NCBI GenBank assembly: GCA_021798275.1
Contig: JAJZMK010000136.1
Span: forward strand, 1 to 58,095
Source of the DNA: Actinomycetes bacterium
GTDB lineage: Bacteria > Actinomycetota > Acidimicrobiia > Acidimicrobiales > Bog-793
DNA: 58,095 nucleotides
Reading direction: 5' to 3'
Shown one piece after another: positions 1 through 58,095 of the stretch (its first letter is position 1; every line of letters begins with the position of its first letter). The notes below the pieces were generated by a model that ran no database searches, was not told the DNA's origin, and saw only the letters and a list, made by a program, of their open reading frames with translations. Both the position numbers and the translations under genes were made by a program.

Positions 1-42
1 CATCGCGAAACTTAGAGTATTCCACCCGGAGGAAAGTAAATC

Positions 43-858
43 ATGACACCGGTCGGAATATTCGTAGCTCTCGGCTCCATTATGGTGTCAATGATTATGG
101 ACCATGGTAAGCCTATGTCACTTATCAACATACCAGCCATGTTGCTGGTATTTGGCGGTACGATAGGGGTCTCCATTGCCGGAGTCAGAAAAAAGGACTT
201 CAAGGCGATTAGAGGAGCTTTCAAAGCGGCTTTACGGCAAAAGAAAAAGAAAACTTGGAGTGCCCCGGAATTTGCCCAACATTTAATGGAAGTCTCAAGA
301 GAAGCAAGGACTGCCGGGCTCTTGGCGCTCGAAAACGGGCTTCCCGAAGCTAAAAACGATCCCTATCTCAAAACAGGAGTCGAACTTATCACCACTACCA
401 GTGATCCAGAAAGGGTTCGATCCGTTCTCGGAGCGGAAATATCCGGTATGAGAGCTCGCCATAAAATCGGCATTAAATATTTTCAAGACATGGGAGGTTT
501 TGCCCCCACTATAGGCATTATAGGTACGGTCATGGGTCTTGTTAGAGTTCTCGGCAACTTGACAGACCCCGGTAGCCTAGGTGTTGCTATTGCGGGAGCT
601 TTTACTGCCACTTTATGGGGGGTCATGAGCGCCAATATTTTTTGGATCCCCATCTCCAATAAATTAAAACACCTCACAGACGATGAGGTAAGACGAAAAG
701 AACTCGTTATCGAAGGTTTACTCGCGATCCAAGAAGGGCTGACCGGTCCCCAGCTAAAGGATAGGTTGGATCCCTTCCTAGCCCCGGTAGAAAGAAACGG
801 CGGTAAGGGAAAGAAGGGAAAGGACAAAAGGACAGAGCAACGTGAGGTTGCCGCATGA
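43..858 (+). CDS. motA: Flagellar motor stator protein MotA
   Basis: MotA/TolQ/ExbB-type protein; PTIGIIGTVMGLVRVLGNL motif; SD ggagga upstream; overlaps motB start (ATGA). Confidence 0.95.
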   Translation: MTPVGIFVALGSIMVSMIMDHGKPMSLINIPAMLLVFGGTIGVSIAGVRKKDFKAIRGAFKAALRQKKKKTWSAPEFAQHLMEVSREARTAGLLALENGLPEAKNDPYLKTGVELITTTSDPERVRSVLGAEISGMRARHKIGIKYFQDMGGFAPTIGIIGTVMGLVRVLGNLTDPGSLGVAIAGAFTATLWGVMSANIFWIPISNKLKHLTDDEVRRKELVIEGLLAIQEGLTGPQLKDRLDPFLAPVERNGGKGKKGKDKRTEQREVAA

Positions 859-1613
859 GCGGACCGCACGCCGGCAGGGCCAGAAAGGATGCCGGCGGTG
901 ATATAGACGAAGAGCATGAAGGCGGGATGGAAAGATGGCTTCTTACTTACTCCGATATGATCACTTTACTTCTGGCTCTCTTTATCGTTCTCTATGCTCT
1001 TTCCAGCTTAAACAAAGTCAAATACGCTGAATTTGCCAAAGGACTACGTACAAGTTTTAACAATGGGAAAAGCCAGCCTTCATCGTCTAGGACTCTTCCG
1101 TCGCCAAAACAAGGAAAAATAAAAATTACAAAAGGCCAAGCTTCTCTGTCTGCTCTTGAAAAACAGATACAGCAAGCGCTAAAAAAAGCCGGGTTGATTC
1201 ATGATGTCCAAATATCGATCAAAGCACGGGGCTTAATCGTCTCCTTAGTCACTGGGCGTACTTTTTATTCCAAAGATTCCGCCAGCCTCTCTCCCGTAGG
1301 TGAAGAGGTCGTCGATGTGGCCGGAGAAGTGATTGCCAGACACACCAACTATGTAAACGTTGACGGATATACAGACAACGAACCGATCATTGGTGGTCCC
1401 TATACAAGCAATTGGCAATTGTCGGCTCAACGAGCGGTTGTAGTCGTGGAAAGGCTGCAAAATAATGCACATGTCAATCCCACACAACTTTATGTCGTTG
1501 GTTTTGGACAGTACCATCCGATCGTGCCGAACGATTCGCCGGCAAACCAGGCGAAAAACAGAAGGGTTGACATAGTTATATCACCACCGGGACAAAAGGT
1601 AACACTGCCATGA
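855..1613 (+). CDS. motB: Flagellar motor protein MotB (OmpA-like C-terminus)
   Basis: N-terminal WLLTYSDMITLLLALFIVLYALS plus OmpA-like peptidoglycan-binding domain (GYTDNEPI, GFGQYHPIVPNDSPANQAKNRRVDIVI). Confidence 0.95.
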   Translation: MSGPHAGRARKDAGGDIDEEHEGGMERWLLTYSDMITLLLALFIVLYALSSLNKVKYAEFAKGLRTSFNNGKSQPSSSRTLPSPKQGKIKITKGQASLSALEKQIQQALKKAGLIHDVQISIKARGLIVSLVTGRTFYSKDSASLSPVGEEVVDVAGEVIARHTNYVNVDGYTDNEPIIGGPYTSNWQLSAQRAVVVVERLQNNAHVNPTQLYVVGFGQYHPIVPNDSPANQAKNRRVDIVISPPGQKVTLP

Positions 1614-2488
1614 TAACCGTTACACCTTATGATTTTAGACGCAATGAAACTCTGGACAGACACCAGACGAGGGCTCTAAACGCCGCTCTCGATTCCTTTG
1701 CTCGCCATGGTTCTATTGAAATCTCCTCTTCTCTTAGGCGAGCTTGCCAGCTTAGTCTCAAAGAAATTTCCGAGGTAACGTGGAAACAAATAGTAAACCA
1801 GTTAGGTGAGAAGCCTTACATGGCTACATTCGCTGTTGAGCCGCTACAAGGAAGACTGTTTTTCGCCATGCCATTAGTCGATGCCATCAGAATCATCGAC
1901 TACAGGTTGGGTGGAGGAAGTCTACCGGCATTTGAGAGACATACGGACCCGACCGATACCGATCTGGCCGTTCTGAGCGGTATCATCGAGCCTTTATTTT
2001 CAGAACTTGGTTCAGCTTTTTCAAGACGTGTAACCGTCAGAGTATCTCTCATAAACCAGGAAGCGAGCAAGCAATATGTGCAGATTGCGGGACAGTTGGA
2101 GGTATTTCTTCAAATCGAAATGGAGTTGATGATTTCAGACGAAATTACAATGCCCATCTGTATGTATTTCCCAATTATTTTGATCAGACAAATTATTCAA
2201 GATCTTCAGTCATACTCAGAGGATAAAGAGGAATCGGTCAGACAACTCGATCCAGATGTCATCTTAAAAACACCAATTTCGCTCTGGATGGAAATTCCCC
2301 CTATCCCTCTTACCCCAGAAGCGGTATCTGACCTCTCGCCTGGAGATGTGATTCCATTTTTTCATCCCACTACAGAGCCTTTGGATATCAGGGCGGAAGG
2401 CATTCTGGTTGCCAAAGGAAAGCAGTACGCAATAGGTTCAAAAGTCGTATGTTCAATTTCAGAGGAGGTCAAAGAAGATGACAACTGA
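1610..2488 (+). CDS. fliM: Flagellar motor switch protein FliM
   Basis: FliM-like sequence, operon position between motB and fliN, C-terminal SpoA-like domain. Confidence 0.88.
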   Translation: MITVTPYDFRRNETLDRHQTRALNAALDSFARHGSIEISSSLRRACQLSLKEISEVTWKQIVNQLGEKPYMATFAVEPLQGRLFFAMPLVDAIRIIDYRLGGGSLPAFERHTDPTDTDLAVLSGIIEPLFSELGSAFSRRVTVRVSLINQEASKQYVQIAGQLEVFLQIEMELMISDEITMPICMYFPIILIRQIIQDLQSYSEDKEESVRQLDPDVILKTPISLWMEIPPIPLTPEAVSDLSPGDVIPFFHPTTEPLDIRAEGILVAKGKQYAIGSKVVCSISEEVKEDDN

Positions 2489-2783
2489 CGCTTTAGAAGA
2501 ACAGAAAATTCTAAGCGACAAAGGTGACCTATGGGTCAACAAGTCCGTAAGGCTAAAAGATGTGCAACTTATGATCAGTGCCCAGATAGGCCGCACAAAG
2601 TTACCTATTCGCTCTGTTTTGGAACTTGGCGTCGGTCAAGTAATCGAACTAGACCGTCAGGTGGGAGCACCGATCGATATCGTCGCCAACAGCGAAGTTG
2701 TCATTGCTAAAGGCGAAGTAGTCGAAGTAAACGGAGAATACGGAGTCCGTATTACCGAAGTTATCAATGCAGTGGTGGAGTAA
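2478..2783 (+). CDS. fliN: Flagellar motor switch protein FliN
   Basis: SpoA domain: LPIRSVLELGVGQVIELDRQVGAPIDIVANSEVVIAKGEVVEVNGEYGVRIT. Confidence 0.95.
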   Translation: MTTDALEEQKILSDKGDLWVNKSVRLKDVQLMISAQIGRTKLPIRSVLELGVGQVIELDRQVGAPIDIVANSEVVIAKGEVVEVNGEYGVRITEVINAVVE

Positions 2784-3235
2784 TGTCAACTTTCAGCCTT
2801 TTTCTCCACACTTTTTTTGCACTGGCAATTGTATTAATTGTTATTGCCATATTGTCAAAATTAATGAGAACAGGTACGCTTGGAAAATACAGATCCTCCA
2901 AGCTATCTTCTGCTCCGGCATCGATCGAAGTAGTGTCCAGAAAGACGCTGGCACGCCACAATTATCTGGCGGTTGTCGAAGTTGAGAGAAAGCGCTTTCT
3001 GGTTGCCGTCACGGCACAATCTATAAATTTAATATCGGTCATCGATGTCGAAGAAAACATGACCGCTCTTGAAAACAGTGTTTTATTCCCCGAGAACAAT
3101 TTTCCCCAATTATTTCTTACCGACAGCAGTATGGATCAAAACAACGGGTCGCCATGGAAGGCAACACCCAGGCAAACGCCAATGGCATGGGATGCTTTTA
3201 TAGAGAAACTGCGCGGAATAACCATCAGACATTAA
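2783..3235 (+). CDS. fliO: Flagellar biosynthetic protein FliO-like
   Basis: Single N-terminal TM plus short FliO-like domain (IEVVSRKTLARHNYLAVVEVERKRFLVAVTAQSINLI), between fliN and fliP. Confidence 0.75.
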   Translation: MSTFSLFLHTFFALAIVLIVIAILSKLMRTGTLGKYRSSKLSSAPASIEVVSRKTLARHNYLAVVEVERKRFLVAVTAQSINLISVIDVEENMTALENSVLFPENNFPQLFLTDSSMDQNNGSPWKATPRQTPMAWDAFIEKLRGITIRH

Positions 3236-3423
3236 AAAGTTATTCCGACAGAAGATCCCCTGGAGACTTCTTTTGCGAAAATATCATTTATATCGGGCTC
3301 TTCAACAAGCGGCTCTCACAGACACACGTCAAAAATCGCTTGTTAAGAGACGTCACTATGTAGCTTTATACCAACAAATAGGTTTTTCACCGCTGGTATC
3401 CGTCCAAGCAAGGCGGATATAAA

Positions 3424-4110
3424 ATGAGATACGATTACATTGCCGCGGCCTCACCGAGCGTAAATATCAACCTCAGCGGATTGCACGCCCCGTCAAGTGC
3501 TCTTGTTATTATCGTCGGCCTGACATTACTCTCGATCGCACCGTCATTGCTTATTCTAATGACAGGCTTTACAAGAATTTTTATTGTTCTAGGATTGACC
3601 AGAAGTGCGTTGGGACTGCAGAATACCCCGCCGAACCAGGTGATAGCCGGCTTAGCACTTTTTATATCCCTGGCAATCATGGCGCCCGTCCTCGGACAAA
3701 TAAATCATGTCGCCGTACAGCCCTATTTACACGGCAAAGTAAATGCTACGCAAGCGATAGAAAAAGGGGAAGTCCCTCTAAAATCCTGGATGCTCAAGCA
3801 AACCAGAGACAGTGAACTCTCGATGTTTGCCGGCAACAAGCAAAACTTACTAAAGGATCCGGCTAAACTTCCCATGACTGTTGTCATTCCGGCCTTTGTC
3901 CTGTCTGAGGTTCAAAGTGCATTCATTATAGGGTTTGTGATCTTCTTACCCTTTATGATCATAGACCTCGTTGTTGCCTCTATCTTGATGGCAATGGGTA
4001 TGTTTATGTTACCCCCAACCCTGGTCTCGCTGCCGTTCAAGATATTGCTCTTCGTATTGGTAGACGGGTGGTCGCTAGTCGTCCACTCCCTGTTGCTGAG
4101 TTTCCATTAA
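3424..4110 (+). CDS. fliP: Flagellar export apparatus protein FliP
   Basis: Strong FliP family signature (LTLLSIAPSLLILMTGFTRIFIVLGLTRSALGLQNTPPNQVIAGLALFIS). Confidence 0.97.
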   Translation: MRYDYIAAASPSVNINLSGLHAPSSALVIIVGLTLLSIAPSLLILMTGFTRIFIVLGLTRSALGLQNTPPNQVIAGLALFISLAIMAPVLGQINHVAVQPYLHGKVNATQAIEKGEVPLKSWMLKQTRDSELSMFAGNKQNLLKDPAKLPMTVVIPAFVLSEVQSAFIIGFVIFLPFMIIDLVVASILMAMGMFMLPPTLVSLPFKILLFVLVDGWSLVVHSLLLSFH

Positions 4111-4115
4111 CGACC

Positions 4116-4385
4116 ATGACGTCATCTACCACCGTAACTTTAATCGGGCAAGCCATTGTGTTGATAGCGGAACTCTGCGGTCCCATTCTCATCGCGACTT
4201 TGGTAGTCGGACTTATCATATCACTCTTCCAAGCCGTTACTTCAATTCAAGAATTTACACTTACTTTCTTACCAAAATTACTAGTCGTCGCATTGATATT
4301 GGCTATATCGGGTCATTGGATGATAACAGAATTGACCGATTACACCACCCAATTATTTGCCCTGATACCAAAGCTCTTGTCGTAG
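4116..4385 (+). CDS. fliQ: Flagellar export apparatus protein FliQ
   Basis: FliQ pattern (GQAIVLIAELCGPILIATLVVGLIISLFQAVTSIQEFTLTFLPKL). ATG 4116 preferred over the ORF-track start at 4068, which overlaps fliP. Confidence 0.93.
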   Translation: MTSSTTVTLIGQAIVLIAELCGPILIATLVVGLIISLFQAVTSIQEFTLTFLPKLLVVALILAISGHWMITELTDYTTQLFALIPKLLS

Positions 4386-4387
4386 CC

Positions 4388-5146
4388 ATGATCCACATCC
4401 CGCTTGCTGACATACTCGCCTATTTTCTAGGTATGGTGCGAGCAACAGTCTTTCTTTTCACATGTCCTCCACTCACGACATCTGCCATTCCTTTTCAAGC
4501 CAGAGTGGCGATCGCTGGAGGCCTCTCGCTGGCAGCCCTCCCCGTCATATCGCACGAATACTTGATAACTTCCGATATTGCTCTAATTGGTGCCCTGGTT
4601 ACACAGGTGATACTGGGTGCCTTAATTGGTCTTGTCGTACAATTATTTATCGGGGCGATTCAAGCAGCAGGAACAGTGATCGACCAATTTTCTGGCCTAA
4701 ATCTTCCTCCGGCAATCGACCCGCTCAGCCTGGATCAATCCCCCATTATTGCTAAAGCTTACGAATGGACAACCACGATGCTCTTTTTTTCAACCGGAGC
4801 ATACATCTTGGTTTTTAAAGGATTTGAGAAAAGTTTTTCCATCTTCGGTACCACTATCCCCTTGTCCTACTTTAGAAATATATCTTCTCTGATTACTTCT
4901 GATATGGTGAGGTTTTTTGCCGCCACGGTGGAAATAGCAGCCCCTTTAGTGGCTGTGGTATTTTCTTCTCAAATCCTACTCGGGTTACTTGCCAAGTCCG
5001 CTCCCCAGGCCAACATCTATGCTCTCGGGTTTCCTTTGCAGATAGTGGTAATCATATTTACACTTTCTTTAGCCATCTTGGCACTGCCAAATGACCTGAT
5101 ATCGCTGACGCAAAAAGTCGTTTCCCAATTGTTTGGAGGACCATAG
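4388..5146 (+). CDS. fliR: Flagellar export apparatus protein FliR
   Basis: FliR multi-TM protein, syntenic; ATG 4388 just after the fliQ stop. Confidence 0.92.
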   Translation: MIHIPLADILAYFLGMVRATVFLFTCPPLTTSAIPFQARVAIAGGLSLAALPVISHEYLITSDIALIGALVTQVILGALIGLVVQLFIGAIQAAGTVIDQFSGLNLPPAIDPLSLDQSPIIAKAYEWTTTMLFFSTGAYILVFKGFEKSFSIFGTTIPLSYFRNISSLITSDMVRFFAATVEIAAPLVAVVFSSQILLGLLAKSAPQANIYALGFPLQIVVIIFTLSLAILALPNDLISLTQKVVSQLFGGP

Positions 5147-6240
5147 TGGCGGCAGACAGCGGGCAAAAAACAGAAAAGCCTACTCCTAAACATGTCAAAG
5201 AGGCTCACAAAGAAGGTCGTTTTGCCAAGTCCCCGGATATAGGTTCCTGGTTTAGTCTCACCATACTGATCTTCCTCTTTCCTCTCCTAATGCAAAGGTC
5301 AACGGAACTAATAGTAAACTTTCTTGCCCTTGCTTTTTCCTCAATGTCAGCACCATCCCCCGGTCTGGCAGTAGGGCTTCTCGGCAAAGGGCTCTATACA
5401 ATTTTAGATGCCGCTTTTTTGCCTATCCTATTGGTTGGCATAGTCGGTATAGTTTCCTCCCTGGCGCAAACCGGCCTTAAATTCTCAACAGGAGCAATAG
5501 GGTTTAAATGGAAAAAAGTTTCTCCCATGACCGGTATCAAGCGGATTTTTTCTCCCTCCGGAGGTTGGGAATTAGCCAAAAATCTTCTTAGGCTTCTCCT
5601 TCTTGTCGGAGTCGGTTACGAAACCGCCCATGCCATGGTCATGGAAATACTCTCCCAGCAAAACTCGGCACTTGGCGACACTTTGAATAAAGCCTCCTCA
5701 ATGCTTCTAACCTCCCTCAGAGCTATCGCTCTGAGCGCGTTCCTTCTCTCGGGATTTGACTATATATTCCAGCGCCGGCGTTTCAACCAGTCCATGAAAA
5801 TGACCAAAGAGGAAGTAAAGCGTGAAATGCGAGAGCAGGAGGGATCTCCCGAAGTAAAAAGAGCCCTGCGAAGACGCAGGAACCGCATTTCAAGGTTGCA
5901 GCTGCTCTCTGCCATGAAAGAAAGTAGCGTGGTGGTAGTCAACCCCACCCACTTTGCCGTAGCTCTGCGCTACGATAAGAGAAAAGATAAGGCGCCTAGA
6001 GTACTGAGCAAAGGTGAGGACGAGGATGCTTTGGCAATCCGCTACGAAGCCATCAGACTGAAAATCCCGATAGTGGAAAATCCCCCTTTGGCAAGGATGA
6101 TTTACGACACCTGCAATATGAATTCGGAAATTCCCGTTGACTTATATCAAAAAGTGGCTAAATTGTTTGCTTTTGTCTATCAATTATCACCTACAGCAAA
6201 ACAATTGATAGACATCCACAAAATGTCGTACTCCGATTAA
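5146..6240 (+). CDS. flhB: Flagellar export switch protein FlhB
   Basis: SGQKTEKPTPKHVKEAHKEGRFAKSPD N-terminus and the conserved autocleavage NPTH motif (VVVVNPTHFAVALRYD); GTG start. Confidence 0.97.
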   Translation: MAADSGQKTEKPTPKHVKEAHKEGRFAKSPDIGSWFSLTILIFLFPLLMQRSTELIVNFLALAFSSMSAPSPGLAVGLLGKGLYTILDAAFLPILLVGIVGIVSSLAQTGLKFSTGAIGFKWKKVSPMTGIKRIFSPSGGWELAKNLLRLLLLVGVGYETAHAMVMEILSQQNSALGDTLNKASSMLLTSLRAIALSAFLLSGFDYIFQRRRFNQSMKMTKEEVKREMREQEGSPEVKRALRRRRNRISRLQLLSAMKESSVVVVNPTHFAVALRYDKRKDKAPRVLSKGEDEDALAIRYEAIRLKIPIVENPPLARMIYDTCNMNSEIPVDLYQKVAKLFAFVYQLSPTAKQLIDIHKMSYSD

Positions 6241-6402
6241 ATCTATCCACTGGTAACCGCATTTTATTTAAAAAAAATAAGAATATTTTGGCAAACTCTT
6301 TAATTTTGTATCCGTTATACAAGCAAGAGAGCCAGGACGGCACTTAATTTGGTCAAGGATCGACCATAGATATTGGATTGAACCAGTCTATAGGAGCGAT
6401 CG

Positions 6403-8487
6403 TTGGCCGACATCGGTAAAACTTTACCAATACCAAAAAATGCCAGCTCATTCAAGCTGTTAGCCGTTCCGTTGGCGGTCGTTTTGGTGGTTGTGATGCT
6501 GGTTGTCCCCTTGCCGAGCTTTCTTTTAGACATTCTCATCACCATCAATATCACCGCCGCTATGCTAGTCCTTTTAACGGCGATGAACGTTAAGAAGCCT
6601 TTGGAGTTTTCGGTATTTCCCACTCTGCTCCTAATGCTGACCGTATTTCGCTTGGCCCTTAATGTCAGTGCAACCAGATTGGTCTTACTACACGCCTACG
6701 CCGGCGTCGTCATAGAAAGTTTCGGACACTTTGTTATAGGTGGTTCCGTCCTAGTCGGCTTAGTAGTGTTTTTGATTCTGATTATCATCCAGTTCGTCGT
6801 CATCACCAGCGGATCAGGCCGAGTTGCTGAAGTTGCGGCCAGGTTTACCTTAGATGCCATGCCCGGTAAGCAGATGGCCGTTGACGGAGAGTTGGCCAGC
6901 CAATTGATTACAGCTGAACAGGCTAAGCAGCGCAGGGCTGAGATCTCCGAAGAAGCCGACTTCTATGGAGCGATGGACGGAGCGTCAAAATTTGTCCGCG
7001 GGGATGCCATTGCCGCTATCGTCATCACCTTGATCAACTTACTCGGCGGTTTGGGAGTCGGAGTACTACAGCACCATGATTCACTCTCTCAGGCGGTTTC
7101 CACTTATTCGACCCTATCGGTCGGAGACGGCTTGGTCAGTCAAATCCCCGCACTGCTTCTATCTCTATCCACCGGTATCATTGTCACCAGAGCGGCAACC
7201 GAAGATGATCTCGGCAGCAATGTTTTGGGGCAGCTTTCACGCTATCGCCGGGTTGTCCGTACGGCCGCCGCCGTCATCTTCATCCTAGGTATATTGCCTG
7301 GTTTGCCGAAAATTCCATTTTTACTCGTGGGCGGAATACTGTTCATACTGGCCTCCAGATTGCCACAAGATGAACAAGAAGAAGCAGAAGAGGTGCAAGA
7401 AACTTTGCTCCCACCCCCTCCTTCTCCCGATGCCCCAGCTCAATTGGCCAAAGAAGCTAAAGTAATGCCTCTCGAGTTGGAACTCGGTCTTGATGTCATA
7501 GACCTTGTGGATCCGAGAAAAAGAGGAGATCTTCTAGAGCGGGTCAAAGGATTAAGACGGGCATTAGCTCATGAACTTGGGATAGTCATTCCCCCGATAC
7601 ATGCCAAGGATAACGATCAATTGTCGCCGACGCATTACGCTTTTCGGATACACGGAGTCCAGGTAGCCGAAGGAGAAGCTCCCCCCGGTCTATTGCTGGC
7701 CGTCGGCAACGGTTTACAGGAATTGGACGGCAGGGAAACCAAAGACCCCGCATACGGTGGCATGGCCAAGTGGATATCACCGGAACTAAGATATCGCGCC
7801 ACAGTCACAGGTGCCACGGTCGTAGAAAGGTCCGCTGTAATAACGACTCATCTGGCTGAAGTGGTTAGAAAATATGCAGGTGAACTACTGTCCCGTCAGG
7901 ATGTTAAGTTACTGCTCGATTCGGTTAAAAACGAAAATCCTGTTGCCATAGAAGAGATGGCTTCTGCCAATGTGACACTCGGACATATCCAAAACGTATT
8001 ACGCAATCTCTTGGAAGAGCAGATTCCCGTCAAAGATCTCGTCAGAATTATCGAAGCTGTCACCGATCAGGCAATGACACAGATCAGAGACTTAGATAGC
8101 CTTACTGAGGCTGCTCGCATGGCACTCGGTCCTCAAATAACTTCGCTTTGCACACAAAATTCGATTGTCAATGCCATTGTCTTAGAACCAGCTTTAGAAC
8201 AAGATCTGGCTTCGCATATCCAGATCACGGAACACGGAAGATATTTGGGAAATTCAGCCGAAGATTTGGAAAGAGTCATAACATCTGTCCAAAATACCTA
8301 CATGTCGGCTGAAGCCGCCGGGAAGAGTCCGGTATTGGTTTGTTCAAGTTACATCCGCCCCGCCCTAAGAAGGCTTATCCACACCAGATTAGTAAATCTA
8401 AAAGTTATCTCCGCGGCAGAAGTCGCGGCCAACGCAAAAATCAGCACGATAGGAGTGATATATCATGTCGCAAACACTACGGTTTGA
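6403..8487 (+). CDS. flhA: Flagellar export protein FlhA
   Basis: FHIPEP-type sequence (FTLDAMPGKQMAVDGEL, RRAEISEEADFYGAMDGASKFVRGDAIAAI); TTG start. Confidence 0.97.
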   Translation: MADIGKTLPIPKNASSFKLLAVPLAVVLVVVMLVVPLPSFLLDILITINITAAMLVLLTAMNVKKPLEFSVFPTLLLMLTVFRLALNVSATRLVLLHAYAGVVIESFGHFVIGGSVLVGLVVFLILIIIQFVVITSGSGRVAEVAARFTLDAMPGKQMAVDGELASQLITAEQAKQRRAEISEEADFYGAMDGASKFVRGDAIAAIVITLINLLGGLGVGVLQHHDSLSQAVSTYSTLSVGDGLVSQIPALLLSLSTGIIVTRAATEDDLGSNVLGQLSRYRRVVRTAAAVIFILGILPGLPKIPFLLVGGILFILASRLPQDEQEEAEEVQETLLPPPPSPDAPAQLAKEAKVMPLELELGLDVIDLVDPRKRGDLLERVKGLRRALAHELGIVIPPIHAKDNDQLSPTHYAFRIHGVQVAEGEAPPGLLLAVGNGLQELDGRETKDPAYGGMAKWISPELRYRATVTGATVVERSAVITTHLAEVVRKYAGELLSRQDVKLLLDSVKNENPVAIEEMASANVTLGHIQNVLRNLLEEQIPVKDLVRIIEAVTDQAMTQIRDLDSLTEAARMALGPQITSLCTQNSIVNAIVLEPALEQDLASHIQITEHGRYLGNSAEDLERVITSVQNTYMSAEAAGKSPVLVCSSYIRPALRRLIHTRLVNLKVISAAEVAANAKISTIGVIYHVANTTV

Positions 8488-9661
8488 AGGCAAGTCTCTT
8501 GATGAAGCCAGAAAGCACATTATTCATACCACCGGTCGAGATATTGATGAACTGGAGGTGAAACGCCACGGCCGCGAGCTTTACGGAGGACTGTTTGGAT
8601 TTTTTCAAAAAGAACGCTACGTAATAGAAGTGGCACCCTATGTAGAAAAAAAATCTTCTACCGCCGGAGGTTCATCATTGACTGCTTTTACTTTAAAAAC
8701 TAGAGGTGACAAGCAGAAAGAAAGAAAAGTAAACGCAACCAAACCAGCGGGGAATTTGGACTCGCTGGCAGAGGGTACCGAGGACTCGTTGGACGTCAAT
8801 TTTGACCGTGAATTGCAATTGGTATTAAGTAACGCAGGCAGCCTGCTTGGAAGCAACAACAACGAACAGGCCTCAGTAAATACAGCGACCAGGCAGTTCC
8901 CCAATGAAAGATATCAAAGCGCCTTCGGTGGGACAGATGAATATAATACACCGGCAACAAGTGAACACGGTGGTCAAAATATAGGAATCTATGAGGCTCC
9001 CCTGAGAGCCGAGACATCCAAAGCTCCCACGAAACAGGAAACGATCAAAGCCATTCCAGGTCACCTCTATGACTTTATCGATATCGATCGCTTAAACACT
9101 GCTTTCTCTCAAGATGTCTTAAACTTGCTTGATGCAGTAAAAGCCCCGGCTGATTTTCCAAAAAAGCAGTCCTTTCTCTTGGGGTTGATCGGCGACCTAG
9201 AACTTGCTGTTCGAGCCTTTACAACCATAGATGAGTACTATCAAGGCGAGACAGACCTGATTATCATGAGTGACCGGGTCATCTCGAGAAACACCACTAC
9301 TTTGAAAGTGAAAACTCCCCAAGAACTGGGAGAAGTCATCATCGAACAGCGACTTGCACAGAAAAAAACAGTCGTCATATTCGATCAAAAATCACATCTT
9401 GATAATCTACAAAAGTCAATTATGGTTGCCGTTCCAGACGCCCTTTGGGCCGCTGTCAGCGCTGATTACGACATCAACCAAGTAAATGCTCTGGACTTGT
9501 GCACAAACGGTATCGATGCCTTAATCATTTACGGCCTAGCCTCAGCAAACAATCCTTTGGCATTTTTCGGCCAGCGCTGGCCCCTAGCTTATGTGGATGG
9601 ATGGCGTGCTTCAAAAGCGGCAATTCTGGCAAAACTGATGGAGACAAATAACCTGTCATGA
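8465..9661 (+). CDS. FlhF-like protein with apparently degenerate SRP-type GTPase domain
   Basis: Overlaps the flhA 3' end; FlhF/Jag-like N-terminus (FEGKSLDEARKHI...GGLFGFFQKERYVIEV); C-terminus resembles the FlhF G-domain end (WPLAYVDG) but no GxxGxGKT P-loop. Confidence 0.55.
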   Translation: MSQTLRFEGKSLDEARKHIIHTTGRDIDELEVKRHGRELYGGLFGFFQKERYVIEVAPYVEKKSSTAGGSSLTAFTLKTRGDKQKERKVNATKPAGNLDSLAEGTEDSLDVNFDRELQLVLSNAGSLLGSNNNEQASVNTATRQFPNERYQSAFGGTDEYNTPATSEHGGQNIGIYEAPLRAETSKAPTKQETIKAIPGHLYDFIDIDRLNTAFSQDVLNLLDAVKAPADFPKKQSFLLGLIGDLELAVRAFTTIDEYYQGETDLIIMSDRVISRNTTTLKVKTPQELGEVIIEQRLAQKKTVVIFDQKSHLDNLQKSIMVAVPDALWAAVSADYDINQVNALDLCTNGIDALIIYGLASANNPLAFFGQRWPLAYVDGWRASKAAILAKLMETNNLS

Positions 9662-9939
9662 ACGGAAAAGAGGGCTTCTTTATTAACGAGTTGATCAGGT
9701 TCGGACCATTTTTGACAGTCCTCTTAGCTACTCTGGCCTGCCTGGAAAACATCAGGGAATTTCTTGCCGGGCAAGTTAACTTTACAGCCATGGTAGAACG
9801 CTATTTCTTAGCCTTTTTGCTAGCGATGATAGCGGTTCGCCTTTTTACAAAACTGGTACTGGCTTATGCCGGTAATGATCAAAGAAATCAAAACGTCGTA
9901 TCCGCTAGTGGTAAATCAAATAAGAAAGGTAAAAAATGA
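9658..9939 (+). CDS. Small membrane protein in flagellar operon, unknown function
   Basis: 93 aa, two predicted TM stretches and a basic tail; overlaps both neighbours by 4 bp. Confidence 0.6.
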   Translation: MNGKEGFFINELIRFGPFLTVLLATLACLENIREFLAGQVNFTAMVERYFLAFLLAMIAVRLFTKLVLAYAGNDQRNQNVVSASGKSNKKGKK

Positions 9940-10583
9940 CTGGAAATAATCAGGACTCATGGACCGTTAGCAACAATGTGAACGAGAAAAATATTGCATT
10001 GCTGGACAGACCCGCCATGGTGGCAAATGGGTTCAAAGACGATAGATCTTCAGGAAACAACGGACAAAATCGCTCTACGGCCAATCAAGATGACCGACAA
10101 AATCACCTGCTTGATAAGTTGGAAAAATTTACGGCGGCCACTAGGGATTTGTTACAGTCTGTTTTGGGTCTTGAGTTTCAATTGGCAGCCCTTACCTCCT
10201 TAACGGAGCATTTTGGCTCGCGCTATAACGAAAGAGCAACAGTTGAACTGCAAGCCTCATCAGAGAGAGTTCACTTGGTGGAAACACGCAGAATTTCTCT
10301 AATGCCAGCGATACTTGAGGCATTAGGGCTTCACGACAAAGCAGATTTAGGCGAAATAGCCGTCTGCGCCCCCGAGCCTTTTGCCTCCATATTGTCCGAT
10401 GCCAGGATAGATCTTATTCGGGCCAGAGAAAGAATAGGTATTCTAAAAACCAGTGCGGAAGAGGTTCTCGGCCGACGTATCGCCTTAGCGGAAGAAGCTT
10501 TTCGTTCACCGGGTGCCCCAGCAGAAGCCATATACGGTAAAGGAAGAGCGGCGATACCCCGCATTGTTAACAATATATTGTGA
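9936..10583 (+). CDS. FlgN-like flagellar chaperone (putative)
   Basis: Helical protein directly upstream of flgK, the usual position of flgN. Confidence 0.55.
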   Translation: MTGNNQDSWTVSNNVNEKNIALLDRPAMVANGFKDDRSSGNNGQNRSTANQDDRQNHLLDKLEKFTAATRDLLQSVLGLEFQLAALTSLTEHFGSRYNERATVELQASSERVHLVETRRISLMPAILEALGLHDKADLGEIAVCAPEPFASILSDARIDLIRARERIGILKTSAEEVLGRRIALAEEAFRSPGAPAEAIYGKGRAAIPRIVNNIL

Positions 10584-10589
10584 GGATAG

Positions 10590-12035
10590 ATGAGCGATCT
10601 TAGTCTGCAGATAGCAGCTTCGGCGGTAGCCGCTGATCAGGCGGCCTTGGATACGGCGGCCAACAACTTGGCTAATATCTCGACGCCCGGATACGCCCAA
10701 CAAGTTGTCAACCTATCGGACTTCACCCCGTCAACTGCTCAAGGTGTCGGAGAAGGTGTACAGATTGTTTCAGTTACTCAAGATACTTCCGCTTTAAACG
10801 AGCAACAAAATCTCATCGCTCAAGGTCAGCTCGGATCTGCAAACGAATCATCTCAGATTATGGGAATTATCCAAAACAGCTTTCCCGAACCAAGCAGCAC
10901 CGGTCTTCAGTCGCAACTGAGCGCCCTCTGGTCTGACTTGTCGAATTTGGCTACTCAACCGAATTCCTCCGCCGCTCAGCAACAGGTTGTCCAAGACGCA
11001 TCCAACGTGGCAACGACGCTGAATACCACCTATGAGCAACTTTCAAGTACCTCACAACAACTTGTCAATAACTTGGGAGGCGTGGGCAGTAATAATTCTG
11101 GCTACGTCGGTCAGGCAAATCAGTTGATCACAGATATAGCCAATCTCAACGGATCAATAATAGCGGCTCAGAACGGGGGTCAGAATATAAACGCTTTGAG
11201 CGACCAAAGGCGTGCCGACATTACATCTCTCGGAACACTTCTCGGTATCCGAACCGTTTCAGAGACAAATGGCAGTGTAACCGTTTTATCCGGCGGGATT
11301 CAACTAGTTTCTGGAACGAACGGCGTTCAGCTACAGACAACCGGACAACCGACAACTTCCAATTTGGCAGTTGAGACGACAGCGGGTAATGTATTGCCAA
11401 GCGGTGGAAAAATAGGTGCGCTTCTACAATCTGTGAACATAACCATACCGGGATATCAGACACAACTATCGAAAGTGGCTGACTCCCTGGCAACCAACAT
11501 GAATACCTTACAATCGCAAGGAGTAAGTTCCTCTGGCGTTCCCGGTCCAACATCAGCGGCAGCGGCACCGCCATATGCGGGGGCTACTCTTCCCAGTATT
11601 TTCGTTGATAACTCCTCAACCACAACTTATACAACCGGGACGACATCTGCTGCTACAATAGCAATCAATCCGCAACTTCTCGCCAATGCCTCTTTGATAG
11701 CGACGGCGGCCGGTACCTCTACCGCCGGAGTGGCAACCATCGACCCCACCACCGCACAGCAAATGGCTAATTTGGGCCAGCTTGCCGCCGGTCCCAATTC
11801 CATTTATCAATCGTTGGTGGCAACCGTAGGCAATAATGCAGCGCAAGCCAATAATACACAAACAACGACACAAGCTATGGCTAATTCGACTTCCGCCCAA
11901 TTGTCTAGTGTAGAAGGTGTCAGCACCAATGAACAAACGGTGAATATGCTGAGCGCCCAACAGGCATATCAGGCCAGCGCTGCTGTCATAAATTCCACGA
12001 CAACAGTTCTAAACGCACTATTAGCGGCGGTGTAA
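10590..12035 (+). CDS. flgK: Flagellar hook-associated protein FlgK
   Basis: N-terminal AADQAALDTAANNLANISTPGYAQQVV and C-terminal LSAQQAYQASAAVINSTTTVLNALL. Confidence 0.95.
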   Translation: MSDLSLQIAASAVAADQAALDTAANNLANISTPGYAQQVVNLSDFTPSTAQGVGEGVQIVSVTQDTSALNEQQNLIAQGQLGSANESSQIMGIIQNSFPEPSSTGLQSQLSALWSDLSNLATQPNSSAAQQQVVQDASNVATTLNTTYEQLSSTSQQLVNNLGGVGSNNSGYVGQANQLITDIANLNGSIIAAQNGGQNINALSDQRRADITSLGTLLGIRTVSETNGSVTVLSGGIQLVSGTNGVQLQTTGQPTTSNLAVETTAGNVLPSGGKIGALLQSVNITIPGYQTQLSKVADSLATNMNTLQSQGVSSSGVPGPTSAAAAPPYAGATLPSIFVDNSSTTTYTTGTTSAATIAINPQLLANASLIATAAGTSTAGVATIDPTTAQQMANLGQLAAGPNSIYQSLVATVGNNAAQANNTQTTTQAMANSTSAQLSSVEGVSTNEQTVNMLSAQQAYQASAAVINSTTTVLNALLAAV

Positions 12036-12036
12036 A

Positions 12037-12939
12037 ATGAGAATCACTGATTTAACCCTTACAAATCAACTCTCCAACAGTTTGCAAAGTCAAGAGCAGA
12101 CTATTAATACTTTAGATAATCAACTGGCCTCGGGCACTACCCTACTCACGCCCTCTTCCAACCCGATAGCCGTATCAAACGTTTTAAATTACCAGAACCA
12201 ACTGGCTCAAATCAACTCTCACCAAAACAACGTCACAACGGCCCAATCCTGGTTGGGAATGGCTAATTCGGCCGCGACTCAAACCATTTCGACCATGCAA
12301 CAAATAAGAACTATTCTCCTTCAGGCATTAAACGAAGGAGTTAACAATTCGCAAACGTACAATGCCATGGCACAGCAAGTACAAGGTACCGTCACCCAAT
12401 TGCTGGGGCTGGCCAATACAAGTTACGGACAGACTCAGATATTTGCCGGAACGGCGCTTGTCAACCAAGCTTTCTCAACTTCTGGCACTTACAACGGTAA
12501 CTCCACTCCTTTTACCATAGACGTTGGTTCAGGATCTCCAATAGCGGCGTCGGTACCGGGAGATCAGCTGTTCGGTGGAGGAACATCTGGGGTTCAAAGT
12601 ATTTTTACGACCGTCAAAAACATTGTTACCAACCTACAAGCCGGTCCCGGTAGTGCCTCTTATGCCGGGCTACAGGCGGATATGACTGCTCTTGACGCCA
12701 ATATGCAACAGGCTGAGATATCAGCAACCACCATCGGCGAATCCATGCAGCAGGTCAATGCCGCCAGCAGTGCAAATCAAAATACATCTACGGAGTTGCA
12801 AACGGCCATAGCCAATTTGGGATCCGTCAATGTGGCCAGCGTGTCCCCAACTTTGCAAGCTGATCTAACGTCTTACCAGGCGGCACTGTACGCGGTCTCA
12901 AAAGCTGTTCCCGAAACGTTAGCACAGTTTATCAATTAG
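12037..12939 (+). CDS. flgL: Flagellar hook-associated protein FlgL
   Basis: Flagellin-like N-terminus, FlgL position after flgK, C-terminal SYQAALYAVSK. Confidence 0.93.
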   Translation: MRITDLTLTNQLSNSLQSQEQTINTLDNQLASGTTLLTPSSNPIAVSNVLNYQNQLAQINSHQNNVTTAQSWLGMANSAATQTISTMQQIRTILLQALNEGVNNSQTYNAMAQQVQGTVTQLLGLANTSYGQTQIFAGTALVNQAFSTSGTYNGNSTPFTIDVGSGSPIAASVPGDQLFGGGTSGVQSIFTTVKNIVTNLQAGPGSASYAGLQADMTALDANMQQAEISATTIGESMQQVNAASSANQNTSTELQTAIANLGSVNVASVSPTLQADLTSYQAALYAVSKAVPETLAQFIN

Positions 12940-12959
12940 GAATATGAAGGGCCATTATT

Positions 12960-13451
12960 GTGACCCGGAAAGGACAGCCGGTGCCTCTGGCGACCGAACT
13001 TAGGGTATTACCAGCAGTAGATATCGATTTTCCAATAGGCATTCCAGGACTTAGGGGTGTCAGAAAATTTAAGCTCGAGCCTCTCGGGGCCGACGTCAGG
13101 GAAAACGCCCTCAACCCATTCGGCAAACTGATTGCCTTAGAACCTGTCCTTCTCTCAGACGGTTCATATGCTGAAGCCTTGAGATTAATAGTAGCCGCTC
13201 CGGGACTTCTCTGGCCCAATTATAAAGTGGAAATAGACGAGAGCACACTGGAATTGCTTGAAATTGAGAGCCCCGAAGACGCCGCTGCCCTGGTTGTAAT
13301 TACGCTCAAAGAGACTTTAGCTCTCTCTACGGCCAACTTATTTGCTCCTATCGTTCTCAATACCAAAAAATACATTGGAGCCCAAATCTTGCCACAGAAA
13401 CATACGGAAGACTTAATCGCAGCCATACATACACCATTGCCGCAATTCTAA
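12960..13451 (+). CDS. fliW: Flagellar assembly factor FliW
   Basis: FliW-like sequence (DFPIGIPGLRGVRKFKLEPL; VVITLKETLALSTANLFAPIVLNTKKYIGAQILP), directly before csrA; GTG start. Confidence 0.93.
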   Translation: MTRKGQPVPLATELRVLPAVDIDFPIGIPGLRGVRKFKLEPLGADVRENALNPFGKLIALEPVLLSDGSYAEALRLIVAAPGLLWPNYKVEIDESTLELLEIESPEDAAALVVITLKETLALSTANLFAPIVLNTKKYIGAQILPQKHTEDLIAAIHTPLPQF

Positions 13452-13469
13452 GGTAATATCAATACCATA

Positions 13470-13745
13470 ATGTTGACACTTACCAGAGCAGTCGGGGAAA
13501 AAATACTCATCGGAGACGATATCGTCATCGAAGTACGTGCCGTCCTAGATTCCAATCACGTCAGGATAGCGATAGATGCTCCGCGTCAAATCCCCGTTCA
13601 CCGAGCTGAACATTTTGCTGCTGTATCACAGGCCAACAGGGAAGCCGCTGAGGCGGCACTTACTAACGTCGATGAAAATCTCCTTCATGAAATAAAAACA
13701 GAAAAAAAAGACCCTGATGACGATAAAGAATCTGTGAGAAAATAA
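13470..13745 (+). CDS. csrA: Carbon storage regulator CsrA
   Basis: MLTLTRAVGEKILIGDDIVIEVRAVLDSNHVRIAIDAPRQIPVHRAE. Confidence 0.97.
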   Translation: MLTLTRAVGEKILIGDDIVIEVRAVLDSNHVRIAIDAPRQIPVHRAEHFAAVSQANREAAEAALTNVDENLLHEIKTEKKDPDDDKESVRK

Positions 13746-13936
13746 TATTTTTCTCTTTCTCTCCAAAAGATTTTATGCCTTCTTTGCCTCTCTGTCTTTT
13801 CTAAGACCAATTATCTCTATGTATTTTATAATACATACATTACTGACAAGTAGTTATTAAAAATTTATCTATTCAATTGCATGAAAAATATGCTTGGGTC
13901 AATTATTATATATAGCTAAAGGAGATGGAGATACTG

Positions 13937-15484
13937 ATGTCTACAGACTTTATAAGCGATTCCGTTGATCAAAACAGCAAGAATAAAAAATTATTTGATA
14001 ATAGTTATTTATCCTCTTTGACAAACAACTATAAATTCTCCATTCTCACTGTGGATGCTTTTATTCCCGGTAGTAACGGTAAAAGTCCTTTTTTTTCTCA
14101 TCTGGCAAAATTATTCTATTACGGCTTAACAAATCTGGGCTTTGATGTTGAAATAAAAAATAGGTTATTTTATGAAAACAGAGTGCCTATTGTCTTCGGA
14201 GCCCATATTTTACAAAACGCAGGCTACCTACCGGGAAACGCCATTATTTTCAACAGCGAGCAATACGACTCTCCTTGGTTTACTAATGACTATATCGATA
14301 TATTAAAAACTCACTTAGTTTTAGATTACTCCTATAAAAATATAGAGTACTTATCACAACTTGGCATAGATGCTCACCTGATACGCCTCGGCTATGTAAC
14401 AGAAGAGGATAGAAATCTTGATAGTTCAGTAGGAGAAAAAGATATCGATGTCTTATTTTACGGATCTATCAATCAAAGACGACAGCTTATGCTCGATCTA
14501 CTGGCAACAGAAGATATCAACCTATACATAACCGACAATGTATTCGGTGAAGAGCTTGACAAATTGGTAGCCAGATCAAAAGTAGTTCTAAATATTCACT
14601 TTTATGAAACAAAGATTTTTGAAATAGTAAGAATTAACTATTTATTGACAAACGGGGTTCACGTCGTCAGCGAAGAGGGAGATGACCAGATAGAAAAAGA
14701 TTACGAACAAGTAGTTACTTTTTTTCCTTATGAAGACTTGTCAGAGAGCATAACGGGAATACTGAATAACTACCCCTTCGATGATCAAAAAATACGCTCT
14801 TTCATGCTAGCCCGTCCTCAGGAAAAATTACTGCAAGAAGACTTTCTCCCCTACTTAGATCAAGTAAGCACGATTGCAGAAAAAACATTTCCAACTATAA
14901 TTAATATCGGCAGCGGCAAAGATTTCAATCCTCTCTATCTCAATATTGATATTTCTCCCGGAACGCATCCAGACATCGTCCATGATATTACAAAACCACT
15001 CGAAGAAGAAGGTATCGTATTTGATACCCAACGTTTCGGTAAAATACACCTAAGGAAAGACTGCATTGACACTATCATTTGCAATGATGTCCTGGAGCAT
15101 CTTCCAGATCTCGTTACGGCAATGACCACATGTCTCACAATACTGAAACCGGGTGGAAAAATGAAGATCAAAGTACCTTATGATTTATCATACGGAGCTT
15201 GGCAAGATCCCACCCATGTCAGAGGCTTCAACGAAGAAAGCTGGCGTTACTTTAGCGAGTGGTGTTGGTATTTAGGCTGGACAGAAGCCACCTTTAGAGT
15301 AAACAGCATCTCTTTTGAACTGCATCAAATCGGCAGGGAGATGGAAAGCGCCGGTGTCGCTCTCGATATCATCAAAAGGACTCCTCGAGCCGTTGATGCC
15401 ATGCATGTGGAATTGGAAAAAATGCCTTTGAGCAGTGAAATACAGCAGGCAATCACGGAGTTCAGAGAGCACAAGTACTTATGA
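13937..15484 (+). CDS. Fusion: CgeB-like glycosyltransferase plus class I SAM-dependent methyltransferase
   Basis: N-terminal glycosyltransferase pattern (IDVLFYGSINQRRQLMLDLL..KVVLNIHFYETKIFEIVRINYLLTNG); C-terminal methyltransferase (IINIGSGK, DVLEHLPD, LKPGGKMKIKVPY). ATG 13937 has a better-spaced SD than 13925. Confidence 0.8.
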   Translation: MSTDFISDSVDQNSKNKKLFDNSYLSSLTNNYKFSILTVDAFIPGSNGKSPFFSHLAKLFYYGLTNLGFDVEIKNRLFYENRVPIVFGAHILQNAGYLPGNAIIFNSEQYDSPWFTNDYIDILKTHLVLDYSYKNIEYLSQLGIDAHLIRLGYVTEEDRNLDSSVGEKDIDVLFYGSINQRRQLMLDLLATEDINLYITDNVFGEELDKLVARSKVVLNIHFYETKIFEIVRINYLLTNGVHVVSEEGDDQIEKDYEQVVTFFPYEDLSESITGILNNYPFDDQKIRSFMLARPQEKLLQEDFLPYLDQVSTIAEKTFPTIINIGSGKDFNPLYLNIDISPGTHPDIVHDITKPLEEEGIVFDTQRFGKIHLRKDCIDTIICNDVLEHLPDLVTAMTTCLTILKPGGKMKIKVPYDLSYGAWQDPTHVRGFNEESWRYFSEWCWYLGWTEATFRVNSISFELHQIGREMESAGVALDIIKRTPRAVDAMHVELEKMPLSSEIQQAITEFREHKYL

Positions 15485-15543
15485 CTACAAGGCAGAAGAT
15501 TCTCAAAGCACATATAAAAGTTAATTGAAGTAATTACATTAAC

Positions 15544-15837
15544 TTAGATAACGGTGGTAATAATTTTTCCTTTTACGGCTGGTATGTTCTTTTCCAGATA
15601 ATTCATGGTACCCAGTAATTCCAGAATTTCTTTTTTTCTCTTTTCCCCGTAATCGATAATCTCTTGCATTTGTCTCTCACACTCTTTTACTCTCTGCAAA
15701 TATTCCACAGGTACTAAAGAGGTAGGACGAACCAGGAATTCGGGCGGGCATGCGAGCGGGGTCTTTCTCCTTATGGCCATATTGGCATCTTTGATATATT
15801 GCTCCAATGCCCCTAAATACTCAAGCCAGGTTGTCAT
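15544..15837 (-). CDS. Small helical protein downstream of fliS, FliT-like by position
   Basis: 97 aa (MTTWLEYLGALEQYIKDAN...), overlaps the fliS 3' end. Confidence 0.5.
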   Translation of the reverse strand: MTTWLEYLGALEQYIKDANMAIRRKTPLACPPEFLVRPTSLVPVEYLQRVKECERQMQEIIDYGEKRKKEILELLGTMNYLEKNIPAVKGKIITTVI

Positions 15838-16240
15838 TATTTGCCGCTTCGACTTTGGCTTGCTCACGAGCAACCGCTTCCGTCCATGCATCTTTTAGAG
15901 GTAGTACTATATCTTGACAGATTGACAAGATAGATGCGTCTTTTGTCATATTAGCCTTAGTGAGTAGATCTATCAGGGTATTGTATAACCGCCATAAATC
16001 TTCACCGCCGGTAAAATTATCTTTTTGCAAGCTTGACCGCAGAACAATTACAATTTTTTGTCCATGCTGTAAGCAATTGTGTGTTTTTTCGATATCTCCG
16101 TTTTTTATATATTCTTTCCCGAGTTCTATATCAAGCGCCAGTCTTTCATAGAGGGCGACGAGCAGAGCCGGTTGGGAAATAATCGTCTCAGTTCTTGTCT
16201 TCTCATATGCTCTGGCCACTTCATCTTGTGTCATGCTCAT
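15821..16240 (-). CDS. fliS: Flagellar export chaperone FliS
   Basis: FliS pattern (ARAYEKTRTETIISQPALLVALYERLALDIELGKEYIKNGDIEKTHNCLQHGQKIVIVLRSSL), adjacent to fliD. Confidence 0.9.
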   Translation of the reverse strand: MSMTQDEVARAYEKTRTETIISQPALLVALYERLALDIELGKEYIKNGDIEKTHNCLQHGQKIVIVLRSSLQKDNFTGGEDLWRLYNTLIDLLTKANMTKDASILSICQDIVLPLKDAWTEAVAREQAKVEAANNDNLA

Positions 16241-16244
16241 AACA

Positions 16245-18788
16245 TTATCCTCCTGTCGTACTGCTTGGTGTAGTGGTGGTTCCTCCGGAAAGTGAACCGA
16301 GTAGTCCCGATGAGCCTCCCAAAGCACTCAAATAAGACTGTTCGCTTTTTAGCTGGGCCAAAACTGTTTCCATATTTGTAAACTCAGTCGTCAATTGCTG
16401 CTGTTCTTGAACAATCAGCTTTTTTTGGAGAGTAATTTGATTGCCGATCTGGGTAGAGTTACTTTGCAGGGATTGAATTTTACTGGGGATCTCTCCTCCG
16501 GTAGTGTTCAAGGTTGTCACGGCCAAGTTTGCCAAAGCGCCCGACAGCCCTTGTGTATAATTAAACGTTCCAAGGGATGTAGTAGAAGTGATTCCGGGTG
16601 TCGTCACTTGCAGAGAGAGACCCGCTAAAGTGGGGTCATTGATCGGAGCCGTCAGGATCTGCCCATTGCCAGTGGCTGCCACACCGTTGATAGTACCGGC
16701 CACGTCCGTACCGGTAAAGGAAGTACCGACAATTCCCAGGACATCAGTAGACGACGATGAGACCGAGAAACTTGCGGCCGATCCGTAATTACCGGAAGTA
16801 ATTTGCAAAATACTCGAAGACCCAGAGGCAACCACTTGGGCAGATAAATTCAGTCCACCTTGGGCAAAAGCACTGTCCAGTCCACTTGCTATTTGGGAAA
16901 GCGTCTCTCCAGACGTCACGCCATAGTTGACCGATTGACTTCCTGAAGTTATCGTATAAGTATCAGCTGAGGAAACGCTTGCTGAAGATGATGAAAAAGT
17001 TGCGGTTCCGTTATCTGTGGCCTGTGAAGCAGATTGCGATATGGTCACATTGTAGCTGCCGGCTTGGGTTGAATTGGAAGCATAAACCAAACCGACATCT
17101 TGAGATGTCGCACCAGAATAAGAAGGGGTAAAAGTTCCTCCTTCTGTAAACATAGCAGCCACTCCGGTAGGGTTATTTTGAAAATCAGTGGCAAATGTCG
17201 AGGCATTAAAGTTGATCTGCTCGGTTTTCCCGTTGATAGAAATACCGGCTGCCGAACCTGTCGTTCCGGTGTCGGGAACGCTTGAAGAGCCTATAGCCTG
17301 ACTAAAGATGGATAAAACTTGCTGGGCCAGATTCTGTAACTGGACATCGCCGTTCAGAGGCCCCGCTGTGTTGGTTTGCTGATTGTATGCCGTATCTGTA
17401 CTGATGGTCTGAAGAAGAGTATTGGCAGCGTTGACAAAGCTGCTAACTTGCTGGGACACCTGAGAGGCATTTGGTGCCACGGAAATTGTAACAGGTGATG
17501 AGGAAGTTTGATTGAGAGTTATATTGACACCGGAAAGTAGGCTGCTAACGGTGTTGGAAGCCGACTGTATCTCAAAGCCACCGGTCCCGCCAAGAGTCAA
17601 AATGGCATTTTGTCCCTGAGTAATCGTCTGTAAGGTTCCAAGGCCGGAAGATGAAAAAGCAGTCGGACTGATCGATATATCATTTGCCGCCCCAGTCTGG
17701 TTAGATGTAAGAGACAACGCGTACTCATTGGTCCCCACGGCAAGAGCCTGTGCTGAAACTCCGATATTAGCGTTATTGATGGCAGATACGACAGAGGCCA
17801 AAGAACCGTTCCCAACGGAAATATTTTGCGCCGTTATTGATCCTATAGTGAGCCCCGAGGTGCCTAAAGTAGCCGATATAGTTCCCCCCGTGCCCGAGGT
17901 AAGAGAGACCTGAGTTGGAGTAGTTCCGGAAATATCAGTAATGGTATTACTGGTACCGTCGACGTTGATAATACCATTTACTCCCGTCACGGCTGATGAC
18001 ATGCTTGAAAGACCTAGAGCGGTATTGGCAGATCCGCTTCCAACCTCTAAGGTGGCAGCGGAGCCCTGTTCGGTAGTGGCCATGACAAGTTGTCCGGAGG
18101 AATTAACCGAAGCTGTCAGCAACCCCTGTGATGAAGCCGTTACAGCTGTTGCCAATTGTTGAGCGGTATAAGTACCGCTAGCGATAGTAAAGGTGTAGTT
18201 GGTGCCATCTATCGCTACAGCCAACTGGTCATTCGATGTGGTAATCGATGTAGAGCTTGCCAGCGGAGTAGCCGAGGTTACGCTTGCCCCTTGAGAGGCT
18301 TGGGTAACTGATATGGAGTGCTGCCCGAGAGTAAGTGATGACCCACTCATTGAAGAAATACCGATCCCAGAAGCACCGGAGGCCAGCAAAAGATCGCCTG
18401 AGGCCACTACATCGCTTGTCGAAGACACTGTCCCGCTTGACAGCATAGAATTGGCGGTAGCCAATTGATTGACATCAAATGTCACCGAGCCGCTTGAAGC
18501 ACCGCTACCGACGGTTGCCGAAGCAACTTGACTATTACTGGAAGTTGCGGCTACGGAACCTGTAAAAGCGCCCTGAGAAGTAAGAGCGTTGGCTGCCGTT
18601 TGTAAAGCCTGTATTTGAGACTGAATACCTTGGTAGTCGCTTACTTGCGAATTTAGATTTGCTTGTTGATTTTGTAGATCGAAAAGAGGTTGCTCGGCAA
18701 CCTGTAAATATGCACTTATGATTTGTTGTGTATTGAGACCGGACATTATACCGGTAAATGAGACCGGTGGCATGGAACCTATTGACAC
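16245..18788 (-). CDS. fliD: Flagellar hook-associated protein 2 (filament cap) FliD
   Basis: N-terminus FTGIMSGLNTQQIISAYLQVAEQPLFDLQNQQANLNSQVSDYQGIQSQIQALQ; C-terminus LTTEFTNMETVLAQLKSEQSYLSAL; 847 aa. Confidence 0.95.
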   Translation of the reverse strand: MSIGSMPPVSFTGIMSGLNTQQIISAYLQVAEQPLFDLQNQQANLNSQVSDYQGIQSQIQALQTAANALTSQGAFTGSVAATSSNSQVASATVGSGASSGSVTFDVNQLATANSMLSSGTVSSTSDVVASGDLLLASGASGIGISSMSGSSLTLGQHSISVTQASQGASVTSATPLASSTSITTSNDQLAVAIDGTNYTFTIASGTYTAQQLATAVTASSQGLLTASVNSSGQLVMATTEQGSAATLEVGSGSANTALGLSSMSSAVTGVNGIINVDGTSNTITDISGTTPTQVSLTSGTGGTISATLGTSGLTIGSITAQNISVGNGSLASVVSAINNANIGVSAQALAVGTNEYALSLTSNQTGAANDISISPTAFSSSGLGTLQTITQGQNAILTLGGTGGFEIQSASNTVSSLLSGVNITLNQTSSSPVTISVAPNASQVSQQVSSFVNAANTLLQTISTDTAYNQQTNTAGPLNGDVQLQNLAQQVLSIFSQAIGSSSVPDTGTTGSAAGISINGKTEQINFNASTFATDFQNNPTGVAAMFTEGGTFTPSYSGATSQDVGLVYASNSTQAGSYNVTISQSASQATDNGTATFSSSSASVSSADTYTITSGSQSVNYGVTSGETLSQIASGLDSAFAQGGLNLSAQVVASGSSSILQITSGNYGSAASFSVSSSSTDVLGIVGTSFTGTDVAGTINGVAATGNGQILTAPINDPTLAGLSLQVTTPGITSTTSLGTFNYTQGLSGALANLAVTTLNTTGGEIPSKIQSLQSNSTQIGNQITLQKKLIVQEQQQLTTEFTNMETVLAQLKSEQSYLSALGGSSGLLGSLSGGTTTTPSSTTGG

Positions 18789-18810
18789 CTCTACTCCTTT
18801 CCATCCCAGA

Positions 18811-18849
18811 AGCCGGTTTTGAGGTTAAGTAAATATCTCAAAACCGGCT
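18811..18849. terminator. 13-bp perfect inverted repeat between flagellin and fliD
   Basis: AGCCGGTTTTGAG - 13 nt - CTCAAAACCGGCT, 3' of the flagellin gene. Confidence 0.7.
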
Positions 18850-18877
18850 CTTTGGGTATTTGCCCTATGGGGTTTTA

Positions 18878-19702
18878 TTAGATAAGTTTCAAGGCCAACT
18901 GAGGGATTTGTTGTGCCTGCGAAAGTACCGTGACACCGGATTGCTCCAGGATCTGTAGTGAGGTGAACTGAGTGGTGGCGCTGGCTACGTTCACATCCAC
19001 CAAATTTGCATTCGCTGAAGTCAGGTTTTGCTGCGCAACCGTTACGTTAGCCGAAAGCGCTTGTATCTGGTTTTGTGAAGAACCTATAGAGGCCGCAGCG
19101 GAAGCCAAAGCTGCTATGGCTGACTGCACGGCACTCATAGCGGCTTGAGCCGATGTCACAGATAGCAAGCTCAAAGTTGATACTGCCAATGATGCCGAAG
19201 TGGTGGTGGTAAGTGAGACGGCAACCTGGTTGCTTGAAAGATTTTGTGGACCTACTTGGAAAGTAAGTACAGAGTTACTTCCATTCAAGAGGCTCACGCC
19301 GGCAAACGTGGTGGAGTTTGCGATCTGGTCTAACTGAGAAATCAATGCCTGAAATTCGTTGTTATCAGCGCTAGAGGCAGTGCTGTTGCTCGCTGTTGTA
19401 GTATTTGCTGCCTGAGTAGCGATGGTGTTTGCTTGCTGCAAGATGGCCTCTTGCTGATTCATGGCACCTTGAGCTGTCTGTAGCACAGAAACTGCGGTCT
19501 GTGCGTTGCTGACAGCTGCGCCGTAACCGTTTATTTCAGACTGTAGAGACTGACTGATCGCATAACCTGCGGGGTTATCAGCGGCGGTTTGAATTTGCAA
19601 ACCGGAACTCAATTGGCTTACGATGCCCTGCAATGCAGCATCGGTTGCATTTAAGTTATTCTGAGCTCCCAAAGCTGAAAGGTTGGTGTTGATAAATAAC
19701 AT
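18878..19702 (-). CDS. fliC: Flagellin
   Basis: INTNLSALGAQNNLNATDAALQGIVSQLSSGLQIQTAADNPAGYAISQSLQSEINGY; C-terminal TQFTSLQILEQSGVTVLSQAQQIPQLALKLI. ATG 19702 with SD AAGGAGG. Confidence 0.97.
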   Translation of the reverse strand: MLFINTNLSALGAQNNLNATDAALQGIVSQLSSGLQIQTAADNPAGYAISQSLQSEINGYGAAVSNAQTAVSVLQTAQGAMNQQEAILQQANTIATQAANTTTASNSTASSADNNEFQALISQLDQIANSTTFAGVSLLNGSNSVLTFQVGPQNLSSNQVAVSLTTTTSASLAVSTLSLLSVTSAQAAMSAVQSAIAALASAAASIGSSQNQIQALSANVTVAQQNLTSANANLVDVNVASATTQFTSLQILEQSGVTVLSQAQQIPQLALKLI

Positions 19703-19708
19703 ATTTTG

Positions 19709-19765
19709 TCCTCCTTGACGAGTATAATCGGCGGCCTTGCCGACAACCACAGGCCTTCCTTGGCC
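19709..19765 (-). promoter_or_regulatory. Candidate dual CsrA-binding sites in flagellin 5' leader
   Basis: Minus strand: GGCC-AAGGAA-GGCC mini-hairpin (19752-19765) with GGA in a hexaloop, and an AAGGAGGA SD (19709-19716). Confidence 0.4.
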
Positions 19766-19883
19766 CAAGTTTCCTTACGACACTTTAGAGATCAATATTT
19801 CCTCCAAATCAAAAAAAAATTTTATCTTTGATAAGCAAATAACATCATATACAGGAAAAAATACAAACCCTTTTTCCGTTAAT

Positions 19884-19919
19884 ACTATTGCCAGACATTG
19901 GCCGATGTCTGGCAATAGT
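19884..19919. promoter_or_regulatory. 15-bp perfect inverted repeat upstream of the giant glycosyltransferase
   Basis: ACTATTGCCAGACAT-TGGCCG-ATGTCTGGCAATAGT, in the divergent flagellin/GT intergenic region. Confidence 0.6.
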
Positions 19920-19951
19920 TAAAATCTACTAGATACCGCTAGAGAGGATTC

Positions 19952-22900
19952 ATGACACTAATAACACTTTGCATGATAATAAAAAATGAAGAAGCAGAAC
20001 TTCCCTTGGTGCTTGACTCTGCCAAAGGTTTAGTAGATGAAATGGTGATTTATGACACCGGCTCCACGGATAATTCCGTTGTTACGGCACGTCGCCTGGG
20101 AGCAAAAGTCATCGAAGGATACTGGGATAGCGATTTTTCAAGAGCCCGCAACGCATCTTTAGAAGCTTGTAGTAGCGAATGGATTCTCTGGTTAGACGCC
20201 GATGAGGCAATCCACGGCAACTTTGCCCTCACAAGAGAAATACTGGAAAAAGAGGAACAATTAGATGCTTTTCTCATCCCCATAGAATCAGTCGAACTGC
20301 ATGGCATCGGAACGGCTGCTACTTTTCATGCCACCAGGCTGTTTCGAAGAGAAAAATGTCATTGGTCAGGTCCCTTGCACGAACAAGTCACTCTCAGATC
20401 AGATGATGATTTTCCAGCTGCCCTTTTTATGCATCACTTACGTATTTTACATCGCGGATATACCAACATGAAGTGGAAGTCTAAAGATCTTATCAATAGA
20501 AATTTGGCTATTGCCAAAAAAGCATTGGATGACCCCAACGTACCGAAAGCACGCGCATTGTTTGACTACGGCAGAACCCTGACACAAGGTGACGACCCAC
20601 TATCTGCTGTCCCGATCCTAGAGGAAGCAGCAGCAACTACCGACTCCCCCACCATCAAACGAGCTGCATATCGCGTTATGTTTGAAATTTACCTGACATT
20701 TTCCATGCTGGATCAAGCTGAAGAGGTAATTAACATATTGAGAAAAGAGTATAAGACTTCTTATACCGTGGATTCTATGTATGCCAAATTGCTTTTGGAG
20801 AAAAAATCTTATCAAGAATGTATCCGAATTGTAGACCGTATCCCTTATTCAACAACTGATGATGACGGAGTGGAAATAGGTCGCCACAACTTGGCCTGGA
20901 TTAAAGCAAATGCCCAAAGCAGTCTAAATAGACCGGGAGAAGCCGCTGATACGTTATTAAATGTTCTCCGCCAACAGGGAAAATTGGATGAAAATTTACG
21001 TGTCTTGGTTTCTTATCTACAAGAGGCCGGCCGCGAAGTAGAGGAGATAGCCACCGCTACCAGAGAAGAATCAGTGGGTATTATGTCGGCTTTGGCTGGT
21101 ACTTTAAATATAGAAGATGCCGACCGTTTGCTGGCCAAATTCCTCGAGATCTACCCGAGAAAAAAAGAGCCTTTGGCGGCTTTGATTAACAGACTGAGCG
21201 AACTTCCGATAGCCAGACAATTATGGTGGTCAAATGAATTACGCACCAGGGGTCTAAGCGAAGAATGTCCTTTAATTAAAACGATAAAAAATATCGATAT
21301 TGATCTGGCCAAAAGGTTACTCGCCGGAGCAGCCGCTTATTTGACATTTCAAGACCAAAGGGCGGCGGACGAAGGTCGAAAAATTTATTCTAAAATAAAC
21401 GACGATACCAAAAATTTACTTGACCCCCAGATCAATGGAATCAGTCCCGCTTATTTAGAAATTATTCGTTCCGGCACCAAAGCCGCTCATATCACGCTTA
21501 TTCCATGTTCGTGCGCCGGTTATGAACACTATATCTACATAGGATCCAAAAAATCGGCTTTAGGCGGGGAGTCATTTCCAAATAGCGGTAGTTTTGATAA
21601 AAATTTCTCTCCTCCCCTTCCTATATCTAAGGAGATTTTCCATGAAATCAAACTGGATTCTCTTGTAGCATGCCTATCTCACATAGACGCCTCGCGATTC
21701 TTGAAAACCTGCCACAATCTACTTAGAGACGGTGGACGCCTTAAATTCAAAGTCACCGATATCTACGGAGCCATCAAGAACCTTGAAAAAGGGGATCTCT
21801 CTGGAGCCAGAAAAATACTTTATGCCTCCCGGCCTCAGTCGCAAGACCGGGCCGATATCGACATCCACGATGCCTGGGGCAAAGATGAGATTTGCAATTT
21901 TATAACATCAAGCAATTTCTCCGTAGAGGCATTTTCAGTAGGTGACTTTCTTTCTTTTACATGTAAAAAGGAGAGGATAGACTTATCGAAAAGGAGCGTG
22001 CGCCCGGTTGAGAATTCTATTCTCCTCCTGGTTAACGAGAAAACCGAGAACAGCGATTTCATAAATTGTTTACAAACGCTGAATGAAAACGGGGATCTCG
22101 AGGAATCGGAAGTCGTCATTGTGACATCCGGTCAAAATGACGAAATCAAAACCACGATCGGTCTCCTCGATGGCGATATAGTAAAAATTAATCTAGGCCG
22201 AAACATAGATTTTGCCACAGCTCTCGACATCGGCATCCAAAACAGTCATGGGGAAAATATCGTCTACCTCCAGCTTGGGATATCCCCCGCTAAGATCAGC
22301 GTTAAAAACCTCGCTGGACAATTAGCTGGGGGAAATACCGGTTTTATCTCCCCGGCTATTGCTGACGAAAATCGGATTATCTTGAATGCCGGCTATAACA
22401 TCTCTACAGACGATTACCAAAGTCTTGTTATCGAAGCCCATAAGACCTACATGGATGCCAGTCTTCACCTTGAGTCAGATCTGGAAGTAGATGCGATACA
22501 TCACTTATGCTTTGCCATCAAGAAAAGTACCTATCAAAGTCTTGCCCCACTCACACCGTTTCTAAGGCCACGCGATGCTCTGATCGATCTTTCCTTGAGG
22601 GCAAAAGAGGCGGGCTATGTCAATAAGATCGCATCGGCTGAGTACTTAAAAAGCAAATACGCAGCAGATGAGTTGAACAATCCTATACTACTCGGATATC
22701 AAGACTTCTTTTATCCCGAGCAGGTATCGCTTGAGATGCTGGAAGCCCAATGGGCAGGACGTGTGATACAAAAGGAAGCAAAAACTTCTTCCGTCACAGC
22801 ATCAAATCTGCTTCCCACTACAACCGTCATTGAAAGAATACAAAGCGTACTTAGCGTAGCAAATAAGCCAAAATACGGAGGTATAAATCTTATTGCTGAT

Positions 22901-23959
22901 TTTTCCTCAGATATTTCTTACGCCCTTGAGTCATTGATCAAAGAAAGCGGTCTCAGAGTCTCTAAAATTAATTTTGATGGCAACGAAATTAAGCAGATGG
23001 ATGAGCATGAATTCTTGCATTACTACACTAATTTACTATGTATACCGGGATATCAGTTAGTAGACTTTGTCGGGTATGCCGGAATCGATGTGATTTCTAA
23101 AAGATACAACATCTTGTATTGGAATTGGCCGCTTGAAAAACCTCACGACGATGCCCGCAGTGAGACCGCTATGGTGCATGAAATATGGGTGCCTTCAAAA
23201 TTTACATACAAATCGTTGAAAGACATTTCCTCGCGACCTCTGTACTTAGTACAACCATTTGCAAAATCCGTTATACAGCCGTATTCTGTAATACAAGAGG
23301 GGAAAGAAAACGATTTTATTCACGTGACCAGGTTACACAAGGGTTGGGATTGTGAGGTAATTACAGATAATACAATTGCTACTATAAAAACTTTTATCCA
23401 AGCATTCAAAGATACAGATACGGCAGGATTAAAAATTATTATTGTCGGTGAAGACTACGGCAAACTATTGTCAGCATGTCAAAGCACTGCCAAAGGCTCC
23501 TTGAATATTTCCATTGATGCCACGTTAGATAGGACACTTATAAGAGATGAGATTATCAAATCCAATTGCTATATCTCCCTCCATCAAGCCGGTGCCTATA
23601 ATCTTGACGCACTGACTGCCATTGCTAATGGGATACCGGTCATAACCACGAACTACGGAGGAATAACCGACTTGATTGGCCCGGATATCGCAGAAGCTGT
23701 CCCCTATACTTACCGTAGTCTTAGCGAAAACCTATTTCCGCTTCTCGCCGAAGATGAGTTTGGCGCTCCGGATATGAACTCGGCACTTGCGGCCATGCAA
23801 AGAGTAAAAGCTGACTACACGTCGGCACAGCAAAAGGCTTGGTTGGGACGAAAGAGGGTCAATGCCATTTTTTCCTCCAAGCAGAACGTGAAGAGTCTAC
23901 GTACGAACATAGAGAGAATTGAAAAAAGCAGCGGATCGACAAAAACCATCAACGGCTAG
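19952..23959 (+). CDS. Giant multidomain glycosyltransferase (GT2 - TPR-like - methyltransferase-like - GT2-like - GT4-like)
   Basis: 1335 aa: GT2 start ITLCMIIKNEEAELPLVLDSAK...WILWLDADEAIHGNF; TPR-like stretch; SAM-MT-like segment (HNLLRDGGRLKFKVTD); second GT2-like segment; C-terminal GT4-like (TRLHKGWDCEVI...LDALTAIANGIPVITTNYGGITDLI). Confidence 0.85.
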   Translation: MTLITLCMIIKNEEAELPLVLDSAKGLVDEMVIYDTGSTDNSVVTARRLGAKVIEGYWDSDFSRARNASLEACSSEWILWLDADEAIHGNFALTREILEKEEQLDAFLIPIESVELHGIGTAATFHATRLFRREKCHWSGPLHEQVTLRSDDDFPAALFMHHLRILHRGYTNMKWKSKDLINRNLAIAKKALDDPNVPKARALFDYGRTLTQGDDPLSAVPILEEAAATTDSPTIKRAAYRVMFEIYLTFSMLDQAEEVINILRKEYKTSYTVDSMYAKLLLEKKSYQECIRIVDRIPYSTTDDDGVEIGRHNLAWIKANAQSSLNRPGEAADTLLNVLRQQGKLDENLRVLVSYLQEAGREVEEIATATREESVGIMSALAGTLNIEDADRLLAKFLEIYPRKKEPLAALINRLSELPIARQLWWSNELRTRGLSEECPLIKTIKNIDIDLAKRLLAGAAAYLTFQDQRAADEGRKIYSKINDDTKNLLDPQINGISPAYLEIIRSGTKAAHITLIPCSCAGYEHYIYIGSKKSALGGESFPNSGSFDKNFSPPLPISKEIFHEIKLDSLVACLSHIDASRFLKTCHNLLRDGGRLKFKVTDIYGAIKNLEKGDLSGARKILYASRPQSQDRADIDIHDAWGKDEICNFITSSNFSVEAFSVGDFLSFTCKKERIDLSKRSVRPVENSILLLVNEKTENSDFINCLQTLNENGDLEESEVVIVTSGQNDEIKTTIGLLDGDIVKINLGRNIDFATALDIGIQNSHGENIVYLQLGISPAKISVKNLAGQLAGGNTGFISPAIADENRIILNAGYNISTDDYQSLVIEAHKTYMDASLHLESDLEVDAIHHLCFAIKKSTYQSLAPLTPFLRPRDALIDLSLRAKEAGYVNKIASAEYLKSKYAADELNNPILLGYQDFFYPEQVSLEMLEAQWAGRVIQKEAKTSSVTASNLLPTTTVIERIQSVLSVANKPKYGGINLIADFSSDISYALESLIKESGLRVSKINFDGNEIKQMDEHEFLHYYTNLLCIPGYQLVDFVGYAGIDVISKRYNILYWNWPLEKPHDDARSETAMVHEIWVPSKFTYKSLKDISSRPLYLVQPFAKSVIQPYSVIQEGKENDFIHVTRLHKGWDCEVITDNTIATIKTFIQAFKDTDTAGLKIIIVGEDYGKLLSACQSTAKGSLNISIDATLDRTLIRDEIIKSNCYISLHQAGAYNLDALTAIANGIPVITTNYGGITDLIGPDIAEAVPYTYRSLSENLFPLLAEDEFGAPDMNSALAAMQRVKADYTSAQQKAWLGRKRVNAIFSSKQNVKSLRTNIERIEKSSGSTKTING

Positions 23960-23961
23960 AG

Positions 23962-24498
23962 ATGTCAACAACTCTGTCTGCAAAGTTTGATACCAAAAGA
24001 AACGCAACCAAGCGAGACTATTTTAACCGAATCTTCCTTTTGGCTGCATTTACCTCCCGTTATTTTTGCATAAAGAGTTTGTCTAAAAAAGACCGCTTTT
24101 ACTTCTCCGCCGCCCTGGTGCATATAAGAACCCGAAGTAAAAAAGCGGCTTTTTGGGAAAAAGGTCGATATAGTAATTTTCCTCGATACATCTTTACTAT
24201 GGCAGGATTGACCAATACTCAGATTGATCAACCGTTTGATCGTTTCGCTGCTATTTTCGAAACACTATCGCTATTTTTTGAGCAAATTTTGTCGACAAAA
24301 GATAACCGGATAAGTATATTTCTGAGATCTAAAGAATACCTGCGAAAGAAATACCGATTCACATACCACGAATGGCGGTTCGTCCCAAAAATAAAATACG
24401 ACTTCAGGATATGTGAGCTACACGGTGCGTTATTTGGTGAAGAATTTGTTACGATTTTCCCTACAGGAAAAGTTGGAAATATTCTGAAATATCACTAA
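23962..24498 (+). CDS. Hypothetical basic protein
   Basis: 178 aa ORF beginning 2 nt after the giant GT stop; no recognisable family. Confidence 0.45.
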   Translation: MSTTLSAKFDTKRNATKRDYFNRIFLLAAFTSRYFCIKSLSKKDRFYFSAALVHIRTRSKKAAFWEKGRYSNFPRYIFTMAGLTNTQIDQPFDRFAAIFETLSLFFEQILSTKDNRISIFLRSKEYLRKKYRFTYHEWRFVPKIKYDFRICELHGALFGEEFVTIFPTGKVGNILKYH

Positions 24499-24617
24499 AA
24501 GTAGTGTCATACCTACATTAGGTGATGCTATACTAACTTTTTAGGAATATTGATAACGCTGAAAGTGTTGACACATCAGAATACTGTTACATTTTAGTCA
24601 AATTGAAAGGCACCAAA

Positions 24618-25496
24618 ATGAAGAAGAGTGATATAGAAAGTATGAACTCTGCTGAATTACAAAATACCTGGTCAAAGTTTCTTACCGATAAGAACCAACA
24701 ACTTAGGAATGCCTTGATTGTCTATTATCAGTATCTGGTTACTGAAACGGTTAAAAGACTTCCCAATTATGTGATCTCATACTGGGAAAATGAAGAGCTG
24801 AAGAGCTTCGGACAAGACGGCTTGGTAAGGGCCATCATGCGTTGGGACGGTCCGGAAATAAGTAAATTTGAAAACTATGCCAGGCGTTGCATCCGAGGAG
24901 CGGTTTTCGACGAGTTACGTCGCCTGGACTGGATGCCCCGCTCGACCAGACAACGCGTTGTCACTTACCGCAATACCTATGACCGCATGCTGGCCGAATT
25001 CGGACGTACGCCAAAACCTCTGGAAGTATGTAATGCCATGGGCTTAAACGACAAGCAAGCCAGAACCTTGCTTAGCCACGTGGGATCTTCACAATTATTG
25101 CATCTAGAAGGTAAATCCGGAAATCAACCCACGTCCGAAGAAACTCTGATGGACTTGGTGGTCGATGAAGGCAATGAGCCTGAGACATTAATCATGTCAC
25201 TGGCGGACTCGGCGGCGCTTGCCGCGGCGATTGCTACTTTGGGTGAGCGCGAACAAAAAGTACTACACCTATCTTTCGCCGGCGGCCTTACACAAGGCGA
25301 AATAGGAAAAGTCCTTGGCGTAGGTGGACCTAGAGTATGCAAAATCCAAAGAAGCGCTCTTGAAAAATTGCGGGCAATACTTACACAAAGCGCATATACT
25401 CTGGCCGAGGGTACTTCGACCACAAGAGATGCTCTTTCATATCATGAATTTTCTGCCAAGCAAGATGCAGTAGCCCTCGCTTTTCAAAGCGCATAA
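24618..25496 (+). CDS. FliA/WhiG-type sigma-28 family RNA polymerase sigma factor
   Basis: Sigma-70 region 2 to 4 pattern (WDGPEISKFENYARRCIRGAVFDELRRLDWMPRSTRQRV; LGEREQKVLHLSFAGGLTQGEIGKVLGVGGPRVCKIQRSALEKLR). Confidence 0.92.
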   Translation: MKKSDIESMNSAELQNTWSKFLTDKNQQLRNALIVYYQYLVTETVKRLPNYVISYWENEELKSFGQDGLVRAIMRWDGPEISKFENYARRCIRGAVFDELRRLDWMPRSTRQRVVTYRNTYDRMLAEFGRTPKPLEVCNAMGLNDKQARTLLSHVGSSQLLHLEGKSGNQPTSEETLMDLVVDEGNEPETLIMSLADSAALAAAIATLGEREQKVLHLSFAGGLTQGEIGKVLGVGGPRVCKIQRSALEKLRAILTQSAYTLAEGTSTTRDALSYHEFSAKQDAVALAFQSA

Positions 25497-25636
25497 AATC
25501 CTTCTCAGCACCGCTTGCCTGCCAACCCATAAGATATAAAGACGAGCAAATTACAGATCGAGACAGTAGATAACTTCTCCTTTCCAGAGGAAGCTTTTCC
25601 TCAACTTTTGATACCTCCAAGACTCCATGTGGCAAT

Positions 25637-25986
25637 ATGGGATCAATGGAGAATAAAACTGAGCAAGCTATCCCTGTTTTGCTTGTCACCAACATCAAAA
25701 AATCTCTTATCTGGTATCAAGATCTTGGTTTTAAAGAAGAGTGGAATCATTCCGTCGGCCGCGGTTTTCCGGTATTGACCTCGCTTATAAGAGGAGGGAT
25801 ACGTATTTTTTATCCGAGTATATAAGCGGCAATCCGCCTAGATCCATCATTTACCTGATGATCAACCGACCCGAATCATCTGAACCGGCAAAACAACAAC
25901 TTTCTGACGGGTTATCGGGACAACAAACTTCCGAAATCACTCTTCACGATCCTGACGGCAACAGAATCAACATCAAGTATCAGTAA
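25637..25986 (+). pseudogene. Glyoxalase/bleomycin-resistance-like (VOC) gene interrupted by a 1-nt frameshift
   Basis: Frame A: AIPVLLVTNIKKSLIWYQDLGFKEEW...IRGGIRIF; frame B: FLSEYISGNPPRSIIYLMINRP...EITLHDPDGNRINIKY. One extra T in the T6 run at 25806-25811 would join the frames. Confidence 0.75.
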
Positions 25987-26611
25987 CTGCCTGGGTCGAT
26001 CCTAAGCGATTGGTTATATCACTGTACACATTGACGGCCATTTTGTACAACATCTTTTCACTGCCGGAATTAATAACCACATAATCACCTTGCCTTATTC
26101 TCCGCAACTTTTCCATCTGAGCGGCGATTCTTTGATCAATTGTATCTTGTGCCATGCCCCTAAGTAAGCGCAGCCTGTAAGATACAACGTCGTCGGGAGC
26201 TTCGACGACTATCAAGTGACGCAGCCCATAGAAATCTACGGCACCTGTCTCTACAAGAAGGGCTCCTTCCAGAACGACAACTTTTGGAGGAACGTTTTGT
26301 CGTTCCAAAACGTCTATCTGAAAAGATATCTCTTTTCTGATATAGGGATGGGTGATCTCATTTAACATGCGTCCGGAGCCTAAGGAGGAAAAAGCTTTTT
26401 CTCCAAGTCTAAGGCGGCTGATCGTACCATCATGATCTAATATGTCAGTCCCGAAATGCGAAATCAGCGAGTTCTTGAGGTCTAAGTTAGTGGCGAGAAG
26501 CCGATGAGTAACGACGTCGGCATCAATTACCGAGGCTCCGAGTTCACCCAGATAAGAGCAAAGCAGTGATTTACCGGCAGCAATTCCGCCCGTACAACCA
26601 ACTTTGATCAT
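25973..26611 (-). CDS. coaE: Dephospho-CoA kinase
   Basis: MIKVGCTGGIAAGKSLLCSYLGELGASVIDADVVTHRLL; P-loop and CoaE pattern; GTG alternative start at 26620. Confidence 0.93.
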   Translation of the reverse strand: MIKVGCTGGIAAGKSLLCSYLGELGASVIDADVVTHRLLATNLDLKNSLISHFGTDILDHDGTISRLRLGEKAFSSLGSGRMLNEITHPYIRKEISFQIDVLERQNVPPKVVVLEGALLVETGAVDFYGLRHLIVVEAPDDVVSYRLRLLRGMAQDTIDQRIAAQMEKLRRIRQGDYVVINSGSEKMLYKMAVNVYSDITNRLGSTQAVTDT

Positions 26612-26677
26612 ATAAGCCACTTTAGTAAAAGAAAAAGCTTAGGTGACTATATGTTGACAAGAAGTACTCAAGCAATT

Positions 26678-26728
26678 GTAAAAGACGGCCGACAAATGCT
26701 CAACGCACAGCTGTCGGCCGTCTTTTAC
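26678..26728. terminator. 17-bp perfect inverted repeat terminator between rpsA and coaE
   Basis: GTAAAAGACGGCCGACA - 17 nt - TGTCGGCCGTCTTTTAC. Confidence 0.8.
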
Positions 26729-26777
26729 AAGAACTACAAATGCCATAGCCTCTAAGGTAATAGGCATATTGTTAGGC

Positions 26778-28211
26778 TTATTCTTCGGCCGCAACCTCGG
26801 TAGCGCCCTGGTCGACTACCGGTTCACCGGCAGAATGACCATGTAACTCCTCTACGGCAAAGTCGGCCCAAGCTGCCTGAGCTTCGGTTTCGGGGGTAAA
26901 TTCCATATTTGTGTAATTGTATAGGGCCCCTATGTAGTTACCTTCCTCGTCATAAGCGTGTTCACCGAAAGCTTCACGGTACTCTTCTGCCACGACGCCA
27001 CCTTCGGCGGCTTGCTTGATGGATAAGCTGATCCGGCGACGTTGTAGATCGATATCGATAATCTTCACCCACAGCTCTTCACCCGGTATGACAACTTGCT
27101 CTGGCAAATCGACATGGTGAACAGCCATTTCGGAGATATGGACAAGTCCCTCTATACCTTCTCCTACTTGAACGAAAGCACCGAAAGGTACCAGTTTTGT
27201 GATCCGGCCGTAGACAAGTTCTCCGACCTTGTGAGCCATGGCAAATTCGTTCCAAGGATCAACTTGAGTTGCTTTCAAAGAAAGGCTGATTCGCTCTTTG
27301 GAAAGGTCAACGTCAAGTACTTTCACCGTTACCTGATCACCCACCGACACAACCGAAGACGGATGGTCAACATGCTTCCAAGAGAGTTCTGATACGTGAA
27401 TCAAACCGTCCATTCCGCCCAAATCAACGAAAGCTCCGAAGTTCACCACGGAAGAGATTACACCTTGACGGATTTCGCCTGATTTGAGATTGACCAGGAA
27501 TTCACCGCGCTGTTCTTTTTGAGCTTCTTCTAGAAATGCGCGTCTTGACAATACTACGTTGTTGCGACTTTTCTCGAGTTCGATAACTTTACATTCAAGT
27601 ATCCTACCCATGTAAGGCTGTAAGTCGCGCACCCGACGGAGCTCGATCAACGATGCCGGCAGGAAGCCGCGCAGACCGATATCTACTATCAAACCGCCTT
27701 TGACGACCTCGATAACCGGTCCTCTGACGATTCCGCTACCTTCTTTGATCTTTTCTATATCACCCCATGCTCTCTCGTATTGAGCACGCTTCTTGGAGAG
27801 TATCAGTCTACCCTCTTTGTCTTCTTTCTGGAGAACCAAGGCTTCCACATGGTCATTTACAGAAACGATTTCATGGGGGTGGACATCGTTTCGTATTGAA
27901 AGCTCTTTGGCCGGTATAACACCTTCCGATTTAAAGCCTATATCCAGTAAAACTTCGTCGCGGTCCACTTTGACTACCGTTCCGTATACCACGTCGCCTT
28001 CTTCAAAATCGACGATGGTCTTGGCTATTGCTTCATCAAAAAAACTTCTTTCGACGTCGTTTTCCACTACTTGTCTGGGAATATACTTACCGTTCTCGTC
28101 AAATTCACCCATAGGTAAAAGATTGTGAGGTCTGGTAGGGATAAAACCTTCTGCCGGAGCGGAATCTCCGATGCGCGGAGTTGCGGGAATTGTTTTCGTC
28201 AGGTCTGACAT
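26778..28211 (-). CDS. rpsA: 30S ribosomal protein S1
   Basis: Four S1 repeats (GTVVKVDRDEVLLDIGFKSEGVIP etc.). Start placed at 28211 (MSDLTKTIPATPRIGD). Confidence 0.96.
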   Translation of the reverse strand: MSDLTKTIPATPRIGDSAPAEGFIPTRPHNLLPMGEFDENGKYIPRQVVENDVERSFFDEAIAKTIVDFEEGDVVYGTVVKVDRDEVLLDIGFKSEGVIPAKELSIRNDVHPHEIVSVNDHVEALVLQKEDKEGRLILSKKRAQYERAWGDIEKIKEGSGIVRGPVIEVVKGGLIVDIGLRGFLPASLIELRRVRDLQPYMGRILECKVIELEKSRNNVVLSRRAFLEEAQKEQRGEFLVNLKSGEIRQGVISSVVNFGAFVDLGGMDGLIHVSELSWKHVDHPSSVVSVGDQVTVKVLDVDLSKERISLSLKATQVDPWNEFAMAHKVGELVYGRITKLVPFGAFVQVGEGIEGLVHISEMAVHHVDLPEQVVIPGEELWVKIIDIDLQRRRISLSIKQAAEGGVVAEEYREAFGEHAYDEEGNYIGALYNYTNMEFTPETEAQAAWADFAVEELHGHSAGEPVVDQGATEVAAEE

Positions 28212-28606
28212 TATAATGATTATTGCCTTAAATCTACTCGGGCCTACGGATAAAACTTCCATTTTCATCGTAGGCGAACTAATATTAACAGCAGGTAGCT
28301 TAGTCAGAAGAAGTCTTGTTGACACGACTTTTGACTTTGTTGTCTGCCGACATTATTATAGCCCAATCCGACACATAAAATTTGCATAAACACTTCCTTT
28401 GCCGGCAAAAAAGGGGTCTAAAAGCCTGTCGATAACAGACATTGCATATCAGTCGGGGTTGATTTGACAGGCCATGACTGCGGTTATATAGTCGTTTGTT
28501 GTATGTGTGTAAGTAAAAAAGGCAGTAAAATATTTTCAAAGCCCATTCTTGCTGGCTCACATATCTTGTGCATAACTACTTCATGTAGTCTATTTTTACC
28601 AAAATC

Positions 28607-30679
28607 ATGCCTTCAGCTAAATTAAACACCGTCGTTATCCGACAGGCTTTTGACGGCAGACTCAACTACGACGCTCTGGTGGTATTGTTACTTCTGGCAA
28701 TTACGGCGGTGGCTTTCAATGTCGTCAAGACAAAACAGTTCAGACGTTCGGTCTGGGAAAATAAAACTGACAATGTGACTTTACAAGACCTCCCGGACAA
28801 AGCTACTCTCGGTCGTGACAAAATAGTCAGATTCAAAAATACACTCAGACTGGGATTTGCCTGCCTATGGATCTTAGACGGTATTTTACAAATGCAATCT
28901 TCGATGCCTTTTGGATTGCCGACGTCTGTCATCAAACCGGCTGAATCTGGGTCTCCGCAATGGGTAACTTATCTTGTAAATCACGCCCTCATCCTCTGGG
29001 AAAGACACCCGATCACTTATGCTACCGGAGTAGCTTGGATTCAGCTAGGAATAGGGCTTTTGATATTATTGGCCCCGAGCGGGCTTACTTTGCGTCTGGC
29101 CGGAGCGCTCAGCGCACTCTGGGGCTTTGGCGTATGGGTTTTTGGTGAGGCTTTCGGAGCAATATTTGCACCGCACCCAAGCTGGCTGCTTGGGACACCG
29201 GGGGCTGCTTTACTCTATGTAGCAGGCGGTATTTTACTTTTTTTGCCGGACATTTACTTCTACCAAATTAAACATCAAAAACTACTCTATAGACTGACGG
29301 GAATTTACTTTCTTGTCATGCTGATTCTACAGATTTGGCCCGCTAACGGTTATTGGAACTCTAAAAACGGCTCAGCTCCCGGTTATCTGGCCGACCAAGT
29401 CCATCAATCGGCACTGATGAGCCAGCCTCGATGGATCACCGATCTCCTAAATTCCTTCTCCGACTTGCTTTTACATGACGCTTTGGCAATTAACCTCATC
29501 ATTGTTCTGATTCTGGCCTTTACATCCTTTGCTTTTCTGAGTGGCTATAAAAATGTATGCCGGTATGCATTAATTATCCAAACAGCTCTCTCGGTCGCCG
29601 TTTGGATACTTTTTCAAGATTTCGGATTCTTGGGAGGAGTGGGGACAGATCCAAATTCCATGATCCCCACATTGATACTCATGTATGGGGTGTACTTTAT
29701 CAACAAAGAGAACTTAGCAGCTTTTGATCTAAAAAGTTTCTTTGCCGCCGTGGCCTTTGTCGGTAGAGAAATCCTAAAAAAGCCCTCTCCTAGGCCGCTA
29801 CGTGTACCGGCCATAGATCAGACGCCAAGGATTACAGATCAAGATTATTTGAGCGGCGATCAAGGATTACCGACAGGATGGGCGAAAACCAAAGACTACA
29901 AGAAACCGGACTTTTTGAATATGACCGGAACTGACACAGAGACAACAGATGCCAGAGAAATGGATGGTGTTAAGAAAGGGTTTTTACAAAACCTACTCGC
30001 TAAATTTAAAAGTAAACCCCTTACCACTCAATTGCGTCTGTTTGTCTCGCTTGAAAGCATGCTGATCATCGCCATGGGGGCGATCCCTATGTCTATATCG
30101 GCCTTCAACGGCACAGTCTCCCCCATTGTCGACGAAGCATATAACGGACTTCCAAACAATGTGGGTGGAAATGCCTCTAACTTTACCCTTATAAATACCG
30201 ACGGACAAAAGGTGTCTTTATCGGCATATAAAAATAAAATAGTATTTTTGGTATTCTTAGACCCGGTATGTACCTCTGATTGCCCCTTGATCGCCCAGGA
30301 GATAAAAAGAGCCGACGAAACCTTGGGGCATAAAAGGAAATTTGTCGAATTCATAGCTATAGATGCCAATCCGCTCTACACAGCTGTCTCCTACACTAAA
30401 GCGTTTAACAGCCAGGAAGAAATGACGGGACTTAGTAATTGGCAATACCTGACAGCCAACTTGAAAACACTGAACCGGCTATGGGGTGACTACGGCGTCA
30501 GCGTTTCTTATGCTCCGGCCGGAGCTATGACTGTACATTCTGAAATAGCTTATTTGATCGGGAAAGGCAATAAAATAAAAGAAATTATCAATGACAGCCC
30601 GAGTACAAACAATCTGCTGCAGACGTCGTTTGTCAACGTCATCGACAATGCAATCAATAACTACATAGCTAATGGATAA
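28607..30679 (+). CDS. Fusion: DoxX-like multi-TM protein plus C-terminal SCO1/SenC thioredoxin-like domain
   Basis: N-terminal TM bundle (two similar halves); C-terminal FTLINTDGQKVSLSAYKNKIVFLVFLDPVCTSDCPLIAQEI with CxxxCP and downstream His (VHSEIAYLIGKGNKIKEI). Confidence 0.75.
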   Translation: MPSAKLNTVVIRQAFDGRLNYDALVVLLLLAITAVAFNVVKTKQFRRSVWENKTDNVTLQDLPDKATLGRDKIVRFKNTLRLGFACLWILDGILQMQSSMPFGLPTSVIKPAESGSPQWVTYLVNHALILWERHPITYATGVAWIQLGIGLLILLAPSGLTLRLAGALSALWGFGVWVFGEAFGAIFAPHPSWLLGTPGAALLYVAGGILLFLPDIYFYQIKHQKLLYRLTGIYFLVMLILQIWPANGYWNSKNGSAPGYLADQVHQSALMSQPRWITDLLNSFSDLLLHDALAINLIIVLILAFTSFAFLSGYKNVCRYALIIQTALSVAVWILFQDFGFLGGVGTDPNSMIPTLILMYGVYFINKENLAAFDLKSFFAAVAFVGREILKKPSPRPLRVPAIDQTPRITDQDYLSGDQGLPTGWAKTKDYKKPDFLNMTGTDTETTDAREMDGVKKGFLQNLLAKFKSKPLTTQLRLFVSLESMLIIAMGAIPMSISAFNGTVSPIVDEAYNGLPNNVGGNASNFTLINTDGQKVSLSAYKNKIVFLVFLDPVCTSDCPLIAQEIKRADETLGHKRKFVEFIAIDANPLYTAVSYTKAFNSQEEMTGLSNWQYLTANLKTLNRLWGDYGVSVSYAPAGAMTVHSEIAYLIGKGNKIKEIINDSPSTNNLLQTSFVNVIDNAINNYIANG

Positions 30680-32042
30680 AAACCGTCACAAGATGAAAAA
30701 ACAAGTTACAGATACCCGGGAAAAGACCGGACACACCCATAATCGTTTGCTCCCGGCGATAATGGTTATCCTTCTCGGATCGTTTATTTATTCATACGGC
30801 AATTCATACGGGCTGACTACGACAAAGAGCCATGTCCCACAAGTCACGACCTGGCCCGATGAACCCTTGGCAACTAGTGTAACCGGAAGATCGTCAAGTG
30901 CCGTAGTGCTGCCCATGGGAGAGCAAAATAACGTTTCCGATAGATTCTGGCAACTATTTTACACCGGTAGCTCACCGGGTAAATGGCAAAACGTCATCGG
31001 TAAAGTCGGCGTGGCGACAGACGGCGGTCTGACCGTCTACACTACTTCTCGAACTAAGCTACTGCTGCTTGTTCAGCCCACCATTTTTTTGAAATTCTCC
31101 CCTGTAGACATAGTGACCGTCAATCCCAAAACTCCCGACAAGAACACATATACCCCCCTAGACCCTCTTCTTTCCAAAACCTTGCCGACTCCGTCTGACC
31201 TGACACAGACGTCTAAAAACACTTTCATAGCTATAGCTAAAGCCAAAGATGGGCTTACTTACTTAGTCGATGCCGGTAAGAATACAAACTGGCGGGACTT
31301 GAAGATATCTACTAAATCCTCATCTCCCTGTGCAAACAGTGAGATAACGGCTATAAGTCAACTTCAAAATATCCTCTTGATCGGTCTGGGGTGCCCCGGT
31401 ATCAACAGACAATACGTAGAGTATCAGAACGGCTTGGTAAAGAACAATGCCTTGCAAGTGACAAACTTCGGTTTTCCCTCCCAAGCGGCAATGACCGGAT
31501 CTTTTGGGAAAAAAAGTTCAAAAGCAAATCTCTCCAATGAAATATTGTTATTTAGCCGAACCGACCATATCTCCCCTACTGGGAGTTATACCTTCTCGGT
31601 TTTGGATGCCGTTATTTATAAGGATTCAAAAAAGGTCACACCGAAAGGATTTGACGTTTCGCTCTTTGGAATCAAAAACGCTCAAAATCCCGTTATATCC
31701 ATGGGAAAAAACACCACCAAGCAACGCTCTTTCCTGCCGGTCGCACCGGACGATCAAGTCCTTTCCGTCGGACGCTATCAAAACTACGGCTACTTTATAC
31801 TAACCAAAGCACCGCGACAAAATGCGTCTTTATTCCTTTGGCAAAATGCGGAAGGTAATTGGTTAAAAATCGGCAACTTGCCCCCGCATACGGTGACCGT
31901 AGTCAAGCCAAACAACGGACCTCTTGAATCATTTAGCACGGACAAAAAACATCTTTTGATATACGACTATTACAGCAAACACAATAAATGGGTTATTTCT
32001 CAAAATATTACCGTTGCTCTGCAATACGGGAGCTCCGGCTAA
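30672..32042 (+). CDS. Exported or membrane-anchored hypothetical protein
   Basis: Overlaps the upstream CDS by 8 nt; N-terminal TM/signal anchor (LLPAIMVILLGSFIYSY); large extracytoplasmic domain. Confidence 0.7.
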   Translation: MDKNRHKMKKQVTDTREKTGHTHNRLLPAIMVILLGSFIYSYGNSYGLTTTKSHVPQVTTWPDEPLATSVTGRSSSAVVLPMGEQNNVSDRFWQLFYTGSSPGKWQNVIGKVGVATDGGLTVYTTSRTKLLLLVQPTIFLKFSPVDIVTVNPKTPDKNTYTPLDPLLSKTLPTPSDLTQTSKNTFIAIAKAKDGLTYLVDAGKNTNWRDLKISTKSSSPCANSEITAISQLQNILLIGLGCPGINRQYVEYQNGLVKNNALQVTNFGFPSQAAMTGSFGKKSSKANLSNEILLFSRTDHISPTGSYTFSVLDAVIYKDSKKVTPKGFDVSLFGIKNAQNPVISMGKNTTKQRSFLPVAPDDQVLSVGRYQNYGYFILTKAPRQNASLFLWQNAEGNWLKIGNLPPHTVTVVKPNNGPLESFSTDKKHLLIYDYYSKHNKWVISQNITVALQYGSSG

Positions 32043-32080
32043 AATCGGTCTATGGAAGACTTTGTGTTTTGATAATAAAG

Positions 32081-35020
32081 TTATTTACCTTTGGCATCTG
32101 CCCACGAATGACCCCAGCCGATATTGACTTCCAAGGGGACGTCCAAAGAGACAGCATTTCGCATCTCCTCGAGACAATAGTTTTCCACCGCATCTTTTTC
32201 GCTCAAAGGTACTTCTAAAATAATCTCATCGTGTACTTGGAGGACAATATGTGAACTTAATGCCAGGTCACTGATTTTGCGATCCAAATTGACCAAAGCG
32301 ATCTTGAAGATATCGGCAGCGAGTCCTTGAACTCCGGCGTTCATGGCTTGTCTCTCCGCCGCTTGGCGAACCGCATAGATTGGAGAGCTTAAATCTCGGA
32401 TATAGCGCCTCCTACCCAGCAGTGTCTCGGTATATCCGCTTTCCTTGGCTGAAGTTATGGCACTTTTCATATATTTTTTTACATCGGGAAAAGCCGCAAA
32501 GTAATTCTCGAGTATTTCTTTTGCTTCATTTACCTCAATGGCGAGTCTCTGCGCCAGGCCGTATGCTTCCATCCCATAGATAAGTCCATAACTCACCATC
32601 TTGGCTTTTTGCCGCATTTCCGGAGTCACCTGATCCACGCCGACCCCATATACCTTGGCGGCGGTGGCGGTATGGACGTCGATATTTTGAGCAAAAGCTT
32701 CAATCAGTCCGGAATCTTTGGCTAAGTGGGCGACAATTCTCAATTCAATCTGGTTGTAGTCAGCTACCAGGAGTAGGTTCCCTTTGTCTGCTATAAAAAC
32801 CTCTCTGAATTCTTTACCGGCTTCGGTTCTAAGGGGTATGTTATGCAAATTGGGCTTATCGGAAGACAGTCTTCCAGTTCTGGCAACGGTCTGATGAAAA
32901 GTTGCGTGGATACGACTGTCCGGCTGCACTTCTTTAATCAAGCCCATGGCATAGGTGGACCTCAGCTTTTCCAATTCTCTATAGCGCAAGATAAATTCGA
33001 TTATGGGATGTTCGTATCTCAGTTTTTCCAATGTAGCGGCATCGGTGGAAAAAGAGGTCTTCCCTTTGGTCTTCTTGGCAGACACAAGACCCAACTTTTG
33101 ATAAAGGACTTCGCCCAATTGTTTTGGAGAATTTAAATTAAACGGTTCGTCGACAAATTGAAAAATATTTTTTTCCAGCATGTAAAGCTGCTTTTTTAAC
33201 TCTAAAAGAATCTCTTCCAATTTTGGCTTATCAACCATAATGCCGTAGAATTCCATTTTTGCCAGTACCAAAGCCAAAGGAATTTCTATTTCATGGAGAA
33301 GCACAAGACCATTTACGTCTTTTAGAATGCCCGCCAAAACATCTGAAAGACGCGCTATTATGCATACATATGAGCGAATCAGCTCCCTGTCGGCATCTAA
33401 ATCAGGAGTACCCTCTCCTTCCGCTATAAAAGCCAACTGTCCCATCTGATCACCTAGACCAATCGTCTGACGGAATTCTTTTTCTAAAAATTTATCCGCC
33501 AAACCAGCTATGGTTTCGGCTCCGGTATCTGGATCAATGAGATATGCCGCCAGAGATACGTCGAATATGACGTTTGATAGCGAGAGATTATAATTTAGTA
33601 AAAACCTGATGACTTCCTTTGTTTTATAAGTAATACAGTAATTTTGCTCATTTAACAATGTGGACAGTTTTTCCCGAACAAGCCGGTTGTTTAAGTTTTC
33701 CGGACTAAGGATAAGGATGTCTTGCGGGTCCCACCCATCTTTTGCCAAATCGTCTATATAGTAGGAAAACAGCGGATGAGCTTTGGCAATATCGTTTATA
33801 TGTTTTTTAAAGAATTGCTCGTTGGCAGAAGATAAGTTGACCAGCTTTTCCTCCGGAACTACCAGACCGCTTAAGATGAGACCGTTATTGCCGGCAAAAA
33901 CGTCTTTGGCTAAAAAAATCATCCGTAAATGTGTCTTTGCCTCCAAATTGTTGAGGTGCTCAAGTATTACTTCGTCATCCGTTACCTCAATAGTATTGAT
34001 TACAGAGATGCTATCCCACCCTCTAAGATTATCAACCCCAAAGTCGCTTACCTGCGGGAGGCTTCCGGTTGTCACGGCTTTGGCCTGACTTGTTTCCTCG
34101 ATACCAGAAAGATCGCTGGCTCTAAAGGGTGTTGAGCCGTATGAGGTATTTAGTATGGCAAATATTCTCTCCTTCGTACGTCTGATCTTGTAGTTGTTAA
34201 AGAGCTGCCCCAAAAGGGGCTGATTTTCATGTCCAAGGAGTAGGTCTTCAAAATCAAACTCGAGTGGTACATCTCTTTTGGCCAAAGTCATTTTTAAATT
34301 TAAATAGACTCTTTCTTTACTCTTTAGCAGTTCCTCACTTTGCTTTGGAGAAAGTTCTGCAAGATGAGCATAAATCTCGTCTAAAGAACCGTACGCGTTG
34401 ATCAACTTAGCGGCTGTTTTTGGGCCAATACCGGCCACTCCCGGTAGATTATCCGAAGGATCCCCGCGCAATGACGCCAAAGTGGGATAATACTCCGGAA
34501 AAACTCCCGTCCGCTCTCTGATCTTTTCTTCGTTATAGATATTGTATTCGCTGACACCGCGCATCAGATATAGAACTTCTATATAGGGATCTTGGACCAG
34601 TTGGAAAGAATCTCTGTCGCCGGTCACCACAATAATACTTTTCTCCTCAGCGGCACCTTTGGTAGCTACCGTGGCGATAATATCATCGGCCTCGTAGCCG
34701 GCATACTCCAAGACCAAAATGTTAAAAGCTAATGCAATTTCTTTGATAGCCTCAACTTGAAAAATAAGGGAGTCGGGAGTTTCTGGGCGACCGTCTTTGT
34801 AGTGGGGGTCAATCTTGTCTCTAAATGTAGGCTCAGGCCTGTCAAATGCCATGGCCACACCGGCTGGTTTTATTTCTTCTAACAATTTAGCAAACATCGA
34901 GTAAAACCCGTGAATGGCATGGGTTTCATTCCCGTTATCATCTAACAAGCCTGATCCGGCCAAAGCAAAATAAGCTCTATAAGCCAAGGAATGTCCGTCA
35001 AGTATTAAATATTTACTCAC
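32081..35020 (-). CDS. polA: DNA polymerase I
   Basis: 5'-nuclease domain (LILDGHSLAYRAYFAL...GVAGIGPKTAAKLI) and Pol A motifs (VADYNQIELRIVAHLA; QKAKMVSYGLIYGMEAYGL; VLQVHDEIILEVP). Confidence 0.97.
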   Translation of the reverse strand: MSKYLILDGHSLAYRAYFALAGSGLLDDNGNETHAIHGFYSMFAKLLEEIKPAGVAMAFDRPEPTFRDKIDPHYKDGRPETPDSLIFQVEAIKEIALAFNILVLEYAGYEADDIIATVATKGAAEEKSIIVVTGDRDSFQLVQDPYIEVLYLMRGVSEYNIYNEEKIRERTGVFPEYYPTLASLRGDPSDNLPGVAGIGPKTAAKLINAYGSLDEIYAHLAELSPKQSEELLKSKERVYLNLKMTLAKRDVPLEFDFEDLLLGHENQPLLGQLFNNYKIRRTKERIFAILNTSYGSTPFRASDLSGIEETSQAKAVTTGSLPQVSDFGVDNLRGWDSISVINTIEVTDDEVILEHLNNLEAKTHLRMIFLAKDVFAGNNGLILSGLVVPEEKLVNLSSANEQFFKKHINDIAKAHPLFSYYIDDLAKDGWDPQDILILSPENLNNRLVREKLSTLLNEQNYCITYKTKEVIRFLLNYNLSLSNVIFDVSLAAYLIDPDTGAETIAGLADKFLEKEFRQTIGLGDQMGQLAFIAEGEGTPDLDADRELIRSYVCIIARLSDVLAGILKDVNGLVLLHEIEIPLALVLAKMEFYGIMVDKPKLEEILLELKKQLYMLEKNIFQFVDEPFNLNSPKQLGEVLYQKLGLVSAKKTKGKTSFSTDAATLEKLRYEHPIIEFILRYRELEKLRSTYAMGLIKEVQPDSRIHATFHQTVARTGRLSSDKPNLHNIPLRTEAGKEFREVFIADKGNLLLVADYNQIELRIVAHLAKDSGLIEAFAQNIDVHTATAAKVYGVGVDQVTPEMRQKAKMVSYGLIYGMEAYGLAQRLAIEVNEAKEILENYFAAFPDVKKYMKSAITSAKESGYTETLLGRRRYIRDLSSPIYAVRQAAERQAMNAGVQGLAADIFKIALVNLDRKISDLALSSHIVLQVHDEIILEVPLSEKDAVENYCLEEMRNAVSLDVPLEVNIGWGHSWADAKGK

Positions 35021-35126
35021 CTTTGAAGCCTACATTGCCATCGGAGATTTTGTTTTGAGATAGGTAAATCTCCATAAAAGTATTTCCTAAAAGCATGTGA
35101 AGAATTATATCTTGTAATATGTTTGT

Positions 35127-35810
35127 ATGGCTAACGGTTACCACCCCCCACTGGAAGAGTATTTGGAAACTATCTACTCTTTAACAGAAGAGGGAGTTCC
35201 CACCATCCAAGCCCGTATTGCCGAAAGACTCGGGCACACTCCGCAAACAGTGTCCGAGACTGTACATAAACTGATAAACGAAGGCTACCTAAAAATAGGT
35301 CCCCAAAAAGAAATAGTTCTGACTGATTCCGGTCGCAATCTCAGCGAATCGATCGTCAGACGCCACCGATTAGCCGAGAGATTTATTGTCGATGTGCTGG
35401 GACTACCTTGGAGCCAGGCTCATATCGAAGCTGGTAAATGGGAGCATGTAATTTCCCCGGAAGTAGAAAATCGCTTTCGGGAACTTCTCGATTACCCCGA
35501 AACCTGTCCGCATGGGAACCCTATACCGGGAACCAATTTTGACACCAAAGGACAACGCGCCCTCTCTTGTCTGGATAGAAACAGTTACGCTAGCGTAGCG
35601 AGAATTACAGAGCAGATCGAAATTGACCACGACATATTGGCCTATCTGGAACAAACAGGGATTATGCCCGGAAGAAGAATTCAGCTTATCGATAAAACCA
35701 AAGACGGCACGTTGCTTATCAAACTACACGGAAGTGATGACAAGGAAGCCGAAACGGTTATGTTGGAAAATAATTTGGCCGAACAGATCTTCTGCTACCC
35801 AGAGCACTAA
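35127..35810 (+). CDS. DtxR/IdeR-family metal-dependent transcriptional regulator
   Basis: HPPLEEYLETIYSLTEEGVPTIQARIAERLGHTPQTVSETVHKLINEGYLK; metal-binding region RRHRLAERFIVDVLGLPW and C-terminal SH3-like domain. Confidence 0.93.
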   Translation: MANGYHPPLEEYLETIYSLTEEGVPTIQARIAERLGHTPQTVSETVHKLINEGYLKIGPQKEIVLTDSGRNLSESIVRRHRLAERFIVDVLGLPWSQAHIEAGKWEHVISPEVENRFRELLDYPETCPHGNPIPGTNFDTKGQRALSCLDRNSYASVARITEQIEIDHDILAYLEQTGIMPGRRIQLIDKTKDGTLLIKLHGSDDKEAETVMLENNLAEQIFCYPEH

Positions 35811-35927
35811 ACACCTTGCCTGTTCAAAGAGCCAAAATAAAACGCATCCAAGCTTTTTGAGCCTGCTCTTTATGGAATAGATCGGGTTACAATCGCCAGT
35901 AAATAACCTTAGTCAGTTTTGACCGTA

Positions 35928-36536
35928 TTAATTTTCTTTCTTTGGCCGAAGACCGGTTTCTATCACTTCTTTAGCCACGTCTCTCATACTGATACGTCTA
36001 TCCATAGCCTCTTTTTGAATAAAAGAAAAAGCGTCTTGCTCACTCATAGCCATATCGTCCATGAGTCGTCCTTTTGCCCTGTCAACCCAACGTCTGGTCT
36101 CCAGTTGCTCAGCCAGACCTCTTTTATCGGCTGTCAGATTGGCATTTTCCTGCTCTAAGGCCTGCATCTCGCGAAATCTGGCCAAGGCGACCTCAATGGC
36201 CGGCAAAAGCTCTTCTTTTTGAAATGGCTTGATCAAGTAAGCAAGCGCTCCTGCATCCCGGGCACGATCGATCAACGATCTTTGGCTAAAAGCGGTAAGT
36301 ATCAAAATAGCCATTCTGTGATTTGTTTGAATATGCTTAGCGGCGGTCAAACCGTCCAAACCGGGCATTTTGATATCCAAGATAGCCAAGTCAGGATTCA
36401 GCTCGGAAGCCAGACGGACGGCTTCGTCACCTCGGCCGGTTTCCGCCACAACGTCGTATCCTTCTTCCAAAAGCATTTCACGTAAGTCAAGCCGGACAAT
36501 GGCTTCGTCTTCTGCAATTAATACCCGTGTCATCAT
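35928..36536 (-). CDS. ANTAR-domain response regulator (PdtaR-like)
   Basis: Receiver domain (VLIAEDEAIVRLDLREMLLEEGYDVV...LAILDIKMPGLDGL) and ANTAR helix (RWVDRAKGRLMDDMAMSEQDAFSFIQKEAMDRRISMRDVAKEVIE). Confidence 0.94.
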   Translation of the reverse strand: MMTRVLIAEDEAIVRLDLREMLLEEGYDVVAETGRGDEAVRLASELNPDLAILDIKMPGLDGLTAAKHIQTNHRMAILILTAFSQRSLIDRARDAGALAYLIKPFQKEELLPAIEVALARFREMQALEQENANLTADKRGLAEQLETRRWVDRAKGRLMDDMAMSEQDAFSFIQKEAMDRRISMRDVAKEVIETGLRPKKEN

Positions 36537-36544
36537 TATCACCT

Positions 36545-36847
36545 CTAAAGAAGCTTTTTGAGAAGCTCTTCCCGCTCTCTTTCCAATTTTAAAACCATGC
36601 CGTATGCTTTGTCGACATTCTGCAATGCCAGCTCGGCGTGCCGCCTGGTTGCATCTGCTTGCTCTTTATCAAACAAGGTATCAGATACCAAAGCCCTAAT
36701 TCTACCTTCTTCCGCCATTTGAGCAAGAGTATCTGCTTGTTCTCGCAATGCTTCTAAAGCCTCTTTCTCCTTAACCAGTCGTTCATTGAGAATAAACAGG
36801 TTATTTTCAATCCGGGAAGCGGAGCGAGGAAAAACTTTTCTTCTCAT
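36545..36847 (-). CDS. Small coiled-coil protein, unknown function
   Basis: 100 aa, heptad-like charged helices, 8 nt upstream of the ANTAR regulator on the same strand. Confidence 0.55.
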   Translation of the reverse strand: MRRKVFPRSASRIENNLFILNERLVKEKEALEALREQADTLAQMAEEGRIRALVSDTLFDKEQADATRRHAELALQNVDKAYGMVLKLEREREELLKKLL

Positions 36848-36942
36848 AAAACCCTAAAATGACCACCGACATTCGAACCTTCCAATAGGATATCTTACAC
36901 CTAGAAGAGAATGGAAAACATTAACGTTATTTGAGCAAAGTT

Positions 36943-38208
36943 TCATTTTGGATAAAAATATTGCGGTCGGTAAGTACTAAGTGCCGAATTCCCTTCTAAA
37001 TTACTAAGCCCGCTTTGGGTATTTTTTATCTCCTTAGATACCGAAGCTACATTTGGAGATTCGACGTCAAATGGATCTATAACGAGCTTCCTACCGATAC
37101 CGATATCGCTTGGGACATCAATATAACCATTGGTCATCAGATGAGGTTTTGTGATGTCTGCTTTGTAATAATTTTCTGAAGGACCCAGATCTGACGATAA
37201 TTCCACCTCATCCAAACAGGCCAAGGCCAGTGAACAAGATCTGGCAATACCGGCCTCATACATGCCACCCAGACTGCACTTTAGGCCATATTCCTTGGCC
37301 AGTTGCATGGCAGAGATCGCGGGTAATATACCACCCAATCGACCTGGTTTGATCACAACGGCATCGGCCAGAGAGAGTCTTCCGATCATTTCTATCTGCA
37401 ACCTGTCATAGGCCGATTCATCAAGCAATATGGGACAAGAGATATTTTGACGTAAATCTTTTATACGGAAAATATCATTTACCCCAAAAGGTTGTTCGAT
37501 GGCGGTGATTCTGTCATCCAAACCTGCCATATAGTTCAAAAGTCCGATACCCTCTTTGTCTGGGATATATGACTCGTTGGCATCCAAGACAAGCTCGAAC
37601 TCCCTGGCACTAGGAAAATTAGTCGCTATTGCCTTTAAGATATCTATATCACTACCGGGCATTATTTTACACTTGATTCTCTTGTAACCTTTAGTCAAAG
37701 CTGCTTCAATCCGGGCTAAGGTCATTTCCGGGTCACGATAAGACCCTATTGTGATACCCGCTGGCACTTTGGCCTGACCAGATTGACCGTTTTTAATCCA
37801 ACTAAGTAAAGAAATCTTTTCAGAACCGGTTATGACATCAATCAATGCCATTTCAACGGCAGCTTTAGCCAGATGATGGCCTTTAATACATTCAAAAAAA
37901 GACATGATAACTGCCAAAGTTGTATGTTTACTGTCTAGTAATAGGCGAGGTATCAAAAAATCACCCAAAACGAATTCTTCAGAGTTTAGATATTGGGATG
38001 AATAATAAGGGTCAGCCAGAGCCGAACACTCCCCCACACCCACGCCAAGAGAGGTTTCAATCCTCACCAAGACGATCGGGCGCCGATCTATGACACCGTG
38101 AGCTGTTGTCATAGGTTCAACCAACCTAAGATCGATACGGGTCATAGCAATTTCGTGGATATCGAAAGATAAATTCATTAATCGCTCATAATTATTTTGA
38201 ATAATCAC
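36943..38208 (-). CDS. menC: o-Succinylbenzoate synthase / N-acylamino acid racemase family (enolase superfamily)
   Basis: Enolase-superfamily motifs (KCKIMPG, LDANESY, IEQPF, DESA, VVIKPGRLGG). Confidence 0.8.
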   Translation of the reverse strand: MIIQNNYERLMNLSFDIHEIAMTRIDLRLVEPMTTAHGVIDRRPIVLVRIETSLGVGVGECSALADPYYSSQYLNSEEFVLGDFLIPRLLLDSKHTTLAVIMSFFECIKGHHLAKAAVEMALIDVITGSEKISLLSWIKNGQSGQAKVPAGITIGSYRDPEMTLARIEAALTKGYKRIKCKIMPGSDIDILKAIATNFPSAREFELVLDANESYIPDKEGIGLLNYMAGLDDRITAIEQPFGVNDIFRIKDLRQNISCPILLDESAYDRLQIEMIGRLSLADAVVIKPGRLGGILPAISAMQLAKEYGLKCSLGGMYEAGIARSCSLALACLDEVELSSDLGPSENYYKADITKPHLMTNGYIDVPSDIGIGRKLVIDPFDVESPNVASVSKEIKNTQSGLSNLEGNSALSTYRPQYFYPK

Positions 38209-38246
38209 TCCTTTGTAATATGGAAAACATGTAATCTCTAATCATT

Positions 38247-38332
<86 letters not shown>

Positions 38333-38886
38333 CTTCCACGCAAGTTGTAAGCCTAAGATGAGCACCATAAAACTGCTTTATCTCTTTATCCTACACATCT
38401 TTACAAATTCCCGGTTGTCAATTTAAAATTTAACCCGCAATGGATTTACGGCAATCCGTCGCAAAATCGGTGATTATAAAAAATCCCTACCTCATCAATC
38501 CATATCCTATGAAGCGATAGACAATCAAAATAGTAGACGGAATATAACAATATGTTAAATACCCAGTAGAAAAATACTTTTTAGCTTTCTTTTATGCTAC
38601 TTTATATCAATTCCTCTCTTTAGTAACAAAAGGAATTTCATTTAGTATTTTGTCATTCAGATCCATGTTGGAATGCATTGTTTTTATTATATAAATTGAA
38701 TCGGTTTTATATTATATATTGATATCAAACGGATCACCAATCACAAATAAATTTAATAAAAAATATTCTGTGATTATATTTTACAATTACGATTTAATCG
38801 TAAAATAATTTATACAAAGATCAAAGAGTTCTCTATAATTGTTTCTATGCAGCCGGAAATGATGATTTATACACAAGGAGACGTAA

Positions 38887-39264
38887 ATGCCTATTAGGAC
38901 TATCACTCAAGATCTGTGTGATATTTGTTATAGCGATACCTCAGACAGCGTAGAGGCAACTAACAAACTCAGATTCGCTTGGCAAAATAAACCCTATATT
39001 TTATTGACATGTGACCGTCACGCCGTTGAGATTGCCGACCAATTCTCTAAATTGACCAAACTAGGCTCACCGGAAACAAAACCTCATACCCTCAATGCTA
39101 CGAAAAACCATGGCCATCATTTGGGATCGGGGAGAAATAAGTCGGCTCTTTCTTCACTGAGCGAAACAGAGAAAAATAAATTCAGACTGTGGGCTAATAT
39201 GCCAAATGCCAGACGTATATCCGATCAAAGAGTATACGAATGGATCAGGCTTGGAAAACCGTAA
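38887..39264 (+). CDS. Lsr2-like nucleoid protein with Cys/His (possible zinc-binding) N-terminus
   Basis: C-terminal FRLWANMPNARRISDQRVYEWIRLGKP resembles the Lsr2 DNA-binding domain; N-terminal CDIC...CDRH around an Lsr2-like dimerisation strand pattern; RBS aaggagacgta. Confidence 0.6.
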   Translation: MPIRTITQDLCDICYSDTSDSVEATNKLRFAWQNKPYILLTCDRHAVEIADQFSKLTKLGSPETKPHTLNATKNHGHHLGSGRNKSALSSLSETEKNKFRLWANMPNARRISDQRVYEWIRLGKP

Positions 39265-39426
39265 TGACAAAATAAATATTGATGCATATTTTGTCAATGA
39301 ACATTAACTTTTACCTACAGCAGTTATCAAAATACCCTAAAAGCAAACTATTTTAAAAAAATATTGACAAAAATATAGAAGCAGCTATCGGAAACGCTAC
39401 GACGAAAAACAGGAAGATAGTTCAGG

Positions 39427-40866
39427 CTATTTAAAATCGCTCAAGTGTTCTGCGACAAATTCAGCCAAAGTAACAGGCAAAGAAAAATCGGGCGCTATAG
39501 TCGCCGCTACACCTTCACACATAACTATTGTTTTGACCAGCAAGAACAATTGCGAAGGAAATCTCAGCTTATAGCGTTTTCCGGTGGTCAACACGTCCAT
39601 AAGCAGCGATCCCAATTTGATATCACCCAATTGTGTTGTGATATAGCTTGTTGTCATGCGCTCCAATTCTGAAATAAAAGCATCCGAGATATCATTCGTC
39701 GATACTCCAAGAGCTGCTAATGCTTTGGCACTCTTTTTCATATCCAAAGACACTATGGCCAATGCAATATCAATTAATTGATGTCGTATCTGTTCATCCA
39801 AGATGCCCACCATGCCAAAATCCAGGAAAGCCAGCTCCAGATCAAACAGGATTAATATATTACCCTGATGCGGATCGGCATGGTAAAAACCGTCGAGAAA
39901 GACCATTTGTAAATAACTTTTTGTAAAAAGAGAGGCAATCTTTAGTTTTTCTTGACTAGATATTGCTGACAGCAGCATATCGTCTATCTTATGACCCTCC
40001 AGATATTCAAGTGTCAATACATTATGGGTTGAATACTCAAAAAAGACCTCCGGTATCCGAACGTCTAAATTGCTCAAAGACTTCTTGAATTTTATACAAT
40101 TGGTAGCCTCGCTCAAATAATCAAGCTCCCGCAAAATCGTTACCTTGAATTCCGATACGAAACCCTGAAAATCAATTTCTTTCAAGTAAGACAATTTGAA
40201 AAACTTCATCTTTGTCAAATGTTCTAAAATGGCTATATCTATAGAAATCAATTCCCGTACACCGGGTTTGACTACTTTAACCACAACGTCACTACCGTCA
40301 TGCAGACCGGCTAAATGAACTTGTCCTATGGATGCGGTTGCCAAAGGTTTATCTTGAAAATATCTAAATATTTCATCTATATTTTTAGCAAAGTCTGCTT
40401 CAATAATATTTTTAATTTCTAGGGCGTCTTTGGGGAGAATATGATCCTGCAAGTTAGCCAATGCCGTCATCCAAAAGGTCGGAACAATGTCGGTTCTGGT
40501 TGACAAGACCTGGCCCATCTTGATAAATGTCGGACCGAGTATAGAAAACATCTCTGTAATGCGTTTGCTCAGCACAACCTCTTGATAAGCTGCCAAACGG
40601 CTTTGCCATCGGGTGGATCGCTCCGTAGACATCGGGACATGCTTTGAATGATTTTTGTTGTCACCCGAAGGTGACAACAAAATACCGCTACCGCCAAAAA
40701 GTATTTTTAGCGCAAAAAGAAATGTATCCTTAAAAAGATAGGCGATTTGAATAGCTGCGGTAGAGAAAATAGCGATACTTCTCGATAAAATCGGTAGGTA
40801 GGACTTGATTTTAACCAGTTTGGCAGCACTTAGGCGAACTGCTTTTTCGTAGGATCCCCTATACAT
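39427..40866 (-). CDS. UbiB/ABC1/AarF-family kinase-like protein
   Basis: ILGPTFIKMGQVLSTRTDIVP; PLATASIGQVHLAGLHDGSDVVVKVVKPGV; GFYHADPHQGNILILFDLELAFLDFGMVG. Confidence 0.94.
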   Translation of the reverse strand: MYRGSYEKAVRLSAAKLVKIKSYLPILSRSIAIFSTAAIQIAYLFKDTFLFALKILFGGSGILLSPSGDNKNHSKHVPMSTERSTRWQSRLAAYQEVVLSKRITEMFSILGPTFIKMGQVLSTRTDIVPTFWMTALANLQDHILPKDALEIKNIIEADFAKNIDEIFRYFQDKPLATASIGQVHLAGLHDGSDVVVKVVKPGVRELISIDIAILEHLTKMKFFKLSYLKEIDFQGFVSEFKVTILRELDYLSEATNCIKFKKSLSNLDVRIPEVFFEYSTHNVLTLEYLEGHKIDDMLLSAISSQEKLKIASLFTKSYLQMVFLDGFYHADPHQGNILILFDLELAFLDFGMVGILDEQIRHQLIDIALAIVSLDMKKSAKALAALGVSTNDISDAFISELERMTTSYITTQLGDIKLGSLLMDVLTTGKRYKLRFPSQLFLLVKTIVMCEGVAATIAPDFSLPVTLAEFVAEHLSDFK

Positions 40867-41540
40867 TAAGCATCATCATACGCTTGCCGATCATAGCCAA
40901 AAAACTTACAGAATTACCGTCTGAGAATTAATTATATTATAAAAATAATATAGACATCTTGGTACTAAATATTTACCTCGTTGAACTTTCCGCCGGTGAA
41001 GAACCTCAGAGCCACAAGATAGTCATTAAGTTGGGAAACGATATTCGTGCTATTGATCACATAGAACGATATAGTTCTCTCTATTTAGATCAGAAGTCCT
41101 ACATTATTAATCATGTACTTTACTTGATAGCTACCATATCGAACTTTCCCGAATCCGGATAGAAATACTTTTTGGCAAAAATATTCGCAATGTCCGAAGT
41201 TGACGGTGAGAAACCCATGACTTTATTGCTGATCAGGTAATTTAAATCATTCTAGATCGACTTTGACCGTTTCTATGCCTGAGAGCCGACCTGCTCCATG
41301 CGGCTACCAAGAGCAACAAAAGTATAGGTTCCTAAAATCAGATAACTGGGTAGTTCATAAAATAAAAAATATTTTTATTTTATGAACAGGTCAATCTTGG
41401 CAAAATATCCGTAAGGTATCTATTTATCTACGATTGCCCACCGCAACTCATGGCAAAGGGTAAACTTATGATATAAAACAATTACGACATACTGTTATAT
41501 CGCCTAGATTGCGGTTCAATTCACGAAGGGAGTTCACTGC

Positions 41541-42773
41541 TTGCTAGCTTTCACCTTTCCGGGTCAAGGTTCGCAACGGCCCTCTATGGGGTCTTCTTGG
41601 GTCGATCACCCGTCCTTTGAACTGGCATACGCCGCCGATGAGATCCTCTCCAGAGACATCCATAGTCTTCTGCTTGACGCAGATGAAAATGACCTAAAGA
41701 AAACGGAAAACGCCCAAATAGCAACTTTTATTTTTTCTTTGATCGTTTTGGATGCCGTCGAGCGCCTTGGATTGGAACCGACTATCGCCGCCGGTCATAG
41801 TCTCGGAGAGTACACGGCGCTGGCCGCTACCGCCGCCATCTCCTTTGAAGACGGCATACGACTTGTCGGAGAAAGAGGCTCTGCCATGGCAGACGCTGCC
41901 GAAGAGCAACAGGGCTCTATGATAGCCGTTTTGGGTTTGACAGATGAAGATGCCCAAATAGCTTGCAACTTGGCAGAAGGAAAAGCCTGGCTGGCCAATA
42001 TGAACTCCCCCGGCCAAGTCGTAATATCCGGTGACCTAGCATCACTTGATAAGGTCAAGGAAGTATGTAAAAACATGGGGGCAAAGAAGATTATACCGCT
42101 GGCAGTAAGCGGGGCTTTCCACTCCCCTTTCATGGAGCCGGCGCGAGAACGGCTGCGAAAAGTCCTATCGACAATATCATTTCGAGATCCCTCACCTGCC
42201 ATAGTCGCCAATGTTGACGCTAAAATTCACTCTAAAGCAGATGATTGGCCACAATTACTCTCTGCTCAATTATGTTCTCCCGTTCGCTGGCATCAAAGCG
42301 TCACCGAACTTTACAACAATGGGGCCAGAAGTTTTATAGAAATAGGCCCAGGTAATGTACTTACCGGTCTTACTAAGAGAACTTTAACCGCTGTTGACGA
42401 AAGCTTATTCTATTCCAACATAGCAACTCCCCAAGACCTTGAGCAATTGATGGAGAAGTTATCCGGCCAAGGAAAAGCCGGTTCGTCTTTAGATGCCGAA
42501 ACACCGATCGTTTACGCCATGACAGAAAGACTTGTGGTTGCCCCTTCAATCGGTCGCTTCAGACCGGCTGATAACTTAGTAGAAGTCTTGCCAAAACTTA
42601 CGGGAAACCCCAACCATCATATTGACATCAAAGCCGGGGATTTAATAGGGTGGAGCGGTAAAGTTGAGATCAGAACCCCGTTTTCCGGAATTTTACAAGG
42701 GATCCTTGTATTGGAAGGAGAACGCGTGGCACCGGGTCAACCGGTTGCTTGGTTGCGGGTTAACGAGATCTAA
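41541..42773 (+). CDS. fabD: Malonyl-CoA:ACP transacylase with C-terminal BCCP/lipoyl-like domain
   Basis: FPGQGSQ, GHSLGEYTALAA, GAFHSPFM motifs; C-terminal VVAPSIGRFRPADN...DIKAGDLIGWSGKVEIRTPFSGILQGILVLEGERVAPGQPVAWLRV. TTG start. Confidence 0.93.
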   Translation: MLAFTFPGQGSQRPSMGSSWVDHPSFELAYAADEILSRDIHSLLLDADENDLKKTENAQIATFIFSLIVLDAVERLGLEPTIAAGHSLGEYTALAATAAISFEDGIRLVGERGSAMADAAEEQQGSMIAVLGLTDEDAQIACNLAEGKAWLANMNSPGQVVISGDLASLDKVKEVCKNMGAKKIIPLAVSGAFHSPFMEPARERLRKVLSTISFRDPSPAIVANVDAKIHSKADDWPQLLSAQLCSPVRWHQSVTELYNNGARSFIEIGPGNVLTGLTKRTLTAVDESLFYSNIATPQDLEQLMEKLSGQGKAGSSLDAETPIVYAMTERLVVAPSIGRFRPADNLVEVLPKLTGNPNHHIDIKAGDLIGWSGKVEIRTPFSGILQGILVLEGERVAPGQPVAWLRVNEI

Positions 42774-43933
42774 GCTCACCTCACAATACGCCTGACGATA
42801 CCGGGGTAATCCGGAAAATTCTCGTTGATTTTTACAGACGATCAGATCATTTGCTGGACTTTCCCGCCCTTGTAGACGGAGCTTCTACCTATCTGCTCGG
42901 TTGGAGTTGCTTGGCATCACCGTCTTCTGCCACCTAAACCGACTGCTCCAGTATCAGGACGCTGGTAGATGATTGGATTTTTTTACTTGGACACCTGGAT
43001 CTCTCTAGACGATGCCAAGTTCTGGTCGCTACTAAAGGCTTTCTTGCCTTTTAGCACTGCACCTTGTGTATACCTTACTCTAGATTGTGAGGAGGATCAA
43101 CAACTGAGAGATATGTGACACAGATCGTGATGTCTGGTCTTATTGGGTATAGGTCCCGAGGATTTCATTTTGGAAAATTTGATCACTCTTATAACACCCA
43201 GGTGACAGGTAAAGACACAGTCGGGGTTTACCGACCGGTGTTTTGGTCGGTCGGTTGTCTTGTCAGCGATCCGGTGATCGAAATCTTTGAGCCTACACTC
43301 GGCTTTTGTCTTACTTTTTCTTCACAGCACCAACCTGCGGTGGTGTAGAGAGCCGTTCTTTATCCGAGAGAGCTTGAGTTGGAGTCGATCGAAATGTTCT
43401 ACAGCCCCTTATAGTGACCCAGCCTTTTCTGTCATTGGTGATCTCCTCGGCGATTAGTACACCGGGATTTTGATCGGCTGGGGCTATATTCCCACGACTG
43501 AGAAGAAGGAAATCACAATTTGCTGTCAGTTCCGAAATCCACCGCTATCGACTCGATAGCATGCCTTGACACCTACAGGCTTTCTTTAGTTTCAAGGTTG
43601 GAATCAATTTGGATTCTGAGCGAATACGCTAAGAACTGACTTACAAAAGCGTAAATTCAATCTGACAGCGCACACAGACTGAACGTTAATCGATAGCGTC
43701 ATCTTTCTGTCCGATTGGGAAAGAACTCTCTTTGATAGTCAATCGGCAATCTCACAATTGGCAGACCATCTTTTTAGAAGTTTTAGAAATATCTAGATAT
43801 GAAAATTGGTGTAGGATCTTTGAGGTAGATTGTTTACGGAAATATTCACGATAATTTATAGGGATAATGCTTCGGTGTAATATCTCTGGGTAATATTTCT
43901 CGGAAACAAATACTATTTATGTTTTATAGACAA

Positions 43934-44010
43934 GGGCCGTTGGCGCAGTCTGGCAGCGCACTTGCATGACACGCAAGTGGTCACAGGTTCAAATCCTGTA
44001 CGGCCCACCA
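43934..44010 (+). tRNA. tRNA-Val(GAC)
   Basis: GGGCCGT..ACGGCCC acceptor stem, anticodon stem-loop CTTGC-ATGACAC-GCAAG, T-arm AGGTTCAAATCCT, encoded CCA. Confidence 0.95.
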
Positions 44011-44735
44011 AAAGTCTGCTACTCATACTATTGATCCAATAAACTGTGCTGGATGACGCTAGGGCTACTTATTTCTTTCTTTCGACGCTACTATCAATCT
44101 TCTGACCATACATGACAGTGAAGTGCCACCTCACCGATCTTCAGCCAGCTTTCACGCAAGGTTCTAAATGGCCCTCGACACGCTGGCATAAGTCAAATGT
44201 CTACATACTTTCTCATCTCAAAGAACCGGGATATTATGGAAACCGTTCGTGGTAAAAATTCGCTTGACATGATCAGAATCATCTGATACACAAGACCGCA
44301 GTCGATAGCGAGGTCTGGCATTGACAGCGGATTCATCTACAACTACTGCAATTTCCAGAATTGTTGCTGCAAGTTGATGATATCGTGAGGATATGTTGAT
44401 AGATATCGCCAAAAAAGCGAACCGGCAGACAATTCTAATTCTGTGACAAGAAAAAGGTCACCTGTCGCTTCCGGTGAGTCATTTGACATAAAAACAACAA
44501 ACCTCACAGTGTCCTACTATACATCTCCATCACAATATGAGAAATTTTTATAATATCAAAAAGTAGCGTACAAAGTTCGTGTCCGGTTTTATCTGGTCAA
44601 GCGCATTCTTGTAACCATCAAAATGACGATTTACTGTTTATGTCTGCGACAATCCTAGGTATATACCTTGTAGGTGATGTCCTTACTGACACCGTTTTTG
44701 ATTGAACTTTTTTCGTCATCATCAGACCTGTTATC

Positions 44736-45827
44736 TCAACCCAGGAGAGAAGCCTCTCTCCTCCAGGTGCGTCCTCCGTTGGTGGTGGCGATAATGATGC
44801 CTCTGCCCTTATTGTTCCAACCTGCGGCAGTACAGTGTGAGTTAGAGGAGCAAGCAACGGCGTTGAGACGCAAAAAACCCCAGTGAAATATTCTACGCTT
44901 CCATGTGCGCCCCCCATTCGTGGTGGTGGTAGCGATGCCGTTCATGATGCCATTTTTGTTATTGGTGTCTAGGCCGACAGCAATACAGTGCGAGAAGTGG
45001 CAGGTAACGTTGTAGAAGGTGGCACCCGTGACAGAAATAGGAGACCCCCAGGTATGCCCTCTATTGGTGGTAATAAAGATGTTGTTAGAACCGACGGCAA
45101 TACAGTGCGAGATAGAGTGGCAAGCGATGCTAAAGAGTGGGAAGGACCTATAGGGAAATCTTCCTCTCCTCCATGTGCGCCCACCGTTGGTGGTAGCGAA
45201 GGTGGCATTGTTAGTGTACTTTCCGGAACCGGTAGCCATACAGTGCGAGATAGAGGGGCAGGTGATGGCGTTGCCCTCGCTCATGCCTAAAGGAGGCTTC
45301 TCTTTCTTCCAGGTGCGCCCACCGTTGGTGGTGGAAATGATGCCGTAACCGACGGCAGTGCAATCTGAGGTAGAGGGACAGGCAACGGCATTGAATATAT
45401 TCACGCCATAGGGAAGACTCTCCCTTGTCCAGGTGCGCCCACCGTTGGTGGTGGAAATGATGCCGTAACCGACGGCAGTGCAATCTGAGGTAGAGGGACA
45501 GGCAATGGCACTTAGGACATCCACGCCTTCATCGACAGGATTCTCGCTTGTCCAGGTGCGCCCACCGTTGGTGGTGGTGGCGATGATGCCGTCACCGACG
45601 GCGATACAATCTGAGGTAGAGGGACAGGCAACGGCGTTTAGGTATGCAGGTTGCGTGTTGGTTGTGGCTACACGCCATACAGAGTTACTTCTTGTTCCCG
45701 TTGCGCTCGCTACAAACGGTTGAGCCAAGATGGTCACGAGCGTTACTATGGCAACCGTCATTGCAAAGAAAAGCTTCAATGGAACCGATCGCTGCGCTCG
45801 GTTATTTGAATCTGTCGCTGATCTCAT
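44736..45827 (-). CDS. Secreted BNR/Ycf48-like repeat protein
   Basis: Signal peptide (LKLFFAMTVAIVTLVTILAQPFVASA) and about seven repeats of AVACPSTSDCTAVGYGIISTTNGGRTW. Confidence 0.85.
   Translation of the reverse strand: MRSATDSNNRAQRSVPLKLFFAMTVAIVTLVTILAQPFVASATGTRSNSVWRVATTNTQPAYLNAVACPSTSDCIAVGDGIIATTTNGGRTWTSENPVDEGVDVLSAIACPSTSDCTAVGYGIISTTNGGRTWTRESLPYGVNIFNAVACPSTSDCTAVGYGIISTTNGGRTWKKEKPPLGMSEGNAITCPSISHCMATGSGKYTNNATFATTNGGRTWRRGRFPYRSFPLFSIACHSISHCIAVGSNNIFITTNRGHTWGSPISVTGATFYNVTCHFSHCIAVGLDTNNKNGIMNGIATTTTNGGRTWKRRIFHWGFLRLNAVACSSNSHCTAAGWNNKGRGIIIATTNGGRTWRREASLLG
45309..45630. repeat. About 120-bp tandem DNA repeats within the BNR-like gene
   Basis: The ccaggtgcgcccaccgttggtggtgg... 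unit recurs at 45309, 45429 and 45552 (spacing 120 and 123); first two copies near identical over about 80 nt. Confidence 0.85.
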
Positions 45828-46799
45828 CTCAAAACCGACATCTCTGGGGCTTCGATAATACTAATATGGACAATCTGCTTCTCGGAAATTGTTATACGCT
45901 CCTTCATTGATAGTGATCCTGTGAGTACTTGAAAACGGAAGTCAAACAGGACAGCCATCTGCAACGATGTATTCGTAGATCCATAAAGACCGATTGAACT
46001 GATTGCTGTCATACGCACCGCTCCGTATCGTTATTTTCAGATGCCAAAACGACTACTTATCGTCTGCCGGTAAAGTCAATCCTGACGACACTTACTATTG
46101 TCAATGTTTCCAACTCTTCTGCCGATGATAATAACATTTATTTTTTTAAAAAATAACTAGTTAACAATGTTGTTACCGGCCAACATAATTTATATTTATT
46201 TAAATCGACTTTCGTCGATACTATGCCCTATTCTTTGAAAATATTTTGACATAGCAAGATTGCTAATCTATCTGCTTTATTAAAATTTACTCACAGGATA
46301 ACTTGAATAAATTAGAAAATGTTCAGGAATATGTACTCGTATCTTTGAACTTTGGCTACCGGCTTACTATTCTCCATTCGACGAGCATGTACCACAGAGT
46401 TTAAAAACCAGACAATATTTTGTCAGAGAAGTCATTCGCCTACAGCAAAGATTGTCAATAAATTTCGAGTATTTAAAAAAGGCTGGCTCTATCAAATCTC
46501 TGCTAAAAGCTTCCTCAAAAGAGAGATGTGACATAAATGGCACTATTGATTTAGTTGCAAGAAAACTCCAATGCGCTCAGGGGGCGAACATGCCTCTCCA
46601 TATGGAAAAATAAACCTCGAAAGGATTTTTGGCCTTTTCTAAATGGTATTAGTGAGAAATGATTTATCAGTTCATCGACATTGAGCGAGCCGGGGATTTC
46701 TTTGGTGACCTGATGGCTGTATGTCGATGTATATAGAAAGGAAAAATTTAGACTTATCGCAACTTTTTAAATGATCCCTACGACTACACTTAATGAAAA

Positions 46800-49457
46800 A
46801 TGCTTTGGGGGAAAAAGAGAACTACAATGTCACAGCCTTACGACCAAGACAAATCCCAAATAGACAACGACGCCGAAAGAACCAAGCATTCAGCCAGATG
46901 GGTGCTCCGGCCAAGGGGTGACCGAGTAAAAAGATCACGGCTACAAGACTTTGCCAATTCTACTTGGCAGGAAAAATTGGCCTCCATCGGCACATTTGTC
47001 ATAGTTGCCGGCGTCCTGTCCTTCGTAGCGGGACAATTGCACCCCGGCCTTATTTTTGAACCCACAATGGACGTAGGCGGCGATACGGCGGGGCATGTAG
47101 TAGCCGTATATTACTTTATCCATCATATCCTGCCCACTTTTCGCCTAACCGGCTGGGATCCTCAATGGTTTGACGGTTTCCCTCTGTATACGTTCTATTT
47201 CCCTCTTCCGGCTTTAATAATGGCCTTTTTCTCATGGTTTGCCCCATACGCCGTAGCATTTAAGCTGGAAACCGCTGTGGCGCTCTTCGCTATGCCTCTG
47301 GCGGCTTATGCACTCGGAAGACTCGTCAAAGCCCCGAGGCCCATTCCGGCTTTGATGAGTATCGGCGCCCTCATGTTTATTTTTAACAACTGGTTCACGA
47401 TCGACGGCGGAAACATTATGTCGACCATGGCGGGAGAGTACTCATTCACAACCGGCATGGTATTTATGTTGCTCTTTATCGGAGTATACGTCCGGTCTCT
47501 CGAAACCGGCAAACAAAGGTATTTGGCTGTCATCCTTTTCCTGGCGACAGCATTATGTCACATAGTACCGGCTATGTTTGCCGGTGGCGCAGCTGTGATT
47601 ATTACTTTTGTCTACCCCGATAAAGCAAAAGGCAAGAGGGAAGCTGGGCATATATCTTCGAAGTTCAAATTCACGAAAAAGATCTTTACTTCATGGTCAT
47701 TTCTAGCTTACAGACGACCTTTTAGAATCTTGATTACAGTCGGAGTCGCCAGTCTTCTTGTTTGCCTTTTTTGGCTGCTGCCCTTTGGTATTTACGGAAT
47801 CAAAGACGGTTTGACTACTTCTTTAAACAACGGCCGGGTTCTAAACAGCTTCTGGTATAACATGTTTCCACCGAACGGCGAATCTGTCCTATTGGCCTTG
47901 GCTCTTCTGGGTGGGATAGCCGCGGTATTTAGAAAAGATCGTTTCCCTATAGTTCTTTTGATCTTGTCAGTGATAGCAGCTGCCCTTTTCCAATGGGCAC
48001 CTTCGGCTCTTATTTACAACGGACGTTGGATACCATTCTGGTTTTTGATGACAGCTTTGCTGGCCAGTTACGGAATGAAGGAAATAGCGGTATTTTTCAT
48101 AAATATATTTTTAGTATCACGCTATGTTATGGCTGGAATTCTGTTAGAAAAAGGAAATCCTTTGGCGGCCAAACAAAAACTTGCTTCAAAGAATTTCAAA
48201 CAGGCCTCGATTTTTATCAGTTTCATTTTTCCCTTTATCACCGCTCTAGCGACAATCTCTTTGTTGGCTTCCTGGCTTAACGTTTCCCCAATTGGCAATC
48301 TGGATTCTATAAATTCCTCTGCCGCATGGGCAATTTACAATTATAAAGGTTTTCAAGGACAGCCCGGATGGAGCGAACTTGAAAGGGTGACAGAGATGCT
48401 GGATTACGCAGGAAATAAATTCGGTTGCGGCAGGTTAGATTATGAATACGGTAAAAATACTTCCGGCTGGTTTGGCTCGACAGATTACACCATGTCGCTT
48501 CCCTATTGGACGAACGGTTGTATCGATATAGAAGGCGGTCTCTATTACCAGTCCTCAACGACAACCGATTTCCACTTCCTCGATCAATCGGAGTTAGCCA
48601 TGGACGCGTCTAGGCCGGTGGCCGGTCTACCGTATGAAAACTTCAACATAGCAGACGGCATACGCCACTTACAACTTGACGGGGTCAAATATTTTCTGGC
48701 CAATTCTCCCCAAGCCGAGCAACAAGCCAGTGCCGATCCGTCACTTATCGAGATTGCCACAACTCCGGCATCACCTAATTCCGTCGACACTTCGCTTTCC
48801 GGTACTCCCACAACACCGGCGGGAGGATTTCACTGGGATCTCTATCTGATTAAAAATACCCGGCTGGTTACCCCGCTCTCGTATAATCCAGTCATAGAAG
48901 CCGGTATAACCAAGAACCAATTCCTCAACACCTCTATAACCTGGTATCAGCAAAAGCAGTATTGGCAAGTGCCGATAGCCCGTACGGGACCAAGTAATTG
49001 GGAGACGGCCTCCGTCGGATCTCTGGTACCGCCATCCCCTTCGGATAAAGTGATCCCGACCAAAGTCAGCAACATAACCACTACCGCTAACTCCGTGACG
49101 TTCAATGTTACAAGGCTGGGATCTCCCGTCCTGGTCAAAGAACCTTACTTTCCCAACTGGCAAGTGACTGGAGCCGAGGGACCTTATGAGGTAACACCCA
49201 ATTTGATGGTTGTTATACCGACTTCACATACCATCAAGATGGCTTACGGTACTACTATGGTAGACTGGATAGGGAGAATAGCCACGATAGCCGGTATTGT
49301 CATGACAGCAATCTTTACCTTGAGAGGGCCGGCGCTACCTGCATCCGACGGTGGCAAGACAGCAATGGAGACATCTTCCGATAATTTAGTTACAGATGAC
49401 AATAAAGAGAAAAGAAATCGGCAAGCTAAACTAAAATCAAAACCTAAAAGTAATTAA
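46800..49457 (+). CDS. Large multi-TM membrane protein, GT-C/YfhO-like putative glycosyltransferase
   Basis: 885 aa; many TM segments, extracytoplasmic C-terminal domain; adjacent GT2 gene. ATG 46827 is an alternative start. Confidence 0.7.
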   Translation: MLWGKKRTTMSQPYDQDKSQIDNDAERTKHSARWVLRPRGDRVKRSRLQDFANSTWQEKLASIGTFVIVAGVLSFVAGQLHPGLIFEPTMDVGGDTAGHVVAVYYFIHHILPTFRLTGWDPQWFDGFPLYTFYFPLPALIMAFFSWFAPYAVAFKLETAVALFAMPLAAYALGRLVKAPRPIPALMSIGALMFIFNNWFTIDGGNIMSTMAGEYSFTTGMVFMLLFIGVYVRSLETGKQRYLAVILFLATALCHIVPAMFAGGAAVIITFVYPDKAKGKREAGHISSKFKFTKKIFTSWSFLAYRRPFRILITVGVASLLVCLFWLLPFGIYGIKDGLTTSLNNGRVLNSFWYNMFPPNGESVLLALALLGGIAAVFRKDRFPIVLLILSVIAAALFQWAPSALIYNGRWIPFWFLMTALLASYGMKEIAVFFINIFLVSRYVMAGILLEKGNPLAAKQKLASKNFKQASIFISFIFPFITALATISLLASWLNVSPIGNLDSINSSAAWAIYNYKGFQGQPGWSELERVTEMLDYAGNKFGCGRLDYEYGKNTSGWFGSTDYTMSLPYWTNGCIDIEGGLYYQSSTTTDFHFLDQSELAMDASRPVAGLPYENFNIADGIRHLQLDGVKYFLANSPQAEQQASADPSLIEIATTPASPNSVDTSLSGTPTTPAGGFHWDLYLIKNTRLVTPLSYNPVIEAGITKNQFLNTSITWYQQKQYWQVPIARTGPSNWETASVGSLVPPSPSDKVIPTKVSNITTTANSVTFNVTRLGSPVLVKEPYFPNWQVTGAEGPYEVTPNLMVVIPTSHTIKMAYGTTMVDWIGRIATIAGIVMTAIFTLRGPALPASDGGKTAMETSSDNLVTDDNKEKRNRQAKLKSKPKSN

Positions 49458-49470
49458 AGAGTAGGAACTT

Positions 49471-50289
49471 ATGACGCAGAAAGAATCAGAGCTGTCAAAT
49501 ACAGACGATAAAAAACTTGATATAACCGTTGTTCTGCCTGCTTACAACGAAGAGGATATCCTGGGATCGACTATCACCAACCTCATCACCGGTCTCGACG
49601 AATACAAGTACAATTACGAGATCATTATCGTAGAAAACGGCTCACGTGATGCCACGCTGAGACTGGCCAGAATGCTGTCGGCACAATTGCCACAATTACG
49701 TGTTTTTACTTTGCCTATCGGCAACTACGGCGCGGCCCTCAAGACTGGGTTTTTATCCGCCAGGGGTGACGTCGTGGTAAGTTTTGACGTCGACTATTAT
49801 GACCTTTCTTTCCTCACCCAGGCTTTTGATATGATCAAGAATCAAGAAATTGATGTGCTGGTCGCCAGCAAAAGAGCTCCCGGGTCAGATGATCAACGCG
49901 AGACATTGAGAAAACTGGTAACGGCCGTTTTTACCACCATCTTACGGTCATTATTTGACATGAAAGTCACCGATGCTCACGGCATGAAAGCTTTCCGACG
50001 CGAAACCGTTCAACCGATCTGTGAATTATGTGTGACAACGGAAAGTTTGTTCGACGTAGAGCTTGTAATACGGGCCGGCAATGCGGGATTGAAACTGGCT
50101 GAAATACCGGCTACCGTAATTGAGCAAAGGCCGGCAAGGTCTCACATTCTAAAAAGAGCTATAACGGCAATTCTTGGTCTCTTTACTCTACAGCGCGCTT
50201 TAGGCTTTCCGATTGCAAAGAAAGTCATAGGGATAAGCCACAAACCGCAGACTAAAGCCAAAACAGAAATTACACCAAAACAAGAATAG
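49471..50289 (+). CDS. GT2 family glycosyltransferase (dolichyl-phosphate mannosyltransferase-like)
   Basis: ITVVLPAYNEEDILGSTITNL...IIIVENGSRDATLRLARML...VVSFDVDYYD...TDAHGMKAFRRE. Confidence 0.9.
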   Translation: MTQKESELSNTDDKKLDITVVLPAYNEEDILGSTITNLITGLDEYKYNYEIIIVENGSRDATLRLARMLSAQLPQLRVFTLPIGNYGAALKTGFLSARGDVVVSFDVDYYDLSFLTQAFDMIKNQEIDVLVASKRAPGSDDQRETLRKLVTAVFTTILRSLFDMKVTDAHGMKAFRRETVQPICELCVTTESLFDVELVIRAGNAGLKLAEIPATVIEQRPARSHILKRAITAILGLFTLQRALGFPIAKKVIGISHKPQTKAKTEITPKQE

Positions 50290-50493
50290 TTGATAAGATT
50301 TTCCCTCCGGAGTCTGTAGCTATATTCCTTGCGGAAAAGAAATGTGCATGGAAAGTCAATGGTGTTCTTATTAAGCTACAGGACAAGAATCATTTTTTGA
50401 ACATGCCATATAGTTACTTTGAATAAGCATCAAAATACCTTCAATAGATTAGGCTAATACTACACGTTAACGTTAGACTTTACAACCTAGCAC

Positions 50494-51570
50494 CTACGAA
50501 TTGGAGATATCTACCAAACGGTCAAGGGCCGCCAAAGCTTTTTTTGAATCTATAATCTCTTGAGCCATAGAAATACCATCGCCAAAGTCTTCGGCTTTTC
50601 CGGCTATGATCAAGCCTGCGGCAGCGTTTAGTACGACCACATCCCGCTTGGCACCTTTTTCTCCCGCTAATATACTTCGAACATGGGAAGCGTTTTCTTG
50701 TACGTCGCCTCCGCTCAATTCATCTTTTGTAGCCCGTTCGATACCAAAGTCTCTTGCGTCTATTTTATACACACGCCTTTCGTATTTGCCTGTTTCAAGC
50801 AAACGCGACTCATATATAGTAGATGTGGCTACGGTTGTCAACTCATCCATACCGTCATCACCGTAGACAATCATGGCGTGGACAATTCTATTTTTCTCCA
50901 AAACACCAAGCATGGTTTCCGCCATACTGCTATCTCCGATCCCGATAACCTGGCGATTAGCTCTGGCTGGATTTGCCAAAGGACCCAAGAGATTAAAAAC
51001 GGTGGGCGCCCCGAGCGATTTTCTCACCGGAGCGGCATATCGCATCGCCGGATGAAACCTAGGGGCGAAGCAGAAGCCGAATCCGGCTTCCTCGACACAT
51101 CTGGCCACCTTCTCGGCCGGCAGATCGATGGCAACTCCCAGTTCTTCCAGAACATCAGCAGAACCGGCTCTCGAAGAAGCGGCTCTTCCTCCATGTTTAC
51201 ATACTTTGGCACCCGAACCTGCCACCACACAAGCCGCCATAGTGGAAACGTTGATAGATCCGCTTCTGTCACCGCCGGTACCGCAAGTGTCAACGATATC
51301 TCCAGATACTGGAATTGTCTCGGCGTTGTCCATCATGGCTTTGACAAATCCCGACATCTCATCAACGGTCTCGCCTTTCACACGGAGAGCCGCGGCCAGA
51401 GCTGCTATTTGAGCTTCTGTGGCTCTACCGGAAAGAACTTCGTTTAACGCATCACTTGCCAGACTTTCCGAGAGACTTTGCTTTTGAAAAAGCATTGAGA
51501 GAACATTCGACCATCCACCTTGTTCTTCAAATTGTTTAAGACGAATATCCTTCTCTGCGGGTTTGTCCAT
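50494..51570 (-). CDS. trpD: Anthranilate phosphoribosyltransferase
   Basis: DTCGTGGDRSGSINVSTMAACVVAGSGAKVCKHGGRAASSRAGSADVLEELG; FNLLGPLANPA. Confidence 0.97.
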   Translation of the reverse strand: MDKPAEKDIRLKQFEEQGGWSNVLSMLFQKQSLSESLASDALNEVLSGRATEAQIAALAAALRVKGETVDEMSGFVKAMMDNAETIPVSGDIVDTCGTGGDRSGSINVSTMAACVVAGSGAKVCKHGGRAASSRAGSADVLEELGVAIDLPAEKVARCVEEAGFGFCFAPRFHPAMRYAAPVRKSLGAPTVFNLLGPLANPARANRQVIGIGDSSMAETMLGVLEKNRIVHAMIVYGDDGMDELTTVATSTIYESRLLETGKYERRVYKIDARDFGIERATKDELSGGDVQENASHVRSILAGEKGAKRDVVVLNAAAGLIIAGKAEDFGDGISMAQEIIDSKKALAALDRLVDISNS

Positions 51571-51669
51571 GTTTCAAGCTTAAATAAAAATTTTACCTTT
51601 GGCCGCAAAATAGACAAAATATTTAAGATTTGTTTTATCTATCCACCCAAGAGTAAACAAAGAAATAAT

Positions 51670-51900
51670 TTAAGCTGATTTACGTCGCTGACGCAATATT
51701 CTGCGACGCTCACGCTCTGTACATCCACCCCAGATGCCTTCTCTTTCCCTATAAGCGAGAGCATATTCCAAACAGGTCTCACGCACGGGACAAATAGCGC
51801 AAACAGCTTTAGCCTGATCGGCATCCTCTTCTGGTGCGGGGTAAAAAATTTCCGTACTAAGGCCCCTACAAGCCGCTACTTTCTGCCAACTGGCGCTCAT
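51670..51900 (-). CDS. WhiB-family Fe-S transcriptional regulator
   Basis: Four Cys arrangement C..C..CxxC (AACRG, AVCAICPVRETCLEYAL) and GIWGGCTERERRRI turn. Confidence 0.95.
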   Translation of the reverse strand: MSASWQKVAACRGLSTEIFYPAPEEDADQAKAVCAICPVRETCLEYALAYREREGIWGGCTERERRRILRQRRKSA

Positions 51901-52224
51901 TGCAATATTCACTTTCTAAAACTCCTCGGCTTGTCTATCAGCCTATTCGTATATGACCGAGATCGCAATCTCATAGCAAAACAATTCACAAGCCTATTTA
52001 GAGCATGACATCGAGAATGGTATAAAGCCCAATGTACTCCAACACAGCTATTTTCAGCTTTGCCCGTTAGCGTTTGAAAATATAATCACAACTGCTAAAC
52101 CGAAGTAATATTATGCCTTACTATGAACGATTTGTAAAGTACCAGAGGGAAAAATATCAAAAAAAATTAAATTTAGGCTTTTACATGGAAGTTTGTATGG
52201 TCAAATTGCATTATTTTTTCCTGA

Positions 52225-52905
52225 TTACAGCCAATCAGACAAAATTGATTCTTTTAGCGGCTCGGAAATATCAACTTTATAGCTATAGAATTTATGTTTA
52301 ATAGCTATCACAGGAGTCCCGATTGTAAATAGTTCCCGTTCAAATGTATCCAAAGAAAACTTCAAATAGTGTACAGAGGAAGTTATATCAGAGCGAGTCA
52401 GCATATCTTCATGGCTTTTTTCAACCTCAGCTTTTTTAGTGAGAATCATTTTGCCATCTGGTGAAAGCGGATAATTTGGTTCTAAAATAGCTGAAGGGGA
52501 TAAAGATTTCTGTGTTTTGAGGGATTTTAAATCTTGCGCCGTAAATTCTATATCTATATAGACAGCGGTTTCTATCCCGACTAATTTTGGTAGCCATTCG
52601 TAGAGGTCTTCTTTACTCGTAAGTTCTATCAGTAATGTAACCGATATTTCCCCTTTATCAGGTATAAGAGGATTATAAACAGCCAGTTCCTGTCGAAGCA
52701 CTTCCTCATCAATAATACGTTCGGCTCTGGCCATCTCTTGCACTTGAAAGCGCATAGTTTCTAAATTTTCAAAAACAAGCGAGATAAAAGGTCCTACACC
52801 TATACGTCTTATTCGCTTTAATTCGATAATTTTTTTTCTAAACTCTTCCCTGGCTTTTTCATATTCTCTTAGATCAAGAATATCTTCCGGTTTTAATTTC
52901 TTCAT
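52225..52905 (-). CDS. DUF3501 family protein
   Basis: KKLKPEDILDLREYEKAREEFRKKIIELKRIRRIGVGPFISLVFENLETMRFQVQEMARAERI resembles DUF3501; linked to the Fe-S protein and rubrerythrin. Confidence 0.8.
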   Translation of the reverse strand: MKKLKPEDILDLREYEKAREEFRKKIIELKRIRRIGVGPFISLVFENLETMRFQVQEMARAERIIDEEVLRQELAVYNPLIPDKGEISVTLLIELTSKEDLYEWLPKLVGIETAVYIDIEFTAQDLKSLKTQKSLSPSAILEPNYPLSPDGKMILTKKAEVEKSHEDMLTRSDITSSVHYLKFSLDTFERELFTIGTPVIAIKHKFYSYKVDISEPLKESILSDWL

Positions 52906-53021
52906 AATCGATCACACTATCTTAGTTATTTTAGTTGATAATCTCTTGATAAATCTACAGCTTGGTTGAGATATATCAAGCAGCAATTGACAGATACCAC
53001 AGCTCAACATCTATAAATATT

Positions 53022-54320
53022 TCAATCTGCTTTGATTCCGTAAGCCCTCGCCATGATGGAAATCGGATGAAGCGGTGTATTGCCGGTCTCTTCTTCTATG
53101 GCCATATTAGCCAGATGACAATCACCGCAAAAGCAATCCGCGTTACTTTTTTCTACGGCCGATTTTAACGGCTCGGCCACTTTACGGGCAAGTTGATAGT
53201 TCTCTTGCCGATATCCCCATGTGCCATCAATACCTGCACAGCGTTCCACAATTTCAACTTCGGCACCGGTCAGTTTCAAAAGATCTCTACCCCTGTAACC
53301 TACATTTTGAGCACGGGAATGACAGGCTAGATGATAAAGAATTTTCTTTGGGACCACTCCGTTGAAATCCAACTTAATCCTATCTTGATCCGAACCTTTT
53401 AGATGGGTCTTTATTAAAAACTCGGCTAGATCAAGAGTATTATCGGCAACTAATTGAGCATCGGAGTTTTTCACATATATCGGGTAGTCTTTCCTAATGA
53501 CATACCCACAGGTAGGTTGTGCTACAATAATTTTCTTACCGGCCTTGACATCTACGGCTAGGTTAGAAACGTTCTCCGTAGCTGCCTTGATAAAGTTATC
53601 AATGTTACCGTTATGTAGCCAAGGCGCACCGCAACATTTACTCTTATCAGGCAATGAACATGAAATATTATTGTGTTCCAGAACTGCGATGGCGTCTTTT
53701 CCTACCTGTGGTTCCATATATTCCACAAAACAAGTCGGGAAAAGCGTAACCGCCTGAGATGGAGACTCTATGGCGCTATTTGATCTTTTATTAAACCATG
53801 ATGAAAAACGTTGTTTTGCATATGGTGGTAACAATCTTTGCGAATGTATCCCCACTGTCTTTTGCATCACCTGTCTGGGAAGCGAACCTCTTTTGCCGGA
53901 TATTTTATTGACAATCGGTGACAATACGGTGGAAACCTGTCCTAGCAAATCTGTCCTACCCAAAAATTGATCGGTAACCTTTTCCTGTAAGGATTTTTTT
54001 GGTGCCAAAACAGCGTTTGCCCTCACCATCAACCTAGGAAAGTCCAATGCCCAGTCATGGGGAGGGACATAAGGACACTTAATGTAGCAGAGCTTGCACT
54101 GATAGCACTCATCAATCACTTTATTTTGTTCTTGAACCGTTACCTTTGAAACAATCCCGTCGTGGGCATCGATGGCGTCAAACAGAGTAGGAAATGAAGG
54201 GCATAAGTTGAAACACAGCCTACAACCGTGACATAGGTCAAACACACGCTCTAACTCAGCACGTAGGTCATCTTCTTCAAGATATTTTGGGTGAGATGGG
54301 TCGTAGGTTATAGTCATCAC
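53022..54320 (-). CDS. Heterodisulfide reductase/GlpC-like Fe-S oxidoreductase
   Basis: Two 4Fe-4S ferredoxin motifs (CHGCRLCFNLCPSFP, CYQCKLCYIKCPYVPP) and two Cys-rich CCG-type domains (CCGAPW, HLACHSRAQNVG). Confidence 0.9.
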   Translation of the reverse strand: MMTITYDPSHPKYLEEDDLRAELERVFDLCHGCRLCFNLCPSFPTLFDAIDAHDGIVSKVTVQEQNKVIDECYQCKLCYIKCPYVPPHDWALDFPRLMVRANAVLAPKKSLQEKVTDQFLGRTDLLGQVSTVLSPIVNKISGKRGSLPRQVMQKTVGIHSQRLLPPYAKQRFSSWFNKRSNSAIESPSQAVTLFPTCFVEYMEPQVGKDAIAVLEHNNISCSLPDKSKCCGAPWLHNGNIDNFIKAATENVSNLAVDVKAGKKIIVAQPTCGYVIRKDYPIYVKNSDAQLVADNTLDLAEFLIKTHLKGSDQDRIKLDFNGVVPKKILYHLACHSRAQNVGYRGRDLLKLTGAEVEIVERCAGIDGTWGYRQENYQLARKVAEPLKSAVEKSNADCFCGDCHLANMAIEEETGNTPLHPISIMARAYGIKAD

Positions 54321-54444
54321 ATTCCTCTTTTATATCTACTCATGTATATCTACTCACGGTTTGTATACAGCTTTCCTTACCTCTTAGATTTTCTCCAAGC
54401 AGATATCAAACCTATCAAAAAGGGTCTGCTGAGCCATACGGACA

Positions 54445-54486
54445 TGCGGGCGGAAAATTTGTAAAAAATATCATATTCCGCCCGCA
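54445..54486. terminator. Hairpin downstream of rubrerythrin
   Basis: TGCGGGCGGAA - 20 nt - TTCCGCCCGCA, 11-bp perfect stem. Confidence 0.65.
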
Positions 54487-54502
54487 CGGAGTAAGAGCGG
54501 TA

Positions 54503-54925
54503 TCAATTGTCCAGAGAGGTTAGACCTTGGGTAAATCTTCCGGCATGACTTTTCTCTGCTCTGGCTAATGTTTCCATCCACTCACTTATTTCTTCAAAGC
54601 CTTCTTCCCGTGCGATTTTTGCGAATCCGGGATACATCTCTGTATATTCATACGTTTCACCGACAATGGCTGATTTCAGGTTTTCAGTGGTATCTCCTAC
54701 CGGCTCTCCGGTAACCGGGTCCCCTACTTCTTTCAAAAAATCAAAGTGTCCAAAAGCATGGCCGGTCTCTCCCTCGGCAACTGATCTAAACAGTGCTGCC
54801 ACATCCGGGTAACCCTCTATATCAGCTTTTTGCGCAAAATAGAGATAGCGCCTGTTAGCCTGGCTTTCACCGGCAAAAGCTTCTTTGAGATTCATCTCTG
54901 TTTTTGATCCCTTGAGTGCTGGCAT
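54503..54925 (-). CDS. Rubrerythrin-type diiron protein (no rubredoxin domain)
   Basis: [48 protein letters not shown]; second ExxH region. Confidence 0.95.
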
Positions 54926-55570
54926 TTATTTTTCTCCTTTTAGCGTTAGGTCAGATTTTATTATATACTAGAGCTATTCTATTATATAAATAATTCTATT
55001 TAATATGTTTTCGTGATTTGAAGATCAGAATCAATATTAGCGCTATTACTTCCCTGTGGTCGAGCGTCTATCTTGGAAAAAAAATCAATCCGAAGCCAAA
55101 TTCCGAGTAAATTGTACTTTTCCTCACATATCACCCGAGTATAAATACCACTTCATATTATAAGTAATACCCGCTTTACTCTCAGTATCCGGATTTTATA
55201 TACTCATTCATATAACGGATCCCATACGGGAAAAATAACGCCAAAGCATACAACGAAAAAATGGTTCTTTGATGAACCGAAAGAGTTTTCATATTTACCC
55301 CAACAAAACTGAATCCGACCATAATACGGATTGGGCAAAAATCATACTATGTAATTTCGCAATTGCAGTTAGTACGGTGAGGTGGAAGTCAGAAAATAAA
55401 ACCATGTATAAAAAGGGCCTTTTTGATCGTTGGATAAACAATTCATACTGTGATTGGCTCCGCTGATACCAATCACGGATTTATGAAAATGGCAAATATC
55501 AAAAAGGACAGGAGGGGGAAAGTGGACTATGTCTCGCGATAGGTGTGTCCTATGTCTTGAAACATCACAC

Positions 55571-55657
55571 TGGTGTCGGAGGGGGGACTTGAACCCCCAC
55601 GCCCCTACGGGCACTAGCCCCTCAAGCTAGCGCGTCTGCCTATTCCGCCACTCCGAC
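55571..55657 (-). tRNA. tRNA-Leu(GAG)
   Basis: Minus strand: GTCGGAG..CTCCGAC acceptor stem, anticodon stem-loop CTAGC-TTGAGGG-GCTAG, long variable arm, GGTTCAAGTCC T-arm, encoded CCA. Confidence 0.95.
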
Positions 55658-56321
55658 CAGAACGCTAAAAGTATAGCATACGATATCTAAGGAATTTGAC
55701 CAATATCGATCTACCACATATCTTACCTTTTACTTTATCGCTTATCGCGAACTATTGCAATCGAGCCTATAAAGCCAATTGGCCGTGGACCGTCGAGATA
55801 GTTTAAACTTATCGAGCATGCGCGTATGCTAGTTTTTACTAAATATTATCAACTAATTGTATCGCTTGCGTATAAGCAAAATATAACATTCTAATGTAAC
55901 TATGCTGTATGGATTATAACGAAAATACTGAATGTGGTAGATCGACGGTTGGATTTCAAGAATAGCGATGACTCTCGGGATCAATCAGAGATTTTAACTT
56001 ATATGACGGCTTACATCTATACTTATCAAGTGTCGCGGAACAAACCTGTGACATCCTAAAGAGTGGAATGGGGCAAAAATTACAGACTACGCTGAGCGGA
56101 TATGAACTTTGTTTCGCAGCCTCACCACAATTTCAATTCTCAAAATACACCGGTAAAACAGGAAAATGAATATGCGCCTCTTGAGCCAGCCGCATCACGG
56201 TTATAAACTTATATCTAATACATCTGCATATAGTTGATACATGAATTCAACATTTTCAGTAGTTTAATCAACACTTTTAGTGATACAAAAGCAGATTGTT
56301 ACTTTGCTCAGTTTTAGAGAG

Positions 56322-56350
56322 TTGACAACGGCTATATCCTTATATAGAAT
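56322..56350 (+). promoter_or_regulatory. Sigma-70-like promoter candidate upstream of the CBM2-expansin ORF
   Basis: TTGACA - 17 nt - TAGAAT. Confidence 0.45.
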
Positions 56351-56484
56351 GGATAGGTTACGGGTATGATTAATAATTGGTCTTGAGTATGGTACGGCTA
56401 ACTGAAAGAAATAAAATCTGTCGCATCATAGGTACCAATTCTAAACATCACCGATGACATCCAACAACTACATAAGGGGGGAAC

Positions 56485-58095
56485 TTGGATTTATCAAGTA
56501 CTTTTAAAAAACGCGGGACGAGATACATAATACGGTCCGCTATATTTTCTGCGGCTTTGGTTGCCGGCGCAATTCCGCTGACGCTTGCCTTGCCGGCAGC
56601 TCAAGCCTCCGCTGCGGGCAATTCCGGAAGCACAGGTGTTTGTGCGGTGGCAATGACCATTTCAGACCAATGGCAAGGTGGCTTTACAGCCAATGTAACT
56701 GTCACCAATAACAGTTCATTGGAGACATCAAGCTGGACTGTAGGCTGGACATGGCCGGGTAGCGAGACAATTACTTCATCCTGGAGTGCCGTTGTCACAC
56801 AAACCGGAGCAGATGTTACAGCTACCAATCAATCATACAACGGCCAAATAGCTCCTGGCCAATCCACATCATTCGGTTTTCAAGCCACTTCAAGCGGAAC
56901 AGCTACGACTCCTGCGACGTTTACCTTCAATGGTCAGCCTTGCACCTCCACCGCCGTTACGACCACTTCATCGACTGTAAGTAGCGGAACCGCTACGACT
57001 ACAACATCTTCTGGAACATCGACAACAAGTTCCGGTACACAATCAAGCGGAACCGCCTCCAGCGGAACCGCCGAAAGCCCCACTTATACGGGAAACGCCA
57101 CTTACTTCTCCGGACTCGGATCACCTTACGGAGGCTGTGGACTCCCACAGGCTAACCTTGACACCCAAAACTTCTTGGCCCTAAATGTTCAAAATACCCC
57201 TGGCAATTACTCCACTTTCTTGCCGCGACCGATACCTGCGGCAGATGCATCCGAAATAGGAATGTTTAATAACGGATTAAATTGCGATAGATGGGTACAT
57301 GTAACAATAGGAGACTATTGCACCGGTACTAACGATGGTGCCCCCAACGAACCGTTCTGTCGCAACGGGTCTTGGGTAGCAGACCAATACAACGGTGCCA
57401 CCCTTAACTTCGTCGTTGCCGACAGTTGCCAAGATTCAAACGCCTGGTGTAGAGATGATCCGTATCACGTTGACCTGGCTGAAAATTCTCTAAACAACTT
57501 CATATTGAACGGAGCACCGGTAGAGACTCTATCGAGTAAATGGAACAACCGACAGGTACACTGGTACTTTGAGCCGGCTCCAAATTACAAGGGAGATATA
57601 AAAATCGGTTTTATACAGGGAGCAGGAACTTATTGGTCAGCTATCGCCGTCAGTCATCTCAGTAACGGAATCCACGGAATTGATTACATGAGCGGAGGAC
57701 AATGGACTGCCGCCACCATGGATGCTGATATGGGTGATGACTACATCATAAAACCAACTACCCCGGGCGGTGGGTCATATGAGATACGCGTCTATAACGT
57801 TAACGGACAGTTGATCAACAACGGTCGAGAGTACTTCTTCAACTTCCCATCAACGTGTGGATCACAATGTTCGGCAGCATACACCGGCACTACATACACG
57901 ACGGAAAATCCTGCTGGAACCGGCAATTCGGGAAGCACCACTTCTTCGGGTGTCACCACTAACTCAGGTACGTCAAATTCAGGTGCGACAACCACTACCT
58001 CAGCACCTACAACTACCTCAGCACCTACAACTACCTCAGCACCTACAACCACAACAGCACCGACAACAACTTCTGCTCCTGCTACAACTTCTGCT
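56485..58095 (+). CDS. Secreted CBM2-expansin-like protein, 3' truncated by the window end
   Basis: TTG start after an aaggggggaac RBS; signal peptide; CBM2 (CAVAMTISDQWQGGFTANVTVTNNSS...TATNQSYNGQIAPGQSTSFGFQ...C); Thr/Ser linker; expansin-like region (YTGNATYFSGLGSPYGGCGLPQ...DPYHVDLAENSLNNF...TYWSAIAVSHLSNGIHGIDYM); open to 58095. Confidence 0.85.
   Translation, partial: MDLSSTFKKRGTRYIIRSAIFSAALVAGAIPLTLALPAAQASAAGNSGSTGVCAVAMTISDQWQGGFTANVTVTNNSSLETSSWTVGWTWPGSETITSSWSAVVTQTGADVTATNQSYNGQIAPGQSTSFGFQATSSGTATTPATFTFNGQPCTSTAVTTTSSTVSSGTATTTTSSGTSTTSSGTQSSGTASSGTAESPTYTGNATYFSGLGSPYGGCGLPQANLDTQNFLALNVQNTPGNYSTFLPRPIPAADASEIGMFNNGLNCDRWVHVTIGDYCTGTNDGAPNEPFCRNGSWVADQYNGATLNFVVADSCQDSNAWCRDDPYHVDLAENSLNNFILNGAPVETLSSKWNNRQVHWYFEPAPNYKGDIKIGFIQGAGTYWSAIAVSHLSNGIHGIDYMSGGQWTAATMDADMGDDYIIKPTTPGGGSYEIRVYNVNGQLINNGREYFFNFPSTCGSQCSAAYTGTTYTTENPAGTGNSGSTTSSGVTTNSGTSNSGATTTTSAPTTTSAPTTTSAPTTTTAPTTTSAPATTSA
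58003..58095 (+). repeat. 18-nt tandem repeats encoding a PTTTSA linker
   Basis: gcacctacaactacctca repeated about three times, then degenerate copies. Confidence 0.85.

Follow-up and report, generated by a model that had tools for sequence, protein, structure and literature searches.

The window analyzed here is a 58,095-nucleotide stretch covering contig JAJZMK010000136.1 (C149 in our set) of an Actinomycetes bacterium (Acidimicrobiia; Acidimicrobiales; Bog-793), whose genome (G000) is 86% complete and was compared with two congeners of 92–94% completeness (G531 and G660). Its flagellar island includes, upstream, motA, motB, fliM, fliN, fliO, fliP, fliR, flhB, flhA, flgK, flgL, fliW, and csrA, and, downstream, a sigma factor gene. 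Inside the island, two large plus-strand genes encoding proteins of 519 aa (13925–15484) and 1335 aa (19952–23959, with the sigma factor gene 3′ of it) bracket fliS, fliD, and the flagellin gene on the minus strand, a layout that an earlier note on this DNA had pointed out and that both the open reading frames and the island annotation confirm. The arrangement beside flagellin is also conserved in related genomes, as the order 519-aa gene, fliS, fliD, fliC, 1335-aa gene is retained in both congeners.

Between the two large genes, fliC, fliD, fliS, and a small ORF form a leftward block, with fliC and the 1335-aa gene divergently transcribed. The fliC gene (18878–19702, minus strand; PF00669/PF00700) encodes a 274-aa flagellin without outer domains, the presumed acceptor of the glycan, in which serine and threonine make up 29% of residues 110–200 versus 21–22% elsewhere. 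It is followed by the filament cap gene fliD (16245–18788, minus strand; PF07195, PF02465) and by fliS, encoding the flagellin chaperone (15821–16240, minus strand; PF02561, E = 1.5e-21; 138 aa in the congeners). The starts given by the ORF caller for fliC and fliS (the latter at 16327) were over-extended, with the congeners indicating the shorter starts at 19702 and 16240. The small ORF after fliS, overlapping its end (15544–15837, minus strand, from a conserved methionine; caller start 15891), had 52–56% identity in the congeners and no match in a Pfam search, and from its position we would guess at a FliT-like chaperone.

The divergent intergenic region between fliC and the 1335-aa gene holds a non-coding block (AGCAAATAACATCATATACAGGAAAAAATACAA, 19810–19890) conserved in all three genus members, which likely acts as promoter or leader for one of the two genes or for both. 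Just 5′ of the 1335-aa gene, a near-perfect, spacer-less 18-nt inverted repeat (ACTATTGCCAGACATTGG/CCGATGTCTGGCAATAGT, 19884–19919), not conserved in the two congeners, is a possible operator or hairpin. A scan for sigma-28 promoters returned 12 matches against 6.5 expected, none of them at fliC or at either glycosyltransferase gene, and co-regulation of these genes is therefore not supported. Directly 3′ of the 1335-aa gene lies a low-GC ORF of 178 aa (23962–24498), missing in both congeners and with no Pfam match, which could have been inserted recently or be no genuine gene.

The 1335-aa protein begins with a GT2 domain (residues 1–200; 19952–20551, plus strand) whose catalytic motifs DTGS, DADE, HEQ, HRGY, and RN are intact; DTGS, DADE, HE, H-GY, and RN are invariant in 18 flagellin-linked proteins. 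In a single-sequence search, the best PDB match of residues 3–196 was GmaR (22ao, E = 1.9e-23), followed by SunS, and a profile of the 18 flagellin-linked relatives matched the same GmaR structure with E = 1.8e-55. The GT2 domain also had a strong match to PF00535. The following TPR-like region (residues 201–430; 20552–21241, plus strand; 74–76% identity in the congeners) is weak in Pfam, with TPR Pfam matches present in relatives of the protein; a longer family profile matched GmaR, SunS, and consensus-TPR structures, and its positions 140–300 matched the C-part of GmaR (7x9r, E = 7.5e-15). Given these matches to GmaR and to TPR structures, the front of the 1335-aa protein is, by sequence comparison, a GmaR-type GT2-TPR module.

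GmaR is the flagellin O-GlcNAc transferase and antirepressor of Listeria (PMC9638930; PDB 22ao, 7x9r). Its likeness to the protein described here extends to a GT2 domain followed by TPR, to the motifs DTGSTD, DADE, HEQ, HYGY/HRGY, and RN, and to the link with flagellin. GmaR, however, has 637 aa, and the place of its antirepressor C-region is taken here by methyltransferase-, GT2-, and GT4-like sequence. SunS and ThuS (PDB 7msp, 7msk) resemble the module in combining GT2 with a helical C-terminal arm (E ~1e-31), but SunS modifies a bacteriocin, in contrast to the flagellin neighborhood found here. Sharing a GT2-TPR start with a protein that has both roles (PMC9638930), the 1335-aa protein could mainly regulate flagellar transcription as an antirepressor, as in Listeria; we regard this as highly improbable, in view of a C-terminus that is not the helical antirepressor domain and of the failure to find MogR in seven genomes, the latter a weak point, as no control genome matched either.

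We surveyed 395 genomes of the class, 75 of them with flagellin. With a cut-off of >200 bits, chosen after the scores were seen, the GT2-TPR profile matched 36 of the 75 flagellin-positive and none of the 320 flagellin-negative genomes (Fisher 2e-30, a value that overstates independence among related genomes; the matches nevertheless span many families). Weaker and mostly partial matches did occur in flagellin-negative genomes (e.g., 1e-54 in G130 and G545). The GT2-TPR gene lay no more than 5 kb from flagellin in 26 of the 36 genomes and no more than 10 kb from a flagellin-family gene in another two; in the remaining eight, it and any listed flagellin were on separate contigs. Distances among GmaR-like proteins correlated modestly with those among FliD proteins when congeners were excluded (r = 0.29, p = 0.01). 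The suggestion that this locus serves flagellin glycosylation is thus supported by a module that tracks flagellin in presence and position across the class, which also answers, for the 1335-aa protein, the concern raised in the earlier note that homologues might lie mainly away from flagellar genes.

Flagellin-adjacent GmaR-like GT2-TPR proteins are common in the class and range from about 470 to over 2000 aa. Short forms occur in G463 and G559, and intact multi-glycosyltransferase versions stand beside flagellin in G059 (GT2-TPR-GT2-GT4) and G614 (GT2-TPR-GT4-GT4). The GmaR-like protein beside flagellin in G557 (L091:1843-8733) reaches 2297 aa, combines a GT4 domain with five stretches of GT2, and seems to be a flagellin glycosyltransferase of very large size. 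A GT4-methyltransferase-GT4 protein accompanies flagellin in three other families, on the far side of fliD in G577 and G655 and beyond the GmaR-like gene in G463. Glycosyltransferases and methyltransferases thus recur around flagellin in sets of changing composition, and the architecture, thought unusual for an actinobacterial island when the locus was first described, is less so than it appeared. In G520, a gene for a DegT/DnrJ-type sugar aminotransferase (L088:1601-2719) is separated from the GmaR-like gene by ~1 kb and from flagellin by ~4 kb, which suggests that the flagellin glycan of that organism contains an amino sugar.

The C-terminal half of the 1335-aa protein has a different character. 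Identity to the congeners is 74–81% over residues 1–430 and drops after residue ~440 to 29–52% through to the end, with fliC at 91–92%; synonymous sites are saturated between the congeners, so we describe this half by amino-acid identity and dN only, not by dN/dS. The GT4-like region (residues 971–1335; 22862–23956, plus strand) is sub-threshold in Pfam (PF00534, E = 1e-4), and the methyltransferase-like (residues 501–690; 21452–22021, plus strand; 29–38% identity in the congeners) and second GT2-like (residues 691–970; 22022–22861, plus strand) regions are weakly recognizable, so that of the domains first proposed for this protein GT2 and, through the family profile, TPR are the firm ones. 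The methyltransferase-like region has no glycine-rich motif I, which intact relatives keep. The second GT2-like region has lost its DXD and DNGSTD motifs, reading YLQLG, YLETG, or YLQSG across the genus versus FLNND in the intact G059 relative. Both glutamates of the GT4 motif EX7E are lost in all three genus members but retained by a paralogue encoded elsewhere in the same genome, on contig C26 (SLHQAGAYNLDALTAIANG here versus SLHRSEGFGLTMAEAMTLG there). That paralogue, a 1002-aa protein combining GT4 and methyltransferase (L106:4744-7749), has neighbors of 791 and 530 aa, a run of large ORFs that we report as a second glycan locus. A PDB profile search with the C-terminal alignment gave no matches, and an AlphaFold2 model of residues 470–1335 from a three-sequence alignment (mean pLDDT 37) neither supports nor excludes the folds.

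Given that, by alignment, motif I, DXD, and EX7E are missing from the methyltransferase-, GT2-, and GT4-like regions, respectively, these three domains are not confirmed as working enzymes and are probably degenerate and non-catalytic; the 1335-aa protein would then not be a methylating assembly line. It could instead be a true multi-domain assembly line in which the first GT2 primes, the second GT2 and GT4 extend, the methyltransferase methylates, and the 519-aa protein adds a branch, consistent with the retention of every domain, in the same order and in an open frame, across three species and with the intact multi-glycosyltransferase versions beside flagellin in G059, G614, and G557. We consider this unlikely, as it would have to accommodate the motif losses shared across the genus and a fall in congener identity from ~75–80% to 30–50% past residue ~440. 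Since the frame is open and collinear in all three species, the C-terminal half is, judging by its sequence, not a plain pseudogene either. We tentatively suggest, without great confidence, that this fast-evolving tail of three dead domains has been selected as a platform binding flagellin, the glycan, or the 519-aa enzyme, in a lineage whose counterparts in other families are catalytically intact.

The 519-aa protein comprises a CgeB-type GT-B domain (residues ~36–310) and a SAM methyltransferase (residues ~322–475). The methyltransferase half is above Pfam cut-offs (PF08241, E = 4e-7), with a motif I, IGSGK, that is invariant in the orthologues. The CgeB-like half had no Pfam match in the window copy and is recognized through two of the three genus orthologues, which match PF13524 (best E = 1.1e-6). 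The proposed fusion of a CgeB-like glycosyltransferase to an intact methyltransferase is therefore borne out directly for its second part and through orthologues for its first, and methylation, once attributed to both large proteins, now finds support through this one only. A PDB profile search with the 519-aa alignment returned no matches, and an AlphaFold2 model from three sequences (mean pLDDT 46) neither supports nor excludes the folds.

The 519-aa gene adjoins fliS in all three genus members, and a search of the class and of the phylum, with ~300 genomes sampled from each, gave only partial matches to the fusion outside the genus. A fusion unique to the genus was rejected, as its closest full-length relative outside, with 39–42% identity, is encoded on a Mesorhizobium plasmid. 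There it belongs to a glycan cluster that also encodes a GT25 protein and two further methyltransferases, one SAM-dependent and one of TylF/MycF type, and the stretch examined contains no flagellin. The concern about homologues away from flagella thus partly applies to the 519-aa protein, whose link to flagellin rests on synteny in three genomes. Its gene has a GC content of 38.6% versus ~49% for flagellar genes, and in each of the three genomes it falls ~8–11 points below the neighboring fliC, fliD, and flgK, which suggests foreign origin. The Mesorhizobium neighborhood and the low GC would both suit a protein that acts on surface polysaccharide and is merely located in the flagellar island. 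This reading retains some plausibility, but we find it rather doubtful, given the position by fliS throughout the genus, the absence of the fusion from other sampled actinobacteria, and the occurrence in G559, which belongs to another family, of a 144-aa fragment of the same CgeB family next to flagellin and a GmaR-like gene. In the simplest reading, the 519-aa protein is a horizontally gained enzyme recruited to flagellin, where it likely extends and methylates the glycan.

Altogether, we think it probable that the two proteins form a cytoplasmic flagellin O-glycosylation unit, with GmaR-type priming, extension and methylation by the 519-aa protein, and a non-catalytic tail. Family membership, motifs, synteny, and co-occurrence are observed; donor sugar, acceptor sites, step order, and the role of the tail are inferred. 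The GT2 domain of the 1335-aa protein would attach a first sugar, most probably GlcNAc donated by UDP-GlcNAc, to serine or threonine residues in the middle of flagellin held by the TPR arm, an activity suggested by family and synteny. The CgeB-type GT-B domain of the 519-aa protein may then add a further sugar and its fused methyltransferase may O-methylate the glycan, with the C-terminal half of the 1335-aa protein probably serving as a non-catalytic platform, before the modified flagellin would be passed to FliS and exported.

By analogy, the closest functional parallel is the type B flagellin system of Clostridioides difficile, in which GT1 puts GlcNAc on flagellin and GT2 (PF00535 and PF08241) adds two rhamnoses and is proposed to methylate them (PMC5207246). 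Both systems have a first-sugar glycosyltransferase by fliC and a glycosyltransferase fused to a PF08241 methyltransferase, but the fused glycosyltransferase is GT-B (PF13524-like) here and GT2 (PF00535) there, and no genes for rhamnose supply, FemAB, ATP-grasp, or other type B accessory functions were found among the annotated island genes. The TPR part of Caulobacter FlmG can bind flagellin, and FlmG and Maf systems use pseudaminic or legionaminic acid (PMC7591256). They resemble the unit proposed here as cytoplasmic flagellin glycosyltransferases with a TPR acceptor-binding part and differ in that NeuB is absent here and the order of the TPR is reversed relative to FlmG. NeuB was found in none of seven genomes, among them the window genome and its congeners at the completeness given above, whereas 9 of 14 control genomes had a match. 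A nonulosonic (sialic-acid-like) acid is therefore an improbable sugar here, and we rejected a nonulosonic-acid system. Maf (PF01973) was not found either, a weaker result than the NeuB test, as the only positive controls were archaeal genomes.

Glycosylated flagellins are known from Proteobacteria and Firmicutes. A 2023 survey of actinobacterial flagella does not mention glycosylation, and the literature covered by our search contained no report of glycosylated actinobacterial flagellin. The enzyme families are known; the new elements are the way they are combined, the lineage in which they occur, and the degenerate tail. The locus points to sugar-coated flagella, of which we found no earlier description for the phylum Actinobacteria, and the class-wide link between GmaR-type proteins and flagellin turns flagellin glycosylation into a prediction that can be tested in about half of the sampled flagellated members. 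The flagellin glycosyltransferases of this class, from <500 to >2000 aa, offer a natural series for studying how assembly lines build up and decay. If the tail is indeed a platform, assembly lines for flagellin glycans would be present in the class at several steps between active enzyme and pseudoenzyme.
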